Below, one piece after another: positions 1 to 64,000 of a DNA stretch of 64,000 nucleotides. Each line of letters opens with the position of its first letter. Position 1 is the first letter of the stretch. The stretch lies in the NCBI RefSeq assembly GCF_034377285.1, contig NZ_CP139715.1:4386001-4450000 (forward strand). The letters are read 5' to 3'. Below the pieces are notes generated by a model. The model had not been told where the DNA came from, searched no databases, and saw only the letters and a list, made by a program, of their open reading frames with translations. The DNA comes from Thalassobaculum sp. OXR-137 (GTDB lineage Bacteria; Pseudomonadota; Alphaproteobacteria; Thalassobaculales; Thalassobaculaceae). Position numbers and translations under genes: made by a program.

Positions 1-757
1 CGTTGACCCCGAGATCCAGCGCCTTGGCGAGTTTCTCGGTCTGGTCCTCCTCGCCGACCATCAGGATCGGGATATGGCGCGTCGCCTCCGCCGCGCGGAA
101 CTGGGAGACCAGCCGCAGGGCGTCGTCGGCGGCCAGGTTGAGGCTGCAGATCACCAGGTCGAACTCGCCGGCAGAGGCGCGGGCGAAGCCGGTTGCGCCG
201 TCCGCCGCCTGCTCCACCGTGTCGCCGTCGACCGCTAGGCTCTCGCGCAGGTTCATCGCGTCGATGCGGTTGTCCTCGATGGCGAGGACCCGGGCCTGGG
301 TGACGTCGATCTCCGTCATCGCCCGGGGCTCCTGCATCCCGAGCTGGGACGAGGTCTCCACCCGCAGGCGCCACTCGTCCATCATCATCTTCAGACGCAG
401 CAGGGAGCGCACCCGCGCGAACAGGGCGGCATCCACTACCGGCTTGGTCAGAAAGTCGTCGGCACCAGCCTCGATCCCGCGCACCCGGTCCGACACGTCG
501 GACAGGGCGGTGACCATGACGACCGGCAGGTGGGTGGTGCGCGGATCGGCCTTGATCCGGCGGCACACCTCGAACCCGTCCATGCCCGGCATCATGACGT
601 CGAGCAGCACGATATCGGGGATCTCGCGCTCGATCATCTCGAGCGCTTCCGGGCCGTTATAGGCGGAGAGGACGTCGAAATACTCCGCCGTCAGCTTTGC
701 TTCGAGCAGCTTGACGTTCGGCAGCACATCGTCGACGACGAGGACGCGGCCCGGCAT
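1..757 (-). CDS. pleD: PleD-type response regulator, 3' end beyond window
   Basis: This is the N-terminal 252 residues of a PleD-like response regulator; the rest lies outside the window. PleD of Caulobacter is a REC-REC-GGDEF diguanylate cyclase acting at the stalked pole downstream of DivJ/PleC and DivK. Residues 1-120 form a first receiver domain with the acidic pair D9/D10, phospho-acceptor D53 in [12 protein letters not shown] and a conserved TKP lysine motif. A second, more degenerate receiver starts near residue 150 ([13 protein letters not shown]). The GGDEF output domain is not visible. The ATG start lies 4 bp after the divK stop, so the two genes are probably co-transcribed. The call rests on the first receiver domain and on the divK-pleD order. 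Confidence 0.88.
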
Positions 758-761
758 CGCG

Positions 762-1175
762 CTATCCCAGGAACTTTTTCACGGTATCCAGGAAGTGCCC
801 GACCGAAATCGGCTTGGCGATGTAAGCCTCGCACCCGCCTTCCCGGATCTTCTCCTCGTCACCCTTCATCGCGAACGCGGTCACGGCGATCACCGGAATC
901 GACTTGAGGCGATCGTCCTCCTTGATCCATTTGGTCACCTCCAGCCCGGAGACTTCCGGCAACTGGATGTCCATGAGGATCAGGTCCGGGCGCTTGTCGC
1001 GCGCCAGACGCAGGGCGTCCATCCCATCGCGCGTGCAGATGATGTCGTAGCCATGAGCCTCCAGGAGGTCATGGAAGAGCTTCATATTGAGCTCGTTGTC
1101 CTCGACGATGAGGACTGTTTTTGCCGCAGACGGTGCCGGTTCCGAGGTTCCGTTCTGTGTCTCGACCGAGGTCAT
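762..1175 (-). CDS. divK: Single-domain response regulator DivK
   Basis: A 137-residue stand-alone receiver domain. DivK is the essential diffusible regulator of alphaproteobacterial asymmetric division, phosphorylated by DivJ and dephosphorylated by PleC. The core beginning [20 protein letters not shown] matches DivK very closely; the phospho-acceptor is D69 ([13 protein letters not shown]) and the [12 protein letters not shown] and AKPIS motifs are present. The start at 1175 gives an N-terminal extension of about 17 residues (Ser/Thr/Pro-rich) relative to the usual 125-residue protein; it is preceded by a GATGAGGGT purine stretch. The reading frame stays open far upstream, but that part is antisense to the ROK kinase gene and has no family resemblance. 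pleD follows after 4 bp. Confidence 0.93.
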
Positions 1176-1283
1176 ACCCTCATCCACCTTGATCCGTTCT
1201 GGGATACACTCGACCCGATTAGTTGAGCCGGATAGAGATAATACCAAGCCCTTCGACCCGATTCCATCACACACGGGCTTACC

Positions 1284-2267
1284 ATGGATGACGCAGCTTT
1301 GCACCAAAAGCCGATCTTGAACCGCCTGCGCATCGGCGTCGATCTCGGCGGCACCAAAACGGAGGCGATCGCCCTCGACGAGGACGGCCGAGAACTGCTG
1401 CGGCGCCGAGTCGCGACGACCAAGGGCGACTACGCGGGCACCGTCCGGGGCGCCGCGGATCTGGTTCGCTCCCTGGAATCGGAGCTCGGGCTCCAGGGCA
1501 GCGTCGGAGTCGGCATTCCCGGCTCCCTGTCGCGGGCCAGCGGCGTGGTGAAGAATGCCAATTCCACCTGGCTGAACGGCAAGCCCCTCGATCGCGACCT
1601 GTCGGAGAGCCTGGATCGCCCGGTGCGGGTGCAGAACGACGCGAACTGCTTCGCCGTCTCGGAGGCGGTGGACGGCGCGGCGCGGGGCGCCGGCATCGTC
1701 TTCGGCGTGATTCTGGGCACGGGGGTCGGCGGCGGCCTGGTGATCGACGGGCAGGCGATCGACGGCCCAATGGGGGTCACCGGCGAATGGGGCCACAATC
1801 CCCTGCCCGCCCCGCAGGACGACGAGCGGCCGGGGCCGGCCTGCTACTGCGACCGCCGGGGCTGCGTGGAGACGTTCCTCTCCGGCCCCGGCATGGCTGC
1901 GCGCTATGCGGAGTCCGGCGGACCGGCGCTCACCGCCGCGCAGATCGCCGAGGCGGCCGAGGCCGGGGACCCGACGGCCGCCGCCTATATGGAACGCTAC
2001 GCCGACCGCCTGGCGCGCGGGCTCGCCGGCGTCATCAACATCCTGGATCCGGACGTCATCGTCCTCGGCGGCGGCCTCTCCCGGGTGGAGATGCTCTACA
2101 CCCGCCTGCCGCAGCTCCTGCCGGCCCATGTCTTCACCGACCGGCTCGACACCCGCATCGTGCCGCCGCTCCATGGCGACAGCAGCGGCGTGCGTGGCGC
2201 CGCCTGGCTCTGGCCGCCGGAGCGGCAGGGACGTGCCGCCGCCACCTTCCTGCACGGAGCGGAGTGA
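1284..2267 (+). CDS. ROK-family sugar kinase (fructokinase/N-acetylglucosamine kinase type)
   Basis: A 327-residue cytoplasmic ROK-family kinase that phosphorylates a hexose or amino sugar with ATP. The phosphate-binding motif [16 protein letters not shown] is near residue 17. The ROK signatures [13 protein letters not shown] and [13 protein letters not shown] are intact, as is EWGHNPL with its substrate-binding acidic and histidine residues. The zinc site is [17 protein letters not shown]. The C-terminal [10 protein letters not shown] motif completes the fold. Substrate cannot be settled from sequence; Mak/NagK-like enzymes with this zinc motif use fructose, glucose or GlcNAc. The start ATG at 1284 lacks an obvious ribosome-binding site, and an internal start near 1320 is possible. 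dinB follows within 8 bp on the same strand. Confidence 0.85.
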
Positions 2268-2274
2268 CCCCGCC

Positions 2275-3588
2275 ATGGCGGTCGAGACCCTGTGCCGGGA
2301 ATGCTTCGTGTGGAGCCCCGGCACGCCGGGGCGCTGCCCCGCCTGCGGCTCGCCTCGGGTTCTGTCGCATCCGGAGCTGCGCACGCTGAGCATCGCCCAT
2401 CTGGACTGCGACGCCTTCTACGCCAGCGTCGAGAAGCGCGACGACCCGTCCCTGCACGACAAGCCGGTGATCGTCGGCGGCCGGCACCGGGGCGTGGTCT
2501 CCGCCGCCTGCTACGTGGCGCGGATCTACGGCGTCCGCTCGGCCATGCCAATGTTCAAGGCGCTGGACGCCTGTCCCCATGCGGTGGTCATCAAGCCCGA
2601 CATGAAGAAATATGCGGCGGTCGGCGGCGAAATCCGCGAGATGATGCGGGCCATCACCCCGCAGGTCGAACCGCTGTCGATCGACGAGGCGTTCATGGAC
2701 CTGAGCGGCACCGAACGCCTGCACCGCGCGCCGCCGGCCGAAACCCTTGCCCGTCTGGCCAAGCGGGTGGAGGACACCATCCACGTCACCGTCTCCATAG
2801 GCCTCAGCTACAACAAGTTCCTCGCCAAGGTCGCCTCCGACCTGGACAAGCCGCGCGGCTTTCACGTGATCGGCCGGACCGAGGCCGTCGGCTTTCTTGC
2901 CGAGCAGTCGGTGTCCATCCTGTGGGGCGTGGGCAAGACCCTGCAGCGCAAGCTGATCGCCGACGGCATCCGCACCATCGGCGATCTGCAGCCCTTCGAG
3001 GAAACCGAGCTTATGCGCCGCTACGGCAGCATAGGCCAGCGGCTCGCCCGCTTCTCCCACGGCCGCGACGACCGCCGGATCGAGCCCGGGTCGGTGGTGA
3101 AGAGCGTCTCCAACGAGACCACCTTCGACACCGACATCTCCGACGTGGAGGTGCTGCGGCCCTATCTCTGGCGGCTGAGCGAGGAAGTGTCGGGACGGCT
3201 GAAGCGCAAGGCGATCGCCGGCGGCGTGGTCACCCTCAAGCTGAAGACGACCGATTTCAAGATCCTGACCCGGCAACAGCACCTGATGGCGCCGACCCAG
3301 ATGGCCGACCGCATCTACCGCACGGCCGACGCGCTGCTCGCCAAGCAGGCGGACGGGCGGCGGTTCCGGCTCATTGGCGTGGGGGTGAGCGAGCTTGAAG
3401 GCGAACGGCTGGCCGATCCGGCCGACCTGGCAGATCCGGGTTTCGAGACCCGGCGCAAGGTGGAGAGCGCCATGGACGCGGTTCGCGCCAAGCTGGGCAC
3501 CGCGGCCATCACCAAGGGCATCGGCCTGAAGGCGCAGAAAATCCGTCAGCAACCCTCCGACAAGATGCCGGAGGGCGAGGAGTTCTGA
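2275..3588 (+). CDS. dinB: DNA polymerase IV (Y family) with N-terminal zinc ribbon
   Basis: A 437-residue Y-family translesion DNA polymerase. The catalytic core starts near residue 38 with [19 protein letters not shown] (first metal-binding Asp) and carries the [11 protein letters not shown] motif holding the other two catalytic acidic residues. The little-finger domain ends near residue 400. Ahead of the polymerase is a short domain with CxxC-x10-CxxC (C7, C10, C21, C24), which looks like a zinc ribbon and is absent from E. coli DinB. The frame is open upstream inside the ROK gene, so the start was placed at the ATG at 2275, just after the ROK stop. The C-terminus lacks a canonical QLxLF clamp motif that I can recognise. 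Confidence 0.9.
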
Positions 3589-3607
3589 GGCTCGGAGGTC
3601 CGGCCGG

Positions 3608-4450
3608 TCAGCAGGCCGGTGGCGGCAGCGCCTCGACCTCTTCCAGGCTCATGCGGACCGAAAAATCCGAGTAATGCACCAGGATCGAGCGGGCGATCCC
3701 GTTGGCCAGGACGTCGATGCTCATCTCGAAATCCGGCTCGGATCCTTCGCTGTCCGGACCGAACCAGGCCAGCCGCGACGGATAGTAGACACCCTGCGCG
3801 GCTTCGGCCTTGATCGACGGCAGTTTGTCGGTCCGACCCTTGCCCAGCACGGCGGAGATCAGCGACGGCGCCTCAGGCTCGCCGCCGTCGAACACCGGCG
3901 CCCGCAGGAACCGTTTGCCGGAGGTCGCCGCCTGGATCATCCGGATCGTGTGCTCGGTCGGGAACAGGGTGTCCTTGGGCAGCTTAAGCTCCTGCTGCTC
4001 CGGCTCGGCGAAGGTAACCTTGCCCGGACCGGAGCCCAGGGGCAGCGGCATCACCGCCTTGCCCTCGATCCGTTCCTCGCCGCCGCCCCGGTCGCGCTTC
4101 ACGAAGAAGCGGTACACGTCGCCGTCCTTGGATTCCCAGGTCGAATAGGTCGACTGAATCACCGAGCCGTCGCCGTCCGCCCGCGAGAACTCCATGGCGT
4201 AGCGCTGCTCGACGGCCCAGCCGTCGCAGGCGTCACGCCATTCGAAGCCCATGCGGCCCTGCACGTCGACGATCGAGGAGGAGGACGACGCCTTGTCGAG
4301 CGTCACCTTATACAGCGCACGGTGCGGCAGGATCTCGACGGCCGCCGTCGGAACGGCAGTCGCGGGACCCGCCGTCGCGTGGGGTGCGAGCGCCGAAACG
4401 CCCAACACGGCAACCGCAAGAACAGCCGCGGCGCGGGCTCGGTCCAACAT
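3608..4450 (-). CDS. eipB: EipB-family (DUF1849) cell-envelope protein
   Basis: A 280-residue predicted periplasmic protein of the EipB/DUF1849 family, which in Brucella supports envelope integrity. A hydrophobic N-terminal segment ending in an Ala-rich stretch (about residues 6-28) is a likely signal peptide. Family features are LPHRALYKVTLD at the mature N-terminus, the DACDGW motif with C75, and a final residue C280; EipB is known to form a disulfide between an N-proximal and a C-terminal cysteine, and this pairing fits. AAGGAG lies 7 bp before the ATG at 4450, which I prefer to an upstream ATG pair at 4463-4468. It is convergent with dinB. Function is inferred from the family only. Confidence 0.82.
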   Translation of the reverse strand: MLDRARAAAVLAVAVLGVSALAPHATAGPATAVPTAAVEILPHRALYKVTLDKASSSSSIVDVQGRMGFEWRDACDGWAVEQRYAMEFSRADGDGSVIQSTYSTWESKDGDVYRFFVKRDRGGGEERIEGKAVMPLPLGSGPGKVTFAEPEQQELKLPKDTLFPTEHTIRMIQAATSGKRFLRAPVFDGGEPEAPSLISAVLGKGRTDKLPSIKAEAAQGVYYPSRLAWFGPDSEGSEPDFEMSIDVLANGIARSILVHYSDFSVRMSLEEVEALPPPAC

Positions 4451-4675
4451 AAGCCACTCCTTCATCATACTCTCCGCCGACTATGACATGGCGAACAGGG
4501 CGGAAAAATGGCCCCTGTCCGTCCGTCCGCATCGGCAAGTTTTTCCCAATGCAGGATCTCCCCGGCGCCCTTCCAGAAATTAGTAAAGGCTTTCATGACC
4601 TTACGCGACTGACAGAAACGCCGCATGTGGCACGGCGGATGCATGGCATGGGGTAACCAATGTGTGAGGTGACCC

Positions 4676-5401
4676 ATGTCACACGATCCGAGCCTGATGA
4701 CCGCGCCGCTGGATGGACCGAGTGCCCGCATGTACGCCGAAGTGGCGGGTATGCTCGCCCGTTTCAATGGCGCGCTGGACCCGGCCAACGATGCCGAGGA
4801 GCTGAGCCCGTCGGAAACGACGGCCGCCCTGAAACTGGCCCTCGTAGCCATGACCGAGGCGCAGAAGCGCATCGAGCGTCAACAGGCCCGCATCGCGGAG
4901 CTGGAAAATCTCTCGGTCACCGACGAGCTGACCGGTGTCATGAACCGCCGCGGCTTCGACATGCAGCTCCGCAAATCCATGGCCCAGCAGAAGCGCCACA
5001 GCCAGGACAGCGAAGACAATGGCGGCGGCGTTGTGCTGATGATCGATCTGGACCGCTTCAAGGCGGTCAACGACACCTACGGCCATGCCGCCGGCGACGA
5101 GCTGCTGCGGCTGGTGGCCGGCGTCCTGACCCGCGACGTGCGGGCCAGCGATACCGTCTCCCGCCTGGGCGGCGACGAGTTCGCGGTGCTGATGCCGGAT
5201 CTGGACGCCGCGGACGGGCTGGCCCGGGCGAAGCGCCTGGAGAAGCGCCTGAATGCAACGAGACTGAGCTGGGGGGAGCTGGTTCTGCCGGTCTCCGCCA
5301 GTGTCGGCGCGGTCAGCTTTCGGCCGCAGGACCGGCCGGCCGAAGTGCTGAACCGCGCCGATGAGATCATGTACCGGCGCAAGGCCGAGCGCCGCGCCTG
5401 A
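4676..5401 (+). CDS. Diguanylate cyclase with coiled-coil N-terminus
   Basis: A 241-residue GGDEF protein expected to make cyclic di-GMP from GTP. Residues 1-75 contain no recognised sensor; residues about 50-78 (ALKLALVAMTEAQKRIERQQ onward) look like a short coiled coil that would allow dimerisation. The GGDEF domain spans about 79-240. The active-site GGDEF is at residues 165-169. An RxxD inhibitory I-site (R156-D159) lies exactly five residues upstream, so product inhibition is likely. There is no receiver domain, signal peptide or membrane helix, so the protein is probably cytosolic. It appears monocistronic. Confidence 0.88.
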   Translation: MSHDPSLMTAPLDGPSARMYAEVAGMLARFNGALDPANDAEELSPSETTAALKLALVAMTEAQKRIERQQARIAELENLSVTDELTGVMNRRGFDMQLRKSMAQQKRHSQDSEDNGGGVVLMIDLDRFKAVNDTYGHAAGDELLRLVAGVLTRDVRASDTVSRLGGDEFAVLMPDLDAADGLARAKRLEKRLNATRLSWGELVLPVSASVGAVSFRPQDRPAEVLNRADEIMYRRKAERRA

Positions 5402-5440
5402 GACCGGGACCGAGGCCCGGAACCAGGCCGCCGGCGAAAA

Positions 5441-5469
5441 ACGGAAAAGGGCTGCCGAGAGCCGCCCTT
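5441..5469 (-). terminator. Rho-independent terminator after the SPOR gene
   Basis: Read on the minus strand, a stem AAGGGC/GCCCTT with additional GGCT pairing is followed by a T-rich tail (TTTTCCGTTTTT). It lies about 40 bp past the stop of the SPOR lipoprotein gene and could also end the diguanylate cyclase transcript less efficiently. Confidence 0.55.
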
Positions 5470-5508
5470 GCCAGATCCGAAATCTCTCCAGGTCGACGCG
5501 GAGGCGTC

Positions 5509-6420
5509 TCAGCGCATCGCCACCTGATCGCCCTCGCCGCGCGGGGCGAGCCGGATGATCCAGGGCTGATGGCCGTCGACGATGCCCAGATCCGCCTTGG
5601 CCTGCTGCGCGTCGCGCAGCCCGTAGGGACCGACCAGGACGCGATGCCAGATCTGACCGTCCACATCGACCGGTCGAATCTCCGCATTCCTGTCGGCAAA
5701 CCGCTCGGCCAGACTCACGGCCCGGCCGGTGTCGCGAACGGAGCCGATCACCACATAACGCTGCTCGCCGGCGGGAGCCTGGGTCGTCGCGGCGACGGGC
5801 ATCGCCCGCTCGCTCCGATGGCCACGGACGTAGTTGGCGGGCGGGGTCCAGGGCTCGATCGGCGCCGAAACCGATACGGTGCTAACCAGGGTGGCCGCGA
5901 CCGGGGTCTCGATGCTGCGGGCGACCAGCACCGGGCGGGCGATCGGCACCGGCGGCATCGCGCCGGCCATCGCCTTCGGGGCCGCCAGAACCGGCTTGTC
6001 GGTGGAGACGAGACCCGGGGTCTCGATCGGAGCGCGGAACGGCGGGGAGAAAGACAGCGCGGCCGCCACCAGGACCGGCTCCTCGCGGTCCTCGACCTTC
6101 ATCGCGCCGAGGCTGATTTCCGGATCGTTGTTGGAGCGGAAGCTGCCGCTGTCGCGGTCGCCGGGATAGGCGGCGACGACCACGCGTTCGCCGGCGGCGG
6201 CACTTTCGGGGTCGAGCGCCTGGCACATGGCCTCGCCGGTGAGCGGCCGCGTCAGCTCGCAATCCTGCTCGGCGAAGGCGGAAAGGACGTGATCGGCGGA
6301 AAATTTGCCGGTCTGCATGTAGCTGATGCCGGAGATCGCCGTCGACGCGATCGTCACCGGAATCGGCAGACATCCGCCGAGAATCAATGGCATCGCGGCG
6401 ACCGCGATCATACGTTTCAT
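5509..6420 (-). CDS. Lipoprotein with C-terminal SPOR domain
   Basis: A 303-residue predicted lipoprotein. The start at 6420 gives a lipoprotein signal peptide MKRMIAVAAMPLILGGC with a lipobox LGGC, and a GGGGGAAA ribosome-binding site lies just upstream; the longer frame from 6465 would hide the signal. The middle (about residues 40-210) is low-complexity, Ala/Pro/Val-rich. The last 75 residues, from QRYVVIGSVRDTGRA onward, resemble a SPOR domain, which binds denuded peptidoglycan glycan strands at septa. The two N-proximal cysteines after the lipobox (in QDCELTRPLTGEAMC) could pair. The cellular role is unknown; an envelope or division-associated function is an inference from SPOR. Confidence 0.72.
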   Translation of the reverse strand: MKRMIAVAAMPLILGGCLPIPVTIASTAISGISYMQTGKFSADHVLSAFAEQDCELTRPLTGEAMCQALDPESAAAGERVVVAAYPGDRDSGSFRSNNDPEISLGAMKVEDREEPVLVAAALSFSPPFRAPIETPGLVSTDKPVLAAPKAMAGAMPPVPIARPVLVARSIETPVAATLVSTVSVSAPIEPWTPPANYVRGHRSERAMPVAATTQAPAGEQRYVVIGSVRDTGRAVSLAERFADRNAEIRPVDVDGQIWHRVLVGPYGLRDAQQAKADLGIVDGHQPWIIRLAPRGEGDQVAMR

Positions 6421-6626
6421 GAGATTTCCCCCGTCCCACCAGGCGCTTAATGTGCGAATCTTCACTTATCGCAGCGACCGGCGCAACAGTCGTAGTTTAT
6501 GTCAAATTGTTTGTGAATCGCGCCCTCCTCTCGAAGGGTCGAAACGGCGTCCGAACGCGGTGCTGATTCGGCGCCGGATCCCGCGCACTCTTGCGCCGCC
6601 GGAAGGCTCGTGTATTACCACCGGCC
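6421..6626. promoter_or_regulatory. Divergent promoter region between the SPOR gene and rnd
   Basis: A 206-bp divergent intergenic region that must hold promoters for both the lipoprotein gene and rnd. The central part (about 6480-6520) is AT-richer than its surroundings. I could not assign convincing -35/-10 pairs. Confidence 0.4.
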
Positions 6627-7787
6627 ATGACACTCGTCACGGACACGGAAACCCTCGCCGCCGTTTGCCAGCGAATCGCGGACGAGCCTTACGTTGCGAT
6701 CGACACCGAATTTCTGCGCGACAAGACCTACTACTCCCGACTCTGCCTGGTGCAGCTCGCCGGCAAGGAGGATGTGGTCGCGGTGGATACCCTTGCCCCG
6801 GATATCGACCTGACGCCGCTGTTCGAGCTGATGGCCAATCCCAACGTGCTGAAGGTTTTCCACGCGGCGCGCCAGGACATCGAGATCTTCGTGCACATGA
6901 CCGGCCAGGTGCCGGCGCCGATGTTCGACACCCAGATCGCCGCCATGGTCTGCGGGTTCGGCGACGCGGTCAGCTACGACCGGCTGGTCCGGGCGATCAC
7001 CGGCGCGAACATCGACAAGACCTCGCGCTTCACCGACTGGAGCCACAGGCCACTGTCGCAGCACCAGATCGACTACGCGCTGGCGGACGTGATCCATCTG
7101 CGCCCCTGCTACGAGCGCCTGGCGAAGCGGCTGGCCAAGACCAAGCGCTCGGAATGGCTGGACGAGGAGATGGCGGTCCTGACCGACGTCGCCACCTACG
7201 TCACCGAGCCGGAAGAATCCTGGAAGCGGCTGAAGACCCGCTCCACCAAGCCGAAATTCCTCGCCGTGCTGCGGGCGCTGTCCGCGTGGCGCGAGGTTGA
7301 GGCGCAGTCCCGCGACATCCCCCGCAGCCGCGTCCTGCGCGACGACGCCCTGGTCGACATCGCCGCCCAGGCGCCGACCTCGGCCGACGAGCTGTCGCGC
7401 TCGCGGTCGTTCAACCGGGAATCGGCGAACGGCAAGACCGGCCGGGCGATCCTCGAGGCCGTTCAGTCCGCGCTGGAGTCGCCGAAGGAAACATGGCCCA
7501 AGGTCTCCGACCAGCGCGACAAGCCCCAGGGCCGTCAGCCGGTGGCCGAACTGCTGCGGGTGCTCCTGAAGGTGCAGTGCGATGCCCATGACGTGGCGCC
7601 GAAGCTGGTCGCCAGCGCCGACGACCTGGACGCCATCGCCGCCGACGACAATGCCGACGTCCCGGCCATGAAGGGCTGGCGGCGCGAGGTGTTCGGCGAT
7701 GCCGCGCTCGCGGTCAAACACGGCAAGCTGGCCTTCGCCTTCGATCCGGAGAAGGACCGCCTGGCCCTGATCGAGGTTCCCGAGTAG
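6627..7787 (+). CDS. rnd: Ribonuclease D
   Basis: A 386-residue 3'-5' exoribonuclease of the DEDD family, which trims tRNA and other stable RNA 3' ends. The exonuclease motifs are visible: YVAIDTEFLRDKTYYSRLCL (DxE, near residue 24), KVFHAARQDIEIF with the second Asp, and the YALADVIHL motif with Tyr and Asp near residue 155. An HRDC domain follows (about residues 210-290). The ATG at 6627 was chosen because the preceding in-frame residues are basic and not family-like. It is convergent with the ppx/gppA gene, leaving only 7 bp between stops. Confidence 0.93.
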   Translation: MTLVTDTETLAAVCQRIADEPYVAIDTEFLRDKTYYSRLCLVQLAGKEDVVAVDTLAPDIDLTPLFELMANPNVLKVFHAARQDIEIFVHMTGQVPAPMFDTQIAAMVCGFGDAVSYDRLVRAITGANIDKTSRFTDWSHRPLSQHQIDYALADVIHLRPCYERLAKRLAKTKRSEWLDEEMAVLTDVATYVTEPEESWKRLKTRSTKPKFLAVLRALSAWREVEAQSRDIPRSRVLRDDALVDIAAQAPTSADELSRSRSFNRESANGKTGRAILEAVQSALESPKETWPKVSDQRDKPQGRQPVAELLRVLLKVQCDAHDVAPKLVASADDLDAIAADDNADVPAMKGWRREVFGDAALAVKHGKLAFAFDPEKDRLALIEVPE

Positions 7788-7794
7788 AAGCCGG

Positions 7795-9324
7795 TCAGCG
7801 CTTGCCGTTGCGCGCTGGGCGGACGCTGAGCACGATCGGTCGCTGCAGGGATTCCGACAGGGACTGAACCCGGCGCTCGACCACCTCGCCCATGAGCACG
7901 ACCGCCTCGGGGGCGAAGGTCAGGGCGAAACCGTCGTCCCTCCCCTCGATCCGCGTGCGGCGCAGCAGCGCCGTCGCCCCGCCCGACAGGGTCAGTCCGA
8001 GGCGCAGCGCCAGCCCCACCTGAACCGCCAGCAGCCGGCGCTGCGGATCCAGCAGCCCTTCCACCTTCGTGGCCGCCTCGATCTGCACGTGGCCGCTGTA
8101 GCGGGCCAGCATGCCGAGGCCGAGGAACACCCGGTCGGCATGGTCGAGACCGGCCACCGGCAGGCGTGAGATCCGCAGGAAGGCATGCTCGCCGCGATAG
8201 GACGGGTGCTCCGCCCACGCCATGTCGCTCAGCATGCACAGCGCCCGCACCAGACGTTCGTCGCGTCGGGCGAACTCCCCGAACAGCGGTTTCAGCCAGT
8301 TGAACACGGTCTCCGCCGGCGGTGCGAAACGGTTGGTCTCGCGCGCGATGGAGACGGCGGCCACCAGCAGCGGGTCCTCGTGGCGCTCCTCCGACGACAG
8401 CCGGTCGAAGATGCAGCCCTCGCGCAGCCCGAAGGCGGAGAACACCACCCGGTCCGGCTTGCCCCGCATCAGCACCCGCTGAAGGACCAGGGCGGCGGTC
8501 GCCATGGTGTCGGCGCGCCGGCGCGAAACGCCCGGCGTCGCCCGGATCGATTTCTTGGTGCTGCCGAAGAGACTCGACAGGAAGGCGGTCAGGGTCGCCC
8601 GGTCGATGGTGTAGCCGTGGATGACCTCGATCGGATAGTTGGTCGCCGCCATATGCGCCTTGGCCACGCTGCGCCAGGCGCCGCCCACGGCGTAGAGGGT
8701 GCGTCCCTCCAGGTTGGCGATCCAAGGGGCGCCGTCGAGATAGCCGTCGACCAGCGCCTCCATCTTGCGGCGCTTGCCCGGCTCCACTTCGCCGATCCGC
8801 AGCGGGCCGACCGGCATCGTGGTGTGGGCGCCGAGCTGCTGGTCGGCCACGTCGATCAGTTCCAGGCTGCCGCCGCCGAGATCGCCGACGACGCCGTTGG
8901 CGTCGGGAAAGCCGCTGACCACGCCGAGGGCGGAGAGCCGCGCCTCCTCGTCGCCGCCGATGATCCGTACCGTGTAGCCGGTGCGCCGCTCGATCTCGGC
9001 GACGAACTCAGGACCGTTGGAGGCGTCGCGCACGGCCGAGGTGGCCAGCACATCGACCCAGCCCACCCGCATGGCCCCGGCAATGGCGGCGAAGCGCTGC
9101 AGGTTGGTCAGGGCCGACGCCATGGCTTCCGCCGACAGCGCCCCCGTCTCGTCCAGGCCGCGGCCCAGCCCGCACAGGGCCTTCTCGTTGAACACCGGCA
9201 CCGGTGAGAGCCCCTCGTGGTCGTACACGACCAGACGGATCGAGTTGGAGCCGATATCGAGGACGCCGATGCGATGGTCGCGCCGTGCCCGCTTCGATCT
9301 TGTGTCGGAAGTCTCGGTAGTCAG
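7795..9324 (-). CDS. ppx: Exopolyphosphatase / pppGpp phosphatase family
   Basis: A 509-residue Ppx/GppA-family phosphatase that degrades polyphosphate and possibly pppGpp. The ASKHA-fold phosphate-1 loop IGVLDIGSNSIRLVVYD is near residue 20, and VVGDLGGGSLELI is the phosphate-2 loop; a long C-terminal HD-like helical region follows. The start is odd: no ATG, GTG or TTG in any useful position exists between the ppk stop (9346) and the phosphate-1 loop, so a CTG at 9324 is the only near-cognate start that keeps the motif. The first conventional in-frame start, GTG at 9228, would delete the catalytic loop. ppk lies 21 bp upstream, so synthesis and degradation of polyphosphate are encoded by one operon. 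Confidence 0.85.
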   Translation of the reverse strand: MTTETSDTRSKRARRDHRIGVLDIGSNSIRLVVYDHEGLSPVPVFNEKALCGLGRGLDETGALSAEAMASALTNLQRFAAIAGAMRVGWVDVLATSAVRDASNGPEFVAEIERRTGYTVRIIGGDEEARLSALGVVSGFPDANGVVGDLGGGSLELIDVADQQLGAHTTMPVGPLRIGEVEPGKRRKMEALVDGYLDGAPWIANLEGRTLYAVGGAWRSVAKAHMAATNYPIEVIHGYTIDRATLTAFLSSLFGSTKKSIRATPGVSRRRADTMATAALVLQRVLMRGKPDRVVFSAFGLREGCIFDRLSSEERHEDPLLVAAVSIARETNRFAPPAETVFNWLKPLFGEFARRDERLVRALCMLSDMAWAEHPSYRGEHAFLRISRLPVAGLDHADRVFLGLGMLARYSGHVQIEAATKVEGLLDPQRRLLAVQVGLALRLGLTLSGGATALLRRTRIEGRDDGFALTFAPEAVVLMGEVVERRVQSLSESLQRPIVLSVRPARNGKR

Positions 9325-9345
9325 TGTTCCGCTCGCGCCTAGGGC

Positions 9346-11571
9346 TCAGGAGGACGATCCGCCGATGGTCCTCGGACCACCGCCGCGCCGCAGCGCGCTG
9401 CCCCGTCCGGACAGGCTCGGGTTCGTCATGAAATAGGTATGCGCCGAGAAATCCTCTTCGCCGGCGGCGATCCGCTCGAACCGCCCGGTGCTGCGCAGGA
9501 TCCAGCTGTTGGTCTGGTCCTTCAGGTTGGCGACCATGATCTGATCCAGGATCTGCCGGTGGACGGTCGGGTTCTCGATCGGGACCAGATGCTCCACCCG
9601 TCGGTACAGGTTGCGGGGCATCCAGTCGGCGGAGGAGATGTACACCTTCGCGTCGTCCGACGGCAACTTCGACCCGCTGCCGAACACCACGATCCGCGAA
9701 TGCTCCAGGAACCGCCCGACGATGGAGCGCACCCGGATGTTTTCCGACAGGCCCTTCACCCCCGGCCGCAGGCAGCAGATACCGCGGATCACCAGGTCGA
9801 TCTGCACCCCGGCCTGGCTCGCCTTGTACAGCTCGTCGATCAGGATCGGGTCGACCAGGCTGTTCATCTTGGCCCAGATCGCCGCCGGCCGACCGGCCTG
9901 GGCATGGTCGATCTCCTGCTTGATACCGTCGATGATCGTCTTGTGGAGGGTCAGCGGCGAGATCGCCAGCTTCTCCATCTCCTCCGGCAGGGCATAGCCG
10001 GTCATGTAGTTGAACATCCGCGCCGCATCCCGGCACAGGGCCGGATCGCAGGTGAAGAACGACAGGTCGGTGTAGATCTTCGCCGTGATCGGATGGTAGT
10101 TGCCGGTCCCGAAATGCACGTAGTTCCGCAGGGAATTGCCCTCGCGCCGCACCACCAGCGAGACCTTGGCGTGGGTCTTCAGGTGGACGAAGCCGTAGAC
10201 CACCTGCACCCCTGCCCGCTCCAGATCGCGCGAGAGGCGGATATTGGCCTCCTCGTCGAACCGGGCCTTGATCTCGACCATGGCGGTGACGGTCTTGCCG
10301 GCCTCGGCCGCCTCGATCAGCGCCTTGACGATCGGGCTGTCCTTGGACGTGCGGTACAGGGTCTGCTTGATGGCGATGACCGACGGGTCGGAGGCCGCCT
10401 GGCGCAGGAACTGGACGACGACGTCGAAGCTCTCGTAGGGGTGATGAACGACGATGTCCTTGGCCCGGATCGCGGCGAAGCAGTCGCCGGCGAAATCGCG
10501 GATCCGCTCCGGGAAGCGGGCGTTGAACGGCGGCCACAGCAGGTCCGGCCGCTCGGCGGTGATGAGCTGCGACAGGTCCGCCAGCCCGACCATCGCCTCC
10601 AGGGCGAAGACATCCTCCTCGGCCACGTTCAGCTCGCTGATGACCATCGCCTTCAGCTCTTCGGGCATGGCGAGGTCGACCGCGAGCCGGATCACGTTGC
10701 CGCGCCGCCGGGCCTTCAGCGCCGTCTCGAACGAGAGCACCAGATCCTCGGCCTCCTCGTCGATCTCCATCTCGCTGTCGCGGATGACCCGGAAGACGCC
10801 CTGTCCGGTGACTTCGTATTTCGGGAACAGCCGGTCCACGTTCAGCAGGATCGCCTGCTCGATGGCGATGAAGCGGATGGTGTCGCCCGGCAGGCGGACG
10901 AAGCGGCCGACCTGGGACGGCAGCGGGACCAGCCCCTGCATGTCGGACGCCCCGGCGGTGCCGCGCAGGGTCAGGGCGAGGCAGAGGCCCTTGTTGGGGA
11001 TGAACGGGAACGGATGCGCCGGATCGATCGCCAGCGGCGTCAGGACCGGGAAGACATGCTCGCTGTAATGGGCCCGCAGGAAGTCGCGGTCCTGGGCGGT
11101 GAGTTCCGGGATGTCGACCAGGTGGAAATCGGCCGCCTTCAGCTCCTCGCGCAGCCGCTTCATGCAGGTCTGCTGGTCGCTCATCAGGATGGCGACCTCG
11201 CGGGTGATCTCCGCAAGCTGCTGCGCCGGGCTCAGCCCGTCGTCGCTGGCCGAGGTGATGTCCGCGTTGACCATGCCCTTCAGGCCGGCAACGCGGACCA
11301 TGTAGAATTCGTCCAGGTTGGAGGCGGAAATGGCGACGAAGCGCAGCCGCTCCAGCAGCGGATTGCGCGGGTTGAGGGATTCCTCCATCACCCGGGTGTT
11401 GAAGGACAGCCAGGAGAGCTCGCGGTTGATCAGCCGGTCGGGGCTGCCGATCGTGATCGCCGGCGTCTCGTCGGCCGCCTGTTTGACGGTGGACGGGCTC
11501 TTGGCGGTGCCCGAGGCGCGTTTCGACGTCGGACGACGGGGCCTCTCGCTCTGGCTGGCCTGCTCGCTCAC
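9346..11571 (-). CDS. ppk1: Polyphosphate kinase 1
   Basis: A 741-residue PPK1 that polymerises the ATP gamma-phosphate into polyphosphate at the membrane or in granules. Its N-terminal domain begins with [18 protein letters not shown] near residue 45. The catalytic D-type domains carry the phospho-histidine region [15 protein letters not shown], then [12 protein letters not shown] and the [11 protein letters not shown] motif with the second conserved histidine region downstream. The GTG at 11571 has a GAGGAG site about 8 bp ahead of it, so I prefer it to an ATG at 11649. About 40 N-terminal residues are Ser/Arg/Lys-rich and probably disordered. ppx follows. Confidence 0.95.
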
Positions 11572-11688
11572 GTACGCTCTCCTCGCTTGTCCGCCCGCCC
11601 TCCGGGACAGTCTGCCGTCCCGTGTACGCGTCCCGTGTGACAGGAGCATGACACCGGACGGCTTTCCGGATTGCGGTTAGAGCACGAC

Positions 11689-11715
11689 CGGTTCAGATCG
11701 ACTCGATCTGAACCG
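11689..11715. repeat. Perfect 11-bp inverted repeat (extragenic palindrome)
   Basis: CGGTTCAGATC at 11689-11699 and GATCTGAACCG at 11705-11715 are perfect inverted copies separated by 5 bp. It lies between ppk1 and the SDR gene, next to a second hairpin, and both units are preceded by AGAGCA. The look is that of an extragenic palindromic element. Confidence 0.7.
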
Positions 11716-11743
11716 TGAATCGTCCCCTAATTCGTCGAGTATA

Positions 11744-11790
11744 GAGCAAATTCACACGACCAGATGTCTCCATCTGATCGTGATTTGCTC
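11744..11790. repeat. Imperfect long hairpin abutting the SDR stop codon
   Basis: GAGCAAAT at 11744-11751 pairs with ATTTGCTC at 11783-11790; the tip is CAGATG/CATCTG around a TCTC loop at 11767-11770, with small bulges between. It ends 1 bp before the stop of the SDR gene, so it may stabilise that mRNA's 3' end. It has no T-run typical of an intrinsic terminator. Confidence 0.65.
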
Positions 11791-11791
11791 C

Positions 11792-12571
11792 TTAGAGAGT
11801 GCCCGGGTACCCGCCGCCATCGAGCAGGATGTTCTGACCGGTCATGAAGCCGGCGTGAACGCTGCACATGAAGGCGCAGGTGGCGCCGAACTCGTCGGGC
11901 TCGCCGAAGCGGCCGGCCGGGTTCTTCGACGCCTGTTCGGCAGCGTAGTCCTCGAAGCTGCGACCCGCCTTCTCGGCCTGCAGACGCAGGTTGCCGTGCA
12001 GACGGTCGGTGGCGAACGGACCCGGCAGCAGGCCGTTGATCGTCACGTTGTGGCGCACGGTCTCGCGGGCGATGCCGGCGACGAAGCCGGTCAGGCCGGC
12101 ACGCGCACCGTTCGACAGGCCGAGATAGGAGATCGGCGCCTTCACGGCCGCGGAGGTGATGTTGACGATGCGGCCGAACTTGCGGTCGATCATGCCGTCG
12201 ACGGTCGCCTTGATCAGCTCGATCGGGGTCAGCATGTTGGCGTTCACCGCCTTCTGCCAGTCCTCGATCTCCCAGTCGCGGAAGTTGCCCGGTGGCGGGC
12301 CGCCGGCGTTGTTCACCAGGATGTCCACGTCGCCCGCGGCATCCAGCACCTGCTTGCGGCCTTCCGGCGTGGTGATGTCGCAGGCCACGGCCACGACATT
12401 GGCGCCGGTCGCCTTGCGGATCTCCTCCGCCGTCGCCTCCAGGGTCTCCTGGGTGCGGGAGTTGATGACCAGGTCCACCCCGGCCTCGGCCAGATTCATG
12501 GCGCAGGCCTTGCCCAGCCCCTTGCTGGCGGCGCAGACGATCGCCTTGCGGCCCTTGATTCCCAGATCCAT
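11792..12571 (-). CDS. Atypical SDR-family oxidoreductase
   Basis: A 259-residue short-chain dehydrogenase/reductase-fold protein, annotated in many genomes as 3-oxoacyl-ACP reductase-like. The cofactor loop reads AIVCAASKGLGKACA in place of the usual TGxxxGxG, and DILVNNAGGPPPG supplies the NNAG motif. At the active site the serine is in VNITSAAVK, but the usual YxxxK is replaced by a segment reading YLGLSNGARAGL, where the lysine position is not a lysine. This matches a known SDR subgroup with an imperfect catalytic tetrad. The C-terminus (LLDGGGYPGTL) is typical. Substrate is unknown. It appears to be a single-gene unit. Confidence 0.85.
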   Translation of the reverse strand: MDLGIKGRKAIVCAASKGLGKACAMNLAEAGVDLVINSRTQETLEATAEEIRKATGANVVAVACDITTPEGRKQVLDAAGDVDILVNNAGGPPPGNFRDWEIEDWQKAVNANMLTPIELIKATVDGMIDRKFGRIVNITSAAVKAPISYLGLSNGARAGLTGFVAGIARETVRHNVTINGLLPGPFATDRLHGNLRLQAEKAGRSFEDYAAEQASKNPAGRFGEPDEFGATCAFMCSVHAGFMTGQNILLDGGGYPGTL

Positions 12572-12623
12572 ACGTTAAGTCTCCTCTCCTGTTCGGCCCG
12601 CCCGTTGGCGTTACCCGTTCGCG

Positions 12624-13343
12624 TTACTGCCCGTCCGCGTCGCCCATGTCCTCGTCGGCCATGGCCAGACGCGCGACGCGCATGGAAATCTTCCCGTCCC
12701 CCTCCAGGGCGGCCCGGTCCATCCGGTCGGCCAGCCGCTCGGCGGCGTCGAAGGACCGCTCCATCCGGTTCACCAGATACGCGATGACGTCATCGCGCAC
12801 CAGCACCTGACGGTCGGCGAAATGCTTGGCGAGCACGCCCGCCAGCAGGGCTTCGTCCGGCAGTCCGATGGTCGCGACCGGCAGGGTCGCCAGCCTGGAG
12901 GCCAGGTCGGGGAGCGAGATCTCCATCCTGGCCGGGGGAGTGCGCGACAGGATAACCAGCGAGCCGCCCCGCTCAACCACCATATTGAACAGATGGAACA
13001 GGGCCGGCTCGTCGATCCCGCCGTCGACCCGGTCCACGACGGCGTTGCGCGCGTCCCCCAGGGCGTCCGGGACGATGTCGCTCGAGAGCGCCGGCGCATC
13101 GACCAGAGCGGCTCCGCTCGCCGCCTGCCAGACCGCGGCCAGGTGGTTCTTGCCGGAACCAGACGGCCCGACGATTGCAAGGCCGCGGGCGGGTTCGGGC
13201 CAGTCCGGCCAGCGGTCGATCCAGGCGGCAGCCTCGGCGTTCGAGGCCCCCACCAGGAAGTCGGCCCGGCCCAGCGCGGGCCGGAAGCCGAGATCGAGGG
13301 CGAGCTGTCTGCGGGCGGCGGCGTCAGGGCTTGTGGTCATCAT
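12624..13343 (-). CDS. hdaA: DnaA regulatory inactivator HdaA
   Basis: A 239-residue DnaA-like AAA+ protein lacking DnaA domain IV. HdaA works with the beta clamp to stimulate ATP hydrolysis by DnaA after initiation. The N-terminus RRQLALDLGFRPALGRADF contains a clamp-binding-like QLALDLG sequence. Walker A is GPSGSGKNH near residue 60; the Walker B region (NAVVDRVDGG) is relaxed, with V-D-R in place of the usual acidic run, and a sensor-like SRTPPARME follows. The ATG at 13343 lies inside the end of the AI-2E gene, so the two are probably translationally coupled. The DUF2066/AI-2E/hdaA order is common in Rhodospirillales. Confidence 0.88.
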   Translation of the reverse strand: MMTTSPDAAARRQLALDLGFRPALGRADFLVGASNAEAAAWIDRWPDWPEPARGLAIVGPSGSGKNHLAAVWQAASGAALVDAPALSSDIVPDALGDARNAVVDRVDGGIDEPALFHLFNMVVERGGSLVILSRTPPARMEISLPDLASRLATLPVATIGLPDEALLAGVLAKHFADRQVLVRDDVIAYLVNRMERSFDAAERLADRMDRAALEGDGKISMRVARLAMADEDMGDADGQ

Positions 13344-14424
13344 ACTCAATGCGTTTCATCGCATCGTCGGCGGGCGGTATGCCGTGGAGATGCAACGGGC
13401 TGGCGAGATAGTGCTCCAGCGCGAACCGCGTCAAGACGCCGATCACGGCGGCCACCGGCACCGCCAGCAGAACGCCCAGGAATCCGAACAGCGCGCCGCC
13501 CGCCAGCAGGGCGAAGATGATCCAGACCGGATGCAGGCCGACCGCGTCGCCCACCAGATTCGGCGTCAGGAAATTCCCTTCGATGAGCTGGCCGGCAACG
13601 AAGATGGCGGCGACGATGGCGACCGGCTGCCACGAGTCGAACTGGGCCACGGCCAGCCCGACGCTGAGAATGGCGCCCAACGTCGAGCCGACGAAGGGGA
13701 CGAAGGAGACCAGACCGGAGAACAGCCCGATGACCAGCCCGAAATCGAGCCCGGCAAGGGACAGGCCGATGGCGTAGAACACCCCGAGGACGAGGCAGAC
13801 CGTGCCCTGTCCGCGCACGAAGGCGGCCAGGGTGCGGTCGATGGCCCGCATCTGCTCGCGGATGGTCGGGGCCTGTTCGCGCGGCAGCCAGCCGTCGATG
13901 GTCTCCACCATGCGGTCCCAGTCCCGCAGCAGGTAGAACGAGACGATCGGCGTGATCACCAGGATGGACAGGAAATTCGCCAGCCAGGCGCCGCCGCTGA
14001 GCAGCTTGCCGAAGATATTGCCGATCCAGGCCATGGCATTGCCGGCGATGTTCGGCAGCTTGTTGACCGCCGACTCTTCGTCGAAGCCGGACAGCATTTC
14101 CTGAAGCTTCGGGCCGACCCGCTCGCGGATCATCTCCACATAGGTCGGGACCGACTTGGCGAACTGCTCGACCTGGGTCTGCAGCAGCGGCACCAGAAGC
14201 AGCACGAGTCCGATGGTGACCAGGAAGAACGCCAGGACGACGATCGACGTCCCCAGGGTGCGGCTCACCTTGAACCGTTCCAGCCGGTCGACCACCGGAT
14301 CGAGGAGATACGCCACGGCCATGCCGGCGACGAACGGCAGCAGCACGTCGCGCAGCACGTAGACGAGCGTCAGGAAGACCGCCAGGAAAAGCAGCCAGAA
14401 GACTTGCCGTTCGCGCTTGGTCAC
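13324..14424 (-). CDS. AI-2E family (PerM-like) inner-membrane transporter
   Basis: A 366-residue integral membrane protein of the AI-2E exporter superfamily. Hydrophobic helices are clustered at about residues 8-45 and 60-82, followed by an amphipathic soluble segment (about 85-150), then five or more helices to residue 345. Conserved features are the N-terminal VLLPFVAGMAVAYLLDPVVD and the C-terminal GNFLTPNLVGDAVGLHPVW. Family members export diverse small molecules or ions, so autoinducer export is not implied. The GTG start lies 5 bp after the DUF2066 stop and the 3' end overlaps hdaA. Confidence 0.87.
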   Translation of the reverse strand: MTKRERQVFWLLFLAVFLTLVYVLRDVLLPFVAGMAVAYLLDPVVDRLERFKVSRTLGTSIVVLAFFLVTIGLVLLLVPLLQTQVEQFAKSVPTYVEMIRERVGPKLQEMLSGFDEESAVNKLPNIAGNAMAWIGNIFGKLLSGGAWLANFLSILVITPIVSFYLLRDWDRMVETIDGWLPREQAPTIREQMRAIDRTLAAFVRGQGTVCLVLGVFYAIGLSLAGLDFGLVIGLFSGLVSFVPFVGSTLGAILSVGLAVAQFDSWQPVAIVAAIFVAGQLIEGNFLTPNLVGDAVGLHPVWIIFALLAGGALFGFLGVLLAVPVAAVIGVLTRFALEHYLASPLHLHGIPPADDAMKRIEYDDHKP

Positions 14425-14429
14425 AGACG

Positions 14430-15698
14430 CTATCCGGCAGCCGGAGCAGGCAGGGGCGACACGTTGCCCGGAGCCGGCGAGAACCCGCCCGGTCCCCCGG
14501 TCGGAGGCGCGCTCGACGGCGTGGTTGTGCCACCCGGCACCGTCGCCGGAACTGTCGTCCCCGGCGCGGGGCGAAGGCCCGGCCCGGCACCTGGAGCGGA
14601 CGTGGAGTAGCCGTCAGGCGAGGTCGGGATCTCCTGGCCGCGCTGGATCAGGAAGTAATCGCCGGCCCCCGGCACCAGACGCAGGTTCTGCTGTTCCAGC
14701 GCCACGCGAAGCTGCTCGGTTCCGCCGATCATCCAGAGGTCGACCAGCGCCTCGATCCGGGTGAGCTGGATCACGTCGTAGCGCGAGACGATCGAGGTCC
14801 GGTCGAGCCCTTCGCGGACCGCCAGCCAGCGGCGCAGGCTGTCTATCGGCACCGTCACCGTGACGCGGGACTCGGTGCCGCCGCGGATCGTGTTGTCCTG
14901 CTTCCAGGCGTCCTCAAGCAGTGCGACCGTCTTCTGGACGGCGGCGTTGTAGCGCTCGGTGTCGGTCTCGCCGGACACCGTGCCGGTCAGGGTCCGGGCA
15001 GAGCCCGACGGGCCGATGCGCCGGACCGTCAGCCCCACCGATCCGCCGCTCGGCTTGGCGACGACGACCACCGCGTCCCGCGCGCCATACCGCTCGGCGA
15101 TGTCGGTCAGCGCCTTCTCGTCGCCGTCCAGCGCCTGGGCCGTGCTCAGCTCGCGCACATCGGCGATGTCGGAATACGGGACGACGACCGGCACCAGACC
15201 GCCTTCGACCGGCGACCGGCTCCAGGCGGCGCGGAAGGGGTTGCCCTCCTCCCACAGCACCGGACCGCCGGCGCCGTCCAGCACCGGGATCACCAGCACC
15301 GGCAGGCTCCGCGTCTCGGTATAGGCGGCCCCGCTCTGGTTCAGGAAGTTGCGCACCCGCGCCTCGTCGAAGGCGTAGGTCATGTTCGCCACGTAGCGCA
15401 CCGCCGAGCTGCGCTCGTTGGCGACCTCGAAGCCCAGAGTCATCAGCGCCAGGCTCTGGTCGGACTGCTGCGGCACCGAGGAGGCGCCGCCCTCGGGAAG
15501 CAACCGCCCCATCAGAATGTCGAACGCCTTGCGCCGGCCTTCCGCGATCGCCTTCTCGCGTGCGGCCGACGGGCTGTCCGCGGTCACGTCCACAGGGACC
15601 CCGCGCACGGTAAAGATCTCCTGGGCCGATGCGCCGGCGCTGCCGAATGCAGCCGCCAGGAGCATGATCGAGGCGATGAAGATGGATCGATGGTGCAC
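14430..15698 (-). CDS. DUF2066 exported protein
   Basis: A 422-residue DUF2066 protein of unknown function. The GTG at 15698, preceded by GGGAAGAAACC, gives a clean signal peptide (SIFIASIMLLAAAFGSAGAS, cleavage after SAQ or nearby); an upstream ATG at 15755 would bury it. The N-terminal half carries the family segment VRGVPVDVTADSPSAAREKAI followed by the RRKAFDILMGRL helix. The middle contains the PVLVIPVL and ARDAVVVVA strands. The last 60 residues are Pro/Gly-rich and probably disordered. It heads the AI-2E/hdaA transcription unit and is divergent from purM. Confidence 0.82.
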   Translation of the reverse strand: MHHRSIFIASIMLLAAAFGSAGASAQEIFTVRGVPVDVTADSPSAAREKAIAEGRRKAFDILMGRLLPEGGASSVPQQSDQSLALMTLGFEVANERSSAVRYVANMTYAFDEARVRNFLNQSGAAYTETRSLPVLVIPVLDGAGGPVLWEEGNPFRAAWSRSPVEGGLVPVVVPYSDIADVRELSTAQALDGDEKALTDIAERYGARDAVVVVAKPSGGSVGLTVRRIGPSGSARTLTGTVSGETDTERYNAAVQKTVALLEDAWKQDNTIRGGTESRVTVTVPIDSLRRWLAVREGLDRTSIVSRYDVIQLTRIEALVDLWMIGGTEQLRVALEQQNLRLVPGAGDYFLIQRGQEIPTSPDGYSTSAPGAGPGLRPAPGTTVPATVPGGTTTPSSAPPTGGPGGFSPAPGNVSPLPAPAAG

Positions 15699-15821
15699 GG
15701 TTTCTTCCCACTTGCCGCTTGCGGGGAGCATGAGCGTCACGGCATAAACCGCCAACGCGGCGAAAGGTTCCCGATACCCCTTTGGTAAACGGCAACCGAA
15801 CCAGACTTATAGCCCAGCGCG

Positions 15822-16942
<1,121 letters not shown>

Positions 16943-16943
<1 letters not shown>

Positions 16944-17551
16944 TGGCGCGCAAACGCGTCGGCGTGCTGATCTCGGGGAGCGGCAGCAACCTGCAGGCCC
17001 TGATCGACGCGGCCGCCGACCCGACCTACCCGGCGGAGATCGCCCTGGTGATCTCGAACAAGGCCTCCGCCTTCGGCCTGCAGCGGGCGGGCAAGGCCGG
17101 GATCGCCACCCAGGTGTTCGATCACAAGCAGTTCGCCGACCGCGAGAGCTTCGATGCCGCCATGGACGCCGCCCTGCGCGCGGCCGGCTGCGAGATCGTC
17201 TGCCTCGCCGGGTTCATGCGGATCCTGTCGACCGGATTCGTGGAAAGCTGGGCCGGGCGGATGCTGAACATCCACCCCTCCCTGCTGCCGTGCTTCAAGG
17301 GGCTGCACCCCCAGCGCCAGGCGCTGGACGCCGGGGTGAAGGTGGCGGGCTGTACCGTCCATCTGGTGACGCCCGACCTGGATGACGGCCCGATTCTGGC
17401 GCAGGCCACCGTCCCGGTGCTGGACAGCGACGACGAGTCGAGCCTGTCGGCGCGGATTCTGGAGCAGGAACACCGGATCTATCCCACGGGTCTGGCGCTG
17501 CTGGCCGGCGGATCGGTGCGGATCGAGGGCCGGCGCGCCTTCACCGGTTGA
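16943..17551 (+). CDS. purN: Phosphoribosylglycinamide formyltransferase
   Basis: A 202-residue GAR transformylase using 10-formyl-tetrahydrofolate. The phosphate loop VGVLISGSGSNLQALIDA is at the N-terminus. The catalytic region MLNIHPSLLP provides the conserved Asn and His, and the catalytic Asp lies in PDLDDGPILAQ. Length and order match the family. The substrate segment reads FKGLHPQRQAL, where the more usual residues after GLH are TH. It overlaps purM by 1 base. Confidence 0.95.
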
Positions 17552-17641
17552 GCGCACCGCCAGCGACGACACCCTGCGTCTTGTTGCATCGCAAAAGCGC
17601 GGTCTAGACTTCCTCCATCGTCATTCCGGAGGGTCTTTTCC

Positions 17642-18241
17642 ATGCGCTCGCTTCCCGTCGCCGCCCTGACCGTCGCCGTGCTCGGTCTCTTCACGACCTC
17701 CGCCTTCGCCCATACCGGCGCCGGGCCGACCGGGAGCTTCCTGACCGGCTTCATGCATCCGCTGGGCGGCCTCGACCATATTCTGACCATGGTCGCGGTC
17801 GGCACCATGGCGGCCGTGGTCGGCGGACGGGCGATGTGGAGCGTGCCCTGCGCCTTCATCGCGATGATGATGCTGGGGGCGGTGGCCGGCGCGTCAGGCT
17901 ATCCGTTGCCGCTGGTCGAGGTGGGCATCGCCGCCTCCATCGTGGTCACCGGCCTGGCGACCACCTTCGGACGGTCTTTGACGCAGACCGCCGCCGTCGG
18001 TCTGGCCGGCGTCTTCGCGGTATTCCATGGCCATGCACACGGAACCGAGATGGGACCGATGCTGACGGCCGTCGAATATGGCGCGGGCTTCGCGCTGGCG
18101 ACCGCACTGCTGCACGCGGCGGGGCTGTTCGGTGCGCTCGTTCTGACCCGGCGGTTCAGCGCCAACGGGATGACGGCGATCCGTGTCGCAGGCGTCACGA
18201 TCGCGGCGGTCGGCGCCGGCATGATGGGCACGATGATCTGA
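17642..18241 (+). CDS. hupE: HupE/UreJ family metal permease
   Basis: A 199-residue membrane protein of the HupE/UreJ family, associated with nickel or cobalt uptake. A signal-like first helix (residues 5-23) ends in SAFAHTG, placing a histidine at the mature N-terminus. The family motif HPLGGLDHILTM is at about residues 39-50 and a second His-rich motif, FHGHAHGTEM, at about 129. Six further hydrophobic helices follow. No hydrogenase or urease genes are nearby, so the metal and target enzyme are unknown. It seems monocistronic. Confidence 0.88.
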   Translation: MRSLPVAALTVAVLGLFTTSAFAHTGAGPTGSFLTGFMHPLGGLDHILTMVAVGTMAAVVGGRAMWSVPCAFIAMMMLGAVAGASGYPLPLVEVGIAASIVVTGLATTFGRSLTQTAAVGLAGVFAVFHGHAHGTEMGPMLTAVEYGAGFALATALLHAAGLFGALVLTRRFSANGMTAIRVAGVTIAAVGAGMMGTMI

Positions 18242-18343
18242 GGGTTTGCGATCTGGCAGTGCCGCAAGACACTTTTCGCGCCGCGCGCCTTACCGTATAA
18301 ACCCGTCAGACGAACAATCCTGCGCCTTGGAGGGCATAGAAGC

Positions 18344-18478
18344 ATGGCCGGTAACGATCAATTCGCTGAAATGACCCGTGAGCGGAAGGCGTTCTGGGAC
18401 GGCTTCATGAGCTTCACGACCTGGACCGGAGTCGCGCTGGCGATCTTCGTGGCGCTGCTGGCGATCTTCGTCGCCTGA
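18344..18478 (+). CDS. aa3-type cytochrome c oxidase subunit IV
   Basis: A 44-residue membrane protein of the bacterial aa3-type oxidase subunit IV family. A short polar N-terminus (MAGNDQFAEMTRERKAFWDG) precedes a single transmembrane helix spanning about residues 24-44. The pattern of a charged M/T-x-R-x-K-x-F-W segment followed by one helix is characteristic. GGAGGG lies upstream of the ATG. It is unlinked here to the main oxidase genes, as is usual in alphaproteobacteria, and is followed directly by a strong terminator, supporting a stand-alone gene. Confidence 0.82.
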   Translation: MAGNDQFAEMTRERKAFWDGFMSFTTWTGVALAIFVALLAIFVA

Positions 18479-18497
18479 GCCAAGCGTTCCGCGCATG

Positions 18498-18535
18498 AAA
18501 AAAGGGCCGGTCCTGAGGACCGGCCCTTTTCGTTT
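18498..18535 (+). terminator. Strong rho-independent terminator
   Basis: AAAAGGGCCGGTCC pairs with GGACCGGCCCTTTT around a TGAG loop (18514-18517), flanked by A- and T-runs, so it can work in both directions. It follows the oxidase subunit IV gene by 20 bp. Confidence 0.92.
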
Positions 18536-18574
18536 CTACGGTCTGGCGAGCGTCAGCCGCCCTCCTACCCCTCA

Positions 18575-18681
18575 CCGACTTCCTGGACGGCCCGAAGGGA
18601 CGATCCAGGACCGTAATGCCGACGTCCGATCCAGGGTCCTGGATCACCCCCGGTAACAACCGGGGGCGTCCAGGAAGTCGG
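18575..18681. repeat. Nested inverted-repeat element
   Basis: A 15-bp perfect inverted repeat (18575-18589 and 18667-18681, CCGACTTCCTGGACG) encloses two smaller perfect hairpins: GATCCAGG/CCTGGATC at 18628-18645 and CCCCCGGT/ACCGGGGG at 18647-18666. It sits between the oxidase subunit terminator and the convergent ndk gene. It has no ORF and looks like an extragenic palindromic or miniature element. Confidence 0.78.
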
Positions 18682-18704
18682 AACAGAGTGGTGAGGACCT
18701 AAAG

Positions 18705-19127
18705 TCAGCCGACGATCTCGTTGCCGCTGAAGAACTGGGCGATCTCGATCGCCGCGGTCTCCGGAGCGTCGGAGCCGTGCACCGAGTTCTCGCCGATCGA
18801 CTTGGCGAAGGCCTTGCGGATCGTGCCCTCGGCGGCCTGCTCCGGGTTGGTGGCGCCCATGACGTCGCGGTACTTCGCGACCGCGTTCTCGCCTTCGAGA
18901 ACCTGGACGACGACCGGGGCGGAGATCATGAAGTCGACCAGCTCGCCGAAGAACGGCCGCTCCTTGTGGACGGCGTAGAAGGTCTCGGCCTGGGCGCGGG
19001 TCATCTGGATCCGCTTCTGGGCGACGATGCGCAGGCCCGCCTCTTCGATCTTGGCGTTGACGGCGCCGGTCAGGTTGCGCTCGGTGGCGTCCGGCTTGAT
19101 GATGGAGAAGGTGCGCTGGAGGGCCAT
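18705..19127 (-). CDS. ndk: Nucleoside diphosphate kinase
   Basis: A 140-residue NDK that transfers gamma-phosphate between NTPs and NDPs through a phosphohistidine. The N-terminus [17 protein letters not shown] and the catalytic loop [10 protein letters not shown] with H117 are intact. Length is typical. The ATG at 19127 is preceded by GGAAGAGAGAG and matches the family N-terminus; the frame extends upstream without resemblance. It is a single-gene unit between holC and the repeat element. Confidence 0.97.
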
Positions 19128-19277
19128 GGCTCTCTCTTCCGTTGGCAGATGCGTTGAAGGAAACTGTGGGTTCCGAGCGGGGCAGATCACCCCGCCGGCA
19201 CGCTCGCGCGCCTTATAGCGATGCGGGTGCGCAGCGGCAAGCGCCGGTGGCAAGATTGCTTACGGCCGCACGCTGCC

Positions 19278-19727
19278 CTACCCGGCCTTCTCCCAGCCGC
19301 CATTGTCCTTCTGACGCCAGTAGGTGAGCGTGTGACCGGCGTCGCGCGCCGTCTTCCAGCGGGACCGGGCGGCGGCGACCGCCTGGTCGTCACGGCCGTC
19401 GAACAGGTCGAAGACCCGCTTGAAGCTGTCCAGGTCCGACGCCTCCACCCCTTCGGCCAGAAACAGGAAGCCCGCCCCGTTCGGGTTCTCCTCCCGGTCG
19501 GTCAGCCAGACCGGCTGCAGCGCCGCCTCGCCGTCCTTTTCGCAGCCATGGGGCAGCCAGGAGCGCTCCTCATAGATCCAGAGATGGGCGTTCAGCGCCT
19601 GCACCCGCTCGGCCGAGGCCAGGCGCACCACGGCGCGTTCGCCGGCTTCCAGAGTCTTTTCCAGCAGCTTCGGCAGGGCGCGGTCCATCGCGGTGGCGGT
19701 CAGGTGATAGAAGCCGATCTCGGTCAC
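19278..19727 (-). CDS. holC: DNA polymerase III chi subunit
   Basis: A 149-residue HolC, the clamp-loader accessory subunit that contacts SSB. The family pattern TEIGFYHLTATAMDRALPKL starts the protein, followed by ERAVVRLASAERVQALNAHLW and a C-terminal RVFDLFDGRD segment. A GTG at 19727 was chosen because it directly precedes the conserved strand; upstream in-frame residues are Trp/Arg/Pro-rich and non-homologous. It is divergent from putA across 89 bp. Confidence 0.88.
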   Translation of the reverse strand: MTEIGFYHLTATAMDRALPKLLEKTLEAGERAVVRLASAERVQALNAHLWIYEERSWLPHGCEKDGEAALQPVWLTDREENPNGAGFLFLAEGVEASDLDSFKRVFDLFDGRDDQAVAAARSRWKTARDAGHTLTYWRQKDNGGWEKAG

Positions 19728-19816
19728 GTGGCGTGGCGCCCTGGACAGTTTCACAAGCGATGACGGACCACCCCTCCAGCGTGTAGGTTTCCAACAACCC
19801 CAGATCGGAGAAGGCA

Positions 19817-22800
19817 ATGACCGCACCGTCGGCCGAGCATAGCCATTCCACGCCCTCCCTGGCCACCGCCTCCCTGGCCACCGCGACGCATGCGAATGCG
19901 GATCTGCGGGCCGAGATCCGGGCGGCTACCCTGGCGGAGGAGGCGGAGCGCATCGCCGCCCTGAAGCAGGCGGCCTCCCTCAGCGAGGCGGACAGGGCGG
20001 CGATCTCCAAGGATGCCGCCCGGCTGGTGGAAAGCGTGCGCAGCTCGACCGAGCCCACGGCGATGGAGAGTTTCCTCGCCGAATACGGCCTCTCCACCAA
20101 GGAAGGCATCGCCTTGATGTGCCTGGCCGAAGCGCTGCTGCGGGTGCCGGACACGCCGACCATCGACGCGCTGATCGAGGACAAGATCGTCCCCGGCGAG
20201 TGGGGCCAGCATCTGGGCCATTCCTCCTCCTCCCTGGTCAATGCCTCCACCTGGGCGCTGATGTTGACCGGCGGCGTCCTTCGGCCGGGCGAGCAGCAGG
20301 GGCTGGTCACCGCCCTGCGCGGGGCCGTGCGCCGCCTTGGCGAACCGGTGGTGCGCACCGCCGTGGGCCAGGCGATGATCGAGCTCGGCCGCCAGTTCGT
20401 GCTCGGCCGCACCATCGAAGAGGCGATGAAACGCGGCGCCGGGATGGAGGAGCGCGGCTACACCTATTCCTTCGACATGCTGGGCGAGGCCGCCCGCACC
20501 GAGGCCGACGCGCGGCGCTACCACCTCTCCTACTCCGACGCGATCACCGCCATCGCCCCCGCCTGCAAATCGAAGGACATCCGCGAGAACCCGGGCATCT
20601 CGGTCAAGCTGTCGGCCCTGCACCCGCGCTACGAGGTGTCGCAGAAGAAGCGGGTGATGTCCGAACTGACCGCCCGCTGCCGCTCGCTCGCCCTGCTGGC
20701 GAAGAGCGCCAATATGGGCTTCAACATCGACGCCGAGGAGGCCGACCGGCTCGACCTCTCCCTCGACGTGATTGAGGCGGTGCTGAGCGACGAGGCGCTG
20801 GACGGCTGGGACGGCTTCGGGGTGGTGGTGCAGGCCTTCGGGCCGCGCGCCCATTTCGTCCTGCGCTGGCTCTACGATCTGGCCGAGCGGCTGGACCGGC
20901 GGATCATGGTGCGGCTGGTCAAAGGGGCGTACTGGGACACCGAGATCAAGCGTGCCCAGACCCTCGGGCTGGACGGCTATCCGGTCTTCACCCAGAAGGC
21001 CAATACCGACGTCTCCTACATCGCCTGCGCGCGGTTGTTGCTGGGCATGACCGACCGGATCTACCCGCAATTCGCCAGCCACAACGCACACACGGCGGCC
21101 GCCATCCTCCATATGGCGGGTGAGGACCGGGACAGCTTCGAGTTCCAGCGCCTCCATGGCATGGGCGAGTCGCTGCACGGCACGATGAAGCAGGAATACG
21201 GCACCCGCTGCCGGATCTACGCCCCGGTCGGCAAGCACCAGGACCTGCTGGCCTATCTGGTCCGCCGCCTGCTGGAGAACGGCGCCAACTCCTCCTTCGT
21301 GAATCAGATCGTCGACGAGAGCGTGCCCGCCGAGCAGGTCGCCGCCGACCCCTTTCCGCGCGCCGGCACCGCCAATCCGCGTATCCCCAAGCCGGCGAAC
21401 ATCTACGGTGCCGGGCGGCGCAACGCCAAGGGCTGGGACCAGACCGATCCGGTCGACCTGGCCGAGCTGGACGAGGCCCGCGCCCCCTTCGCCAAGGCGA
21501 CCTGGAGTGCTGCGCCGACCCATGGCGGCGACCGGCCGGGGGTCGAGGCGATCAATCCCGCCGATCCGGACGACCTTGTCGGCCGGGTGGTGGAGACGAG
21601 CGAGCAGGAGGTCGAGGACGCCATCCTGCGCGCCCGGGCGGCCCAGCAGGCCTGGCGCGAGCGTCCCGCCGCCGAGCGGGCGGCGCTTATCGAACGGGTG
21701 GCCGATCTCTACGAGGCCAATGCCCCGGAGCTCTTCGTCATCCTGGCGCGCGAGGCCGGCAAGACCCTGCTCGACGCCATCGGCGAGGTGCGCGAGGCGG
21801 TCGATTTCTGCCGCTACTACGCAGCTGAGACCCGCCGCTTCGGCGATGCCGAGAAGGGCCGCGGCACCTTCGTGTGCATCTCGCCCTGGAACTTCCCGCT
21901 GGCGATCTTCACCGGGCAGATCGCCGCCGCGCTCGCCGCCGGCAACACGGCCATCGCCAAGCCGGCCGAGCAGACGCCGCTGATCGCCGCCCGCGCTGTG
22001 GCGCTCATGCACGAGGCGGGGCTGCCGAACGACGTGATCCAGCTCCTGCCCGGCGACGGCGCCACGGTCGGCGGCGCGCTGGTAGGCGACCCGCGGATCG
22101 ACGGCGTGTGCTTCACCGGCTCCACCGACACCGCCCGGCGCATCCAGCAGGCCATGGCCGAGACCGGCGCCGCCGACGCACCGCTGATCGCGGAGACCGG
22201 CGGGCTGAACGCCATGATCGTCGACAGCACCGCCCTGCCCGAACAGGCGGTGCGCGACATCATCGCCTCGGCCTTCCAGAGCGCCGGCCAGCGCTGCTCG
22301 GCCCTGCGCTGCCTCTATGTCCAGCGCGAGGTGAAGGACCGGCTGCTGGAAATGCTATTCGGCGCCATGGACGAGCTCCGCCTGGGCGACCCGCGCCTGT
22401 TGTCGACCGATGTGGGGCCGGTAATCGACGCCGAAGCCCGTGACGGGATCGAGGCGCACTGCACCGCCATGGAGAAGGCCGGCAAGGTGCTGAAGCGGCT
22501 GAAGACCCCGGCCAAGGGCACCTTCGTGCCGCCGACGGTGATCGAGGTGGAGGGGATCGAGGAGCTGGAGCGCGAGATCTTCGGCCCGGTCCTGCATGTC
22601 GCGACCTTCGCGCCGGACGATCTCGACGGGGTGGTCGGGCGGGTCAACGCCAAGGGCTACGGCCTGACCTTCGGCCTGCACACCCGGGTCGACAGCCGGG
22701 TGCAGCAGGTGGTCGACCGGGCCGAGGTCGGCAACCTCTACGTCAACCGCAACCAGATCGGCGCCATCGTCGGCTCCCAGCCGTTCGGCGGCGAGGGCCT

Positions 22801-23476
22801 GTCCGGCACCGGCCCGAAGGCCGGCGGGCCGCACTACCTGTCGCGGTTCCGCACGTCACAGGAGGAGCCGGTGGCCGCCCAGCCGCCCGCCGGGTTCGTC
22901 GATGCCGCCGCCCTGTCGCGGCTGATCTCCTCGGCGCGCGGGCGGTCCTCCCTGCGGGCGGTCGGCAAGGCCCTGTCCTCCGGATCGCCGGCGCTGAGTG
23001 CGGCGGCCGACATCGCCGATCAGGTGCTGGAACTCCCCGGCCCGACCGGCGAGAGCAACCGCTTCAGCGTCCATCCGCGCGGCCTCATCCTGTGCCTGGG
23101 GCCGAGTGCCGAGGCGGCGCGCGATCAGGCGATCCAGGCGCTGGCGACCGGAAACCGGGCGGTGGTCGTCGCGCCGGGGGCGGAGGACGCACTGGCCGAT
23201 CTGAAGGACCTGGCCCCGGCCCTGATCGTGGCTGAGGGCGCCATCGCGGTGGAGGCCCTGGCCGAGATCCCCGGCATCGACGGCGTGGCCTATGCCGGCG
23301 ACCGCGAGGCCGTCCGCCCCCTCGCCCAGGCCCTGGCCAAACGCGACGGGCCTCTGCTGATCCCAATCACCGACCGGATCGATCCGGAACGCTACGTCCT
23401 GGAGCGGCATCTCTGCATCGACACCACGGCGGCAGGCGGCAACGCCTCCCTGCTGGCGGCGAGCGGCCCCGCTTAA
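19817..23476 (+). CDS. putA: Bifunctional proline dehydrogenase / P5C dehydrogenase
   Basis: A 1219-residue PutA that oxidises proline to glutamate with substrate channelling. There is no N-terminal ribbon-helix-helix domain, so this is not the autoregulatory trifunctional form. The FAD-dependent proline dehydrogenase barrel spans about residues 150-480 (GVVVQAFGPRAHFVLRW and MVRLVKGAYWDTEIKRAQ are signatures). The aldehyde dehydrogenase domain spans about 570-1010, with the ETGGLNAMIVD glutamate and the QRCSALR catalytic cysteine. About 190 C-terminal residues follow and resemble a truncated aldehyde-dehydrogenase-like domain, as in type B PutA. The ATG is preceded by GGAGAAGG. Nucleotides coding for the N-terminal LATASLATA segment are a short tandem duplication. 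Confidence 0.96.
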   Translation: MTAPSAEHSHSTPSLATASLATATHANADLRAEIRAATLAEEAERIAALKQAASLSEADRAAISKDAARLVESVRSSTEPTAMESFLAEYGLSTKEGIALMCLAEALLRVPDTPTIDALIEDKIVPGEWGQHLGHSSSSLVNASTWALMLTGGVLRPGEQQGLVTALRGAVRRLGEPVVRTAVGQAMIELGRQFVLGRTIEEAMKRGAGMEERGYTYSFDMLGEAARTEADARRYHLSYSDAITAIAPACKSKDIRENPGISVKLSALHPRYEVSQKKRVMSELTARCRSLALLAKSANMGFNIDAEEADRLDLSLDVIEAVLSDEALDGWDGFGVVVQAFGPRAHFVLRWLYDLAERLDRRIMVRLVKGAYWDTEIKRAQTLGLDGYPVFTQKANTDVSYIACARLLLGMTDRIYPQFASHNAHTAAAILHMAGEDRDSFEFQRLHGMGESLHGTMKQEYGTRCRIYAPVGKHQDLLAYLVRRLLENGANSSFVNQIVDESVPAEQVAADPFPRAGTANPRIPKPANIYGAGRRNAKGWDQTDPVDLAELDEARAPFAKATWSAAPTHGGDRPGVEAINPADPDDLVGRVVETSEQEVEDAILRARAAQQAWRERPAAERAALIERVADLYEANAPELFVILAREAGKTLLDAIGEVREAVDFCRYYAAETRRFGDAEKGRGTFVCISPWNFPLAIFTGQIAAALAAGNTAIAKPAEQTPLIAARAVALMHEAGLPNDVIQLLPGDGATVGGALVGDPRIDGVCFTGSTDTARRIQQAMAETGAADAPLIAETGGLNAMIVDSTALPEQAVRDIIASAFQSAGQRCSALRCLYVQREVKDRLLEMLFGAMDELRLGDPRLLSTDVGPVIDAEARDGIEAHCTAMEKAGKVLKRLKTPAKGTFVPPTVIEVEGIEELEREIFGPVLHVATFAPDDLDGVVGRVNAKGYGLTFGLHTRVDSRVQQVVDRAEVGNLYVNRNQIGAIVGSQPFGGEGLSGTGPKAGGPHYLSRFRTSQEEPVAAQPPAGFVDAAALSRLISSARGRSSLRAVGKALSSGSPALSAAADIADQVLELPGPTGESNRFSVHPRGLILCLGPSAEAARDQAIQALATGNRAVVVAPGAEDALADLKDLAPALIVAEGAIAVEALAEIPGIDGVAYAGDREAVRPLAQALAKRDGPLLIPITDRIDPERYVLERHLCIDTTAAGGNASLLAASGPA

Positions 23477-23481
23477 ATCAC

Positions 23482-23599
23482 ACCGTCATCCCGGATGCGC
23501 CCGGACCTGATCCGGGGGCAGGCCGGGACCCGGTGCGGGCGTCGGGGCAGGGTCCCGGGCAGATCCCGGATCAAGTCCGGGGTCTCCCGGGATGACGGT
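23482..23599. repeat. Inverted-repeat element with CCGTCATCCCGG ends
   Basis: Perfect 13-bp terminal inverted repeats (ACCGTCATCCCGG at 23482-23494 and its complement at 23587-23599) bracket a GC-rich segment with further internal complementarity such as GATCCGGG-type arms. It lies between putA and the convergent MFS gene and holds no ORF. Such CGTCATCCCGG-ended elements are common as dispersed repeats in alphaproteobacteria, which is known from general experience rather than shown here. Confidence 0.75.
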
Positions 23600-23631
23600 T
23601 GGGAGAAATAGAGAATGACCAGGGCGACGAA

Positions 23632-24831
23632 CTAGGTCGCCCGCTCCCGCTTCGCCAGCGTCATCGCGGTGAGGAATGCCGTCGCGCCGACCAGGATCAG
23701 GACGAAGATCGCCCAGCGCATCAGCGCATAGCCGCCGACCTCCCACAGCGCCGCCCCGAGCGTCGCCGCCGCCGCATTGGCGCCCATGAAGCCGAGCGCC
23801 AGCGCGCCGGAGATCGACCCGAAACCCTTGCGCCCCAGGATCTCCGCCGTCACCACCGGCCGGGTGATCGACGTCACCCCGTAGCCGGAGCCCTGGAAGA
23901 ACACGAAGGCGGCCAGCAGGAACGGCCACGCCATCGACCCGATCAGCGAAAAGATCGCCGCGAGCATGAACAGGAAGGACACCGCGCAGATGATCTGCAT
24001 GGAGAAGCGGCGCTCCATCGCCATCATCGCCACCCGTCCGGCGACCTGCATCGGCCCGATCATCGAGGCGGCCAGCACCGCCGTCGCCACCGCGACCCCC
24101 TGCTCGGCCAGCATCGGCAGCAGATGGGGGATGACCATCCCGTGGGTCAGCCCGATCATCGCGAAGGTCACGCCGAGCAGCCAGAAGGTCGGCTTGGCCA
24201 TGGCCCGGCGCAGATCGGACGACCCGTCCGGCAGGGTCGAGCGTTCCTCCGTCTCCTCTTCGGGGGCCGGCAGGGCGGTGCCGTAACGGAACAGCGGGAT
24301 GGCGACCACCAGGATGATCACCGCGAAGGTCAGCACCGCGATGCGCCAGCCATGGGCCTCGGCCACGAAACCGCCGAGGGGGAAGGACACGGTCCCGGCG
24401 AAACCGGCGATCAGGGTGATGCGGGTGATCGCCCGGCGCGCCTCGCCGCCCATCATCCTTGTGATGAAGGCGAAGCACGGCTCGTAGAGACAGCCGGACA
24501 TGCACACGCCGATGCCGAGCCAGAGCGCGAAGAACTGCCAGGAGGCCTGTACCTGGCTCAACAGCCCGACCAGAAGGCCGCCGATCACCGCGCAGGTGGT
24601 CAGCACCGCGCGGCCGTGGCCCTTGTCGATGAGCTTGCCCATGAAGGGCGCGCAGACGGCGGAGCAGACCAGGGCGGCGGAGTAGGCGCCGGCCAGCTCG
24701 GTCTTCGACCAGCCGAGATCGGCCTCCCAATACGCGATCAGCGCCGGGAAGCTGTAGAACATCCCGGCCCAGACAAGAGTTTCGGCAATGGCGAGGGCGG
24801 CGACGCGTCCTGTGGGAAACGCCGCCGCCAT
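23632..24831 (-). CDS. MFS transporter
   Basis: A 399-residue major facilitator with about twelve hydrophobic segments. The loop between helices 2 and 3 carries APFMGKLIDKGHGR, a recognisable MFS signature (G-K-x-x-D-x-x-G-R type). The central cytoplasmic loop near residue 195 is charged (PEEETEERS). Two N-proximal cysteines occur in CMSGCLYEPCF. It is the last gene of an arsR-permease-MFS unit, 14 bp after the permease, so an efflux role for the same inducer is likely but inferred. Start is at 24831; no strong ribosome-binding site is visible, and translational coupling to the permease is possible. Confidence 0.82.
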   Translation of the reverse strand: MAAAFPTGRVAALAIAETLVWAGMFYSFPALIAYWEADLGWSKTELAGAYSAALVCSAVCAPFMGKLIDKGHGRAVLTTCAVIGGLLVGLLSQVQASWQFFALWLGIGVCMSGCLYEPCFAFITRMMGGEARRAITRITLIAGFAGTVSFPLGGFVAEAHGWRIAVLTFAVIILVVAIPLFRYGTALPAPEEETEERSTLPDGSSDLRRAMAKPTFWLLGVTFAMIGLTHGMVIPHLLPMLAEQGVAVATAVLAASMIGPMQVAGRVAMMAMERRFSMQIICAVSFLFMLAAIFSLIGSMAWPFLLAAFVFFQGSGYGVTSITRPVVTAEILGRKGFGSISGALALGFMGANAAAATLGAALWEVGGYALMRWAIFVLILVGATAFLTAMTLAKRERAT

Positions 24832-24845
24832 GGAGGAGGAAGTGG

Positions 24846-25871
24846 TCAAACGATCACGCCGTACAGCGCTCCCATGGAGAAGGCTCCGACAAAGGCGAAG
24901 CCCAGGTATACGGCGAACACATGGGGTCGGGCCAGAGCCCAAACCGCGATCATGGCGGGAATGGAGCTGACGCCGCCGGCCAGCAGGAACGCCATGCCCG
25001 CTCCCGGCGCCATGCCCTGCTCGATCAGCCCGCCGACCAGCGGCAGGGCGGCATAGCCGTTCAGATACGCCGGCACCCCGACCAGCGTGGCGCCCAGGAT
25101 CGGCAGCCAGCCCTCCCCGCCGATGACCGAACTCACGGTCTCGGCCGGGATATAGGCCAGCATCAGGCTCTCCAGGAAGAAGGCGACCGCCAGCCACTTG
25201 CCCAGGAACAGGGTGTTCTCCCAGGCGTTCTTGGCGAATTTCTCGCGCCGCGCCGGCTCGTGCCAGAACTGCCAGACGACCTGCTTGGGCGACCGCACGC
25301 TGGAGGCGCCGCAGCCGCCGTTGCCAACACCCTCGCGAAGCGGGTTCTCGAAGCCGCCAGCCCGGCCGATCGCGTAGGTGCCGAAGCCGCCGATCAGGCC
25401 GACCGCAATGGCGGCGGCGACCTTGAACAGGGCGAAATCCATGCCCAGCGTGCCGGCGGTCAGGAAGAACATGGACGGGTCCATCAGCGGCGACGCCAGC
25501 CAGAAGGCCATGACCGGCGCCAACGGCACGCCCATGGACAGCAGGGCGGCGATCAGCGGGATCACGCCGCAGCTGCAGAACGGCGACAGCGCCCCCACCA
25601 GGGCGGCCGCCCCGATCATCGTCACCTCGCGTCCCTCGAAGGCGCGGGCGATCAGGCTGTCGGCCCCGCTCGCCTTGGCATAGGCCGCGATGGCGATGGA
25701 CGCGAACAGGAAGGGCGCGACCCCCAGCAGGGCCTCGCCGACGAAAATGGCGCTGTCCTGCGCCTGCCCCGCATCGAGGAGCGCGAGCACGGCGAAACCC
25801 GCCAGCACGACGACCAGCGTCCAATCTATCCTACCGGCGAGACGCCGGGTGGTCAGGGCCATATCGGCCAT
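24846..25871 (-). CDS. ArsP/UPF0718-type permease
   Basis: A 341-residue membrane permease of the UPF0718/ArsP family (DUF318), some members of which export trivalent organoarsenicals. The hallmark SPFCSCGVIPL is near residue 100, followed by the conserved ASPLMDPSMFFLTAG stretch; these cysteines are the proposed metalloid-binding site. Eight or more helices are visible with a central soluble loop (about 180-225) containing GNGGCGAS. AAGGAGA precedes the ATG. It lies directly downstream of an ArsR-family gene, with a putative operator dyad just before the start. The true substrate could be another metal or metalloid. Confidence 0.8.
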   Translation of the reverse strand: MADMALTTRRLAGRIDWTLVVVLAGFAVLALLDAGQAQDSAIFVGEALLGVAPFLFASIAIAAYAKASGADSLIARAFEGREVTMIGAAALVGALSPFCSCGVIPLIAALLSMGVPLAPVMAFWLASPLMDPSMFFLTAGTLGMDFALFKVAAAIAVGLIGGFGTYAIGRAGGFENPLREGVGNGGCGASSVRSPKQVVWQFWHEPARREKFAKNAWENTLFLGKWLAVAFFLESLMLAYIPAETVSSVIGGEGWLPILGATLVGVPAYLNGYAALPLVGGLIEQGMAPGAGMAFLLAGGVSSIPAMIAVWALARPHVFAVYLGFAFVGAFSMGALYGVIV

Positions 25872-25890
25872 GGCACGTCTCCTTGTTCCT

Positions 25891-25918
25891 TATTCCCAAG
25901 AATATCGACATTCTTGGG
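25891..25918. promoter_or_regulatory. Putative ArsR-type operator before the permease
   Basis: The perfect dyad CCCAAGAAT (25895-25903) / ATTCTTGGG (25910-25918) lies between the arsR stop and the permease start. TATTCCCAAGAATAT at 25891-25905 also occurs at 26285-26299 with one mismatch, upstream of arsR. No T-run follows on the coding strand, so a terminator is unlikely. Confidence 0.6.
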
Positions 25919-25934
25919 CAAAAAAAAGCCGCGA

Positions 25935-26246
25935 TTACGCGGCACTGCAGGACCTGCCCCGCGCATCGGCGCAGCACTCCCGGGTGAGGTAGTCGATGGT
26001 CGCCTGCATCTCGATATAATTGGCATGGCAGTACAGGGTCGTCCCATCCCGTTCCTGGCGAACCAGGCCGACGGCGATCAGCTTGTGCAGGTGGTGCGAC
26101 AGGGTCGAGCGCGCGGTGCCGGTGCGGGACTGGATCTCGCCCACCGGCAAGCCGTCGGGCCCCGCACGCACCAGGGTGCGGAAGATCTCCAGCCGGGTCT
26201 CGTTGCCCAGGGCCTCAAGACGGCGCGCTGTCTCGGAACTGTCCAT
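25935..26246 (-). CDS. arsR: ArsR/SmtB-family repressor
   Basis: A 103-residue winged-helix repressor of the ArsR/SmtB type. The fold is clear: RRLEALGNETRLEIFRTLV, then the recognition segment GTARSTLSHHLHKLIAVGLV, and the wing RQERDGTTLYCHANY. Cysteines occur at TLYC and in the C-terminal tail ECCADARGRSC; the CC pair and nearby Cys suggest an alternative As(III)/metalloid site rather than the classical helix-5 motif. The start at 26246 (MDSSETARRLEALG) is preferred to longer in-frame starts. It controls, by inference, the permease and MFS genes downstream. Confidence 0.87.
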   Translation of the reverse strand: MDSSETARRLEALGNETRLEIFRTLVRAGPDGLPVGEIQSRTGTARSTLSHHLHKLIAVGLVRQERDGTTLYCHANYIEMQATIDYLTRECCADARGRSCSAA

Positions 26247-26284
26247 AGGGCGAATATAAGGATTCGGCGGTGCCATTGCAACGG

Positions 26285-26306
26285 TATTCCGAAGAATATG
26301 GGAATA
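26285..26306. promoter_or_regulatory. Putative ArsR operator upstream of arsR
   Basis: TATTCCGAAGAATAT (26285-26299) matches the site before the permease in 14 of 15 positions. It overlaps an ATTCC/GGAAT dyad (26286-26304) in an AT-rich stretch 40-60 bp upstream of the arsR start, a typical place for autoregulation. Confidence 0.6.
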
Positions 26307-26382
26307 ATAAACCGACCCCATTTGATCCGCGCCGGTCTTTCACGCGTAATAGGCGCATCCGCAGCGGCAAGGTGCCGGCCCA

Positions 26383-27669
26383 ATGTCCGCCCCGTCAGAC
26401 CATCCCCTCAGATTTCCGCTGGCGGCGGAACTGCACGCGCGGCCGTTCGCCGAGTTGGAAGCGCCGGAGCGGGTCTCCCACATCGCGATGCTGACCGGCA
26501 CCGGAGCCCGGGATACCGAGCGGGTCCGGCTTGAGGAGCTCTGCGCCCGTCTCGGCGGCACCCCGCCCGGTGACGGGGCCACGCACCACATCATGGATTT
26601 CGGCACGTTCCGCCTGAAATGGGAGCGCCATACCGAGTTCACCACCTACACCTTCCTGCGGCACGGACCGTTCGACGCGCCTTTCGCCGAACCCGCCTCC
26701 TCCCTCGTGCCGGCGGACTGGCTCGCCTCCCTGCCGGGCGAACGGGTCGTCGCCATTCATCTGGCGCTGATCGCCGCCGGCACCGACCGGGCCGAGGCGG
26801 AACTGGCCAAGCACCTGTCGCTCGCCTCCCTGTGCCGGGCCACGGTGCTGGCGGGCGCGGCGGAGATCGCCACCGACCACCGGATCGCGCCGGACGGGTT
26901 CACCCGCATGCTGGTGTTCGACCGCACCCTGCTGCCGCGCCAGGCGGGCCGGCTGGTGCAGCGGCTGGTGGAGATCCAGACCTACCGCGACATGGCCCTG
27001 CTGGCCCTGCCCAAGGCGCGCGAGGCCGCCCCGACCATCGCCCGGATCGACGCCTCCCTGGCGGAACTGACCGGGACCATGACCTCGGCCGGACAGATCG
27101 ACGACGAGCAGCGGATGCTCGAACGGCTGATCACCCTGTCCGCCGAGATCGAGGAGAACATCGCCGCCACTTCCTATCGCTTCGCCGCGGCCCGGGCCTA
27201 TCAGGGGCTGGTGAGCGACCGGGTGGCGGAGATCGCCGAGGTGCCCCTGGGCGACCACCCGACGCCGAGCGCCTATGTGGACCGCCGCTTCACGCCGGCC
27301 ATGCGGACCTGCGAGTCGACGGCGGCGCGGCAGTCCTCTTTGTCGGAGCGGGCGACCCGGGCTGCCAACCTGCTGCGCACCCGCGTCGACATCACCCTGG
27401 AGGCGCAGAACCGCGACCTGCTCGCCTCCATGGACAAACGGGCGCGGCTCCAGCTCCGCCTGCAGCAGACGGTGGAAGGCCTGTCGGTGGCGGCCATCAC
27501 CTACTACGTGATCGGGGTTGCCGGATATTTGCTCTATGCCGTCAAGGCGATGGGAGTGGCGGTCAATGTGCCCGCCGTCCAGGGCTTCGCCGTCCCGGTC
27601 ATCGCGGCCCTCGTCTGGCTCGGCGCGCGGCGGGCGCGCGCCCGGATCGAACGCGAGAAGGACGAATAG
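26383..27669 (+). CDS. DUF3422 family membrane-anchored protein
   Basis: A 428-residue DUF3422 protein of unknown function. The family N-terminus LRFPLAAELHARPFAELEAPERV is intact, followed by the DFGTFRLKWERHTEFTTYTF block near residue 72. Residues about 220-370 are helical and probably coiled coil (RQSSLSERATRAANLLRTRV). Two C-terminal hydrophobic segments (about 375-393 and 400-416) should anchor it in the inner membrane, with the bulk in the cytoplasm. It is divergent from arsR and convergent with dxs. Confidence 0.85.
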   Translation: MSAPSDHPLRFPLAAELHARPFAELEAPERVSHIAMLTGTGARDTERVRLEELCARLGGTPPGDGATHHIMDFGTFRLKWERHTEFTTYTFLRHGPFDAPFAEPASSLVPADWLASLPGERVVAIHLALIAAGTDRAEAELAKHLSLASLCRATVLAGAAEIATDHRIAPDGFTRMLVFDRTLLPRQAGRLVQRLVEIQTYRDMALLALPKAREAAPTIARIDASLAELTGTMTSAGQIDDEQRMLERLITLSAEIEENIAATSYRFAAARAYQGLVSDRVAEIAEVPLGDHPTPSAYVDRRFTPAMRTCESTAARQSSLSERATRAANLLRTRVDITLEAQNRDLLASMDKRARLQLRLQQTVEGLSVAAITYYVIGVAGYLLYAVKAMGVAVNVPAVQGFAVPVIAALVWLGARRARARIEREKDE

Positions 27670-27676
27670 ACGCCGC

Positions 27677-29608
27677 TCAGGCCACCGGTCCGGCCGACAT
27701 GTCGATGCTGGCGCCGGTCGCCATCAACGCGCCGATCGCCATGGTGACGATGGACTCGGCATGCAGCCCGGCATCCCTGTACTGGACGGCCTGGCTGTCG
27801 TGGTCGATGGGGCGGTCCGGCAACACCATCGGCCGCACCGCCAGCCCGCCATCGAGCAGACCCGCATGGGCCAGATGGTGCAGCACCTGGGTGGCGAAGC
27901 CGCCGATGGCGTTCTCCTCCACCGTGATCAGCACCGCATGCTCGCGGGCCAGGCGGGTGACCAGATCGGTGTCGATCGGCTTGGCGAACCGGGCATCGGC
28001 CACAGTGGTGGAAATCCCCCGTGCCTGCAGCGCATCAGCCGCGGCCAGCGCGTCCTGCAGGCGGGTGCCGAGCGACAGGATCGCGACGGTCGTCCCCTCG
28101 CGCACCACCCTGCCCTTGCCGATCTCCAGCGCCGAGCCGGTCGCCGGCAACTCCACGCCCACGCCTTCGCCGCGCGGATAGCGGACGGCGGACGGGCCGT
28201 CGTCGATGGCGGCGGCGGTGGCGACCATGTGCTTCAGCTCCGCCTCGTCCGACGGCGCCATGATCACGAAATTCGGCAGGCAGCCGAGATAGGTCAGGTC
28301 GAAGGCGCCGGCATGGGTCGCCCCGTCGGCGCCGACCAGGCCGGCCCGGTCGATGGCGAAACGCACCGGCAGCTCCTGCAGCATCACGTCATGGACCACC
28401 TGGTCGTAGCCGCGCTGCAGGAAGGTTGAATAGATCGCGCAGAACGGCTTCAGGCCCTCGCAGGCCATGCCGGCGGCGAAGGTCACCGCGTGCTGCTCGG
28501 CGATGCCGACATCGAAACTCCGGTGCGGGAAGCGCTCGGCGAACTTGTTCAGGCCGGTGCCGGACGGCATGGCGGCGGTCACCGCGACGATGCGCTCGTC
28601 GGCTTCGGCCGCCTGGATCAGGCTGTCGGCGAAGACGTTGGTGTAGCTCGGCGCGTTCGGCTTCGGCTTGGACTGGGCGCCGGTGACCACGTCGAACTTG
28701 GCGACCGCGTGATACTTCTCGGCATTGGTCTCGTTAAATGGATGGCCGCGGCCCTTCTCGGTCACCACATGCAGCAGCACGGGGCCCTGCTTGCGGCCCT
28801 TCAGCTTCTTCAGGATCGGCACGAGGTGGTCGAGGTTATGGCCGTCGACCGGGCCGACATAGAAGAAGCCCATCTCCTCGAACAGGGTGCCGCCGGTCAG
28901 CATGCCGCGGGCGAATTCCTCGGCCCGCTGGGCGGCGCGCTCCAGCGGCTTGGGGAAGTGGCGGGCGACCTGCTTGCCGAGCTCGCGGAACGAGGCAAAG
29001 GAGCGCGACGACACGATCTGCGACAGGTAGGCGCTCATGGCTCCCACCGGCGGGGCGATCGACATGTCGTTGTCGTTCAGGATCACCAGCATGCGACTGG
29101 CCGAGGCACCGGCGTTGTTCATCGCCTCATAGGCCATGCCGGCGCTCATGGAACCGTCGCCGATCACCGAGACCACGTCGAAATCGTCGCCCAGCAGGTC
29201 GCGGGCGGCGGCCATGCCGAGACCGGAGGAAATCGAGGTGGAGCTGTGTGCGGCGCCGAACGGGTCGTACACGCTCTCCGACCGTTTGGTGAAGCCGGAC
29301 AGGCCCCCGCCCTGGCGCAGGGTGCGGATGCGGTCGCGGCGGCCGGTCAGAATCTTGTGCGGATAGGCCTGGTGGCCGACATCCCAGATCACCTTGTCGC
29401 GCGGCGTGTCGAACACATGATGCAGCGCCACGGTCAGTTCGACCACGCCCAGGCCGGCGCCCAGATGGCCGCCGGTCACCGACACCGCGGAAATCGTCTC
29501 AGCCCGCAGCTCGTCAGCCACCTGGCGCAGTTCGGCGACGCTCAGCCCCTTCAGATCGTCCGGTGTGGCGATCCGGTCCAGGAGCGGTGTCTCGGGCCGA
29601 TGGCTCAT
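27677..29608 (-). CDS. dxs: 1-deoxy-D-xylulose-5-phosphate synthase
   Basis: A 643-residue thiamine-diphosphate enzyme condensing pyruvate and glyceraldehyde 3-phosphate, the first step of the MEP isoprenoid pathway. It shows the [10 protein letters not shown]-like ThDP motif ([20 protein letters not shown]), the metal site [20 protein letters not shown] and the C-terminal [17 protein letters not shown]-type catalytic motif (read here as [17 protein letters not shown]). The start at 29608 gives the family N-terminus [17 protein letters not shown]. It is the third gene of xseB-ispA-dxs, 19 bp after ispA. Confidence 0.96.
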
Positions 29609-29627
29609 GATCCTACTTTCCAGTCCG

Positions 29628-30518
29628 TCAGTTCGTGCGGTCGACGACGTAACGCGCAGCCTCGCGCAGCGGATCCGCCGCCTCGTCGAACACCTCGAGC
29701 GCATGCACCGCCTGATCGATCAGCAGATGGGCCTGCGCCCGGGCCCGCTCCGCCCCGAGAATGGACACGAACGTGGCTTTTCCCGCTGCGGCGTCCTGCC
29801 CCACCGGCTTGCCGGTCTTCTCGGGGTCGCCCTCGGCGTCAAGCAGGTCGTCGGCGATCTGGAAGGCCAGGCCGAATTCCTGCGCGAAGTTATGCAGAGC
29901 CATATAGGACCGATAGGAGCCTTTGCCCAGGATCGCGCCCGCCACGGAGGAGAATGCGAACATCTCGCCGGTCTTCAGGCGCTGCAGGCGGGTGATAGCC
30001 CCGATATTCATCTCGCCGTCGCGCTCGGCCAGCAGGTCGATCATCTGGCCGCCGCACATGCCGTGGCCGCCGGCCGCCTGGGACAGCTCGCGCACCAGCT
30101 CGATCCGAACCGCCGGATCCGCATGGGTCTCGGGCGCGGCCAGCACCTCGAAGGCCAGCGCCTGCAGCGCGTCGCCGGCCAGGATCGCCGTGGCCTCGTC
30201 GAACTGCTTGTGGCAGCTCGGCCGGCCGCGGCGCAGGTCGGAATCGTCCATCGCCGGCAGGTCGTCATGGATCAGCGAGTAGGTATGCATGAACTCGACG
30301 GCCGCAGCGACCCGGGCGGCGCAACGCTTGTCGACCCGGAACAGGTTGGCCGACTGCATCACCAGGAACGGCCGCAGCCGCTTGCCGCCCGCCGTGCAGG
30401 AATAGCGCATGGCCTCGAACAGCCGCGCTTCGGCGTCGTCCGGTTGGGGCAGCAGCAGGTCCATGGTCTTGTCGACCGTGGCGGCGCACTCCTCCAGCAG
30501 GGTCTGCAGGTCGGCCAT
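29628..30518 (-). CDS. ispA: Farnesyl diphosphate synthase
   Basis: A 296-residue trans-prenyltransferase extending DMAPP and GPP with IPP to C15. The first aspartate-rich motif is [17 protein letters not shown] near residue 84 and the second is [13 protein letters not shown] near residue 221. GGKRLRPFL supplies the IPP-binding lysine and arginine. The residues before the first motif ([11 protein letters not shown]) carry Tyr/Ser in positions that set a short chain length. GAGGGGAGC precedes the ATG and overlaps the 3' end of xseB. Confidence 0.94.
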
Positions 30519-30530
30519 CGACAGCTCCCC

Positions 30531-30794
30531 TCAGGCGTCGAAATCGGTGGTGCCGGACGGCTGGCCGCTCTCGTCGAGCTTGATCTTCTCGACCTTGAGG
30601 CGCGCCTCCTCCAGCTTCTTCTGGCAGTGCTTCTTCAGCGCCGCCCCCCGCTCATAGGCGGCGATGGCATCGTCCAGCGATCCCCGGCCCTGCTCCAGGG
30701 TCTCGACGATCGCTTCGAGCTCGCGCAGGGCGTCCTCGAAGCTCATGGCGTCGACGGGCGCGGCGACGGGTTTGGCAGCTTGTGTATCGGTCAC
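30531..30794 (-). CDS. xseB: Exodeoxyribonuclease VII small subunit
   Basis: An 87-residue XseB. The core MSFEDALRELEAIVETLEQG starts near residue 18 and is followed by the helical ERGAALKKHCQKKLEEARLKVEKI segment. It binds XseA, encoded elsewhere, in the single-strand-specific exonuclease. A GTG at 30794 with GGAGGATAGAC upstream is the start. Linkage xseB-ispA-dxs is conserved across proteobacteria. Confidence 0.95.
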   Translation of the reverse strand: MTDTQAAKPVAAPVDAMSFEDALRELEAIVETLEQGRGSLDDAIAAYERGAALKKHCQKKLEEARLKVEKIKLDESGQPSGTTDFDA

Positions 30795-30888
30795 GTCTAT
30801 CCTCCGGAAAGCGCGCGGAGTGTATGCAGGGTGCGGGTGCGAAACAAGGCCGGCGGGCGGGCCGCGGGAAAGCGCGGATCGTGGCCCG

Positions 30889-31815
30889 TCAGCCCTTCAT
30901 GAGCTGCTTCACATGGGCCGCCGTCGACACGGAGAGCGCCTGCAGGTCGTAGCCGCCCTCCAGGCAGGAGACGATCTTGCCGCCGCAGACCTTCTTGGCG
31001 ACCCGCATCAGCTCCTTGGTCGCCCAGACGAAATCCTCTGTCTCCAGCATCAGCGAGGCCAGCGGGTCGTCGCGATGGGCGTCGAATCCAGCGGAGATGA
31101 TCAGCAGCTCCGGCTGGAACGCCTCCAGCGCCGGCAGGATGCGGTCGCTCATGGTCTGGCGGAACTCAGGACCGCCGGACATCGGCGCCAGCGGCGCGTT
31201 GACGATGTTGCCCTGCCCCCGCTCGGTCGCCGCCCCGGTGCCGGGATAGAGCGGCATCTGGTGGGTCGAGGCGTAGAGCAGGCTGGGCGTGTCCCAGAAC
31301 GCCGCCTGGGTGCCGTTGCCGTGGTGGACGTCGAAATCCATCACCGCCACGCGCTTCAGCCCGTGCACCTCCTGGGCGTGCCGGGCGGCGATGGCGACGT
31401 TGTTGAAGAAGCAGAAGCCCATGGCCCGGTCCGGCTCGGCATGGTGTCCCGGCGGCCGGGTGGCGCAGAAGGCGTTGGCCGCCTCCCCGCCCAGCACCGC
31501 GTCGGTCGCGGCCACGGCGGCGCCGGCGCCGCGCAGGGCGGCCTCGCCCGTGCCGGGGGACAGGAAGGTGTCGCCGTCGATCGCCGCCATGCCGGTCTTC
31601 GGCACCGCCTCCAGGATGGCGGCCACGTAGCGCTCGGGATGGACCCGGGCGATCTGCTCGACCGAGGCCAGCGGCGCCTCGCGGCGGTCCAGCTTGCTGA
31701 AATTCGGTGCCTCGAGCGCCTGCCAGATCGCCTTCAGGCGCGCCGGGTGCTCGGGATGCATCTTGCCCGGCTCGTGGTGAACACAGGCGTCATGGGTATA
31801 GAGAAGCGTTGTCAT
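30889..31815 (-). CDS. Histone-deacetylase-family amidohydrolase
   Basis: A 308-residue zinc-dependent deacetylase-family enzyme resembling class II HDAC-like bacterial enzymes and acetylpolyamine amidohydrolases. The catalytic His pair is in RPPGHHAEPDRAMGFC, the zinc ligands are in VAVMDFDVHHGNGTQ and IISAGFDAHRDDPLA, and the C-terminal CLEGGYDL motif holds the conserved Tyr. A proximal tip motif MHPEHPARL is present. Substrate is unknown; acetylated polyamines, acetoin-related compounds or acetyl-lysine are possible. It lies 94 bp upstream of xseB on the same strand, so the two may share transcription. Confidence 0.88.
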   Translation of the reverse strand: MTTLLYTHDACVHHEPGKMHPEHPARLKAIWQALEAPNFSKLDRREAPLASVEQIARVHPERYVAAILEAVPKTGMAAIDGDTFLSPGTGEAALRGAGAAVAATDAVLGGEAANAFCATRPPGHHAEPDRAMGFCFFNNVAIAARHAQEVHGLKRVAVMDFDVHHGNGTQAAFWDTPSLLYASTHQMPLYPGTGAATERGQGNIVNAPLAPMSGGPEFRQTMSDRILPALEAFQPELLIISAGFDAHRDDPLASLMLETEDFVWATKELMRVAKKVCGGKIVSCLEGGYDLQALSVSTAAHVKQLMKG

Positions 31816-31824
31816 GGGCCGAGC

Positions 31825-32358
31825 CTAGCAAGCCCCCCGCTCGCGCACCAGCAGCAGCACGGTGTCGCCGGCGTAGCTGACGGTACCGATTTCCGCGTAG
31901 CCGACCGACCGGGCCAGCCGGACCGACGCCTCGTTCCGGGGGTCGATGATGCAGTGGGTGCGGAGTACGGGGAGTGACGTATCGATCCAGCGGTGCAGAG
32001 CCGTCACCGCCTCCCGGCCGAAGCCCTGGCCCTGGCACCCGCTCGACAGGACCCAGCCCGCCTCGGCCGAGTTCTCGGGTTCGTCCACTCCCTCGCGCCG
32101 GAACTGGGCCACGCCGACATCGCCGATGAACCGGCCGGTCGCCCGCTCCTCGACCGCGAAATAGCCGTAGCCGAACAGTGCCCAATGGCCGGCATAGCGC
32201 AGCAGCCGCGACCAGCTCTCCTGACGGGTCGACGGCTGGCCGATGTAGCGCACCACCTCCGGATCGGCCCAGAGCCGGGTGATGTTCTCGGCGTCCTCCA
32301 GCCGATGCGGCCGCAGGACCAAGCGCTCCGTCTCGATCACGGTCGGGGTGGATGCCAT
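31825..32358 (-). CDS. RimJ/RimL-type GNAT acetyltransferase
   Basis: A 177-residue GNAT of the RimJ/RimL branch. It begins ETERLVLRPHRLEDAENITR, typical of this group, and its acetyl-CoA loop reads GCQGQGFGREAVTAL near residue 107. HCIIDPRNEASVRLARSVGY is the conserved C-terminal strand-helix. Acceptor substrate is unknown. The stop is 10 bp from the deacetylase-family gene on the same strand, so an acetylase/deacetylase pair under one promoter is possible. Confidence 0.85.
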   Translation of the reverse strand: MASTPTVIETERLVLRPHRLEDAENITRLWADPEVVRYIGQPSTRQESWSRLLRYAGHWALFGYGYFAVEERATGRFIGDVGVAQFRREGVDEPENSAEAGWVLSSGCQGQGFGREAVTALHRWIDTSLPVLRTHCIIDPRNEASVRLARSVGYAEIGTVSYAGDTVLLLVRERGAC

Positions 32359-32526
32359 TGGAAAAACTCGCTTTTCGGCCGCTTCCCCGCGCCGCCCATC
32401 CAGACATGCCGGCAGCCGGCGGCCCGTTAATAGTTGCGGACTTTGGTATATCTCACCCTGTAGACTTGCAAGGCCGCAGCGAGTGCTACCTTACAATCGC
32501 CTAGTGACATCGAGGACTTGCAGACG

Positions 32527-33648
32527 ATGCCCGTTTCGACCCGACCCGCCGGCCTTATCCTCGGGCTTTTGGCCCTATGCGCGTTCCTGAGCACGGCCGA
32601 TCCGGCCCTGGCCCAGGGGCGGGCCGCCTCGGTCAGTGTCGATCCGGTCACCCGCCAGCCGCTGATCGCCACCGTCAATGTCCTCGGCCGGTTCGTCGCC
32701 CGCGAGGCCGGGGTGCTCGCCGCCCGGGTCGCCGAGCAGGTGGACGAGGTCGCGGTGCAGGTCGGCGACCAGGTCCGCAAAGGCGACGTCGTCGCCCGGC
32801 TCTCCAGCGACCGATTGACCGCCGAGCGCGAACGGGTGGCCGCCCAGGCCAAGGCGGCCGCGGCCGACATCATCGCCGAGCGGGCCAATCTGGCGAAAGC
32901 GCAGCAGACCCTGGACCGGCTGAGCAAGCTGAGGAACTCCAGCGCCCACCGCCCCGACCGGATGGAGGATGCCGAGCGCGACGTGGAGGCGCACCGCGCC
33001 GGTCTGCGGGCCGCCGAAGCAGACGCCGCCGTCGCGAAGGCGCAGCTCGACCTGGCGGAAATCGCCCTGGCTGACGCGACCATCACCGCGCCGTATGATG
33101 GGGTGGTGACGGTCCGCTACGTGTCCGCCGGCTCCTATGTGCGGCTCGGCGATCCGGTGGTGACGATGCTCAATCACCTGGAACTGGAGATCGAGGCCGA
33201 CGTGCCGGCCGACCGGACCGGCGGCCTGCGCCCCGGTACCGTCGTCGAGGCCGAGCTGCAGGACGGCACCCGGCTCAGCGCCGCCGTCCGCGCCGTGATC
33301 CCGGAGGAGAACACCCGCACCCGCACGCGCGCCGTCCGCTTCACGCCGCAGGACAGCGCCCAGGTGCCGACCGCGGCGAACCAGGCGATCACCCTGGAGG
33401 TCCCGCTGGACCAGAGCCGGCAGGTGCTGACGGTCGACAAGGACGCGGTGACCGTCCAGCGCGGCGAGAACATCGTCTTCGTCGTGCAAGACGGCAAGGC
33501 GGTCCCCCGATCGGTCCGCCTGGGCGAGAGCGTGGGCAACCGGTTCGAGGTCCTGAACGGACTGGAGGACGGAGAGCTCGCGGTGATCCGCGGCAACGAG
33601 GTGCTGCGACCGGGCCAGACCGTCTCGGTCGACGCCGGCCAGGGCTGA
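32527..33648 (+). CDS. RND efflux periplasmic adaptor
   Basis: A 373-residue membrane fusion protein of an RND pump. A signal peptide (LILGLLALCAFLSTADPALAQ) leads into the lipoyl half-motif EVAVQVGDQVRKGDVVARLSS near residue 75 and its partner APYDGVVTVRYVSAGSYVRLG near residue 192, flanking an alpha-helical hairpin rich in Ala/Glu/Arg. Beta-barrel and membrane-proximal domains follow to VLRPGQTVSVD. GAGGAC lies 9 bp before the ATG at 32527; a TTG at 32518 is too close to that site. The permease gene begins 22 bp downstream. No outer-membrane factor gene is present. Confidence 0.9.
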   Translation: MPVSTRPAGLILGLLALCAFLSTADPALAQGRAASVSVDPVTRQPLIATVNVLGRFVAREAGVLAARVAEQVDEVAVQVGDQVRKGDVVARLSSDRLTAERERVAAQAKAAAADIIAERANLAKAQQTLDRLSKLRNSSAHRPDRMEDAERDVEAHRAGLRAAEADAAVAKAQLDLAEIALADATITAPYDGVVTVRYVSAGSYVRLGDPVVTMLNHLELEIEADVPADRTGGLRPGTVVEAELQDGTRLSAAVRAVIPEENTRTRTRAVRFTPQDSAQVPTAANQAITLEVPLDQSRQVLTVDKDAVTVQRGENIVFVVQDGKAVPRSVRLGESVGNRFEVLNGLEDGELAVIRGNEVLRPGQTVSVDAGQG

Positions 33649-33670
33649 GGCGAGAGCGGGGGACAGGGCC

Positions 33671-36600
33671 ATGAACATCATCCGCGCCTCGATCGAGCGG
33701 CCGATCGCCGTCGTCTCCGCCGTGCTCATGGTGGTGATGTTCGGCATCGTCGCCCTGCTCAACATCCCGATCCAGCTCGCTCCGGACGTGAACCGGCCGG
33801 TGATCACGGTGGAGACCGAGTGGTTCGGCGCCGCCCCGGCCGAGGTCGAGCGCGAGATCGTCAACCGTCAGGAGGACGAGTTGCGCGGCCTGGAAGGGCT
33901 GGAGGAAATGCTCGGCACGGCCGAGACCGGCCGCGGTCGGATCGAGCTGGAGTTCATGGTCGGCACCGACATGGACCGGGCGCTGCTGCTGGTGGCCAAC
34001 CGGCTCGACCGGGTCGGCGACTATCCCTCCGAGGTCGACCAGCCGACGCTCAGCAGCGCCGGCGCCGAGGACAACGCCATCGCCTGGCTGACCCTGCGCC
34101 GGGTCCCCGGCAACGACCGGCCGATCCACACCTTCGGCGACTTCGCGGAGGACGTCATCAAGACCCGCATCGAGCGGGTGCCGGGCGTCAGCCGGGTGGA
34201 CGTCTATGGCGGCTCCGAACGCGAGATGCAGGTGATCGTGGATCCGGAGCGTCTCGCCCATAACCGCATCACCATCAGTCAGGTCGTCCAGGGCCTGCGC
34301 GCCGCCAACGCGTCGATCTCCGCCGGCGCGGTCGAGGAAGGCAAGCGCCGGTACACCGTGCGCACCGAGGGCGACTTCGAGAGCGTCCAGTCGGTCCGCG
34401 ACGTGGTCCTGCGCTCGACCATCGATCCGGTGACCGGCCGGGTCGGCCGGCTGACGGTGGCCGATATCGGCGACGTGGTGTTCGACTACAAGGAGCCGGT
34501 CTCGCGCATCCGCTATTTCGGCGAGCCCGGCATGGCCATGCCGATCCGCCGGGAAACCGGGGCCAACGTGATCGAGACCATGGCCGGGGTCGAAGCCGCG
34601 CTGGAGGAGCTGTCGGCCTACGATCTGCCGGCCGAAGGGCTCTACATCAACAAGGTCTACGACGAGACCACCTACATCACCTCGGCCATCGCCCTGGTGC
34701 AGCAGAACATCTGGGTCGGCGGCCTGCTCGCCGCGGTGGTGCTGATGACCTTCCTGCGGTCGGGCTCGGCCACGCTGGTGGTGTCGCTCGCCATCCCGGT
34801 CTCGGTGGTCGGCTCCTTCGTGGCCATGGCCGCCCTCGGACGTTCGATCAACGTGATCTCGCTCGCCGGCCTCGCCTTCGCGGTGGGCATGGTGGTGGAT
34901 GCCGCCATCGTCGTGCTGGAGAACATCTTCCGCCTGCGCCAGAACGGCCGCAGCGCCAAGGACGCCGCCTATCTCGGCGCCTCCCAGGTCTGGGGCGCGG
35001 TTCTGGTCTCCGCCCTGACCACGGTCATGGTGTTCATCCCGATCCTCGTCATGCAGTTGGAGGTCGGCCAGCTGTTCCGCGACATCGCCGTGGCGATCTC
35101 GGTCTCGGTGCTCCTGTCGCTGCTGGTGTCGGTCACCGTCGTCCCTGCCCTAGCCAGCCGGCTCCTCGGCCCCGGGGTGGAGAAGGCGCAGAACCGGCGG
35201 ATCCCCGGCATCGACCATTTCGCCCGGGGCTTCCACAGCAGCGTGATGGGGATCACCCGGCGGGCGGTGCGCTCGCGCGGCTTCGCGGCGATGATGATCA
35301 TCGCGCTGACGGCGGTGTGCTCGATCTCGACCTACATCTTCCTGCCGAAGCTCGACTATTTGCCGAACGGCAACCGCAACCTGGTGATCGGCCGGCTGGC
35401 GCCGCCGCCGGGCTACAACCTGGACACCCAGACCGCCATTGCCGGCCAGTTGGAGAACGCCACGCGCCCGATCTGGGACGAGAGCGGCGAGCGGCTGCAG
35501 ACCGAGGACGGCACGCCGACCCTGTCGCGGTTCTTCTTCGTCGCCTTCCGCGCCAACACCATCATCGGCGCCGCCGCCGCCGACGACAGCCGGGTGTCGG
35601 AGCTGATCCCGGTCCTCAGCGCGCCGGTGAGCGCCGTTCCGGGCACCCGGTCCTTCTTCTTCCAGACCTCCCTGTTCGGCCGCGGCGTCGGCGGTTCGGG
35701 GGCGGTCGATCTCGACATTTCCGGCGGCGACATGAACGAGATCGTCGAGGTCGCCCAGCGGATCGACCGGGCGATCAACGAGGTCCTGCCACGCAGCCAG
35801 GGCACCCAGATCCGGCCGCTGCCCAGCCTCACCCTGGGGGCGCCGGAGGTCCGGCTGCTGCCCGACCGCACGAAGCTGGCCGATAACGGAATCTCGGCGC
35901 TGGAGCTCGGCCAGACCGTCGACGCCTTCAATGACGGGCTGCGGGTGGCGGAGATCACCGTCGACGGCGAGCGGATCGATCTGACCCTGCGCGGCCCGGT
36001 GAAGAACGTCACCCAGACCCAGGGCATCGAGGCCCTGCCCGTGGTCACCGAACAGGGCATGATCCTGCCGGCGGGATCGCTGGCCCAGGTGCAGGTGACG
36101 ACCGGCCCGACCGAGATCCGGCACCGCGAGCGGCAGCGCACGATCACGCTGGTGGTCCAGCCGCCCGCCTCCATCGCCCTGGAGGAGAGCATGGAGATCC
36201 TGCGCGACCAGGTGATCGCCAAGGTCGTCGCCGAGGGGGTTCCGGCCGGGGTGACCATGCGGCTGTCGGGAACCGCCAGCAAGCTGCAGGAGACCTGGGC
36301 GGAGATGCAGATCGACCTGGTGATGGCGCTGGCCATCGTCTACCTGGTCATGGCGATCCTGTTCGAGAGCTTCCTCTACCCGATCATCATCGTGTTCTCG
36401 GTGCCACTGGCCACCGCCGGCGGCATGCTGGGCCTTGGCATGCTCAATGCCTTCACCCCGCAGAAGCTGGACATGCTCACCCTGCTGGGCTTCGTCATCC
36501 TGATCGGCATCGTGGTGAACAACGCCATCCTGCTGGTGCACCAGACGCTGCACCATCTGCGCGATGAAGGCATGGCGCCGGGGGCGGCGATCCTGGAAGC

Positions 36601-36895
36601 CACCAGCAACCGGATCCGGCCGATCTTCATGTCCACCCTGACCAGCGTGCTCGGCATGCTGCCGCTGGTGGTGTTCCCCGGTGCCGGGTCAGAGCTGTAC
36701 CGGGGGCTGGGCTCGGTCGTGGTCGGCGGCCTCGCCCTGTCGGCGGTGCTGACCCTCGGACTGATCCCGCCGATGCTGTCGCTCTTCATGTCGGCGATCG
36801 AAGGCCGGGAGGCAAAGCAGCCGGCCCCGGCCGCTCCGGGGGCCTCCACCCCGCCGACGGTCGGGCCGGACCCCAAGGGCGCGCCCGCCGAGTAG
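33671..36895 (+). CDS. RND efflux permease (HAE-1-like)
   Basis: A 1074-residue RND transporter with the usual two repeats of one plus five helices and two large periplasmic loops. It opens with IRASIERPIAVVSAVLMVVM and has the PVSVVGSFVAMAALG segment. In TM4 the proton-relay region reads GMVVDAAIVVLEN, with a single aspartate (D410) where AcrB has two. In TM10 it reads GIVVNNAILLVHQ, with no lysine equivalent to AcrB K940. These features place it apart from AcrB itself. The C-terminus is Pro/Ala-rich. Substrate is unknown; it works with the adaptor encoded just upstream. Confidence 0.92.
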   Translation: MNIIRASIERPIAVVSAVLMVVMFGIVALLNIPIQLAPDVNRPVITVETEWFGAAPAEVEREIVNRQEDELRGLEGLEEMLGTAETGRGRIELEFMVGTDMDRALLLVANRLDRVGDYPSEVDQPTLSSAGAEDNAIAWLTLRRVPGNDRPIHTFGDFAEDVIKTRIERVPGVSRVDVYGGSEREMQVIVDPERLAHNRITISQVVQGLRAANASISAGAVEEGKRRYTVRTEGDFESVQSVRDVVLRSTIDPVTGRVGRLTVADIGDVVFDYKEPVSRIRYFGEPGMAMPIRRETGANVIETMAGVEAALEELSAYDLPAEGLYINKVYDETTYITSAIALVQQNIWVGGLLAAVVLMTFLRSGSATLVVSLAIPVSVVGSFVAMAALGRSINVISLAGLAFAVGMVVDAAIVVLENIFRLRQNGRSAKDAAYLGASQVWGAVLVSALTTVMVFIPILVMQLEVGQLFRDIAVAISVSVLLSLLVSVTVVPALASRLLGPGVEKAQNRRIPGIDHFARGFHSSVMGITRRAVRSRGFAAMMIIALTAVCSISTYIFLPKLDYLPNGNRNLVIGRLAPPPGYNLDTQTAIAGQLENATRPIWDESGERLQTEDGTPTLSRFFFVAFRANTIIGAAAADDSRVSELIPVLSAPVSAVPGTRSFFFQTSLFGRGVGGSGAVDLDISGGDMNEIVEVAQRIDRAINEVLPRSQGTQIRPLPSLTLGAPEVRLLPDRTKLADNGISALELGQTVDAFNDGLRVAEITVDGERIDLTLRGPVKNVTQTQGIEALPVVTEQGMILPAGSLAQVQVTTGPTEIRHRERQRTITLVVQPPASIALEESMEILRDQVIAKVVAEGVPAGVTMRLSGTASKLQETWAEMQIDLVMALAIVYLVMAILFESFLYPIIIVFSVPLATAGGMLGLGMLNAFTPQKLDMLTLLGFVILIGIVVNNAILLVHQTLHHLRDEGMAPGAAILEATSNRIRPIFMSTLTSVLGMLPLVVFPGAGSELYRGLGSVVVGGLALSAVLTLGLIPPMLSLFMSAIEGREAKQPAPAAPGASTPPTVGPDPKGAPAE

Positions 36896-37028
36896 CCGCG
36901 ATCGGACGGCGGCGGGAGGACCGCCGCCGAGCACGCTTCTGCGTGAAGCAAACGATGTGTTAACGTTTACCCGGCACGGTGGGGGGAGACATTCGCGCAA
37001 TGAGACCGTCAGGCATTGGGGCATCCCG

Positions 37029-38282
37029 ATGACGCCGCAACAATTCGTCATGATCCTGCAGGAGCATGAAGCCTGGCTGACCAAGGGTCGCGGCGGTGCG
37101 CGCGCGAACCTGGCCCGTCAGAACCTGACCGGCTTCTCGCTGGCGGGCGCGCGGCTGCGCGGCGCCAAGATGTCGGGCTGTGACCTGACCCGCGCGATCC
37201 TGCACCGCACCGACCTGTCGGAGGCCGACCTGTTCTGCGCCATCCTGGACGGGGTCGACGCGAAGAGCTGCAATCTGGAGAACGCCGACCTGCGCGGCGC
37301 CAATATCCGCAACGTGAACCTGACCGGGGCGAACCTGCGCGGCGCCGATTTCCGCGGCGGCACGCTCATGTTCGGCAGCGACGACGAGGACGGCGAGCGC
37401 GAAAGCCCGACCAAGAACGAGCGCGGCGCCAACCTGTCCAACTCGGCCATGGCCAATGCCAATCTGGCGGGCGCCAGCCTCGCCGGGGCTAACCTGTCCG
37501 GCGTCAATCTGCGCAACGCCAATCTGGAAGGCGCGGACATGAAGGGGTGCATCCTCAGCGACACCGACTTCAGCGGCGCCAACCTGCAGGACGCCCAGCT
37601 CCAGGGGGCGGTGATCAACAACACCGTTTTCAAGCACGCCAACCTGTCCGGCGCGAATATCGACGGCTGCGACATGGGTTCGGCGAACCTGACCGGCGCC
37701 AACATGGTCCGCAGCGAGGACACCCTGCCCTCCGACATCCGCGACATGCTGAACAATCACTATGTCTGGATCCGCGAGGATGGCCGGCTCGGCGACCGGG
37801 CGGTGCTGGTCGGCACCGATCTCAGCCATATCGACCTGTCCGGCGTGAACCTGTCCGGCGCGGACCTGCACACCTCGATCCTGAGCGGCGCCAACCTCTC
37901 CGAGACACTGCTGGTGATGTCCGATCTCGCCAAGTGCAACCTGGAGGGTGCGGACCTGACCAAGGCGACGCTGGAAGGCGTGAACCTGTCCAATGCCAGT
38001 CTGGTCGGGGCCAATCTGCAGAAGGCGAACATCTCGCCGGTCAACCTGAAGGACAGCAAGGGACGACCGACCGGACGGCTCTGGCCGGCCAACCTGTCCG
38101 GGGCGAAGTTGAACGGCGCCGACCTTCGGGGCGCCGATCTGCGCGGGGCGAATCTGTCCCACTGCGACCTCTCCGGCGCCCAGCTGAAGGGCGCGAATCT
38201 GACCGGTGCGAACCTGACCGATAGCGTGGTCGATCCGGACCAGTTGGATTCCGCGCTGAACACCGCAGCCGCCGCCGTCTGA
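37029..38282 (+). CDS. Pentapeptide-repeat protein, two-module
   Basis: A 417-residue protein composed mostly of A(D/N)LXX pentapeptide repeats, which fold as a right-handed quadrilateral beta-helix. The start at 37029 (MTPQQFVMILQEHEAWL) is set by comparison with the paralogue at 39068; the frame is open upstream. The HxxW cap at H13/W16 with GxxGxRAxL opens the first module, and a similar cap (NNHYVWIREDGRLGDRAVL) near residues 242-260 opens a second, so each half is cap plus repeats. A charged loop (SDDEDGERESPTKNER) interrupts the first module near residue 120. A near-terminal insertion GRPTGRLWPANLSGA is also shared with the paralogue. Function is unknown. Confidence 0.85.
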   Translation: MTPQQFVMILQEHEAWLTKGRGGARANLARQNLTGFSLAGARLRGAKMSGCDLTRAILHRTDLSEADLFCAILDGVDAKSCNLENADLRGANIRNVNLTGANLRGADFRGGTLMFGSDDEDGERESPTKNERGANLSNSAMANANLAGASLAGANLSGVNLRNANLEGADMKGCILSDTDFSGANLQDAQLQGAVINNTVFKHANLSGANIDGCDMGSANLTGANMVRSEDTLPSDIRDMLNNHYVWIREDGRLGDRAVLVGTDLSHIDLSGVNLSGADLHTSILSGANLSETLLVMSDLAKCNLEGADLTKATLEGVNLSNASLVGANLQKANISPVNLKDSKGRPTGRLWPANLSGAKLNGADLRGADLRGANLSHCDLSGAQLKGANLTGANLTDSVVDPDQLDSALNTAAAAV

Positions 38283-38348
38283 TCCAGTTCCAGTTGTCGC
38301 CGGCCGCCGAACACACTATTCTTAGGGTCAACAGATAGGAGGTACGTT

Positions 38349-38516
38349 ATGCGCACCCTCATCGTCGTTGTTGGATTGGGACTTGGCCTGTCGTCCTTTG
38401 CCGTAGCCGACGCTTCGGCTTGCGGTTGGTCATCGAAATCCGCCTCTACCACGTCGACCAGCCAGACTGTCATGGCACCGCAGACGCCGGCGACGGCCCC
38501 CTCCTCGGGCGGTTGA
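38349..38516 (+). CDS. Small exported peptide
   Basis: A 55-residue ORF with a perfect AGGAGG 6 bp before its ATG. Residues 1-24 form a signal peptide (LIVVVGLGLGLSSFAVADA), and the mature part begins ACGWSSKSAS with one cysteine, then becomes Ser/Thr/Pro/Ala-rich (TSQTVMAPQTPATAPSSGG). A strong terminator follows. It lies between two pentapeptide-repeat genes. Short secreted proteins of this style occur in alphaproteobacteria, but I do not recognise a named family. Confidence that it is translated is high because of the ribosome-binding site; function is unknown. Confidence 0.72.
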   Translation: MRTLIVVVGLGLGLSSFAVADASACGWSSKSASTTSTSQTVMAPQTPATAPSSGG

Positions 38517-38590
38517 TCGACAGCGCAAGTTACCGGCAGGGTCGCGTGCTTTGCCACAAAGCCCAGAAGCTGCGGGCTACTGTTCCAGTA

Positions 38591-38636
38591 CTGACGCGAC
38601 GTTTGGTCGAGAGATTGAACGTCGCGTCCAGTTTTT
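38591..38636 (+). terminator. Rho-independent terminator after the small peptide gene
   Basis: GACGCGACGTT (38593-38603) pairs perfectly with AACGTCGCGTC (38618-38628), followed by CCAGTTTTT. The 14-nt loop is large, but the T-run and stem are convincing. It is 77 bp past the small peptide stop. Confidence 0.8.
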
Positions 38637-38696
38637 AACGCTCCGTCTTGGTCGGTCCATCGACGCCCACACCTCAGATCGGATTGACCTTCAACA

Positions 38697-39071
38697 ATGA
38701 AGACGACAGTGGCCGAGCATAACGCATCCTTTCTAGAAACGATCAGCACCCAACTTCTGGATCTGGTGGCCCGTGTCGAAGACGACGTGGCCCGCTATGC
38801 CGACGCCAAGGTCGGGCCGGCGGGCGGCGGTTTCGTGATCTATTACCTGACCGACGAAAACGGCGAGCCGCTCAAGGACGTCACCGCGGCCGATCTGGGG
38901 ACAAGCCTCTCAGACATCGTCGCGACCAAAGGATTTCAGCAGTTGCAGGACCACTGTGAAATGCGCGACCTGAAGGTGCGCATCGACGAACATTTCTACG
39001 CGACCGATCCGCGCCCGACGAAGATCTACCGCGTGATCGTTGACGGCTGGCAGATCGGGTCGCTGACATGA
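38697..39071 (+). CDS. Unknown 124-residue protein coupled to pentapeptide-repeat gene
   Basis: I do not recognise this family. The 124-residue protein is soluble, with no signal peptide or membrane helix. The first 40 residues are helical and acidic (TISTQLLDLVARVEDDVARY); the remainder is mixed, with VIYYLTDENGEPL and a final strand-rich IYRVIVDGWQIGSLT. No Shine-Dalgarno sequence is obvious. The last 4 bp overlap the start of the next gene as ATGA, so it is translationally coupled to the second pentapeptide-repeat protein, and the two may act together. Confidence 0.75.
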   Translation: MKTTVAEHNASFLETISTQLLDLVARVEDDVARYADAKVGPAGGGFVIYYLTDENGEPLKDVTAADLGTSLSDIVATKGFQQLQDHCEMRDLKVRIDEHFYATDPRPTKIYRVIVDGWQIGSLT

Positions 39072-40351
39072 CCCCGGAACAGATACTGAAGCTGATCGAA
39101 GGCCACGAGCGCTGGCTTCAGCGCAAATCCGGCGGCCAGCGGGCGGACCTGTCCGGCTGCAACCTGTCGGAGTTCAACCTGACCAGCGCGATGCTGCAGT
39201 CGGCCAAGCTCTCCGGCGCCTATATGGCCCGCACCATCCTGGTCGGCGCCGACCTATCCTATGCGGACATGTTCTGCGCCAACCTGGACGGCGCGGATCT
39301 GGCGAAATCGCTGCTGATGCGCGCCGACCTGCGCGGCGCCTTCATGCGCGGCGCCAACCTGGCCGGCGCCAACCTGAAGGAAGCCGATCTGCGCGGCGGC
39401 GCGCTGATCAGCGGCAATCCGGCCGCCCCCGCCACGATCATCCGCGCGAATATCGGCCAGTCCGAACTGGACGAGGCGGAGCTGAACGGCGCCAACCTCT
39501 CCGGGACCGACCTGTCCCATTCCTCCATGGTCGGCGCGACGCTGGAGAAGACGCTGCTGTGCGGCGCCAACCTGTCGGGCGTCAATCTGGAGAACGCCAA
39601 CCTGACGGGCGCCGATCTGTCCGGTGCGAACCTGTCCGACGCCAGGATCGTCGGTGCGAACCTGTCCGGCGCCAATCTGTCCGGCGCGCTGATCCATCGC
39701 ACGATGCTGCGCAATTCCGACCTGCACGGCGCGATCCTGGAGAATGTCGATCTCTCCTCCGCCGATCTGGCCGGCGCCAATCTGGTGAATTCCGACGGCC
39801 GCGGCCTGTCCCGCTCCATGCGCGACATCCTGCGCGACCACGCCGTGTGGATCCGCGAGCAGGGACGCGGCGGCTCGCGGGCGCAGCTCGCCAAGACCGA
39901 TCTTCAGGGCATCGACATTTCCGACGTGAACCTGTCCGGCGCGGATCTGCGCGAGGCGCAGATGGCCGGGTCGACCATGCGGCGGACCAGCCTCGTGATG
40001 TCGGACCTGAGCGGCGCCGATCTGAGCGGCGCCGACCTGCGCGACGCCGAGCTGGCGGGCATCAACCTGTCCGGTGCCGACCTGACCGGGACCCGGGCGG
40101 CCGGCGCGAACTTCTCGGAGGTCGAGCTGAAATCCGCCGACGGCACGCCGACCGGCCGGATGTGGGTGTCGAACCTGTCCGGCGCGGTCTTCGTCGATGC
40201 CGACCTGACCGGTGCGAAGCTGACCGGGGCCAACCTGCGCGGCGCCAATTTCCAGGGCGCCCGGCTGGCCCGCGCGCATCTGCGCGGTGCGGAGCTGGAC
40301 GGTGCGAACATCACCCCGGAACAGATGGCGGAACTCGCCTCCAAGCCGTAG
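39068..40351 (+). CDS. Pentapeptide-repeat protein, two-module paralogue
   Basis: A 427-residue paralogue of the protein encoded at 37029-38282. The N-terminal cap MTPEQILKLIEGHERWLQ (H13, W16) leads into repeats such as NLSGANLSGA; a second cap, RDILRDHAVWIREQGRGG, begins near residue 252 and starts a second run. The C-terminal block before the last repeats again contains a GTPTGRMWVSNLSGA insertion matching the first paralogue. Pentapeptide-repeat proteins include gyrase-protecting DNA mimics and many proteins of unknown role; the neutral, Asn/Asp/Ser-rich faces here do not settle which. The stop is 16 bp from a convergent gene. Confidence 0.85.
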   Translation: MTPEQILKLIEGHERWLQRKSGGQRADLSGCNLSEFNLTSAMLQSAKLSGAYMARTILVGADLSYADMFCANLDGADLAKSLLMRADLRGAFMRGANLAGANLKEADLRGGALISGNPAAPATIIRANIGQSELDEAELNGANLSGTDLSHSSMVGATLEKTLLCGANLSGVNLENANLTGADLSGANLSDARIVGANLSGANLSGALIHRTMLRNSDLHGAILENVDLSSADLAGANLVNSDGRGLSRSMRDILRDHAVWIREQGRGGSRAQLAKTDLQGIDISDVNLSGADLREAQMAGSTMRRTSLVMSDLSGADLSGADLRDAELAGINLSGADLTGTRAAGANFSEVELKSADGTPTGRMWVSNLSGAVFVDADLTGAKLTGANLRGANFQGARLARAHLRGAELDGANITPEQMAELASKP

Positions 40352-40367
40352 GCGGTTCCGGCCCCGC

Positions 40368-41519
40368 CTACCAGCCGTTCACCCGCTCCCAGAACGCCAC
40401 CACCGGCTGCTTCGGCCCTTTGTCGAGGCCGTCGACAACCGCATAGCGGTCGTACATCGCCGCCGTCATGCAGACATGGTTCGGCAGCACATGGATCCGG
40501 CTGCCGATCGGCAGCACCGCCGGGTCCGCCCCGACCCCGCCGAGCCGTCCGTGCTCCTGATGTACCGCCTCCACCGTCAGCCCCGGCAGCGGCCGGCCGA
40601 ACGCGTCCAGCAGCAACCCGAAGCCGCAGTCGCGCGGCTGCGCCTGGGTCGAGCGGTCCTTGGACAGGGCGAGCGCGCCGGCATCGATCATCGCCGTACC
40701 CTGCTCGGGCCGCAGGTTGGTGACGCTCGCCATGACCGTCACCGCGATATCCTCCAACCCGCAGCAGCCGACCCCGGATTGGAACAGGTCCATGAACATG
40801 TACACGCCCGGCCGCATCTCGGTGACGCCGTCCATGGAGCGGGCGAACAGCGCGCCCGGCGTTGAGCCGACGCTGACCACCGGACAGGCGTGGCCCGCCT
40901 GGCGCAGCCGTTCGGCCGCCAGGACCGCGCCGGCCCGCTCCTGCTCGGCGATCTCGGCCACCGCCTCCGGGCTGCGGCAGCCGTAGGTGTGGCCGCCATG
41001 GGCCAGGATGCCACGCAGCTCCTGCCCGCCCTCGGTGAGGATCTCGGCGATCTCCAGCAGCTCCGGCGCATGGGCGTCGATTCCCGCCCGATGCTCGCCC
41101 ACATCGACCTCGATCATCACCGGGAAGGTGACGCCCCGGGCCCGGCCCATGGAGACGATCTCGCCGGCGATGACGACATTGTCGGTAATGACGGACAGGT
41201 CGATGCCGCGTGCCAGCAGATCGGCCGCCTGCCCCAGTCGCGACGGCGAGATGCCGACCGCCAGCGTGATGTCGGTGAAGCCGTTCTCGGCGAAGTACTG
41301 CGCCTCGCGCATGGTGGAGACGGTGATCGGGCCGACCTCCCCGCCCAGGGCCAGCCGCGCCACCTCCGCCGACTTCGCCGTCTTGCAATGGGGCCGCAGG
41401 CGCACGCCGAGCGTCTCCGCACGCTTCAGCATCCGGGTCAGGTTACGGTCCATCTTGCTGCGGTCCAACACCAGACAGGGGGTCGGCAGATCGCCGAGGC
41501 TCGGCGCGATATCGTTCAC
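40368..41519 (-). CDS. D-threonine aldolase / D-serine dehydratase-like PLP enzyme
   Basis: A 383-residue fold-type III PLP enzyme of the DSD1/D-threonine aldolase group, which also contains beta-hydroxyaspartate aldolases. The N-terminal LPTPCLVLDRSKMDRNL and the PLP lysine K46 in LRPHCKTAKS are clear. The metal-binding C-terminus HVLPNHVCM contributes H348 and C350. EVDVGEHRAGIDAH and GHTYGC are further family motifs. A GTG start with GAGGAG ahead is used. It is the last gene of the cluster running from 46317 down. Whether it cleaves a beta-hydroxy D-amino acid or dehydrates D-serine cannot be told from sequence. Confidence 0.82.
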   Translation of the reverse strand: MNDIAPSLGDLPTPCLVLDRSKMDRNLTRMLKRAETLGVRLRPHCKTAKSAEVARLALGGEVGPITVSTMREAQYFAENGFTDITLAVGISPSRLGQAADLLARGIDLSVITDNVVIAGEIVSMGRARGVTFPVMIEVDVGEHRAGIDAHAPELLEIAEILTEGGQELRGILAHGGHTYGCRSPEAVAEIAEQERAGAVLAAERLRQAGHACPVVSVGSTPGALFARSMDGVTEMRPGVYMFMDLFQSGVGCCGLEDIAVTVMASVTNLRPEQGTAMIDAGALALSKDRSTQAQPRDCGFGLLLDAFGRPLPGLTVEAVHQEHGRLGGVGADPAVLPIGSRIHVLPNHVCMTAAMYDRYAVVDGLDKGPKQPVVAFWERVNGW

Positions 41520-41542
41520 GGTCGTCTCCTCGCTTGGATCGC

Positions 41543-42490
41543 TCAGGCGACCCGGTGCAGCAGCTCGCGCCCGTCGCGCAGGCGGCTGATGTTCTCGCTC
41601 ACCACCGCCAGGCTGCGCTCCAGCGTGCCCAGGGTGAAGAACGCCACATGCGGCGCCAGCACCACATTGTCCAGCTTGAACAGCGGATTGCTCGCCGGCG
41701 ACGGCTCCTCGGCGAAGACGTCGAGGCCCGCCCCCATGATCCGCCCGGCGGACAGGGCGGCGGCCAGCGCCTCCTCGTCGACCAGCGGACCGCGGGCGGT
41801 GTTCACCAGGATCGCCCCCGGCTTCATCTGCGCGAGGGCCGCGCGGTCGAGCCAGTGGCGGGTCTCCTCCACCAGCGGGATGTGCAGCGAGACGATGTCG
41901 GACTCGGCCAGCAGGGTCGCCTTGTCGACCCATTGCGGGGTCGCCGGGTCGGGCGTGCCGCGCTTGGTAAAGATCACCCTCGCCCCCATCGCCTCCAGCA
42001 CCGGCGTCAGAAGCTGCGGCACCGAGCCGTTGCCGACCAGGCCGACGGTCTTGCCGGCGATCTCGCCCAGCGTGTCCTGCATCGCAGGCGGCCAGCCCCA
42101 GCCGTCGCCGCGCGCGGTGCGGGCATGGAACACCGGCAGGCGGCGCAGGCAGGCAAGCATCAGCAGCAGGGTCATCTCCGACACCGCCTGGCTGTTGGTG
42201 CCCGGCATGTTGCAGACGGCGATGCCGCGCTTCTTCGCCGCTTCCAGGTCGATGGTGTTCACCCCGACGCCGATCTTCTGCACCAGCTTGAGCTTCGGCG
42301 CGGCCGCCATGTGCTCTTCCTTCACCGGCTCCAGGTTGTGCAGCAGCACGTCGGTATCGACCATCTGCTCCAGAAAGCCCTCGTGATCCCGCTCCGAGCA
42401 GATCGCGACCCGCAGCCCCTCCTCCTTCGCCATCCGGTTCAACCGGTCGCGCAGCCAGGGGCCGACGTCGTAGTGATACAGAACCTTCAT
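41543..42490 (-). CDS. D-isomer-specific 2-hydroxyacid dehydrogenase
   Basis: A 315-residue NAD(P)-dependent 2-hydroxyacid dehydrogenase. The cofactor motif is degenerate at its third glycine: VGLVGNGSVPQ. The catalytic residues are present: Arg in LVNTARGPLVDEEAL, Glu in DVFAEEPSP and His in VVLAPHVAFFTLG. Family candidates are hydroxypyruvate/glyoxylate reductase, phosphoglycerate dehydrogenase-like and lactate dehydrogenase-like enzymes; the lack of ACT domains argues against SerA. The ATG at 42490 is 17 bp downstream of the enolase-like gene. The frame extends upstream but lies antiparallel to no homology. Confidence 0.87.
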   Translation of the reverse strand: MKVLYHYDVGPWLRDRLNRMAKEEGLRVAICSERDHEGFLEQMVDTDVLLHNLEPVKEEHMAAAPKLKLVQKIGVGVNTIDLEAAKKRGIAVCNMPGTNSQAVSEMTLLLMLACLRRLPVFHARTARGDGWGWPPAMQDTLGEIAGKTVGLVGNGSVPQLLTPVLEAMGARVIFTKRGTPDPATPQWVDKATLLAESDIVSLHIPLVEETRHWLDRAALAQMKPGAILVNTARGPLVDEEALAAALSAGRIMGAGLDVFAEEPSPASNPLFKLDNVVLAPHVAFFTLGTLERSLAVVSENISRLRDGRELLHRVA

Positions 42491-42507
42491 GCCGCCGCTT
42501 GTCCTTG

Positions 42508-43797
42508 TTACGTGCGTCCCCAGGGATAGGCCGATCGTGCCGGCAAGGCGGTGCCGGTCGGCACCTGTTCGGCCAGCCGCAGCCCCTCGTTCCATTTCGC
42601 CATGCGTTCCGACCGGGTGAAAGACCCGACCTTGAGCTGAGGAATTCCCCAGCCCACCCCCAGATGGACGATGGTCACGTCCTCGGTCTCGCCGGAGCGG
42701 GCCGAGACGATGGCGCCCCAGCCTTTCGCCCGGGCGGTTTCCAGTGCCTCGTGGGTCTCGGTCAGGGTGCCGATCTGGTTCGGCTTGATCAGCGCGGTGT
42801 TGCCGGCGCCCAGGGCGGCGCACTGTGCGATGCGGGGGGCGTTGGTGGTCACCAGATCGTCGCCGACGATCTGCACGCCCGCCGGTGCCGCCTTGGTGAA
42901 ACGGGCAAAGGCCTCCTCGTCGTCCTCGCCGAGCGGATCCTCGATGGAGACGACTGGGTATTTGGCGAGCCAGCCGAGCAGCATCTCGCTCAGTCCGTCG
43001 CTGTCGATCTCCCGGCCATCGCGCGCCAGGGTGTAGCGCCCGCCCTTGCCGAAATCGGAGGCGGCGATGTCCAGGGCGATGGCGACCTCGTCGCCCGGCG
43101 CGTGGCCGGACGCCTCGATGGCCCGCAGCAGACAGTCCAGCGCCTCCTCGTTGCTGTCGAAGGCCGGCCAGAACCCGCCCTCGTCGGCCACGCCCTGCAG
43201 CTTGCCGGCATCGGCCAGGATCTTCCCCGCCGCCCGGTAGACATCGGCCGTCCAGTCCAGCGATGTGGGATAGTCCGGCGCGCCGACGGCGACGACCATG
43301 AAATCCTGCACGTCGACCCGGCGCGCGGCATGGGCGCCACCGCCGAGGATCTGGATCTCCGGAAGCGGCAGCGGGCCGGGCGCGCCCTCGCCCGCCAGGT
43401 GACGCCACAGCGGTAGCCCGGCCGAGGCCGCGGCCGCATGGGCGAGCGCCATGGAGGTGGCGATGATCGCGTTGCCGCCGAGCCGGGACTTGTCGCCGGT
43501 GCCGTCCAGCTCGACCAGGCCCCGGTCGATGCCGGCCTGATCCTCGACCGGGCGGCCCCTCAGGGCCTTGGCGATCTCGCCGTTGACCGAGTCCACCGCA
43601 CCGCGCACGTCCAGGCCGCCGAACGCGGTGCCGCCGTCGCGCCGGTCCACCGCCTCCCCGGAGCCGGTGGAAGCACCGGCCGGGGCGATCGCGCGTCCCA
43701 TGGCGCCCGAGGCCGTGCGGATCTCCACCTCCACGGTCGGACGTCCCCGGCTGTCCCAGACCCGCCGGCCGATCACCGCGTCGATCGTATCGCTCAT
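42508..43797 (-). CDS. Divergent enolase paralogue
   Basis: A 429-residue enolase-fold protein, close in length to true enolase. Family landmarks are DSRGRPTVEVEI, PAGASTGSGEAV, VADEGGFWPAF, SIEDPLG, VGDDLVTTN and KPNQIGTLTE. Metal ligands D243, E286 and D313 and catalytic E206, K338 and K389 are kept, as is H156. Two active-site positions differ: the HRSGETED histidine is alanine (A366) and the QEFM glutamate is aspartate (D165). These changes, and the lack of glycolytic neighbours, suggest a related dehydration on another phosphorylated acid. The gene starts with ATG overlapping the kinase stop (ATGA). A weaker alternative is a simple second phosphopyruvate hydratase. Confidence 0.85.
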   Translation of the reverse strand: MSDTIDAVIGRRVWDSRGRPTVEVEIRTASGAMGRAIAPAGASTGSGEAVDRRDGGTAFGGLDVRGAVDSVNGEIAKALRGRPVEDQAGIDRGLVELDGTGDKSRLGGNAIIATSMALAHAAAASAGLPLWRHLAGEGAPGPLPLPEIQILGGGAHAARRVDVQDFMVVAVGAPDYPTSLDWTADVYRAAGKILADAGKLQGVADEGGFWPAFDSNEEALDCLLRAIEASGHAPGDEVAIALDIAASDFGKGGRYTLARDGREIDSDGLSEMLLGWLAKYPVVSIEDPLGEDDEEAFARFTKAAPAGVQIVGDDLVTTNAPRIAQCAALGAGNTALIKPNQIGTLTETHEALETARAKGWGAIVSARSGETEDVTIVHLGVGWGIPQLKVGSFTRSERMAKWNEGLRLAEQVPTGTALPARSAYPWGRT

Positions 43798-44831
43798 GTC
43801 CCTGCGCCTTCCGCACCCATCTGTTTCGCCCAGTCGTCCCGCAAGCCCGCGAGCGTGGAGGGCGGGCGTTTCAGCCAGCCGATCGCCGTCTCGCGCACCA
43901 GCGCCTTGTCCGTTTCCTCGGTCAGGTATTCCACCGGCGACTTGCCGTCGACCCGCGCCAGGAACAGCCCCGGCAGCAGGCTCGCCACCCTGGCCTCCAA
44001 GCCGGCCGCCTCTTCCCAGTCGACCTTGGCCAGATAGGCCGCGCTCATCCGCTCGAAGCAGCGCAGGAACCCGGTCGCCTTGCCCGGCACCCACAGGCAT
44101 TTCAGCAGCAGGTGGTTGAGGCAGAACGCCAGATCGAAGGCCGGATCTCCCCACCACGCGCATTCGGCGTCGAGAAACAGCGGTCCGGTCGGACCGACCT
44201 GGATGTTCTTCGGGCTCACATCGCCATGCACCAGGCAGCGCTTGGTGGCCGCCGTGCGCCCGACCAGGGCGGTCAGTTCCGCCGCCACCTCGGGCCGGGT
44301 GCGGCCGGCGGCTTCCAGATAGGGCTCCAGCCGGATCGCGTGGAAGATGCTGTCGGTCGGGAAGCGCTCGGCCAGTTCCGGGCGGGCGGCGGTCGCGGCA
44401 TGGATCCGGCCCAGCCGGTCGCCGACCGCATGGGCCACCGCCGGATCGGCGACACCGGCGGCCAGATCCCCCTTCCACAGCCGGTGATTCGACGGATCGA
44501 GCCAGGCCATGGCGAACAGCCCGGCCTGCGGATCGTGGCCGAGGATCTCCGGCACGGCTTCCGGCACCGCCTGCGCCACCGTCTCGAACCAGGCGACCTC
44601 GTATTCGTTGCGGATCACCGGCGCGCGCCAGTCGGCGGCGACCTTCAGCTTGGCCAGCGCCCGCTTCACGCAGAACGGGCCGCGCGCCGCATCGACCCGC
44701 CAGATATCGGAGGCGACGCCGCCCGTCAGCGGCGTCAGTACCGGCTGCTCATCGGCTTCGATCAGACCGAGACCCCGGAGCGAGGCGACGACCTCGGGCG
44801 GTGCATCCCGGTGGGCGTCCGCCCCGCTCAC
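43794..44831 (-). CDS. APH-fold small-molecule kinase
   Basis: A 345-residue aminoglycoside-phosphotransferase-fold kinase. The ATP lobe has CVKRALAKLKV near residue 54. The catalytic loop is CLVHGDVSPKNI (H202, D204, N209) and the metal aspartate is in FLDAECAWWGDPAFD (D221). The sequence style is closer to methylthioribose and homoserine kinases than to resistance enzymes. The GTG start overlaps the GNAT stop by 4 bp and the stop overlaps the enolase-like start, so kinase and enolase-like protein are produced from a coupled message. It probably makes the phosphorylated substrate for the enolase-like enzyme, which is inference. Confidence 0.85.
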   Translation of the reverse strand: MSGADAHRDAPPEVVASLRGLGLIEADEQPVLTPLTGGVASDIWRVDAARGPFCVKRALAKLKVAADWRAPVIRNEYEVAWFETVAQAVPEAVPEILGHDPQAGLFAMAWLDPSNHRLWKGDLAAGVADPAVAHAVGDRLGRIHAATAARPELAERFPTDSIFHAIRLEPYLEAAGRTRPEVAAELTALVGRTAATKRCLVHGDVSPKNIQVGPTGPLFLDAECAWWGDPAFDLAFCLNHLLLKCLWVPGKATGFLRCFERMSAAYLAKVDWEEAAGLEARVASLLPGLFLARVDGKSPVEYLTEETDKALVRETAIGWLKRPPSTLAGLRDDWAKQMGAEGAGT

Positions 44832-45319
44832 GCCGCCAGATCCCGCGCCATGAGCTGGACCTGCTTGCCGCCCGCCTCCTGGATGCCCACCGGCACGAAG
44901 CCGAGCCGCTCGTGGAACCGGAGCGATCCCGGATTGGGCGGATCGAGATTCACCTCGCAGGTCAGGCGCGGCACGCCGAGCCGGCGTCCGGCCGCGGCGA
45001 AATCCTCGTACAGCACCGCGCCCAGGCCGCGGCCCCGCTGGGTTTCGGACACCACGACCCGGTCGACATAAAGGAAACTGTCATAGGTCCGCTCGAACCA
45101 GCGGTAGTTCAGGCTGTCATAGGCGCGACCCGGGCGCAGGGCGATCAGGACGGCCTGCGGATCGCCTACGGGTCCGACGATCCGGAACAGGTCCGCCTGG
45201 GCCGCGAACTCGGCGAAGTCGGCGACGGTCAGCGCGTTCACCGCCGGGACGGCGGCATTGTTCAGGACGACCAGCGCCTCGTAGTCGCCGGGCTCGGCAT
45301 CGCGGATCTCTTGCGTCAT
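44828..45319 (-). CDS. GNAT acetyltransferase
   Basis: A 163-residue GNAT. It begins MTQEIRDAEPGDYEALVVLN, and its CoA loop reads SETQRGRGLGAVLYEDF near residue 95. The EVNLDPPNPGSLRFHERLGF segment is the conserved C-terminal part. Acceptor unknown. Its ATG overlaps the upstream stop as ATGA and its stop overlaps the kinase start. The fused upstream frame is non-homologous. Confidence 0.85.
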   Translation of the reverse strand: MTQEIRDAEPGDYEALVVLNNAAVPAVNALTVADFAEFAAQADLFRIVGPVGDPQAVLIALRPGRAYDSLNYRWFERTYDSFLYVDRVVVSETQRGRGLGAVLYEDFAAAGRRLGVPRLTCEVNLDPPNPGSLRFHERLGFVPVGIQEAGGKQVQLMARDLAA

Positions 45320-46317
45320 TCCGTCCGGCGGCCGCGCGCCGCCCCTCCCCGTCCGCCACGGCGTCTGCGCGCCGGTATGTCTCGTCCCAGCATCACCAGC
45401 ACGCCGGAAATGTCTACCGGTAGAGTGGCCGGATCGAGATGGGCGAGACCGTCCAGGGGCAGAGCGTCCAACCCGGCCCGGCCGTCGCCGGTCGGATCCA
45501 ACGCCTTTGAGAGAAGTGAGAGAAGCGGATCGGCCGTGCCGCCTGCCCCGGACGCGGCCATCAGGACCGCGCCGAGGGTCGGGCCCGGCGGACGCTCCCC
45601 GGAGACCTCGCCCAGTGCGGCGAAGACGCGTCCGGGGCCGAGCCGCCGCTCCAGGGTCGCGGCGACTTCCAGGGCTTCGGCAGGCGCCGCCGCGACCGAC
45701 GCGCTCATCACTCTCTCGGCCGCTAGGGAATTTCCTGCATCCAATGAGAGTGCAGCCACCCATCGGCGCCGATCGTCCGGCTCCAGCTCAGGGCACCATG
45801 CGGCGGCGTCGGGCCGCAGAAGGGGATCGCGAATCAGGAACGGGCAGCCCCGGTCGTCTATCAGAAGACGGGCGCCGCCCAGGGCCGCCACGCCCGAGAG
45901 ATCGGTCGCCACCGCCATACAGGGCGCCGTCCCGAGGGGGTCGAGAGCGGCAGGCTCCATAGCCAGATCCGCCAACGGCCGGCGCTGTCCGGCCATGCGG
46001 GCCGTCAGGGTCGCAAGCTCCACCGCCGCGTCCCCGCCCAGACCGACGACGGCGTCGCATTGATCGAAATGATAGGCGCCCACGGCCTCCGCGACCGCGC
46101 CCACAGACGCCCCGCCCGGATGCGCGAGGGGAAAGACCGCCAACCCGGCGGCTTCGAAAAGCGGGATCAACGGCTCGGGCCGACCGGCCCCATCGTGGAC
46201 GAGAAGAAGACGTCGAAGGCTGCGCGGCACGGCCCAGGCACGGACCGCGGCGTCGGCCTGGAGTCCGGTGCGAAGGGCGACCACTCCCCCCCAGACGATG
46301 CCCGCCTCGACTGTCAT
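45316..46317 (-). CDS. Degenerate iron-alcohol-dehydrogenase-like protein
   Basis: A 333-residue protein with the outline of an iron-containing alcohol dehydrogenase. CDAVVGLGGDAAVELA (from residue 87) aligns with the family's DAVVALGGGSxxDxAK. APCMAVATDLSGVAALGGAR followed by RDPLLRPDAAAWCPEL matches the PTTAGTGSE...DPLLLPDVAIxDPEL block. The GTGSE nucleotide/metal stretch is lost, and the usual metal ligands (D in ATGMDALTHAIEAY and three His) are not found. About 20 C-terminal residues are Arg/Gly-rich. It may be a non-catalytic or repurposed member. It is the first gene of the coupled cluster. Confidence 0.6.
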   Translation of the reverse strand: MTVEAGIVWGGVVALRTGLQADAAVRAWAVPRSLRRLLLVHDGAGRPEPLIPLFEAAGLAVFPLAHPGGASVGAVAEAVGAYHFDQCDAVVGLGGDAAVELATLTARMAGQRRPLADLAMEPAALDPLGTAPCMAVATDLSGVAALGGARLLIDDRGCPFLIRDPLLRPDAAAWCPELEPDDRRRWVAALSLDAGNSLAAERVMSASVAAAPAEALEVAATLERRLGPGRVFAALGEVSGERPPGPTLGAVLMAASGAGGTADPLLSLLSKALDPTGDGRAGLDALPLDGLAHLDPATLPVDISGVLVMLGRDIPARRRRGGRGGAARGRRTE

Positions 46318-46442
46318 CCGACACCCCGTTCCGCTCCCGGCGCCCGGTCCCCTCGGATCGGGCGCGGCCTCCGCCCTTCAAATTTGGGCCAACCTGCTTT
46401 AGGATAACGGTCGAAAGCGATCAGGTTCAGGAGCGACACGGC

Positions 46443-46652
46443 ATGGCGATTTCGAACGCGGCAGCAGCAAGCGCGGCACTTTCGGTGTCCGGCGTGCGCG
46501 CAGCGAACGAGCAGGTCCGCGTGCTGGGCCAGGGTCTTTCCTCCCTGCTGGCGGTGGCCGAGCAGATCGCCGACCAGGTGCCGGGCTCGGCCGCGACCCC
46601 GGCCGTCCCCGTCGATGCCGCGCGCGGTCAGAGCGTGGACGTATCGGCCTGA
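46443..46652 (+). CDS. Small helical protein of unknown function
   Basis: A 69-residue ORF with an AGGAGCG ribosome-binding site. It is Ala/Ser/Val-rich with a helical stretch VRAANEQVRVLGQGLSSLLA and no signal peptide. The layout is reminiscent of small YjfB-like motility-associated proteins, but the match is too weak to name. It is followed by a bidirectional terminator. Confidence 0.55.
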   Translation: MAISNAAAASAALSVSGVRAANEQVRVLGQGLSSLLAVAEQIADQVPGSAATPAVPVDAARGQSVDVSA

Positions 46653-46676
46653 CGGCAGCACCGATCCCCCAAACGA

Positions 46677-46706
46677 AAAGCGCGCCGACTGGGCGGCGCG
46701 CTCTTT
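46677..46706. terminator. Bidirectional terminator
   Basis: GCGCGCCG (46680-46687) pairs with CGGCGCGC (46694-46701) around ACTGGG, with AAAA ahead and TCTTT behind. It separates the small 46443 gene from the convergent XRE gene. Confidence 0.85.
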
Positions 46707-46733
46707 AAATAATGTCCGGGAGGTGGGGGAGGC

Positions 46734-47207
46734 TTACTTCTCTTCCGGCAGCGCGGTCGCGACCGACTTCACCATTTCGGTGATGCGCTTGCGCAGGTTC
46801 GGATTCTTGATCGAATAGTAGGCGCGCACCAGCTCGAGGGTCTCGCGGCGGGCCATCGGGTCCGTCGGGTTCTCCTCGTATTCGTCGCGCGGCTGGCCGG
46901 ACTTCATGCGGCGCGGGGAATGCGCCATCGTGTCGTCGGACATGTCGTCGAAGAAGAAGCTGACCGGCACGTCCAGGATCTGGGCGATATCCCACAGCCG
47001 GGACGAGCTGATGCGGTTGCTGCCGCGCTCGTACTTCTGAACCTGCTGGAACGTGATGTTCAGCGCCTCGCCAAGCTGCTCCTGGCTCATCCCGAGCAAC
47101 GTGCGACGCAGCCGCACACGGCGACCGACATGGACATCGATCGGGTTGTTGTTCGTGATCTGGTAGTTGGGATCATCACGACGCTTATCTACTTTGGCTT
47201 TAGCCAT
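46734..47207 (-). CDS. PraR-like XRE-family regulator
   Basis: A 157-residue cytoplasmic regulator with one Cro/C1-type helix-turn-helix at about residues 27-82: HVGRRVRLRRTLLGMSQEQL followed by NITFQQVQKYERGSNRIS. A linker with charged residues precedes a C-terminal helical segment (REETLELVRAYYSI-like) ending RKRITEMVKSVA. This architecture and sequence match the alphaproteobacterial PraR/PhrR group, regulators of quorum sensing, attachment and symbiosis in rhizobia. AAGGAGG sits 12 bp before the ATG, slightly farther than usual. Upstream is 434 bp of AT-richer DNA. Confidence 0.78.
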   Translation of the reverse strand: MAKAKVDKRRDDPNYQITNNNPIDVHVGRRVRLRRTLLGMSQEQLGEALNITFQQVQKYERGSNRISSSRLWDIAQILDVPVSFFFDDMSDDTMAHSPRRMKSGQPRDEYEENPTDPMARRETLELVRAYYSIKNPNLRKRITEMVKSVATALPEEK

Positions 47208-47641
47208 GGAGCTACTTCAACCTCCTTACTTCGAGACAGGGCGGCGGAAAGCCAGCCGTCTCACTAAAAGTGCAGTATGGGTTTCGCATCGCCCTGCTGA
47301 CAAGGCAATACACGTTTCCGGGGTTTGCGACTGCCACACGTTTGAGGCGAGCGGGCGGGAGTTCCGGGCGGAACGTCCCGACAGGCTCTCCTGCGTTGAT
47401 AGGCGGCCGGAATCACCCATTCCTATATCCCTCGATTGCAAGACCGGCAACAAACTTGAAATCATTTTCATTCAAGCGCCGGCCGCACCACGGATATACG
47501 TTGTATTACATTGATTTGTTTATAACCCGTTAATGGCGAAATAGAACAAAATTCACATAAATTAACCACTTTATCGAACGAAAAAGCGCGCAGATCCAAA
47601 GACTTCGCCGAGCGACGACAATCCTCAGAGTTGAGTTTCGG
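47208..47641. other. AT-richer intergenic region, 434 bp
   Basis: This region is clearly less GC-rich than its neighbours, most of all at 47455-47600. Short frames here lack a ribosome-binding site and resemble nothing. It probably contains the promoter of the PraR-like gene (minus strand) and the 3' UTR of the desaturase gene. I saw no strong hairpin or RNA gene. Confidence 0.5.
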
Positions 47642-48619
47642 CTAGCGATATAAGGGATGAATCGGGTGATCTCGAGGTGAAAAAAGATAAGTGGCTGCCA
47701 GTTTGACGTAAGAGTCGAACCTGTAGCCCCCATTTCGAGAGAGAATCCCGTCGGCCCCGTCCCGGTACACGCGGCGCAGAAGGTACCACGGCAATCCGGG
47801 CCGTTCGTGATGCAGCGCGTGCAGATTGTTCGACAGAAACAGCCAGCCCAGCGCCCCGCCGTTCTCCACGATGACGCTTCTGCAAGCGGGACTGGGGTCC
47901 GGGCGGTGTTCCGCAAAGCTGCGGATCAGCATCATTCCGGTCGCCGGCCATACCACCAGGGCCAGATATCCCCACAGCGGCACCCCCACTGCGGACAGGA
48001 TCCAGGCCAATGCCAGAAGTTGCATAAAATGGCCGGCGAGTGGGAAAAGCCGCCGTCCTGCCACCAAATCGCGACTATCTGTCACAACCGCTTGGGCCAT
48101 CAGCCAGAGCGGACCGAGCACCACCCGACCGGCCAGGGTGTTCATCGTCCAGCGCAGGGAACGCTCGACGCGCCCCGCCCGCCGCCAGCGCTCGGCGGTG
48201 ACATACCAGCTCTCCGAATCGTCCAGCGGATCGGTCAGCCGCGCGTCGGTGTGATGGGCCAGATGGCTGTCGCGGTACCGGTCGAAGGGGACGAAGACCA
48301 GCAGCGGCGGCCCGGCGATCAGGCGGTTCATCCAGCGCCACGGCGTCGGGTGGCCGTGGATGACCTCGTGCTGAAGCGACGCCTGCCATGCCACGCACCA
48401 AGCCAGGACCGGGGCGGCCGCCCACCACGGCGCGGCCTGCAGCCAGACCGCCGCCAGCGACCCGACGATCGGCAGATAGACGGCCAGGGCGATCCACACG
48501 GTGGGCCATTCTACCCGCGCGGCAAGACGGGCCGGGCGCGGGGCCGCGGCGACAGGAGGGGCAGCGACAGCGGGCCCGTGGCCGGTGCCGTCGGCGGCAA
48601 TGCGATGAACTCTTTCCAT
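47642..48619 (-). CDS. Membrane fatty acid desaturase
   Basis: A 325-residue integral membrane di-iron desaturase. The three histidine boxes are present: HEVIHGH near residue 84, HLAHH near residue 119 and LHALHH near residue 266. Four or more hydrophobic segments flank them. FAEHRPDP between boxes two and three supplies an additional histidine. Substrate may be a lipid acyl chain or a carotenoid or alkane; sequence alone does not settle it. A second, different desaturase-family gene lies at 55157. Confidence 0.88.
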   Translation of the reverse strand: MERVHRIAADGTGHGPAVAAPPVAAAPRPARLAARVEWPTVWIALAVYLPIVGSLAAVWLQAAPWWAAAPVLAWCVAWQASLQHEVIHGHPTPWRWMNRLIAGPPLLVFVPFDRYRDSHLAHHTDARLTDPLDDSESWYVTAERWRRAGRVERSLRWTMNTLAGRVVLGPLWLMAQAVVTDSRDLVAGRRLFPLAGHFMQLLALAWILSAVGVPLWGYLALVVWPATGMMLIRSFAEHRPDPSPACRSVIVENGGALGWLFLSNNLHALHHERPGLPWYLLRRVYRDGADGILSRNGGYRFDSYVKLAATYLFSPRDHPIHPLYR

Positions 48620-48676
48620 GCCGCGACCCTATCGTCGGGCCCGATGTTGCCGCAATGCGGCTATGCGAAACTTATG

Positions 48677-48712
48677 TTGACAATTATCTGCTTAAGCAAC
48701 GATGTTTACTAA
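48677..48712 (+). promoter_or_regulatory. Promoter and palindrome of the XRE gene
   Basis: TTGACA at 48677-48682 is followed, at a spacing of 17-18, by CGATGT/GATGTT (48700-48706). TGCTTAAGCA (48689-48698), a perfect 10-bp palindrome, lies in the spacer. Transcription would start close to the ATG at 48713, which has no Shine-Dalgarno sequence. This suggests a leaderless, autoregulated transcript. Confidence 0.5.
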
Positions 48713-49597
48713 ATGCAACAGTCTGTTCAACCTACCGACAAGCGGGATGTCGCCCGGCTCTTCCGGGAGCGGCTGGAGGCCGCGATGGACCGCGCCGGCC
48801 TGTCCCGATCGGCGGTGGCCAAGCGGATCGGCGTCGACCGCTCCACCCTCTCCCAGATCCTGTCGGACGACGGCGTGCGCCTGCCCCGGGCCGACACCGT
48901 CGCGGCCCTGGCGGTAACACTTCAGGTGTCGCTGGACTGGCTGCTCGGCCTTGCGGAGGAAGGGCAGTTCACCGCCGACATCATGGAGCGCTCGCCGGAG
49001 ATCAGTCCGCACAACCGGACCGTCGCCGACGAGAACCTGCTGCGCTGGCATGCGGAGGCGGCCGGCTACAAGATCCGCTACGTGCCGACCAGCCTGCCCG
49101 ACCAGGTGAAGATCCCGGAGGTGATCGAATACGAGCACCACGAGACCGGGACCTCGGCCGCCGACCAGGCGATGCGCCGCTCGCGCGACCGCCTCGACTA
49201 TGTCCGACAGCCGGAGACCGACGTGGAGATCTGCACGTCCATCCAGTCGGTGCGCGATTTCGCCGACGGCACCGGCGTCTGGCGGGACCTGCCGCTGGAG
49301 GTCCGGCGCCGCCAGCTCACCCACATCGCCGACCTGATCGACGAGCTGTACCCCAGCGTGCGCTGGTTCCTGTTCGACGGGGTGCGCGACTACGCCATTC
49401 CGGTGACCATCTTCGGGCCGAAGCGGGCGGCGATCTATGCCGGCGACATGTATATTGTCTTCAGCACCACCGAGCATATCCGGGTGCTGACCCGCCGCTT
49501 CGACGACCTGATCCGCCACGCCGTCGTCCACGCCCACGAGATCCCCGCCTATATGCGGACGCTGATCGACCGGATCGACAAAGGATTGCCCGCATGA
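48713..49597 (+). CDS. XRE-family regulator with C-terminal sensor-like domain
   Basis: A 294-residue regulator. The helix-turn-helix spans about residues 14-72: ERLEAAMDRAGLSRSAVAKR then GVDRSTLSQILSDD, with VSLDWLLGL closing it. Residues about 95-290 form a larger domain I do not recognise, containing PEVIEYEHHETGT and VRWFLFDGVRDYAIPVTIFG. Such a domain could bind a ligand. The last codon overlaps the start of the PhnD-like gene (ATGA), so regulator and binding protein are made together. The promoter suggests leaderless, autoregulated expression. Confidence 0.82.
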   Translation: MQQSVQPTDKRDVARLFRERLEAAMDRAGLSRSAVAKRIGVDRSTLSQILSDDGVRLPRADTVAALAVTLQVSLDWLLGLAEEGQFTADIMERSPEISPHNRTVADENLLRWHAEAAGYKIRYVPTSLPDQVKIPEVIEYEHHETGTSAADQAMRRSRDRLDYVRQPETDVEICTSIQSVRDFADGTGVWRDLPLEVRRRQLTHIADLIDELYPSVRWFLFDGVRDYAIPVTIFGPKRAAIYAGDMYIVFSTTEHIRVLTRRFDDLIRHAVVHAHEIPAYMRTLIDRIDKGLPA

Positions 49598-50418
49598 GCG
49601 CCCCCGCCGTACTTCCAATCGCCGCCTTCACCATGTACGACCTGCCGGAACTCCGCAAAGCGACCGACGACTGGTGGACGGCCATCGCCCGGCATCTCCG
49701 CCGCGCCGGGATCGAAGACGTTCCGGCGGCCCTGACACGGGGCCGGACGGTCGGCGAGAACTGGCGCGATCCGGCCCTGCTGCTGACCCAGACCTGCGGC
49801 TATCCGCTGACCCATGCCTATGCGGGCGACCTCACCGCCATCGCCGTCCCGGACTACCGGGCCGAGGGCTGCGGCGGCGGGACCTACAGCAGCGCCTTCG
49901 TGGTGCGCGAGGAGGATCCGGCGAAAACGCTCGCCGATCTGCGCGGCCGCCGGGCCGCCGCCAACGGGCCCGACAGCCAGTCGGGCTGCAACGTCCTGCG
50001 CGCCGCCGTCGCGGCAATCGCGGACGGTGAGCGGTTCTTCTCCGAGGTGCTGTGGAGCGGCGCCCACCGCAACAGCCTCGCGATGGTGCGCGAGGGCAAG
50101 GCCGATATCGCCGCGCTGGACGGGGTGACCTTTGCCCTGGTCGGCGACGCCGCACCCCAGGAGATCGAGGGCATCCGCGTGCTCGGCTGGAGTGCGACCA
50201 CCCCCGCCCTGCCCTATGCGGTGCGCCGGGCCGCCGATGCCGATACCCGGCAGCGGGTGACCGACGCCCTTCTGGCGGCCGCGGCCGATCCGGAGAGCGC
50301 CGGAGCCCGCGACACGCTCCGCATCGCCGGAATGCTGCCGGCCGAGGATACCGACTACACCGTGATGGTGGCGATGCGCGAGGCGGCGGAGGCGCGCGGC
50401 TACCCGCTGCTCGCCTGA
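49594..50418 (+). CDS. PhnD-like substrate-binding protein without signal peptide
   Basis: A 274-residue type II periplasmic-binding-fold protein of the PhnD/SBP_bac-like group, which bind phosphate, phosphite or phosphonates. The fold is supported by LLLTQTCGYPLTHAYAG near residue 62, a short ligand-binding-type loop GPDSQSGCNVLRAAVA near residue 127, and DIAALDGVTFALV near residue 169. It lacks any signal peptide or lipobox and no ABC permease or ATPase lies nearby, so it is probably cytoplasmic. Translational coupling to the upstream XRE regulator suggests it is a sensor partner or an enzyme of the same fold. Ligand unknown. Confidence 0.8.
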   Translation: MSAPAVLPIAAFTMYDLPELRKATDDWWTAIARHLRRAGIEDVPAALTRGRTVGENWRDPALLLTQTCGYPLTHAYAGDLTAIAVPDYRAEGCGGGTYSSAFVVREEDPAKTLADLRGRRAAANGPDSQSGCNVLRAAVAAIADGERFFSEVLWSGAHRNSLAMVREGKADIAALDGVTFALVGDAAPQEIEGIRVLGWSATTPALPYAVRRAADADTRQRVTDALLAAAADPESAGARDTLRIAGMLPAEDTDYTVMVAMREAAEARGYPLLA

Positions 50419-50423
50419 CCCGC

Positions 50424-51605
50424 CTAAGACGCCTCGAGGATCGACCGGGCCAGGTCCAGCAGTTCCGCGTCGTCCGGACGGATCGCGTTGTTGTCGATCA
50501 TCGGCCGGTTCTCCGGCGCCAGCGCCACCGTCACCAGGCGCGGCGCGTCCTTGCCGTCCAGCCCCATATCCGCCAGCGAGACCGGCAGGCCGACCGCCCG
50601 CAGCAGGGCTTCGAACCGGTCGGCGCCCGCCGCCGCATGCTCGGCCTCGTCGCCGGTGCGCCGCGGATCGACGCCCAGAGCCGTCGCGATCGGCGCGTAG
50701 AGATCCGGCCGCCGTGTCGCCGACCAGGGCAGCGTGACCCGCATGGCCAGCGCCACGGCCCGGCCGTGATGCACATGGGCGAGCGTGCCGAGCGCATGTC
50801 CGAAGGCATGGGCGAGGCCGGTGCCGCAGGCGTCGATCGCCACCCCGGCCAGGGCGGAGCCGAGCGCCATGCGGCCGCGCGCCTCCACATCCCCCGGCGT
50901 GGTCACCGCCCGCTCCAGGTTCTGCGCCACCAAGGCGACCGCCTGCAGCGCCATGCCGGCCACCACGGGGGTCGAGCGCACATGGGTATAGGCCTCCACC
51001 GCATGGACCAGGGCGTCGAGCCCGGTCGCCGCGGTCAGCGGCCCCGGCAGGCCCAGGGTCATGGAGGGGTCGAGGATGGAGAGATCGGCCTTCAGCGTGC
51101 TGCCCCAGGCCCAGACCTTGCGCCCGCCGTCGAGCCCGTAGACCGAGGTGCGGGTCATCTCCGCCCCGGTGCCCGAGGTGGTCGGAATCAGGATCTTGCG
51201 GATCGCGCGGGCGGGCAGCGGGTTGGCCATGACGGCATAGGACTCCGCCGGCGCATCGGCCACCGCCACGGAGGCGGCCAGCTTGGCCACGTCCAGGGCC
51301 GAGCCGCCACCGATGCCCAGGATCAGATTCGCCCGGTGGGACCGGGCCCGGCGCGCGGCGGCGTCGATCGACTCGGCCGACGGGTCGCTGGCGACCTCGT
51401 CGAACAGGTCCACCGCCATCCCGGCCGACGCCAGCCGCCGGGCGGCGGCCTCGGGAATGCCGGTGGCGACCACGCCCGGATCGGTGACGATCAGCACCCG
51501 GGCGGCCGGCCCGCACAGGGCCGACACGTCTTCCGGCAGGGCATCGACCCGGTCGAGCCCGTAGCTCATCGACGGGCTGGGCTCATGGGTGAATGCGGAC
51601 AGCAT
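50424..51605 (-). CDS. Iron-containing alcohol dehydrogenase
   Basis: A 393-residue iron-ADH. Signature segments are LGIGGGSALDVAKLAA near residue 100, LIPTTSGTGAEMTRTSV near 142 and the metal-binding helix TGLDALVHAVEAY near 199. Downstream HAFGHALGTLAHVHHG provides the three histidines of the metal site. Compared with the degenerate protein at 45316 this one appears fully active. It could reduce an aldehyde or maleylacetate-type substrate. It is divergent from an MR/MLE-family gene across 126 bp, so a shared sugar-acid or aromatic route is plausible. Confidence 0.9.
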   Translation of the reverse strand: MLSAFTHEPSPSMSYGLDRVDALPEDVSALCGPAARVLIVTDPGVVATGIPEAAARRLASAGMAVDLFDEVASDPSAESIDAAARRARSHRANLILGIGGGSALDVAKLAASVAVADAPAESYAVMANPLPARAIRKILIPTTSGTGAEMTRTSVYGLDGGRKVWAWGSTLKADLSILDPSMTLGLPGPLTAATGLDALVHAVEAYTHVRSTPVVAGMALQAVALVAQNLERAVTTPGDVEARGRMALGSALAGVAIDACGTGLAHAFGHALGTLAHVHHGRAVALAMRVTLPWSATRRPDLYAPIATALGVDPRRTGDEAEHAAAGADRFEALLRAVGLPVSLADMGLDGKDAPRLVTVALAPENRPMIDNNAIRPDDAELLDLARSILEAS

Positions 51606-51731
51606 GGACGTCTCCGTCTCGGTTACGAGGCTCAGGATTTCAGGTTTGCGTTTCAGTTTCGTGTCCGAAAGCGCCACCGGGGGTCGCATTCGCCGTTGAC
51701 GGGTACAACGCAAAAGTCCCCACTGCGCTCC

Positions 51732-52838
51732 ATGAAAATCGACCGTATCGACATCACCCACCACCGCCTGCCGCTCGATCCGCCGTTCCGGGCGAGCTGG
51801 GACACCCGTCCGCGCACCGAGTTCGACGCCACGATCGTCCGCGTCGTCACCGACGAGGGCGCGGTCGGCATCGGCTCGGGCGACACCATGCTCGGCTTCG
51901 AGCGGCACGCCGAGCTGTTCGTCGGCCAGGAACCGCTGGATCTCGACCGGCACAACCGGGTGCTGGACAACCTCGCCTTCCACTACAGCCGCTACTGGCC
52001 CCTCGACCTGGCCCTGTGGGACCTGGCCGGTAAGATCCTCGGCCAGCCGGTCTGGCGGCTGGCGGGCGGCCGATCGGACCGCACCCGGCTCTACGCCTCC
52101 TCGGGCACCCTGCGCGGGCCGCAGGAGATGGCCGAGGCCGCCCTGTCCTTCCTGGAGGCGGGCTTCCCGGCGATGAAGATCCGCTTCCACCGCGGCGACT
52201 GGCGCGACGACATCCGCGCCCTGGAGGCGGTGCGCGCCGCCGTCGGCGACCGGCTGACCCTGATGGTCGACTGCAACCAGGGTTGGCGGATGCCCTGGGA
52301 CACCGAGCGGCCCTGGTCCTTGAAGGACGCGCTGGCCGTCGCCCGCGAGCTGGAGAAGCTGGGCATCTACTGGATGGAGGAGCCGCTGCACCGGGCCGAC
52401 TATGCCGGCATGGCGGCCCTGCGGAACGCCGTGGATATCCGCATCGCCGGCGGCGAGATGAACCGCGAGGTGTTCGAGTTCGACACGATCATCGAGCGCC
52501 GCTGCCTGGACGTGCTGCAGCCGGACGCGGCACTGACCGGCGGCATCGGCGGGCTGAAGCGGATCGCCGAGGCCGCCGTCGCCGCCAACCTGATCTTCAC
52601 CCCGCATACCTGGTCGAACGGGCTCGGCGTCGCGGCCAACGCCCATCTGGCCTGCGGCGCCGGCAACCCGCCCTTCCTGGAATTCCCCTACGACCCGCCC
52701 GAATGGTCGGCCGAGCGGCGCGATTACATGCTGAGCGAGACCCTGAGCTTCGAGGACGGCTGGATGATCCTGGGCGAGGCACCCGGGCTCGGCGTGGCGC
52801 TGGACGAGGACCGCCTGGCCGCGACCCGCATCGGCTGA
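51732..52838 (+). CDS. Mandelate racemase / muconate lactonizing-family enzyme
   Basis: A 368-residue enolase-superfamily protein of the MR/MLE group. The catalytic Lys is in AMKIRFHRG (K149). Metal ligands are D180 (VDCNQGW), E216 (WMEEPLH) and E242 (GGEMN). The second acid/base pair is D265 (LQPD) and H292 (TPHTW). These define a dehydratase- or racemase-like member; mandelate-like or sugar-acid dehydratases fit best. The ATG at 51732 has no strong ribosome-binding site. It is divergent from the iron-ADH gene. Confidence 0.9.
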   Translation: MKIDRIDITHHRLPLDPPFRASWDTRPRTEFDATIVRVVTDEGAVGIGSGDTMLGFERHAELFVGQEPLDLDRHNRVLDNLAFHYSRYWPLDLALWDLAGKILGQPVWRLAGGRSDRTRLYASSGTLRGPQEMAEAALSFLEAGFPAMKIRFHRGDWRDDIRALEAVRAAVGDRLTLMVDCNQGWRMPWDTERPWSLKDALAVARELEKLGIYWMEEPLHRADYAGMAALRNAVDIRIAGGEMNREVFEFDTIIERRCLDVLQPDAALTGGIGGLKRIAEAAVAANLIFTPHTWSNGLGVAANAHLACGAGNPPFLEFPYDPPEWSAERRDYMLSETLSFEDGWMILGEAPGLGVALDEDRLAATRIG

Positions 52839-52929
52839 GGGTTCAGGGGGCGGCCAAGGAGCGGACGGGGCGGGCCGTCTCTGCTACAGTTCACCGAGGA
52901 CGAACCGTGCATACCGGGGGAATGCAGCG

Positions 52930-53598
52930 ATGACCACGATCCGATCGCTAGGCCTGCGGTCGCTGCTGCTGGCGGGCGTGCTGATGCTCGGTTCCCTGGG
53001 GCCGGTCCAGGCGCAGCAGGCCGGTACGCCGGAGGCGGCCCTCCCGGACGCGGCCATCCTGGCCGCCGCCGACGATCTGCCGATCTGGCAGCGCACCCTG
53101 TACAAGACCCTGACCTATCAGGCGGCGGCCAATGCGGCCGACGTGCTGGTCTTCGACATGCTGGTGGGTGCCTCCGCCGCGACCACGACCGGGTTCTTCA
53201 TCGCCAATGCGGCGACCGCCGCGGCCGCCTATTACGGGTTCGAATACGCCTGGCAGACCTGGGGGCCGACCCTGGAGGAGACGACGCAGGAAACAATCGT
53301 CGAGAAGACGATCCTCTACCGCTTCATCGGCGTCGGCCGGAACGCCACGCTCGGATACCTATACGGCGGCAGTGCGCTGACGGCCGGCGCCTTCGCCAGC
53401 CTCAACGTCGTCTACGATACCAGCATCTTCCTGACCAACGAGTACGTCTGGGACGTGCTGGGGCCGCAGCAGGCAACTCAAGCAGACGATCGACTTTCCG
53501 TCAGATTCAACCCACGATGTAATCCATCGTGCACTTTATATAGATCCGCTTCCAGAAATCCTTGTGACTTAAAGAAACATTTAAATTTCCACTGCTGA
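52930..53598 (+). CDS. Exported protein with two DUF2061-like repeats; 3' end replaced
   Basis: A signal peptide (LLLAGVLMLGSLGPVQAQ) precedes two similar segments at about residues 57-113 and 126-179, each starting KT(L/I)xY and ending (E)YxWxxxGP with two hydrophobic helices. This resembles a tandem duplication of DUF2061. From about codon 182 (near 53475) base composition drops sharply and the last 40 residues (RLSVRFNPRCNPSCTLYRSA onward) look foreign. The frame therefore continues into inserted DNA and overlaps the convergent ATPase gene by 121 bp. The original C-terminus is probably lost, but may have been only a few residues longer. Function unknown. Confidence 0.6.
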   Translation: MTTIRSLGLRSLLLAGVLMLGSLGPVQAQQAGTPEAALPDAAILAAADDLPIWQRTLYKTLTYQAAANAADVLVFDMLVGASAATTTGFFIANAATAAAAYYGFEYAWQTWGPTLEETTQETIVEKTILYRFIGVGRNATLGYLYGGSALTAGAFASLNVVYDTSIFLTNEYVWDVLGPQQATQADDRLSVRFNPRCNPSCTLYRSASRNPCDLKKHLNFHC

Positions 53599-54995
53599 GA
53601 TTTCCCAACACGAAATCCAATTATAGAGTTATCGTATAAGAACTTGAGATTTGCGCCTATTTCAGATAGACTATATTCCATATCTATTTTATTCAAACTC
53701 GACATTAGGTCAGATGCAGTGAAATTCGTTGCCCCATTATTTTGTATCTCTGTGAGAAATTGATTAATTTGAGGGGATTGCACTTTCCACTCATCCTTAA
53801 TCTCATCAACTAGCCACTCTGAATACGCAGGTTCAGAATTATAAATTGACTGACACTCAAGCTTTTGCTCATTAACGTCTTCATGCTCAAATGGATTATT
53901 TCTTCTGTCCTCCATGTCCAGCTTAACCAACTGAAAAATCCTAATAAAATCACGCGGCCTCAACATTGTTCGCAACAAAATATAATCAAATGGAGATCTC
54001 TGCTGTCTCATTTGCTCTCGATCAAACAATTCCTCTATTTTGGAGAATCGTTCATTCCCACTCCTATCAGCATAAAAATTCACTCTCTCTAAAATCATTC
54101 TTGAAATCCCATCCTTGGACCAAGCCAAAAGCTGCCCGCAGTCGGATCTCAATTTGTTCATATCATTTATACTAAGCGTCTCGAATATATCCTCTCTCAA
54201 GAAAACGACGGGCCTTACCGACCCTCGAAATTTTGAAACAATACTATCCGCCGCACCAATAAGTCCTGCTATAATTTTTTGGCTCGATTCAAATGATGCT
54301 TCGTCCCACGCCTCATCAATTCGATCAAATGTGATGAATATACGACGACTTTCATCAAATGATTCCAAGAGAACGCCTTCTAGAATATCTGTCAGACGCT
54401 CCAAGGAATTATTCAAAACAACCTTTAGTGAATTATCAGATTTGACATCTGAAAATGATATCTCGCCGACATCGGCCGATAAGTTCTCTAGCTCACCATC
54501 ATCCAGACTTAAGCCAGCTCCCGGCAATTTTATTTTACTCAATTGAAGTAATTTCTGCCCAATAATTTCACTAATACTAGGAACTGGTGAAGTATAAATT
54601 CGCTCTAGAATCTTCTTAATGAGATCAATTTTCTTGTTAGACACCCCAGATTCGATAAGTTTTCTTACTGATAAAAGATAAATTACGTACTTCCAAGACT
54701 GTATGTAAGCCATTGATGACGCCTTCCCTTCTGTCATCAATAGCGAGTGCACATCCCAGCTATAGTTCTGCAAAGACATACTAATAGAAAGATCGTTTTT
54801 TCCAATGTATCTCTCTGGGTTATTTTCAAAATGCTGAAAAACTGCGGTTTTTCCCGCACCTTTCCGGCCAAGAACTAAAAAATGGTGGCGATTTTTAATT
54901 ACAGACTCTAGCACGCCATTTTCGTAAAAATACTCTGACAGATTATCATCCCGCTCTGCTGAAACCTGTCCAAACTCAATCCATTCACTAATCAT
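53478..54995 (-). CDS. P-loop ATPase (Sll1717-like), AT-rich
   Basis: A 505-residue P-loop ATPase. Walker A is LGRKGAGKTAVF near residue 42 and Walker B is IFITFDRIDEAWD near residue 214. A sensor-like VVFLREDIFE follows, and the C-terminal half is helical. The sequence resembles P-loop ATPases of the Sll1717 family; function is unknown. The coding sequence is visibly AT-rich (many AAA/AAT/ATT codons), unlike every neighbour, which marks recent transfer. GGGAGGTC precedes the ATG. No integrase, toxin or partner gene is adjacent. A phage-defence or stress role is a guess from the ATPase type and the transfer. Confidence 0.75.
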   Translation of the reverse strand: MISEWIEFGQVSAERDDNLSEYFYENGVLESVIKNRHHFLVLGRKGAGKTAVFQHFENNPERYIGKNDLSISMSLQNYSWDVHSLLMTEGKASSMAYIQSWKYVIYLLSVRKLIESGVSNKKIDLIKKILERIYTSPVPSISEIIGQKLLQLSKIKLPGAGLSLDDGELENLSADVGEISFSDVKSDNSLKVVLNNSLERLTDILEGVLLESFDESRRIFITFDRIDEAWDEASFESSQKIIAGLIGAADSIVSKFRGSVRPVVFLREDIFETLSINDMNKLRSDCGQLLAWSKDGISRMILERVNFYADRSGNERFSKIEELFDREQMRQQRSPFDYILLRTMLRPRDFIRIFQLVKLDMEDRRNNPFEHEDVNEQKLECQSIYNSEPAYSEWLVDEIKDEWKVQSPQINQFLTEIQNNGATNFTASDLMSSLNKIDMEYSLSEIGANLKFLYDNSIIGFRVGKSQQWKFKCFFKSQGFLEADLYKVHDGLHRGLNLTESRSSA

Positions 54996-55156
54996 TTTGA
55001 CCTCCCCTCCCCCATTAGCCCTCGGCCTTAGTAAGAATTTATCCTAAACCTAAAGAGGCTAGAGAATTCTATACATGGCTGCACAGCCCAGATTCAAGAG
55101 CCCCCATTCTGCGAAGCTCAGCCTTGTGACTCAATACACTTCAGTGAAATTTTCCC
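54996..55156. other. Right flank of the AT-rich insertion
   Basis: A 161-bp intergenic stretch ahead of the ATPase gene, AT-richer than the host DNA, running to the desaturase stop. It should carry the ATPase promoter on the minus strand. I saw no clear terminal repeats matching the left junction near 53475. Confidence 0.45.
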
Positions 55157-56068
55157 TTAAAGCGGCTCGGCCGTGCCGTTGCGCAGGGCGCCGATGCGCT
55201 CGCCATGGAACGGCAGATAGCCGGCGGCCTCGACCTTGCGGGAGCCCTTCATGAGGTCGCCGTAGGCCGGCAGCGCATGGAACGGGATGCCCGGATTGGC
55301 GTGATGCTCGGCGTGGTAGGGCATGTTCCAGGCGAGCCAGCGGATCGGCGCGATGCTGACCACGGAGCGGGTGTTCGCCCACATGTCCTTGACCGCCGGA
55401 CAGCCCCAGTGCTCGGACAGCAGATAGGCGCGCAGGAACGGCTGGCCGAGCAGCACCGGGCCGACCCAGAGCACCAGCACCGGCCGCGGGTCGGTCAGCA
55501 CGGACACCACGGCGATCGCGGCATACAGCGCCAGATAGACCCGCGCCTCGCGGATCGCGCGCGGCCGCGACCGACTGTCCAGAAAGGCGCTCGGCGCGTG
55601 GCCGAAGGCGCGGGTGACCAGACCCTGCACCACCCGGAACCAGTACTCGGCCCCGGACAGGACATACAGATATCCGAGCAGGGTCGTGGGCTTCGGCGCG
55701 GCCAGTTCGGGGTCGCGCTCCGGATCCTGGGTGAACCGGTGATGCGCCATGTGAAAGGCGGTGTACCAGCGCGGCGGCAGCAGCAGCAGGAAGCCGCAGA
55801 CCTCGGCGACCGCCTTGTTGATCCAGGTGGTCTTGAACGCGGTGCGGTGGACGCTTTCATGCAGCGGCGGGAACAGGAAGACGAGAAGGATGCCGTGCGC
55901 CACCATCGCCGCGACCAATGCGGCCCCGTCCAGGGTCAGGCACATCGTCCCGGTTGCAGCCAGCAACAGCCCCTGCAAGGCCAGGTGCCGGAGCCCCGGA
56001 CCGTCGCTTCTGGCCGTGAGTTGGGCCTGGGGCGAGACATCCCTTTGATCTTTCGGGCTTTCCGACAT
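55157..56068 (-). CDS. Membrane fatty acid desaturase-family protein
   Basis: A 303-residue di-iron membrane desaturase/hydroxylase. Histidine boxes are HESVHR near residue 77, HMAHHR near 117 and HAEHH near 254, with EHWGCP in between. About four hydrophobic segments are visible. It differs from the desaturase at 47642 in all boxes, so they are not recent copies. The 3' end abuts the AT-rich insertion; its C-terminus (ALRNGTAEPL) looks natural. Substrate unknown; fatty acids or carotenoid-like lipids are possible. Confidence 0.87.
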   Translation of the reverse strand: MSESPKDQRDVSPQAQLTARSDGPGLRHLALQGLLLAATGTMCLTLDGAALVAAMVAHGILLVFLFPPLHESVHRTAFKTTWINKAVAEVCGFLLLLPPRWYTAFHMAHHRFTQDPERDPELAAPKPTTLLGYLYVLSGAEYWFRVVQGLVTRAFGHAPSAFLDSRSRPRAIREARVYLALYAAIAVVSVLTDPRPVLVLWVGPVLLGQPFLRAYLLSEHWGCPAVKDMWANTRSVVSIAPIRWLAWNMPYHAEHHANPGIPFHALPAYGDLMKGSRKVEAAGYLPFHGERIGALRNGTAEPL

Positions 56069-56118
56069 TCAGCAACTTCCCGTTCACCAATTTTTTGCGC
56101 CGCGGCATGGAAAAGGCC

Positions 56119-56147
56119 TTGCAAAGCATATCCCAGCCGATCATATT
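56119..56147 (+). promoter_or_regulatory. Putative sigma-70 promoter of an sRNA
   Basis: TTGCAA (56119-56124) and CATATT (56142-56147) are separated by 17 bp in an AT-richer patch. No protein gene lies downstream before the terminator at 56212-56240. Confidence 0.55.
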
Positions 56148-56153
56148 TTGCAG

Positions 56154-56240
56154 TGCAGCATGACTGCCCAACATGCTGTGTAGACTTCTTGGGCGTTTCC
56201 TCCCTTAACTCGGGCCGCGCTTGTCGCGGCCCCTTTTTTT
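56154..56240 (+). ncRNA. Predicted small RNA with two stem-loops
   Basis: About 87 nt from the predicted start to the end of a T-run. A 5' hairpin CAGCATG/CATGCTG (56156-56162 and 56172-56178) has a 9-nt loop. A mostly unpaired linker (56179-56211) carries TTTCCTCCCTT, a CU-rich anti-Shine-Dalgarno-like stretch. The 3' hairpin GGGCCGCG/CGCGGCCC (56212-56219 and 56225-56232) is followed by eight T residues. No coding frame with a ribosome-binding site lies inside. This is the layout of trans-acting alphaproteobacterial sRNAs with CCUCC-type seeds. No family was assigned. Confidence 0.62.
56212..56240 (+). terminator. Orphan rho-independent terminator
   Basis: GGGCCGCG-CTTGT-CGCGGCCC followed by CTTTTTTTT. 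The nearest upstream plus-strand gene is beyond a minus-strand desaturase, so it must end a short local transcript. Confidence 0.92.
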
Positions 56241-56445
56241 GTGCGCCACGGCCGGCTCACAGTGGCCGAGACCGGGTTTTCCGTCCAGTGCGGCAGCGCT
56301 TGCCGGGTCGGCCCCGGCAATTCCTACCCCCGGTCCCGATCGTCTCGAACAGAGATATTATAAAACAACGACTTAAATCCATCCTGCCTCTGGCCCGGCG
56401 CTTGCGACACCTCCCGCGACACAAACCTGCTGCGGGAGAGGCAGA

Positions 56446-56970
56446 ATGCGAGATATCGATCCGATCCATTTCCAGCCGTCCAACGACGGCGCCATCGCCC
56501 TCGATGTCGCCCAGGCCCGGCATGTGCCGATGCTGAGCACGGTCAGCCTGTGCGGCCGCGCCGCCGGTCCGATCCAGCTCGACGTCGTCTTCGGCGTCGC
56601 CAACGAAAACGTTCCGACCGCCGAGGCCCTGCTGTTCCACCAGCTTCCCAAGGCCATCCGCGGCGCCATCGACGAGTGGGCGGTCCATCTCTCCGCCCGG
56701 CCCTGGCGGTTCCGCCGGGAGGCCATGACCCATTTCGCCCGGGTCTTCGCCGACCAGTTCCGCCAGCACATGGAGGAGATGACCGACGAGGAGTTCGAGA
56801 GCCTCAAGGAAGTCGGCTACACCTGCCTGCTGGAGCGCATGGACGACGGGGCGCGCATCGGCGACCTGCACCAGGCGCGGATCTATCTGGACAGCGTCCA
56901 CGACCATCACCGCGAGGCCGCCCGCCGGTTCCTGAACAGCCAGGCGCCGCGCGCCCTGCACCACGCCTGA
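56446..56970 (+). CDS. Unknown 174-residue soluble protein
   Basis: I do not recognise the family. The ATG is preceded by GGGAGAGG. The protein has no signal peptide or membrane helix. The first half has strand-like segments (IQLDVVFGVANENVP); the second half is helical and charged (RREAMTHFARVFADQFRQHM then EEMTDEEFESLKEVGYTCLL). It is followed by a strong terminator and preceded by the sRNA terminator, so it is an independent unit. Confidence 0.75.
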   Translation: MRDIDPIHFQPSNDGAIALDVAQARHVPMLSTVSLCGRAAGPIQLDVVFGVANENVPTAEALLFHQLPKAIRGAIDEWAVHLSARPWRFRREAMTHFARVFADQFRQHMEEMTDEEFESLKEVGYTCLLERMDDGARIGDLHQARIYLDSVHDHHREAARRFLNSQAPRALHHA

Positions 56971-57046
56971 GACCGCAGCACGTCACGAGTTTCCTTCGCC
57001 GTCGGGAGGGCACCCGCCCAAGACGGCACACTCTCCCCCTCACCTC

Positions 57047-57079
57047 GCCCGCTCCGTCACCGGAGCGGGCTTTTTCTTT
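57047..57079 (+). terminator. Rho-independent terminator
   Basis: GCCCGCTCCG (57047-57056), loop TCAC, CGGAGCGGGC (57061-57070), then TTTTTCTTT. It ends the 56446-56970 transcript. Confidence 0.93.
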
Positions 57080-57201
57080 GGCGGCGCGGGTTCGTAGGAC
57101 GAGCGGCAAAGGACGGGAGCGGGCGAGCGCCGCGCCGGTTTCCTGCGAGGTCTGGACGCGGGGGAACCGTGGAAAGGACAGCGCCTCTCCCTCCCTCCTT
57201 T

Positions 57202-57313
57202 CACTCCCCGGATTTATTCCGGGGCAAGTCCGTCCGCGGGCGCCAAATCAGAGAGCAGATCCCAGACACCCGGTCGGGCCCATCCGCGTGCCCCGGAATA
57301 AATCCGGGGAGTG
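57202..57313. repeat. Perfect 25-bp inverted repeats with a 62-bp spacer
   Basis: The arm at 57202-57226 (CACTCCCCGGATTTATTCCG and five more bases) is perfectly complementary to 57289-57313. Each arm is itself nearly palindromic (CCCCGGA/TCCGGGG). The spacer has no ORF. It looks like a miniature inverted-repeat or extragenic palindromic element. Confidence 0.85.
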
Positions 57314-57464
57314 AGAAGAGACAGACAGAGAGAGAGAGAGACGACAGCCGCCTGCACCCTTCCGCCTGGACCCTCGGCCTCATCACTCAATCACAGAGGA
57401 AGCAAGTCCCGGAACGCCGCTCGGGCCAATGGGGAGAAAGTGCGGCCGACTCTCCAGAGAACCC

Positions 57465-57499
57465 GCAAAAAGAAAGAGAGCCGCCCGCAGGCGGCCCTC
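57465..57499 (-). terminator. Rho-independent terminator of the 57570 gene
   Basis: On the minus strand, GCCGCC and GGCGGC (57480-57485, 57490-57495) pair around a 4-nt loop, extended by GAG/CTC, and are followed by TTTCTTTTT. Confidence 0.8.
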
Positions 57500-57569
57500 G
57501 ATACTCGGGGTAGGAAATCTGGCTCTTCGCGTCAGGCCCCAGGAGCGTGTGCCCCGGGGGTGCTGTCCC

Positions 57570-58289
57570 TCAGCGCCGAACCGTTCCGGAGACGGAGATG
57601 TCTCCGGCCTCGATCGCGGACTTCAGAATGTCGAGCCCGCGAGCAAGCTCTTCATACGTTTCACGGTAGCGGGTCAGTTCACTCACTTCCGCTTCCATGA
57701 CGCCGGATTTCGACTTGTTGCCGAGATCCAGCAGTTTGGCGAGGTACCGGCCCTTGATCCGGGCCGCGTGGCGAACCACGCCTTCGACCTCGCTCTGGTT
57801 CACTTCCATAACAACGTCCGAGACCGCCCTTCGGTTCTCTTCCGATGCAAATCTGTCGAGTTCGCGCACGTACTGGGCGGCGTTGACGCGGCCTCCGGGC
57901 ATGGCGTCATGCAGCCAGTTGGCCCGCTGCGCCGGCTTGGCAGCGCCCTTCTGGCCGGCCTGACGCGCCGCGATCCGCTCCTGCGCGGTGCCCCCCGGAC
58001 GGGCCGGCGCGGGTGCGGCCGCCGCTACAGCTTTCGGGCGCACGGCCGGGGCGGTCTTGACGGTCTCGCGCACGGCGGCGATCGGGCTGCGCGCCGTCCC
58101 GCCGTCGCGGGCGGCCAGCGCCCGGGCGGCGGCATTGGTATTCGCCGGGCCGGTGAGAGCCGGTGTCGAGGCGGCCGTCACGGGTGCCCGCGGTGCCGCC
58201 TTTGACTTCGCCTCGTCGGCGAACGGATCCCAGTTGCCGATCGTGTCGGCGGTCTCGAGGCCCTTCTTCAGTGCGGCGGCAAGCGACAT
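57570..58289 (-). CDS. Unknown protein with disordered N-terminus
   Basis: A 239-residue protein I do not recognise. Residues 1-20 are SLAAALKKGLETADTIGNWD; residues 25-120 are Ala/Pro/Thr/Lys-rich and probably disordered. The last 110 residues are helical, with LARGLDILKSAIEAG near the end and probably coiled-coil segments. No signal peptide. A terminator lies directly downstream, so it is a separate unit. It could be a scaffold or a DNA/peptidoglycan-associated protein, but nothing here proves that. Confidence 0.72.
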   Translation of the reverse strand: MSLAAALKKGLETADTIGNWDPFADEAKSKAAPRAPVTAASTPALTGPANTNAAARALAARDGGTARSPIAAVRETVKTAPAVRPKAVAAAAPAPARPGGTAQERIAARQAGQKGAAKPAQRANWLHDAMPGGRVNAAQYVRELDRFASEENRRAVSDVVMEVNQSEVEGVVRHAARIKGRYLAKLLDLGNKSKSGVMEAEVSELTRYRETYEELARGLDILKSAIEAGDISVSGTVRR

Positions 58290-58404
58290 GATGTTCTCCC
58301 TTGGCTAGACCGGCGGAGAACCGCCGATCCGATGTGTCGCCAAGATCAAAGCAAGAGCCGTGCCGTTTTAGCGGATCCGCCGAGTCGAGCGGAGCGCCTG
58401 GCGC

Positions 58405-59367
58405 TTACGCCGCCGATTTCAGCCGGTCCCGGTTATGCGGGGCGGCAAAATCGATGCGCGGCCCTTTCGGCACGATCCCGGTCGGATTCACCGTCCGGTG
58501 ACTGCCGTAATAGTGCGTCTTGATGTGGTCGAGATTCACCGTCGATGCAACCCCGCCCCACTGGTAGAGCTCGCGGGTGTAGCTCCAGAGATTGGGGAAA
58601 TCGACCACCCGGTTGCGGTTGCACTTGAAGTGGCCGTGATACACCGGATCGAAGCGCAGCAGGGTCGGCAGCAGGCGCCAATCCGCCTCGGTGACACGCT
58701 CGCCCATGAGATAGCGCCGGCTGCTCAGCCGGTCCTCCAGCCAGTCCAGCGAGTCGAAGAGGTCGTCGAACGCCTCCTCGTAGGCCTTCTGCTTGGTGGC
58801 GAAGCCGGTGCGATAGACGCCGTTGTTCACGGTCTCGTAGACCCGGTCGTTGACCGCGTCGATCTCCTCGGCAAGCTCGGCCGGGTAATAATCGCCGGGC
58901 TTCGCGCCGATCCGGTCGAAGGCGCTGTTGAACATCCGGATGATCTCGGCCGACTCGTTGTTGACGATCGTGCCTTCCTTCTTGTCCCAAAGCACGGGCA
59001 CCGTGACCTTGCCCGTGTATTTCGGGTCGGCTCGCGTATAGACCTGATGCAGGTACTCCGCGCCGTGCAGGGTGTCCGGATGCTCGTCGGTGAACTGCCA
59101 GCCGTTCTCCAGCATCAGCGGATCGACGACCGTCACGTCGATCATGCCTTCCAAGCCCTTGAGCTTGCGGAAGATCAGCGTGCGGTGCGCCCAGGGGCAG
59201 GCATAGGATACGTAAAGATGATAGCGCCCGGCCTCCGGCTGGAACCGCGCCTCGGGATCGTCGCGGATCCAGTCGCGGAACGCGCTCTCCTTGCGCTTGA
59301 AGTTTCCGTCCTCGGTGCCGCCGCGCACGTCGCCGGTCTTCCAGACGCCGTCCACCAGCTGTCCCAT
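58405..59367 (-). CDS. yqjG: Glutathionyl-hydroquinone reductase (xi-class GST)
   Basis: A 320-residue xi-class glutathione transferase that reduces glutathionyl-hydroquinones. The active-site cysteine is in SYACPWAHRTLI near residue 57, with the conserved GRYHLYVSYACP run. VPVLWDKKEGTIVNNESAEI is the glutathione-binding strand and turn, and the C-terminal domain ends in the typical THYYGSHRTVNPTGIVPKGP. The ATG at 59367 gives the standard MGQLVDGVW start. It is divergent from the PKHD gene. Confidence 0.92.
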   Translation of the reverse strand: MGQLVDGVWKTGDVRGGTEDGNFKRKESAFRDWIRDDPEARFQPEAGRYHLYVSYACPWAHRTLIFRKLKGLEGMIDVTVVDPLMLENGWQFTDEHPDTLHGAEYLHQVYTRADPKYTGKVTVPVLWDKKEGTIVNNESAEIIRMFNSAFDRIGAKPGDYYPAELAEEIDAVNDRVYETVNNGVYRTGFATKQKAYEEAFDDLFDSLDWLEDRLSSRRYLMGERVTEADWRLLPTLLRFDPVYHGHFKCNRNRVVDFPNLWSYTRELYQWGGVASTVNLDHIKTHYYGSHRTVNPTGIVPKGPRIDFAAPHNRDRLKSAA

Positions 59368-59475
59368 GAAATCCTCGTCCGTTGAATGACTTGCCACAGA
59401 GTGACTTGATCGAAAGGCCAAGGTGGGGTGGATTGCGCGGTAATCAACACCAAACGGGTCAATCGGGAGACAGCA

Positions 59476-60147
59476 ATGGTTGCGATGATCGAAGGTCTGC
59501 TCACCAAGGAGCAGGTGCAGACCATCGCCAAACGCCTGTTCAGCGCCAAGTTCGCGGACGGCTCCATGAGCGGCGGTCCGCTGGGCAAGGAGATCAAGAA
59601 AAACACCCAGGTGGCGCCGAACAGTCCGGAGTATCGGGAGCTGGCGGATTTCGTTCTGTCGATCATCAAGCAGAACGAAAAGGTGGCGATCAATGCCATC
59701 CCGCGGCGCATCCTGCCGCCGATCTTCGCCTCCTACACCGAGGGGCACCGCTACGGCGACCACGTGGACGCGGCCCTGATGGGCCAGTGGCCGGGCATGC
59801 GCACCGATCTGTCCATGACGATCTTCCTGAACGATCCCGGCGCCTACCAGGGCGGGGAGCTGGTGCTGATCACCGATTTCGGCGAGCAGGTCTACAAGGG
59901 CAAGGCCGGCGACGCGGTGCTGTACCCCACCCATTACCGCCACCGGGTGAACCCGGTCACCAAGGGCCGGCGCATGGCGATCGTGACCTGGATGGAGAGC
60001 ATGGTGCGCGATCCCGCCCGGCGCGAGATCATCGGCGACCTGGCGGCCGTCATGGAGCGGCTGGTGGCGACCAAGGGCGACGAGGAACTGATGCTGCGGG
60101 TGGAGAAGGCCCGGCTGAACCTGCTGCGCATGTGGGCCGACAGCTGA
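59476..60147 (+). CDS. piuC: PKHD-type Fe(II)/2-oxoglutarate hydroxylase
   Basis: A 223-residue PiuC/YbiX-family dioxygenase linked in other bacteria to iron uptake. The iron ligands fit HxD...H: HVDAALMG near residue 107 and HRHRVNPVTKG near residue 162, with the following Arg binding 2-oxoglutarate. The start at 59476 (MVAMIEGLLTKEQV) follows a GGGAGA site and matches the family better than an upstream start at 59428. No TonB receptor is adjacent. Confidence 0.87.
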   Translation: MVAMIEGLLTKEQVQTIAKRLFSAKFADGSMSGGPLGKEIKKNTQVAPNSPEYRELADFVLSIIKQNEKVAINAIPRRILPPIFASYTEGHRYGDHVDAALMGQWPGMRTDLSMTIFLNDPGAYQGGELVLITDFGEQVYKGKAGDAVLYPTHYRHRVNPVTKGRRMAIVTWMESMVRDPARREIIGDLAAVMERLVATKGDEELMLRVEKARLNLLRMWADS

Positions 60148-60238
60148 ACCCGCCCGGCCGCCGCAATCCTTGACCCGGAGCCTGCCGCCGGGCGACCATC
60201 GGCCGATATCGCCATAAGAAGCCCCGACCGGAAGAGCC

Positions 60239-61114
60239 ATGGTCAAAGGCCCGACGACAGCCTTGCTGAGACGCCTGAAGCCCGTGCGCGCCGCCGAGCC
60301 TCCGGAGCTTCCGTACTTCTCCTACGCCTCGGCCGAACATCCGGTGCTCAAGCGCCTGATCATCCAGGCGGTGGAGAAGATGACCGGGCAGCCCCGGGTG
60401 AAGCGGCTGTACCTGGAACACCGCCTGAACCCGGTTCCGGACGAAGATTTCTGGTCCGCCGCCGTCCGCAAGCTGGAACTGAACCTGGTCTACGACCGGG
60501 CGAAATGGGAGGCGGTGCCGAAGGACGGACCGCTGGTCATCGTCGCCAACCATCCGTTCGGCGTGCTCGACGGCATCGTGATCAGCTACCTGACCTCGCG
60601 CATCCGGCCGCGCTTCAAGGTGCTGACCAACTCCGTCCTGTTCCGCGCGCCGGAGGTGCGGCCGTTCCTGCTGCCGATCGACTTCGCCGAGAGTCGGGAG
60701 GCCCTGGCAACCAATATCGAGACCCGCAAGCTCGCCCTGCAGGAACTGTCCGAGGGCGGCGCCATCGTGGTGTTTCCGGGCGGCACCGTGTCCACCGCGC
60801 CGTCGACCTTCGGCCGGGCGGTCGATCCCGACTGGAAGCCCTTCACCTCGAAGCTGATCGTGTCCGCCAAAGCGAGCGTGGTGCCGGTCTATTTCCAGGG
60901 GCAGAACAGTAAGCTGTTCCAGTTCGCCAGCAATGTCAGCCAGACCATGCGCGAGGCGCTGCTGTTCAAGGAAGTCGCCAACAAGATCGGCACCGACATG
61001 CCGCTGACCGTCGGCGACACCATCCCGTTCGAGCATCTGGCCCATCTGAAGGACCGGCGGATGCTGATCGACCATCTGCGGTCGATCACCTACGAGCTCG
61101 GCGGTCCGAAATAG
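60239..61114 (+). CDS. Lysophospholipid acyltransferase-family protein
   Basis: A 291-residue PlsC-like acyltransferase. The HX4D motif is NHPFGVLDG near residue 104, and FPGGTVST near residue 180 corresponds to the glycerol-phosphate-binding motif. The short hydrophobic segment around GPLVIVANHP supports membrane association. It may act on lysophosphatidic acid or ornithine lipid; the OlsA/hemolysin-like branch is a possibility. It ends 4 bp from the convergent Nudix gene. Confidence 0.85.
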   Translation: MVKGPTTALLRRLKPVRAAEPPELPYFSYASAEHPVLKRLIIQAVEKMTGQPRVKRLYLEHRLNPVPDEDFWSAAVRKLELNLVYDRAKWEAVPKDGPLVIVANHPFGVLDGIVISYLTSRIRPRFKVLTNSVLFRAPEVRPFLLPIDFAESREALATNIETRKLALQELSEGGAIVVFPGGTVSTAPSTFGRAVDPDWKPFTSKLIVSAKASVVPVYFQGQNSKLFQFASNVSQTMREALLFKEVANKIGTDMPLTVGDTIPFEHLAHLKDRRMLIDHLRSITYELGGPK

Positions 61115-61118
61115 AGCG

Positions 61119-61721
61119 TCAGGCGGGATAGCCCAGGGCGTCGGCCACCGGTCCCGGCAGACTGCCGCGCCGGCCCAGGATTTCCACCTTCATCAGCATG
61201 TTCTGAGAAAACGCGTCTCGGATCTCGCCGGCGAGCGCCATCTCCAACGCCGCGGCGAAGGGCAGTCTGCGGATATCGATCTTCTCGTCGGGATCGGGAT
61301 CGGCGTCGCCCACCGTCAGGTCCCAGGCAAGGAAGCCGACGCCGATCTCGTCGGAGATCGCGTTGGAAAAGTCGGTGTGCAGGATTTCCAACCAGTTTCC
61401 GGCGGTCAGCCCGGTCTCCTCCTTCAGCTCGCGGCGGGCGGAGTCGATGGGCGGCACATCCAGGCGGCCGCCGCCTTCCGGCAGTTCCCAGGAATAGTAG
61501 TCGCGGGGAAACCGATGCTGGCCGACCAGCCAGACATGCCCCTGCGCATCGACCGGCACGATTCCGACGGCGACAGACTTCACCTCGCAGACGCCGTAGA
61601 GGCCGGGATTGCCGCCCGGATCGGTGACGTCGTGCTCGCTGATGCCGATCCACGGGTTATCGTAGACCCGCCGGGTGGCATTGACGATCCAGGGCCCGCG
61701 CCGGGCCGGCGTCTCGGTCAT
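61119..61721 (-). CDS. Nudix hydrolase (ADP-ribose pyrophosphatase-like)
   Basis: A 200-residue Nudix protein. WELPEGGGRLDVPPIDSARR and then ELKEETGL form the Nudix box, with a slightly long loop between the glycines and the REL helix. RRVYDNPWIGISEHDV at the N-terminus is typical of ADP-ribose/GDP-mannose pyrophosphatases. Start at 61721 (MTETPARRGPWIV). The ORF upstream of it is not homologous. PadR lies 86 bp upstream on the same strand. Confidence 0.87.
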   Translation of the reverse strand: MTETPARRGPWIVNATRRVYDNPWIGISEHDVTDPGGNPGLYGVCEVKSVAVGIVPVDAQGHVWLVGQHRFPRDYYSWELPEGGGRLDVPPIDSARRELKEETGLTAGNWLEILHTDFSNAISDEIGVGFLAWDLTVGDADPDPDEKIDIRRLPFAAALEMALAGEIRDAFSQNMLMKVEILGRRGSLPGPVADALGYPA

Positions 61722-61806
61722 TGGGCGGGTTCCTTCCAAGCGGGGACGCAGGGCCGCAGCCTCGCGGTTGCGGACCCTGCGATCAAGCCCCTGTCGTAGC
61801 GGCCGA

Positions 61807-62430
61807 TCAGCTCTGCTCGACCGCCAGGGCGGCGGCATCCAGGGCGGCGGCGACGACGCGGGCCTGATCCTCGTTCAGCGGTCCGCGCGCCATGCGCAGG
61901 CGCATGGCCAGCTTCAGATTCTCCATGGCCCGCACCACCTGGGGATCGGGACCGCTGCCGGCCTGGGCGGCGAAGGCGTCCATCCGGGCCATCGCCGCAT
62001 CGGCGGCCGGCCGGTTGCCCTCCAGGAAGGCCGTCCCCTCCTCGGTGATGGCATAGCGCTTCTTGCCGCCCTCCTCGGTCACCGTGGCGTGGCCCAGTTC
62101 CTCCAGCAGGGTCAGGGTCGGGTAGATGACCCCCGGGCTCGGCGTGTAGGTGCCGGCGACCCGGTCCTCGATCTCCTTGATCAGCTCGTAGCCGTGGCGC
62201 GGCTGTTCGGCGATCAGGGCGAGAACCACGTAGCGCAGCTCCCCGTGGTCGAACAGCCGACCGGCGCGACGTCCGCCCCGATGGCCGCCGCCATGGCCTC
62301 CTCCGTGATCTCCGCGATGGCCGTGCCGGCCGCCGCGCCGACCGCCGCCGTCCTCGTGGGCGAAGCGGCAGCCGTCGTGGTGGCCGTGATGATGGTCGTG
62401 GCGATGCTGGCGCCCGTGACGATGTCTCAT
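61807..62430 (-). CDS. PadR-family regulator with His/Gly-rich N-terminus
   Basis: A 207-residue PadR regulator. The winged helix spans about residues 60-145: LRYVVLALIAEQPRHGYELI, SPGVIYPTLTLLEELG and RYAITEEGTAFLEG. The C-terminal dimerisation helix follows (about 155-205). The first 55 residues are almost entirely His, Gly, Arg and Asp (HHHGHHDGC and similar), with one Cys, consistent with metal binding. The GGAGA site precedes ATG 62430. A long inverted repeat in its promoter is a likely autoregulatory operator. Confidence 0.87.
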   Translation of the reverse strand: MRHRHGRQHRHDHHHGHHDGCRFAHEDGGGRRGGRHGHRGDHGGGHGGGHRGGRRAGRLFDHGELRYVVLALIAEQPRHGYELIKEIEDRVAGTYTPSPGVIYPTLTLLEELGHATVTEEGGKKRYAITEEGTAFLEGNRPAADAAMARMDAFAAQAGSGPDPQVVRAMENLKLAMRLRMARGPLNEDQARVVAAALDAAALAVEQS

Positions 62431-62442
62431 AATGCAAATCTC

Positions 62443-62491
62443 CGATAGGGTTTCGTTATATCGAAATAAAAGATATATCGAACCCCTATCG
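62443..62491. promoter_or_regulatory. Putative PadR operator
   Basis: CGATAGGGTTTCGTTATATC (62443-62462) and its inverted copy (62472-62491) match in 18 of 20 positions around a 9-bp AT-rich spacer. TTGACT on the minus strand (62494-62499) lies at the outer edge as a -35 candidate, so binding here would block padR transcription. Confidence 0.7.
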
Positions 62492-62599
62492 AGTCAAGAC
62501 GCTTCCGCTCCCGGCGCCCCGGCCCGGTGGCGGGATCCGGGACAGGAACACCGGAAAGTCGTCTCGACGGATTCAGGGCGCAGGGAGCTAGGGTGGCGC

Positions 62600-63226
62600 T
62601 TAGCCCCCCTGGCGGATGGCCTCGAACTCCAGGATGATCTCGACCGTGTCGCCGACCATGTCGCCCTCAAGCGCATAGGTCATGCCGAAGTCGGAGCGCT
62701 TGATCGAGGTGCGGGCGGAGATGCCGATGGCGTAGTGCTTGTCGCCGAAGGGATAGCGGCCGCTGCGGTTCCAGGTCACGTCCAGCGCCACCGGCTGGGT
62801 CACGCCCCGGATCGTCAGGTCGCCGAAGACCTGGCCCGTCCGGGCGCCGGTCGGCTTCGCGCCGGTGCCGGTGAAGGTGATCGCCGGGTGTTCCTGCGCC
62901 CACAGGAAGTCCTTCTTGGCCACATGCTCGTCGCGGGCCGGATGGGCGGTGGAGACGCTGGCGGTCTTGACCTCGGCGCTGACGTTGCTGAGGGTGCGCG
63001 CCTCCTCGTCGAAGGTGAAGGAACCGACGACCTCCAGGAACCGGCCCAGCACGTCGGCGAAACCGAGATGGCTGACGGTGAAGGCGACCACCGAATGCTC
63101 GGGGTCGATCACGTAGTCATAGGGCTGTGCGCGGGCGGCACCTGGTGCCAGGCCCAGATACAGGCTCGCCGCCAGCAGCGGCACGGCCGCTGCCTTTCGC
63201 AGGATCGCGGTGATGTGAGTCGCCAT
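62600..63226 (-). CDS. YceI-family periplasmic protein
   Basis: A 208-residue YceI-family lipocalin-like protein that binds isoprenoid-type lipids in the periplasm. A signal peptide (AAAVPLLAASLYLGLAPGAA then RAQ) precedes the core. Family landmarks are VIDPEHSVVAFTVSHLGFAD, VSTAHPARDEHVAKKDFL and IRGVTQPVALDV. AGGAGGAA lies ahead of the ATG. It is on the minus strand, ahead of padR, with 169 bp between. No cytochrome b561 partner is present. Confidence 0.92.
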   Translation of the reverse strand: MATHITAILRKAAAVPLLAASLYLGLAPGAARAQPYDYVIDPEHSVVAFTVSHLGFADVLGRFLEVVGSFTFDEEARTLSNVSAEVKTASVSTAHPARDEHVAKKDFLWAQEHPAITFTGTGAKPTGARTGQVFGDLTIRGVTQPVALDVTWNRSGRYPFGDKHYAIGISARTSIKRSDFGMTYALEGDMVGDTVEIILEFEAIRQGG

Positions 63227-63335
63227 GGTCCATTCCTCCTTTCGGCGCGCCCCGCCCCGGGCTAGTAGGGGGCAAGCTAGTACGGAGCACCGGGCCGGCA
63301 ACAGCCCCGCCGGTCCACAACCGCGTGAGGTGCAC

Positions 63336-64000
63336 ATGACGCAGGCCCGAGCATTCTGGGTGGTCCGGCCGAACCAGGGGGAAATCCGCCAGGAGGCGAT
63401 CGCGCCCGCCGGTCTCGCGGAGGTCGCGGTGCGAACCCTCTATTCGGGGATCAGCCGCGGCACCGAGACCCTCGTCTTCGCCGGAAGGGTGCCCGAGAGC
63501 CAGCATGCCGCCATGCGCTGCCCGTTCCAGGCCGGCACGTTTCCCGGACCGGTGAAATACGGCTACTGCGCGGTGGGGGTTCTGGACGACGGCCGGGTCG
63601 TGTTCAGCCTGCACCCGCACCAGGACCGGTTCGTGGTGCCGGCCGAGGCGGTGCGCCCGGTCCCCGAAGACGTGCCCGCCGCCCGCGCCGTGCTCGCCGC
63701 GAACATGGAGACCGCGCTGAACGCGCTCTGGGATTCGGGCATCGCGCCGGGCGACCGGGTGGCGGTGGTCGGCCTCGGCGTGGTCGGCCTGCTGATCGCC
63801 TATCTGGCGGCCCGTCTGCCCGGCGTGGACCTGGTCGGCATCGACCCGAACCCCGCCCGCGGCCCCGCCGCGGCCGCGCTCGGCATTCCGTTTTCCACCG
63901 ATGCGCCGGACCGGTACGACGCCGACCTGGTGGTGCACGCGAGCGGCACCCCCAACGGACTGGCGACCGCGCTGTCGCTTGCCGGGACGGAGGCCACCGT
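63336..64000 (+). CDS. Medium-chain zinc-type dehydrogenase, 3' end beyond window
   Basis: The first 221 residues of an MDR-superfamily dehydrogenase; the rest is outside the window. It begins QARAFWVVRPNQGEIRQEAI and has the ALAVRTLYSGISRGTETLVF-like segment (LYSGISRGTETLVFAGRVP). The Rossmann motif VAVVGLGVVGLLIAYLAA is near residue 149. The usual catalytic zinc Cys/His set is not obvious in the visible part. GTGAGG precedes the ATG. Comparable proteins act on sugar alcohols or in bacteriochlorophyll/hopanoid-type reductions; the substrate is unknown. Confidence 0.82.
   Translation, partial: MTQARAFWVVRPNQGEIRQEAIAPAGLAEVAVRTLYSGISRGTETLVFAGRVPESQHAAMRCPFQAGTFPGPVKYGYCAVGVLDDGRVVFSLHPHQDRFVVPAEAVRPVPEDVPAARAVLAANMETALNALWDSGIAPGDRVAVVGLGVVGLLIAYLAARLPGVDLVGIDPNPARGPAAAALGIPFSTDAPDRYDADLVVHASGTPNGLATALSLAGTEAT

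Follow-up and report, generated by a model that had tools for sequence, protein, structure and literature searches.

A divergent enolase (ENO) and a small-molecule kinase (KIN) are encoded as a pair that is widespread in bacteria and that, from sequence and gene order, looks like one functional unit. In 107 of 125 ENO-bearing loci KIN immediately precedes ENO, and in 12 it lies elsewhere in the locus; it was not found in the other 6. In 94 of the 107 loci, the stop codon of KIN and the start codon of ENO overlap by 4 bp (ATGA in 77, GTGA in 12 and TTGA in 5), which indicates coupling of the core pair beyond chance. An inventory of 40 places with the enolase pattern (all distinct places except the window's own; G057 was also found through its kinase) comprises 27 with an adjacent KIN, 4 with KIN elsewhere, 6 without KIN, 1 contig end with KIN only and 2 decayed chimeras. 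From the coupling of the genes, their conservation, the altered active-site residues, the predicted folds and the genomic contexts, we infer the reactions, substrates and stereochemistry proposed here. On balance, the pair is probably a two-gene module that converts glycerate to PEP: KIN would phosphorylate the 2-hydroxyl of glycerate, and the translationally coupled ENO would dehydrate the resulting 2-phosphoglycerate to PEP.

The window—the whole 64-kb stretch of DNA that was analysed—carries the pair within a run of six minus-strand genes, read from stop to stop with all starts. The run opens with an Fe-ADH-like gene (45316..46317; 333 amino acids, degenerate, with an Arg/Gly-rich C terminus) and a GNAT acetyltransferase gene (44828..45319; 163 amino acids; Pfam Acetyltransf_1, 6e-9), both lineage-specific. 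KIN follows (43794..44831; 345 amino acids, GTG start; Pfam APH, 1.2e-15), a kinase of the APH/methylthioribose-kinase fold and a proposed glycerate 2-kinase, and then ENO (42508..43797; 429 amino acids; Pfam Enolase_N and Enolase_C, 1e-44 and 2e-75), an enolase paralogue proposed to make PEP. The last two genes encode a D-isomer-specific 2-hydroxyacid dehydrogenase (HADH; 41543..42490; 315 amino acids; Pfam 2-Hacid_dh_C, 4e-51) and a PLP fold-III enzyme of the D-threo-3-hydroxyaspartate/D-serine dehydratase type (40368..41519; 383 amino acids, GTG start; Pfam Ala_racemase_N and D-ser_dehydrat). Three 4-bp overlaps (45319/45316, 44831/44828 and 43797/43794) and gaps of 17 bp between ENO and HADH and 23 bp between HADH and the PLP enzyme gene agree exactly with a preliminary description of this DNA. 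The sixth gene is the downstream boundary: past it, the end of a convergent gene, judged by eye to encode pentapeptide repeats, lies at 40351. Upstream, the nearest plausible gene on the minus strand, which by eye resembles an XRE regulator, is 416 bp from the Fe-ADH-like gene.

The preliminary description had proposed a kinase–enolase unit, which the loci read support, and had extended it to a six-gene pathway, which they do not. The kinase–enolase order is kept far outside this strain, but of 80 loci found through the kinase, some of them short contigs, the full six-gene set was found in only 5, and these 5 are Thalassobaculum-like. Across L004-L095 (92 loci), Fe-ADH-like and GNAT genes are likewise confined to Thalassobaculum-like loci.

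ENO passes the full-length enolase model TIGR01060 (433.5 bits; cut-off, 300) and has the two-domain fold of enolase over its full length. Two positions set it apart. Residue 168 (yeast numbering) is Glu in all 22 canonical enolases and Asp in all 83 kinase-linked rows, and residue 373 is His in all 22 and Ala in all 83. By alignment with canonical enolases, these correspond in the window to codon 165 (Asp; 43303..43305, minus strand) and codon 366 (Ala; 42700..42702, minus strand), at which the window copy fits the SARSGETED pattern. Both replacements recur in 41 of 41 rows of a second alignment, 37 of which were picked for Ala373 but not for Asp168 and 4 of which are proteins already among the 83; with both sets pooled, all 111 clusters formed at 98% identity show the pattern. 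A further 21 columns are fixed differently between the 83 kinase-linked and the 22 canonical rows, and the kinase-linked proteins sit on their own side of the tree. By sequence, kinase-linked ENO is a distinct enolase clade and not an ordinary copy; the divergence noted earlier stands, and the replacements at 168 and 373 set ENO apart from the canonical phosphopyruvate hydratases compared, although it may still act on ordinary 2-phosphoglycerate. The genome of the window also encodes a canonical enolase elsewhere, and two enolases were found in 11 of 12 KIN-bearing genomes, compared with one in each of 10 KIN-less genomes tested. A second subclade with Asp168 and Ala373 mostly lacks the kinase.

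The other catalytic and binding residues compared are retained. K345, K396, E211, D246, E295, D320, H159, R374, S375 and S39—which we take to be the base lysine, the second lysine, the general acid, the metal ligands and the phosphate contacts—are identical in 83 of 83 kinase-linked rows, in which the carboxylate-binding residues are also unaltered. His373 is presumably positioned near C3 of the substrate. Enolase residue roles were taken in part from PMC10619443, according to which the equivalent of Glu168 takes part with Glu204 in water chemistry at the terminal carbon, also makes a carboxylate contact, and is essential in one canonical enolase (E163A is non-functional in the Mycobacterium tuberculosis enzyme). 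Its replacement therefore speaks for a change of substrate or role in ENO.

The AlphaFold model of KIN has a pLDDT of 91.4. In a fold search, the nearest crystal structures were those of 5-methylthioribose (MTR) kinase (Z 34–35; 2olc_B, Z 35.2 over 316 residues, rmsd 2.4), with an integrative model at 35.9 and all others at or below 30.3. Identity to MTR kinase is 16–19% in the fold alignments and the NCBIfam TIGR01767 score is 46.5 against a cut-off of 275, which places KIN outside that family model. Across 88 rows, conservation is at least 97% at K56, H202-G-D204, S206-P-K-N209 and D221-A-E223. A Pfam scan of the window KIN (E 0.01) returned only APH and Fructosamin_kin, and so none of the three glycerate kinase classes (I, II and III); the genome of the window encodes a separate MOFRL-type glycerate 2-kinase.

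HADH has the Pfam domains of the D-2-hydroxyacid family, and its nearest solved proteins are phosphoglycerate and glycerate dehydrogenases. R233, E262 and H281, presumably the catalytic Arg-Glu-His triad, each reach at least 97% conservation across 48 rows. On this basis, HADH is proposed to be a hydroxypyruvate reductase, in a family whose members accept many 2-keto acids. Two earlier assignments in the operon changed. The putative D-threonine aldolase has a closer solved relative in D-threo-3-hydroxyaspartate dehydratase (3wqc, 7e-97) and also in D-serine dehydratase (3anu, 2e-59) than in D-threonine aldolase (4e-28). The putative iron-containing alcohol dehydrogenase scores below the Pfam Fe-ADH cut-off (1.5e-5; 25.1 bits, cut-off 31.3), and its window copy lacks HxxxH, the metal-binding motif of those enzymes. 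Among 11 rows (7 distinct), the motif occurs only in L006/L017, one N-terminally cut protein, at residue 2 and away from the expected metal site. Neither name is supported.

Gene neighbourhoods suggest glycerate as input and PEP as output. HADH-like genes occur in 69 of 125 loci (61 of these at ≥44% identity), PanE-like genes in 9, LRA6-like hydrolases in 12, IlvD-type dehydratases in 10 (one at 29%), galactarate-dehydratase-like genes in 2 and tartronate-semialdehyde-reductase-like genes in 2 (one at 28%; L192 is a carrier). The nearest solved relative of the L142 hydrolase is L-2,4-diketo-3-deoxyrhamnonate hydrolase (1e-80), and that of the L193 dehydratase is a galactonate dehydratase. Names of these neighbours are approximate, as their family scores fall short of the curated cut-offs (372.5 of 500 for the hydrolase, 176 of 341 for the L192 reductase and 344 of 731 for the L192 dehydratase). 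A PEP carboxylase gene follows the kinase and HADH genes in the rhizobial loci L213 and L219 and is also present in L139. The supply of glycerate would differ by lineage. In the window, HADH would make it as a hydroxypyruvate reductase; in other loci the source would be a reductase of the PanE type, an enzyme resembling tartronate semialdehyde reductase, or a 2,4-diketo-acid hydrolase freeing glycerate from a hexose acid. A dehydrogenase and hydrolase yield pyruvate and a shorter acid, as outlined in the portion of PMC6336799 used here; a hexose taken through this route would yield glycerate. In rhizobia, PEP is apparently drained by PEP carboxylase, and the PLP enzyme of the window may feed oxaloacetate or another keto acid into the same node. 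The route through D-glycerate and 2-phosphoglycerate, one version offered earlier, best fits these contexts; conversion of a hydroxy amino acid, also offered, found no support.

Some observations count against glycerate: the mostly kinase-free second subclade, and the 34 of 125 loci (several of them short contigs) that have none of the glycerate-forming partners sought. In addition, 13 of 17 module genomes encode both a MOFRL glycerate 2-kinase and a canonical enolase, which would make a D-glycerate route redundant there; with MOFRL the sole kinase class sought, no match was found in G042, G060, G408 and G317. We tentatively favour D-glycerate over L-glycerate. The L-glycerate version, which we consider rather unlikely, calls for an L-glycerate 2-kinase representing a fourth fold class and a stereo-inverted enolase making PEP from L-2-phosphoglycerate. 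The host MOFRL kinase and canonical enolase should not handle L-glycerate or L-2-phosphoglycerate, and this version would explain why the genes travel together, why the canonical enolase is retained and why the substrate site is changed in every member read. HADH and PanE families, however, normally yield D-hydroxy acids, and the glycerate expected from galactonate-type sugar genes is the D form.

A doubtful alternative, close to the broader idea of the preliminary description, is a 2,3-dihydroxy acid of four or more carbons (erythronate, threonate or tartrate), which the kinase would convert to a 2-phosphate and an enolase with more room at C3 to a substituted PEP. Both fixed changes adjoin the substrate, and the Glu168 equivalent works at the terminal carbon (PMC10619443). 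Furthermore, 11 of 125 loci have a DUF1537 kinase and 9 have PdxA (NCBIfam best matches, D-threonate kinase and PdxA), often directly after HADH; both point to four-carbon acids and are unaccounted for by glycerate. Most loci have neither gene, however, hydrolase clusters would need a heptose, and the rhizobial PEP carboxylase and the L192 reductase-like gene point to three carbons. Improbable, and counted within the glycerate proposal as a refinement of it, is an ENO specialized for ordinary D-2-phosphoglycerate with a pocket that evades a pathway inhibitor such as tartronate semialdehyde phosphate, which inhibits enolase tightly. The altered residues of ENO lie at the substrate and several partners would act on hydroxypyruvate or tartronate semialdehyde, but hydrolase-type clusters should form no such semialdehyde and a literature search found no paper with the inhibitor's name. 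Replacement of Glu168 and His373 in all rows read could also mean that ENO epimerizes or isomerizes a phosphorylated acid, or is non-catalytic; this is less probable still, given that Lys345, Lys396, Glu211, the metal ligands and Ser39 are intact in all 83 rows, as enolase chemistry expects. Least probable is expulsion of a non-hydroxyl group, such as sulfite from 2-phospho-3-sulfolactate to give PEP: it would suit the altered substrate residues, PEP as the apparent product and one aldose-dehydrogenase-like neighbour resembling sulfoquinovose 1-dehydrogenase (9e-62), but that neighbour is closer to two other solved proteins, no sulfite-handling gene was noticed in the listed neighbourhoods (read by eye only) and galactarate-type contexts would give plain glycerate.

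Enolase is among the most conserved enzymes known. In this widespread clade, usually coupled to a kinase of its own, two active-site residues differ in all members read, which makes the clade a natural experiment on their role. If the glycerate-to-PEP reaction is correct, the module would add a fourth type of glycerate kinase and a new entry into PEP, and the labels 'phosphopyruvate hydratase' and 'aminoglycoside phosphotransferase' that such proteins now carry would need correcting.

Compared with known systems, ENO shares with enolase (TIGR01060) its full-length fold, family score, Lys345, Lys396, Glu211, metal ligands, Ser39, Arg374 and Ser375; it differs in Asp168 and Ala373, its separate side of the tree, its usual coupling to a kinase and its place as the second enolase of a genome. 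KIN has its closest solved fold in MtnK and shares the MtnK trait of DxE instead of DFG, but differs in its low identity and its family score far under the cut-off. Glycerate kinases fall into classes I, II (MOFRL) and III, as described in the part of PMC2063504 drawn on here. The reaction proposed for KIN, from glycerate to 2-phosphoglycerate, is that of class II, whereas its fold and family are those of none of the three. The C3 segment of the serine cycle consists of hydroxypyruvate reductase, glycerate 2-kinase, enolase and PEP carboxylase; each of these four steps has one gene in the rhizobial clusters, but their kinase and enolase come from other (sub)families, the enolase gene is about 4 kb away on the opposite strand, and no other serine-cycle genes are annotated in the L213 and L219 stretches. 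Finally, the hydrolase clusters resemble the Route III non-phosphorylative sugar pathway in grouping an aldonate dehydratase, a 4-dehydrogenase and a diketo-acid hydrolase; the consulted portion of PMC6336799 describes that route for pentoses and 6-deoxyhexoses, with glycolate or lactate as end products, whereas the kinase and enolase added in the ENO clusters suggest a hexose and glycerate.

The unit of interest in this operon is two genes, smaller than the operon itself and far wider than the strain: an APH/methylthioribose-kinase-fold kinase (KIN) and a divergent enolase (ENO). The preliminary description had noticed something real, and its six genes, with their strand, overlaps and gaps, were all reproduced when open reading frames were read in the window, in which they form one closed unit. 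The six-gene pathway that it proposed is rejected because the full set was found in 5 of 80 loci and the remaining genes do not accompany the core as a set. A search with KIN identified 173 stretches that encode a relative, 80 of which were kept for locus reading; tblastn with the six window proteins recovered all six genes only in L016–L020, from Thalassobaculum and its relatives, with some of the 80 contigs too short to display the set. Two of these five loci (L017 and L019) have an additional reading frame within it.

Starting from KIN, 72 of the 80 loci have it adjacent to ENO, 4 have ENO elsewhere and 4, all on shorter stretches, have KIN only. Of the 133 loci counted (tblastn cut-offs of 1e-12 and 35% of query length, with PEP carboxylase exempt from the length rule), 125 contain ENO. 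In 107 of these KIN immediately precedes ENO on its strand, in 12 it lies at another place in the locus, and in 6 the search did not find it. As KIN led to most of the 133 or was present in them, the fairer figure comes from 40 places identified by the enolase signature. There, KIN is directly upstream in 27 and elsewhere in 4, with none in 6, a KIN-only contig end in 1 and decayed chimeras in 2 (one of the 40 had been found earlier by KIN as well). A 4-bp overlap of stop and start codons joins KIN to ENO in 94 of the 107 loci with KIN directly upstream. Genes in related loci were called with a codon-bias script that missed some of them, including KIN in four loci in which tblastn finds it. 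In two related genomes (L140, 8562-9035; L149, 8746-9219), a 157-amino-acid in-frame chimera joins the first part of KIN straight to the C-terminal part of ENO within a seemingly intact sugar cluster, and looks like a decayed module.

The window genome also has a canonical enolase, whose gene matches that of ENO at 66% of bases in an alignment of about 1.1 kb. Two enolases occur in 11 of 12 KIN-bearing genomes (the exception, G039, has a lone KIN) and a single enolase in all 10 KIN-less genomes tested. An alignment of 83 KIN-locus sequences (77 of them distinct, in 74 clusters at 98% identity, with the window protein present twice alongside other repeats) with 22 canonical enolases from the genomes studied has 23 columns in which the groups differ and each group is fixed to 95% or more. 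The catalytic site accounts for two of these columns (yeast enolase numbering): Glu168 is replaced by Asp and His373 by Ala (83/83 versus 0/22), changes that are equally plain against solved enolases. His373 is situated near C3. Lys345, Lys396, Glu211, His159, Asp246, Glu295, Asp320, Arg374, Ser375 and Ser39 are unchanged in all 83. Later loci carry Asp168 and Ala373 in 41/41 sequences, of which 37 were found by a pattern fixing only Ala373 and 4 repeat proteins among the 83; the 124 sequences form 111 clusters at 98%, and all 111 have both residues. A maximum-likelihood tree of 62 sequences separates all 39 divergent sequences from the 23 canonical ones, including yeast, at a branch with SH-aLRT 99; it was built by a quick method without bootstrap, and yeast and L186 drew warnings about branch length and composition. 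The predicted ENO model has an ordinary enolase fold (mean pLDDT 82.7). In Mycobacterium tuberculosis enolase, E163A (the Glu168 equivalent) is non-functional and the residue therefore essential; Glu163 is described as contacting the carboxylate and as acting with Glu204 at the terminal carbon in the water chemistry (PMC10619443).

Hosts of the module include Acetobacteraceae, Inquilinus, Burkholderiales and a Planctomycetia bin. In a phylum-wide sample the ENO signature was found in 10 of 398 genomes; in samples of two families it was found in 16 of 248 (f23) and 19 of 199 (f30), and the samples overlap by five genomes. Plasmid-borne relatives, counted by overall similarity at E 1e-90, come from Rhizobium, Paracoccus, Roseibium, Cupriavidus, Azospirillum and others (21 records, 8 of them examined); judged by their 44-46% identity, three may be ordinary enolases. 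A record named Mycobacterium sp. KBS0706 (L054) has the same cluster as Inquilinus records and is probably a mislabelled genome.

The families of the operon are, in order, a weak iron-alcohol-dehydrogenase-like (Fe-ADH-like) protein, GNAT, APH phosphotransferase, enolase, D-2-hydroxyacid dehydrogenase (HADH) and a PLP enzyme of fold III. HADH conserves the expected Arg, Glu and His and resembles phosphoglycerate and glycerate dehydrogenases. The PLP enzyme, previously labelled D-threonine-aldolase-like, is closest to D-threo-3-hydroxyaspartate dehydratase, and the aldolase identity was dropped because the dehydratase reading fits its relatives better. Such a dehydratase would yield oxaloacetate, a single step away from PEP, which may link it to the core pair. 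The metal motif was not found in the Fe-ADH-like protein (45319-46317, minus strand), which was therefore rejected as a functional iron oxidoreductase; its Arg/Gly-rich C-terminal tail (RRRRGGRGGAARGRR), unusual in dehydrogenases, is kept in close relatives. The GNAT and Fe-ADH-like genes look like lineage-specific additions.

By eye, an XRE-like regulator gene lies 416 bp upstream of the first operon gene, and the last is separated by 16 bp from the end of a convergent pentapeptide-repeat-like gene. Two pentapeptide-repeat-like proteins (36957-38282 and 39068-40351, plus strand, by eye) flank a gene of 124 amino acids, all convergent with the operon; L016 and L018 have the same pentapeptide-repeat-like arrangement after the PLP gene. 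At about 50424-52838, also by eye, a minus-strand gene for a more typical Fe-ADH, which contains an HxxxH stretch, is divergent to a mandelate-racemase-type gene (plus strand), another enolase-superfamily member close to the operon.

The best-supported reading of the pair, to which we give somewhat better than an even chance, is that KIN converts glycerate to 2-phosphoglycerate and ENO converts this to PEP. It is drawn from the neighbours: glycerate-making enzymes would feed KIN and ENO, with a PEP consumer in a few cases. Among the 125 ENO loci, HADH occurs in 69 (61 at 44% identity or more, eight at 33-36%), LacI in 15, an LRA6-like hydrolase in 12 (one at 37%), DUF1537 in 11, an IlvD-type dehydratase in 10 (one at 29%), PanE-like and PdxA proteins in 9 each, HpcH/HpaI aldolase in 6, PEP carboxylase in 3, and galactarate-dehydratase-like and tartronate-semialdehyde-reductase-like proteins in 2 each (one of the latter at 28%); 34 have none of the glycerate-forming partners searched for. 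In L192, TRAP transporter genes and galactarate-dehydratase-like and tartronate-semialdehyde-reductase-like proteins, with family scores below curated cut-offs, are upstream of the pair. PEP carboxylase comes after KIN and a 2-hydroxyacid dehydrogenase (‘C-terminal binding protein’) in Rhizobium sp. CIAT894 and R. indicum, where the enolase is encoded on the opposite strand at a distance of about 4 kb. The nearest solved relatives are L-2,4-diketo-3-deoxyrhamnonate hydrolase for the L142 hydrolase and galactonate dehydratase for the L193 IlvD protein. The sugar of the hydrolase clusters would fix the glycerate enantiomer; it was not fixed by family scans or solved-structure searches with an aldonate-dehydratase-like protein, the hydrolase, the IlvD protein, a 4-dehydrogenase and an aldose dehydrogenase.

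A second Asp168/Ala373 subclade (L195, L196, L198–L200 and L211) has Asn152, Ser155 and Ser or Ala at 215, and KIN was found in the locus of no member except L211. Most divergent enolases carry Trp at position 215, a candidate to occupy the room left by His373. The enolases of L195, L196 and L199 adjoin VOC and CoA-transferase-like genes (the latter by eye). A glyoxalase-superfamily protein of about 190-210 amino acids recurs near KIN or ENO (L137, L144, L195, L196, L199, L203 and L204) and adjoins the lone KIN of G039. VOC, cobalamin-independent-synthase-like and hydrolase neighbours in f30 were followed as a lead without outcome.

The known class II glycerate 2-kinase, MOFRL, was detected in the window genome and in 19 of the 24 genomes tested, among them 13 of the 17 that have the module, so most of these genomes seem to have a route from D-glycerate to PEP already. 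This, the DUF1537 and PdxA neighbours, which suggest four-carbon acids, and the KIN-poor second subclade leave room for an altered ENO active site that serves L-glycerate, escape from an inhibitor or a four-carbon substrate. Glycerate to PEP is the reading favoured by the would-be glycerate makers and few PEP consumers beside the pair. We recognized no description of the gene pair in titles and abstract openings of the open-licence PubMed Central literature. Three classes of glycerate kinase are described (PMC2063504), and the window KIN has no Pfam match to the three known families; its predicted model (mean pLDDT 91.4), with conserved lysine, HGD, SPKN and DAE motifs, is nearest in fold to crystal structures of methylthioribose kinase (Z 34-35), followed by 4-hydroxytryptamine kinase (Z 30) and LxmK (Z 25).
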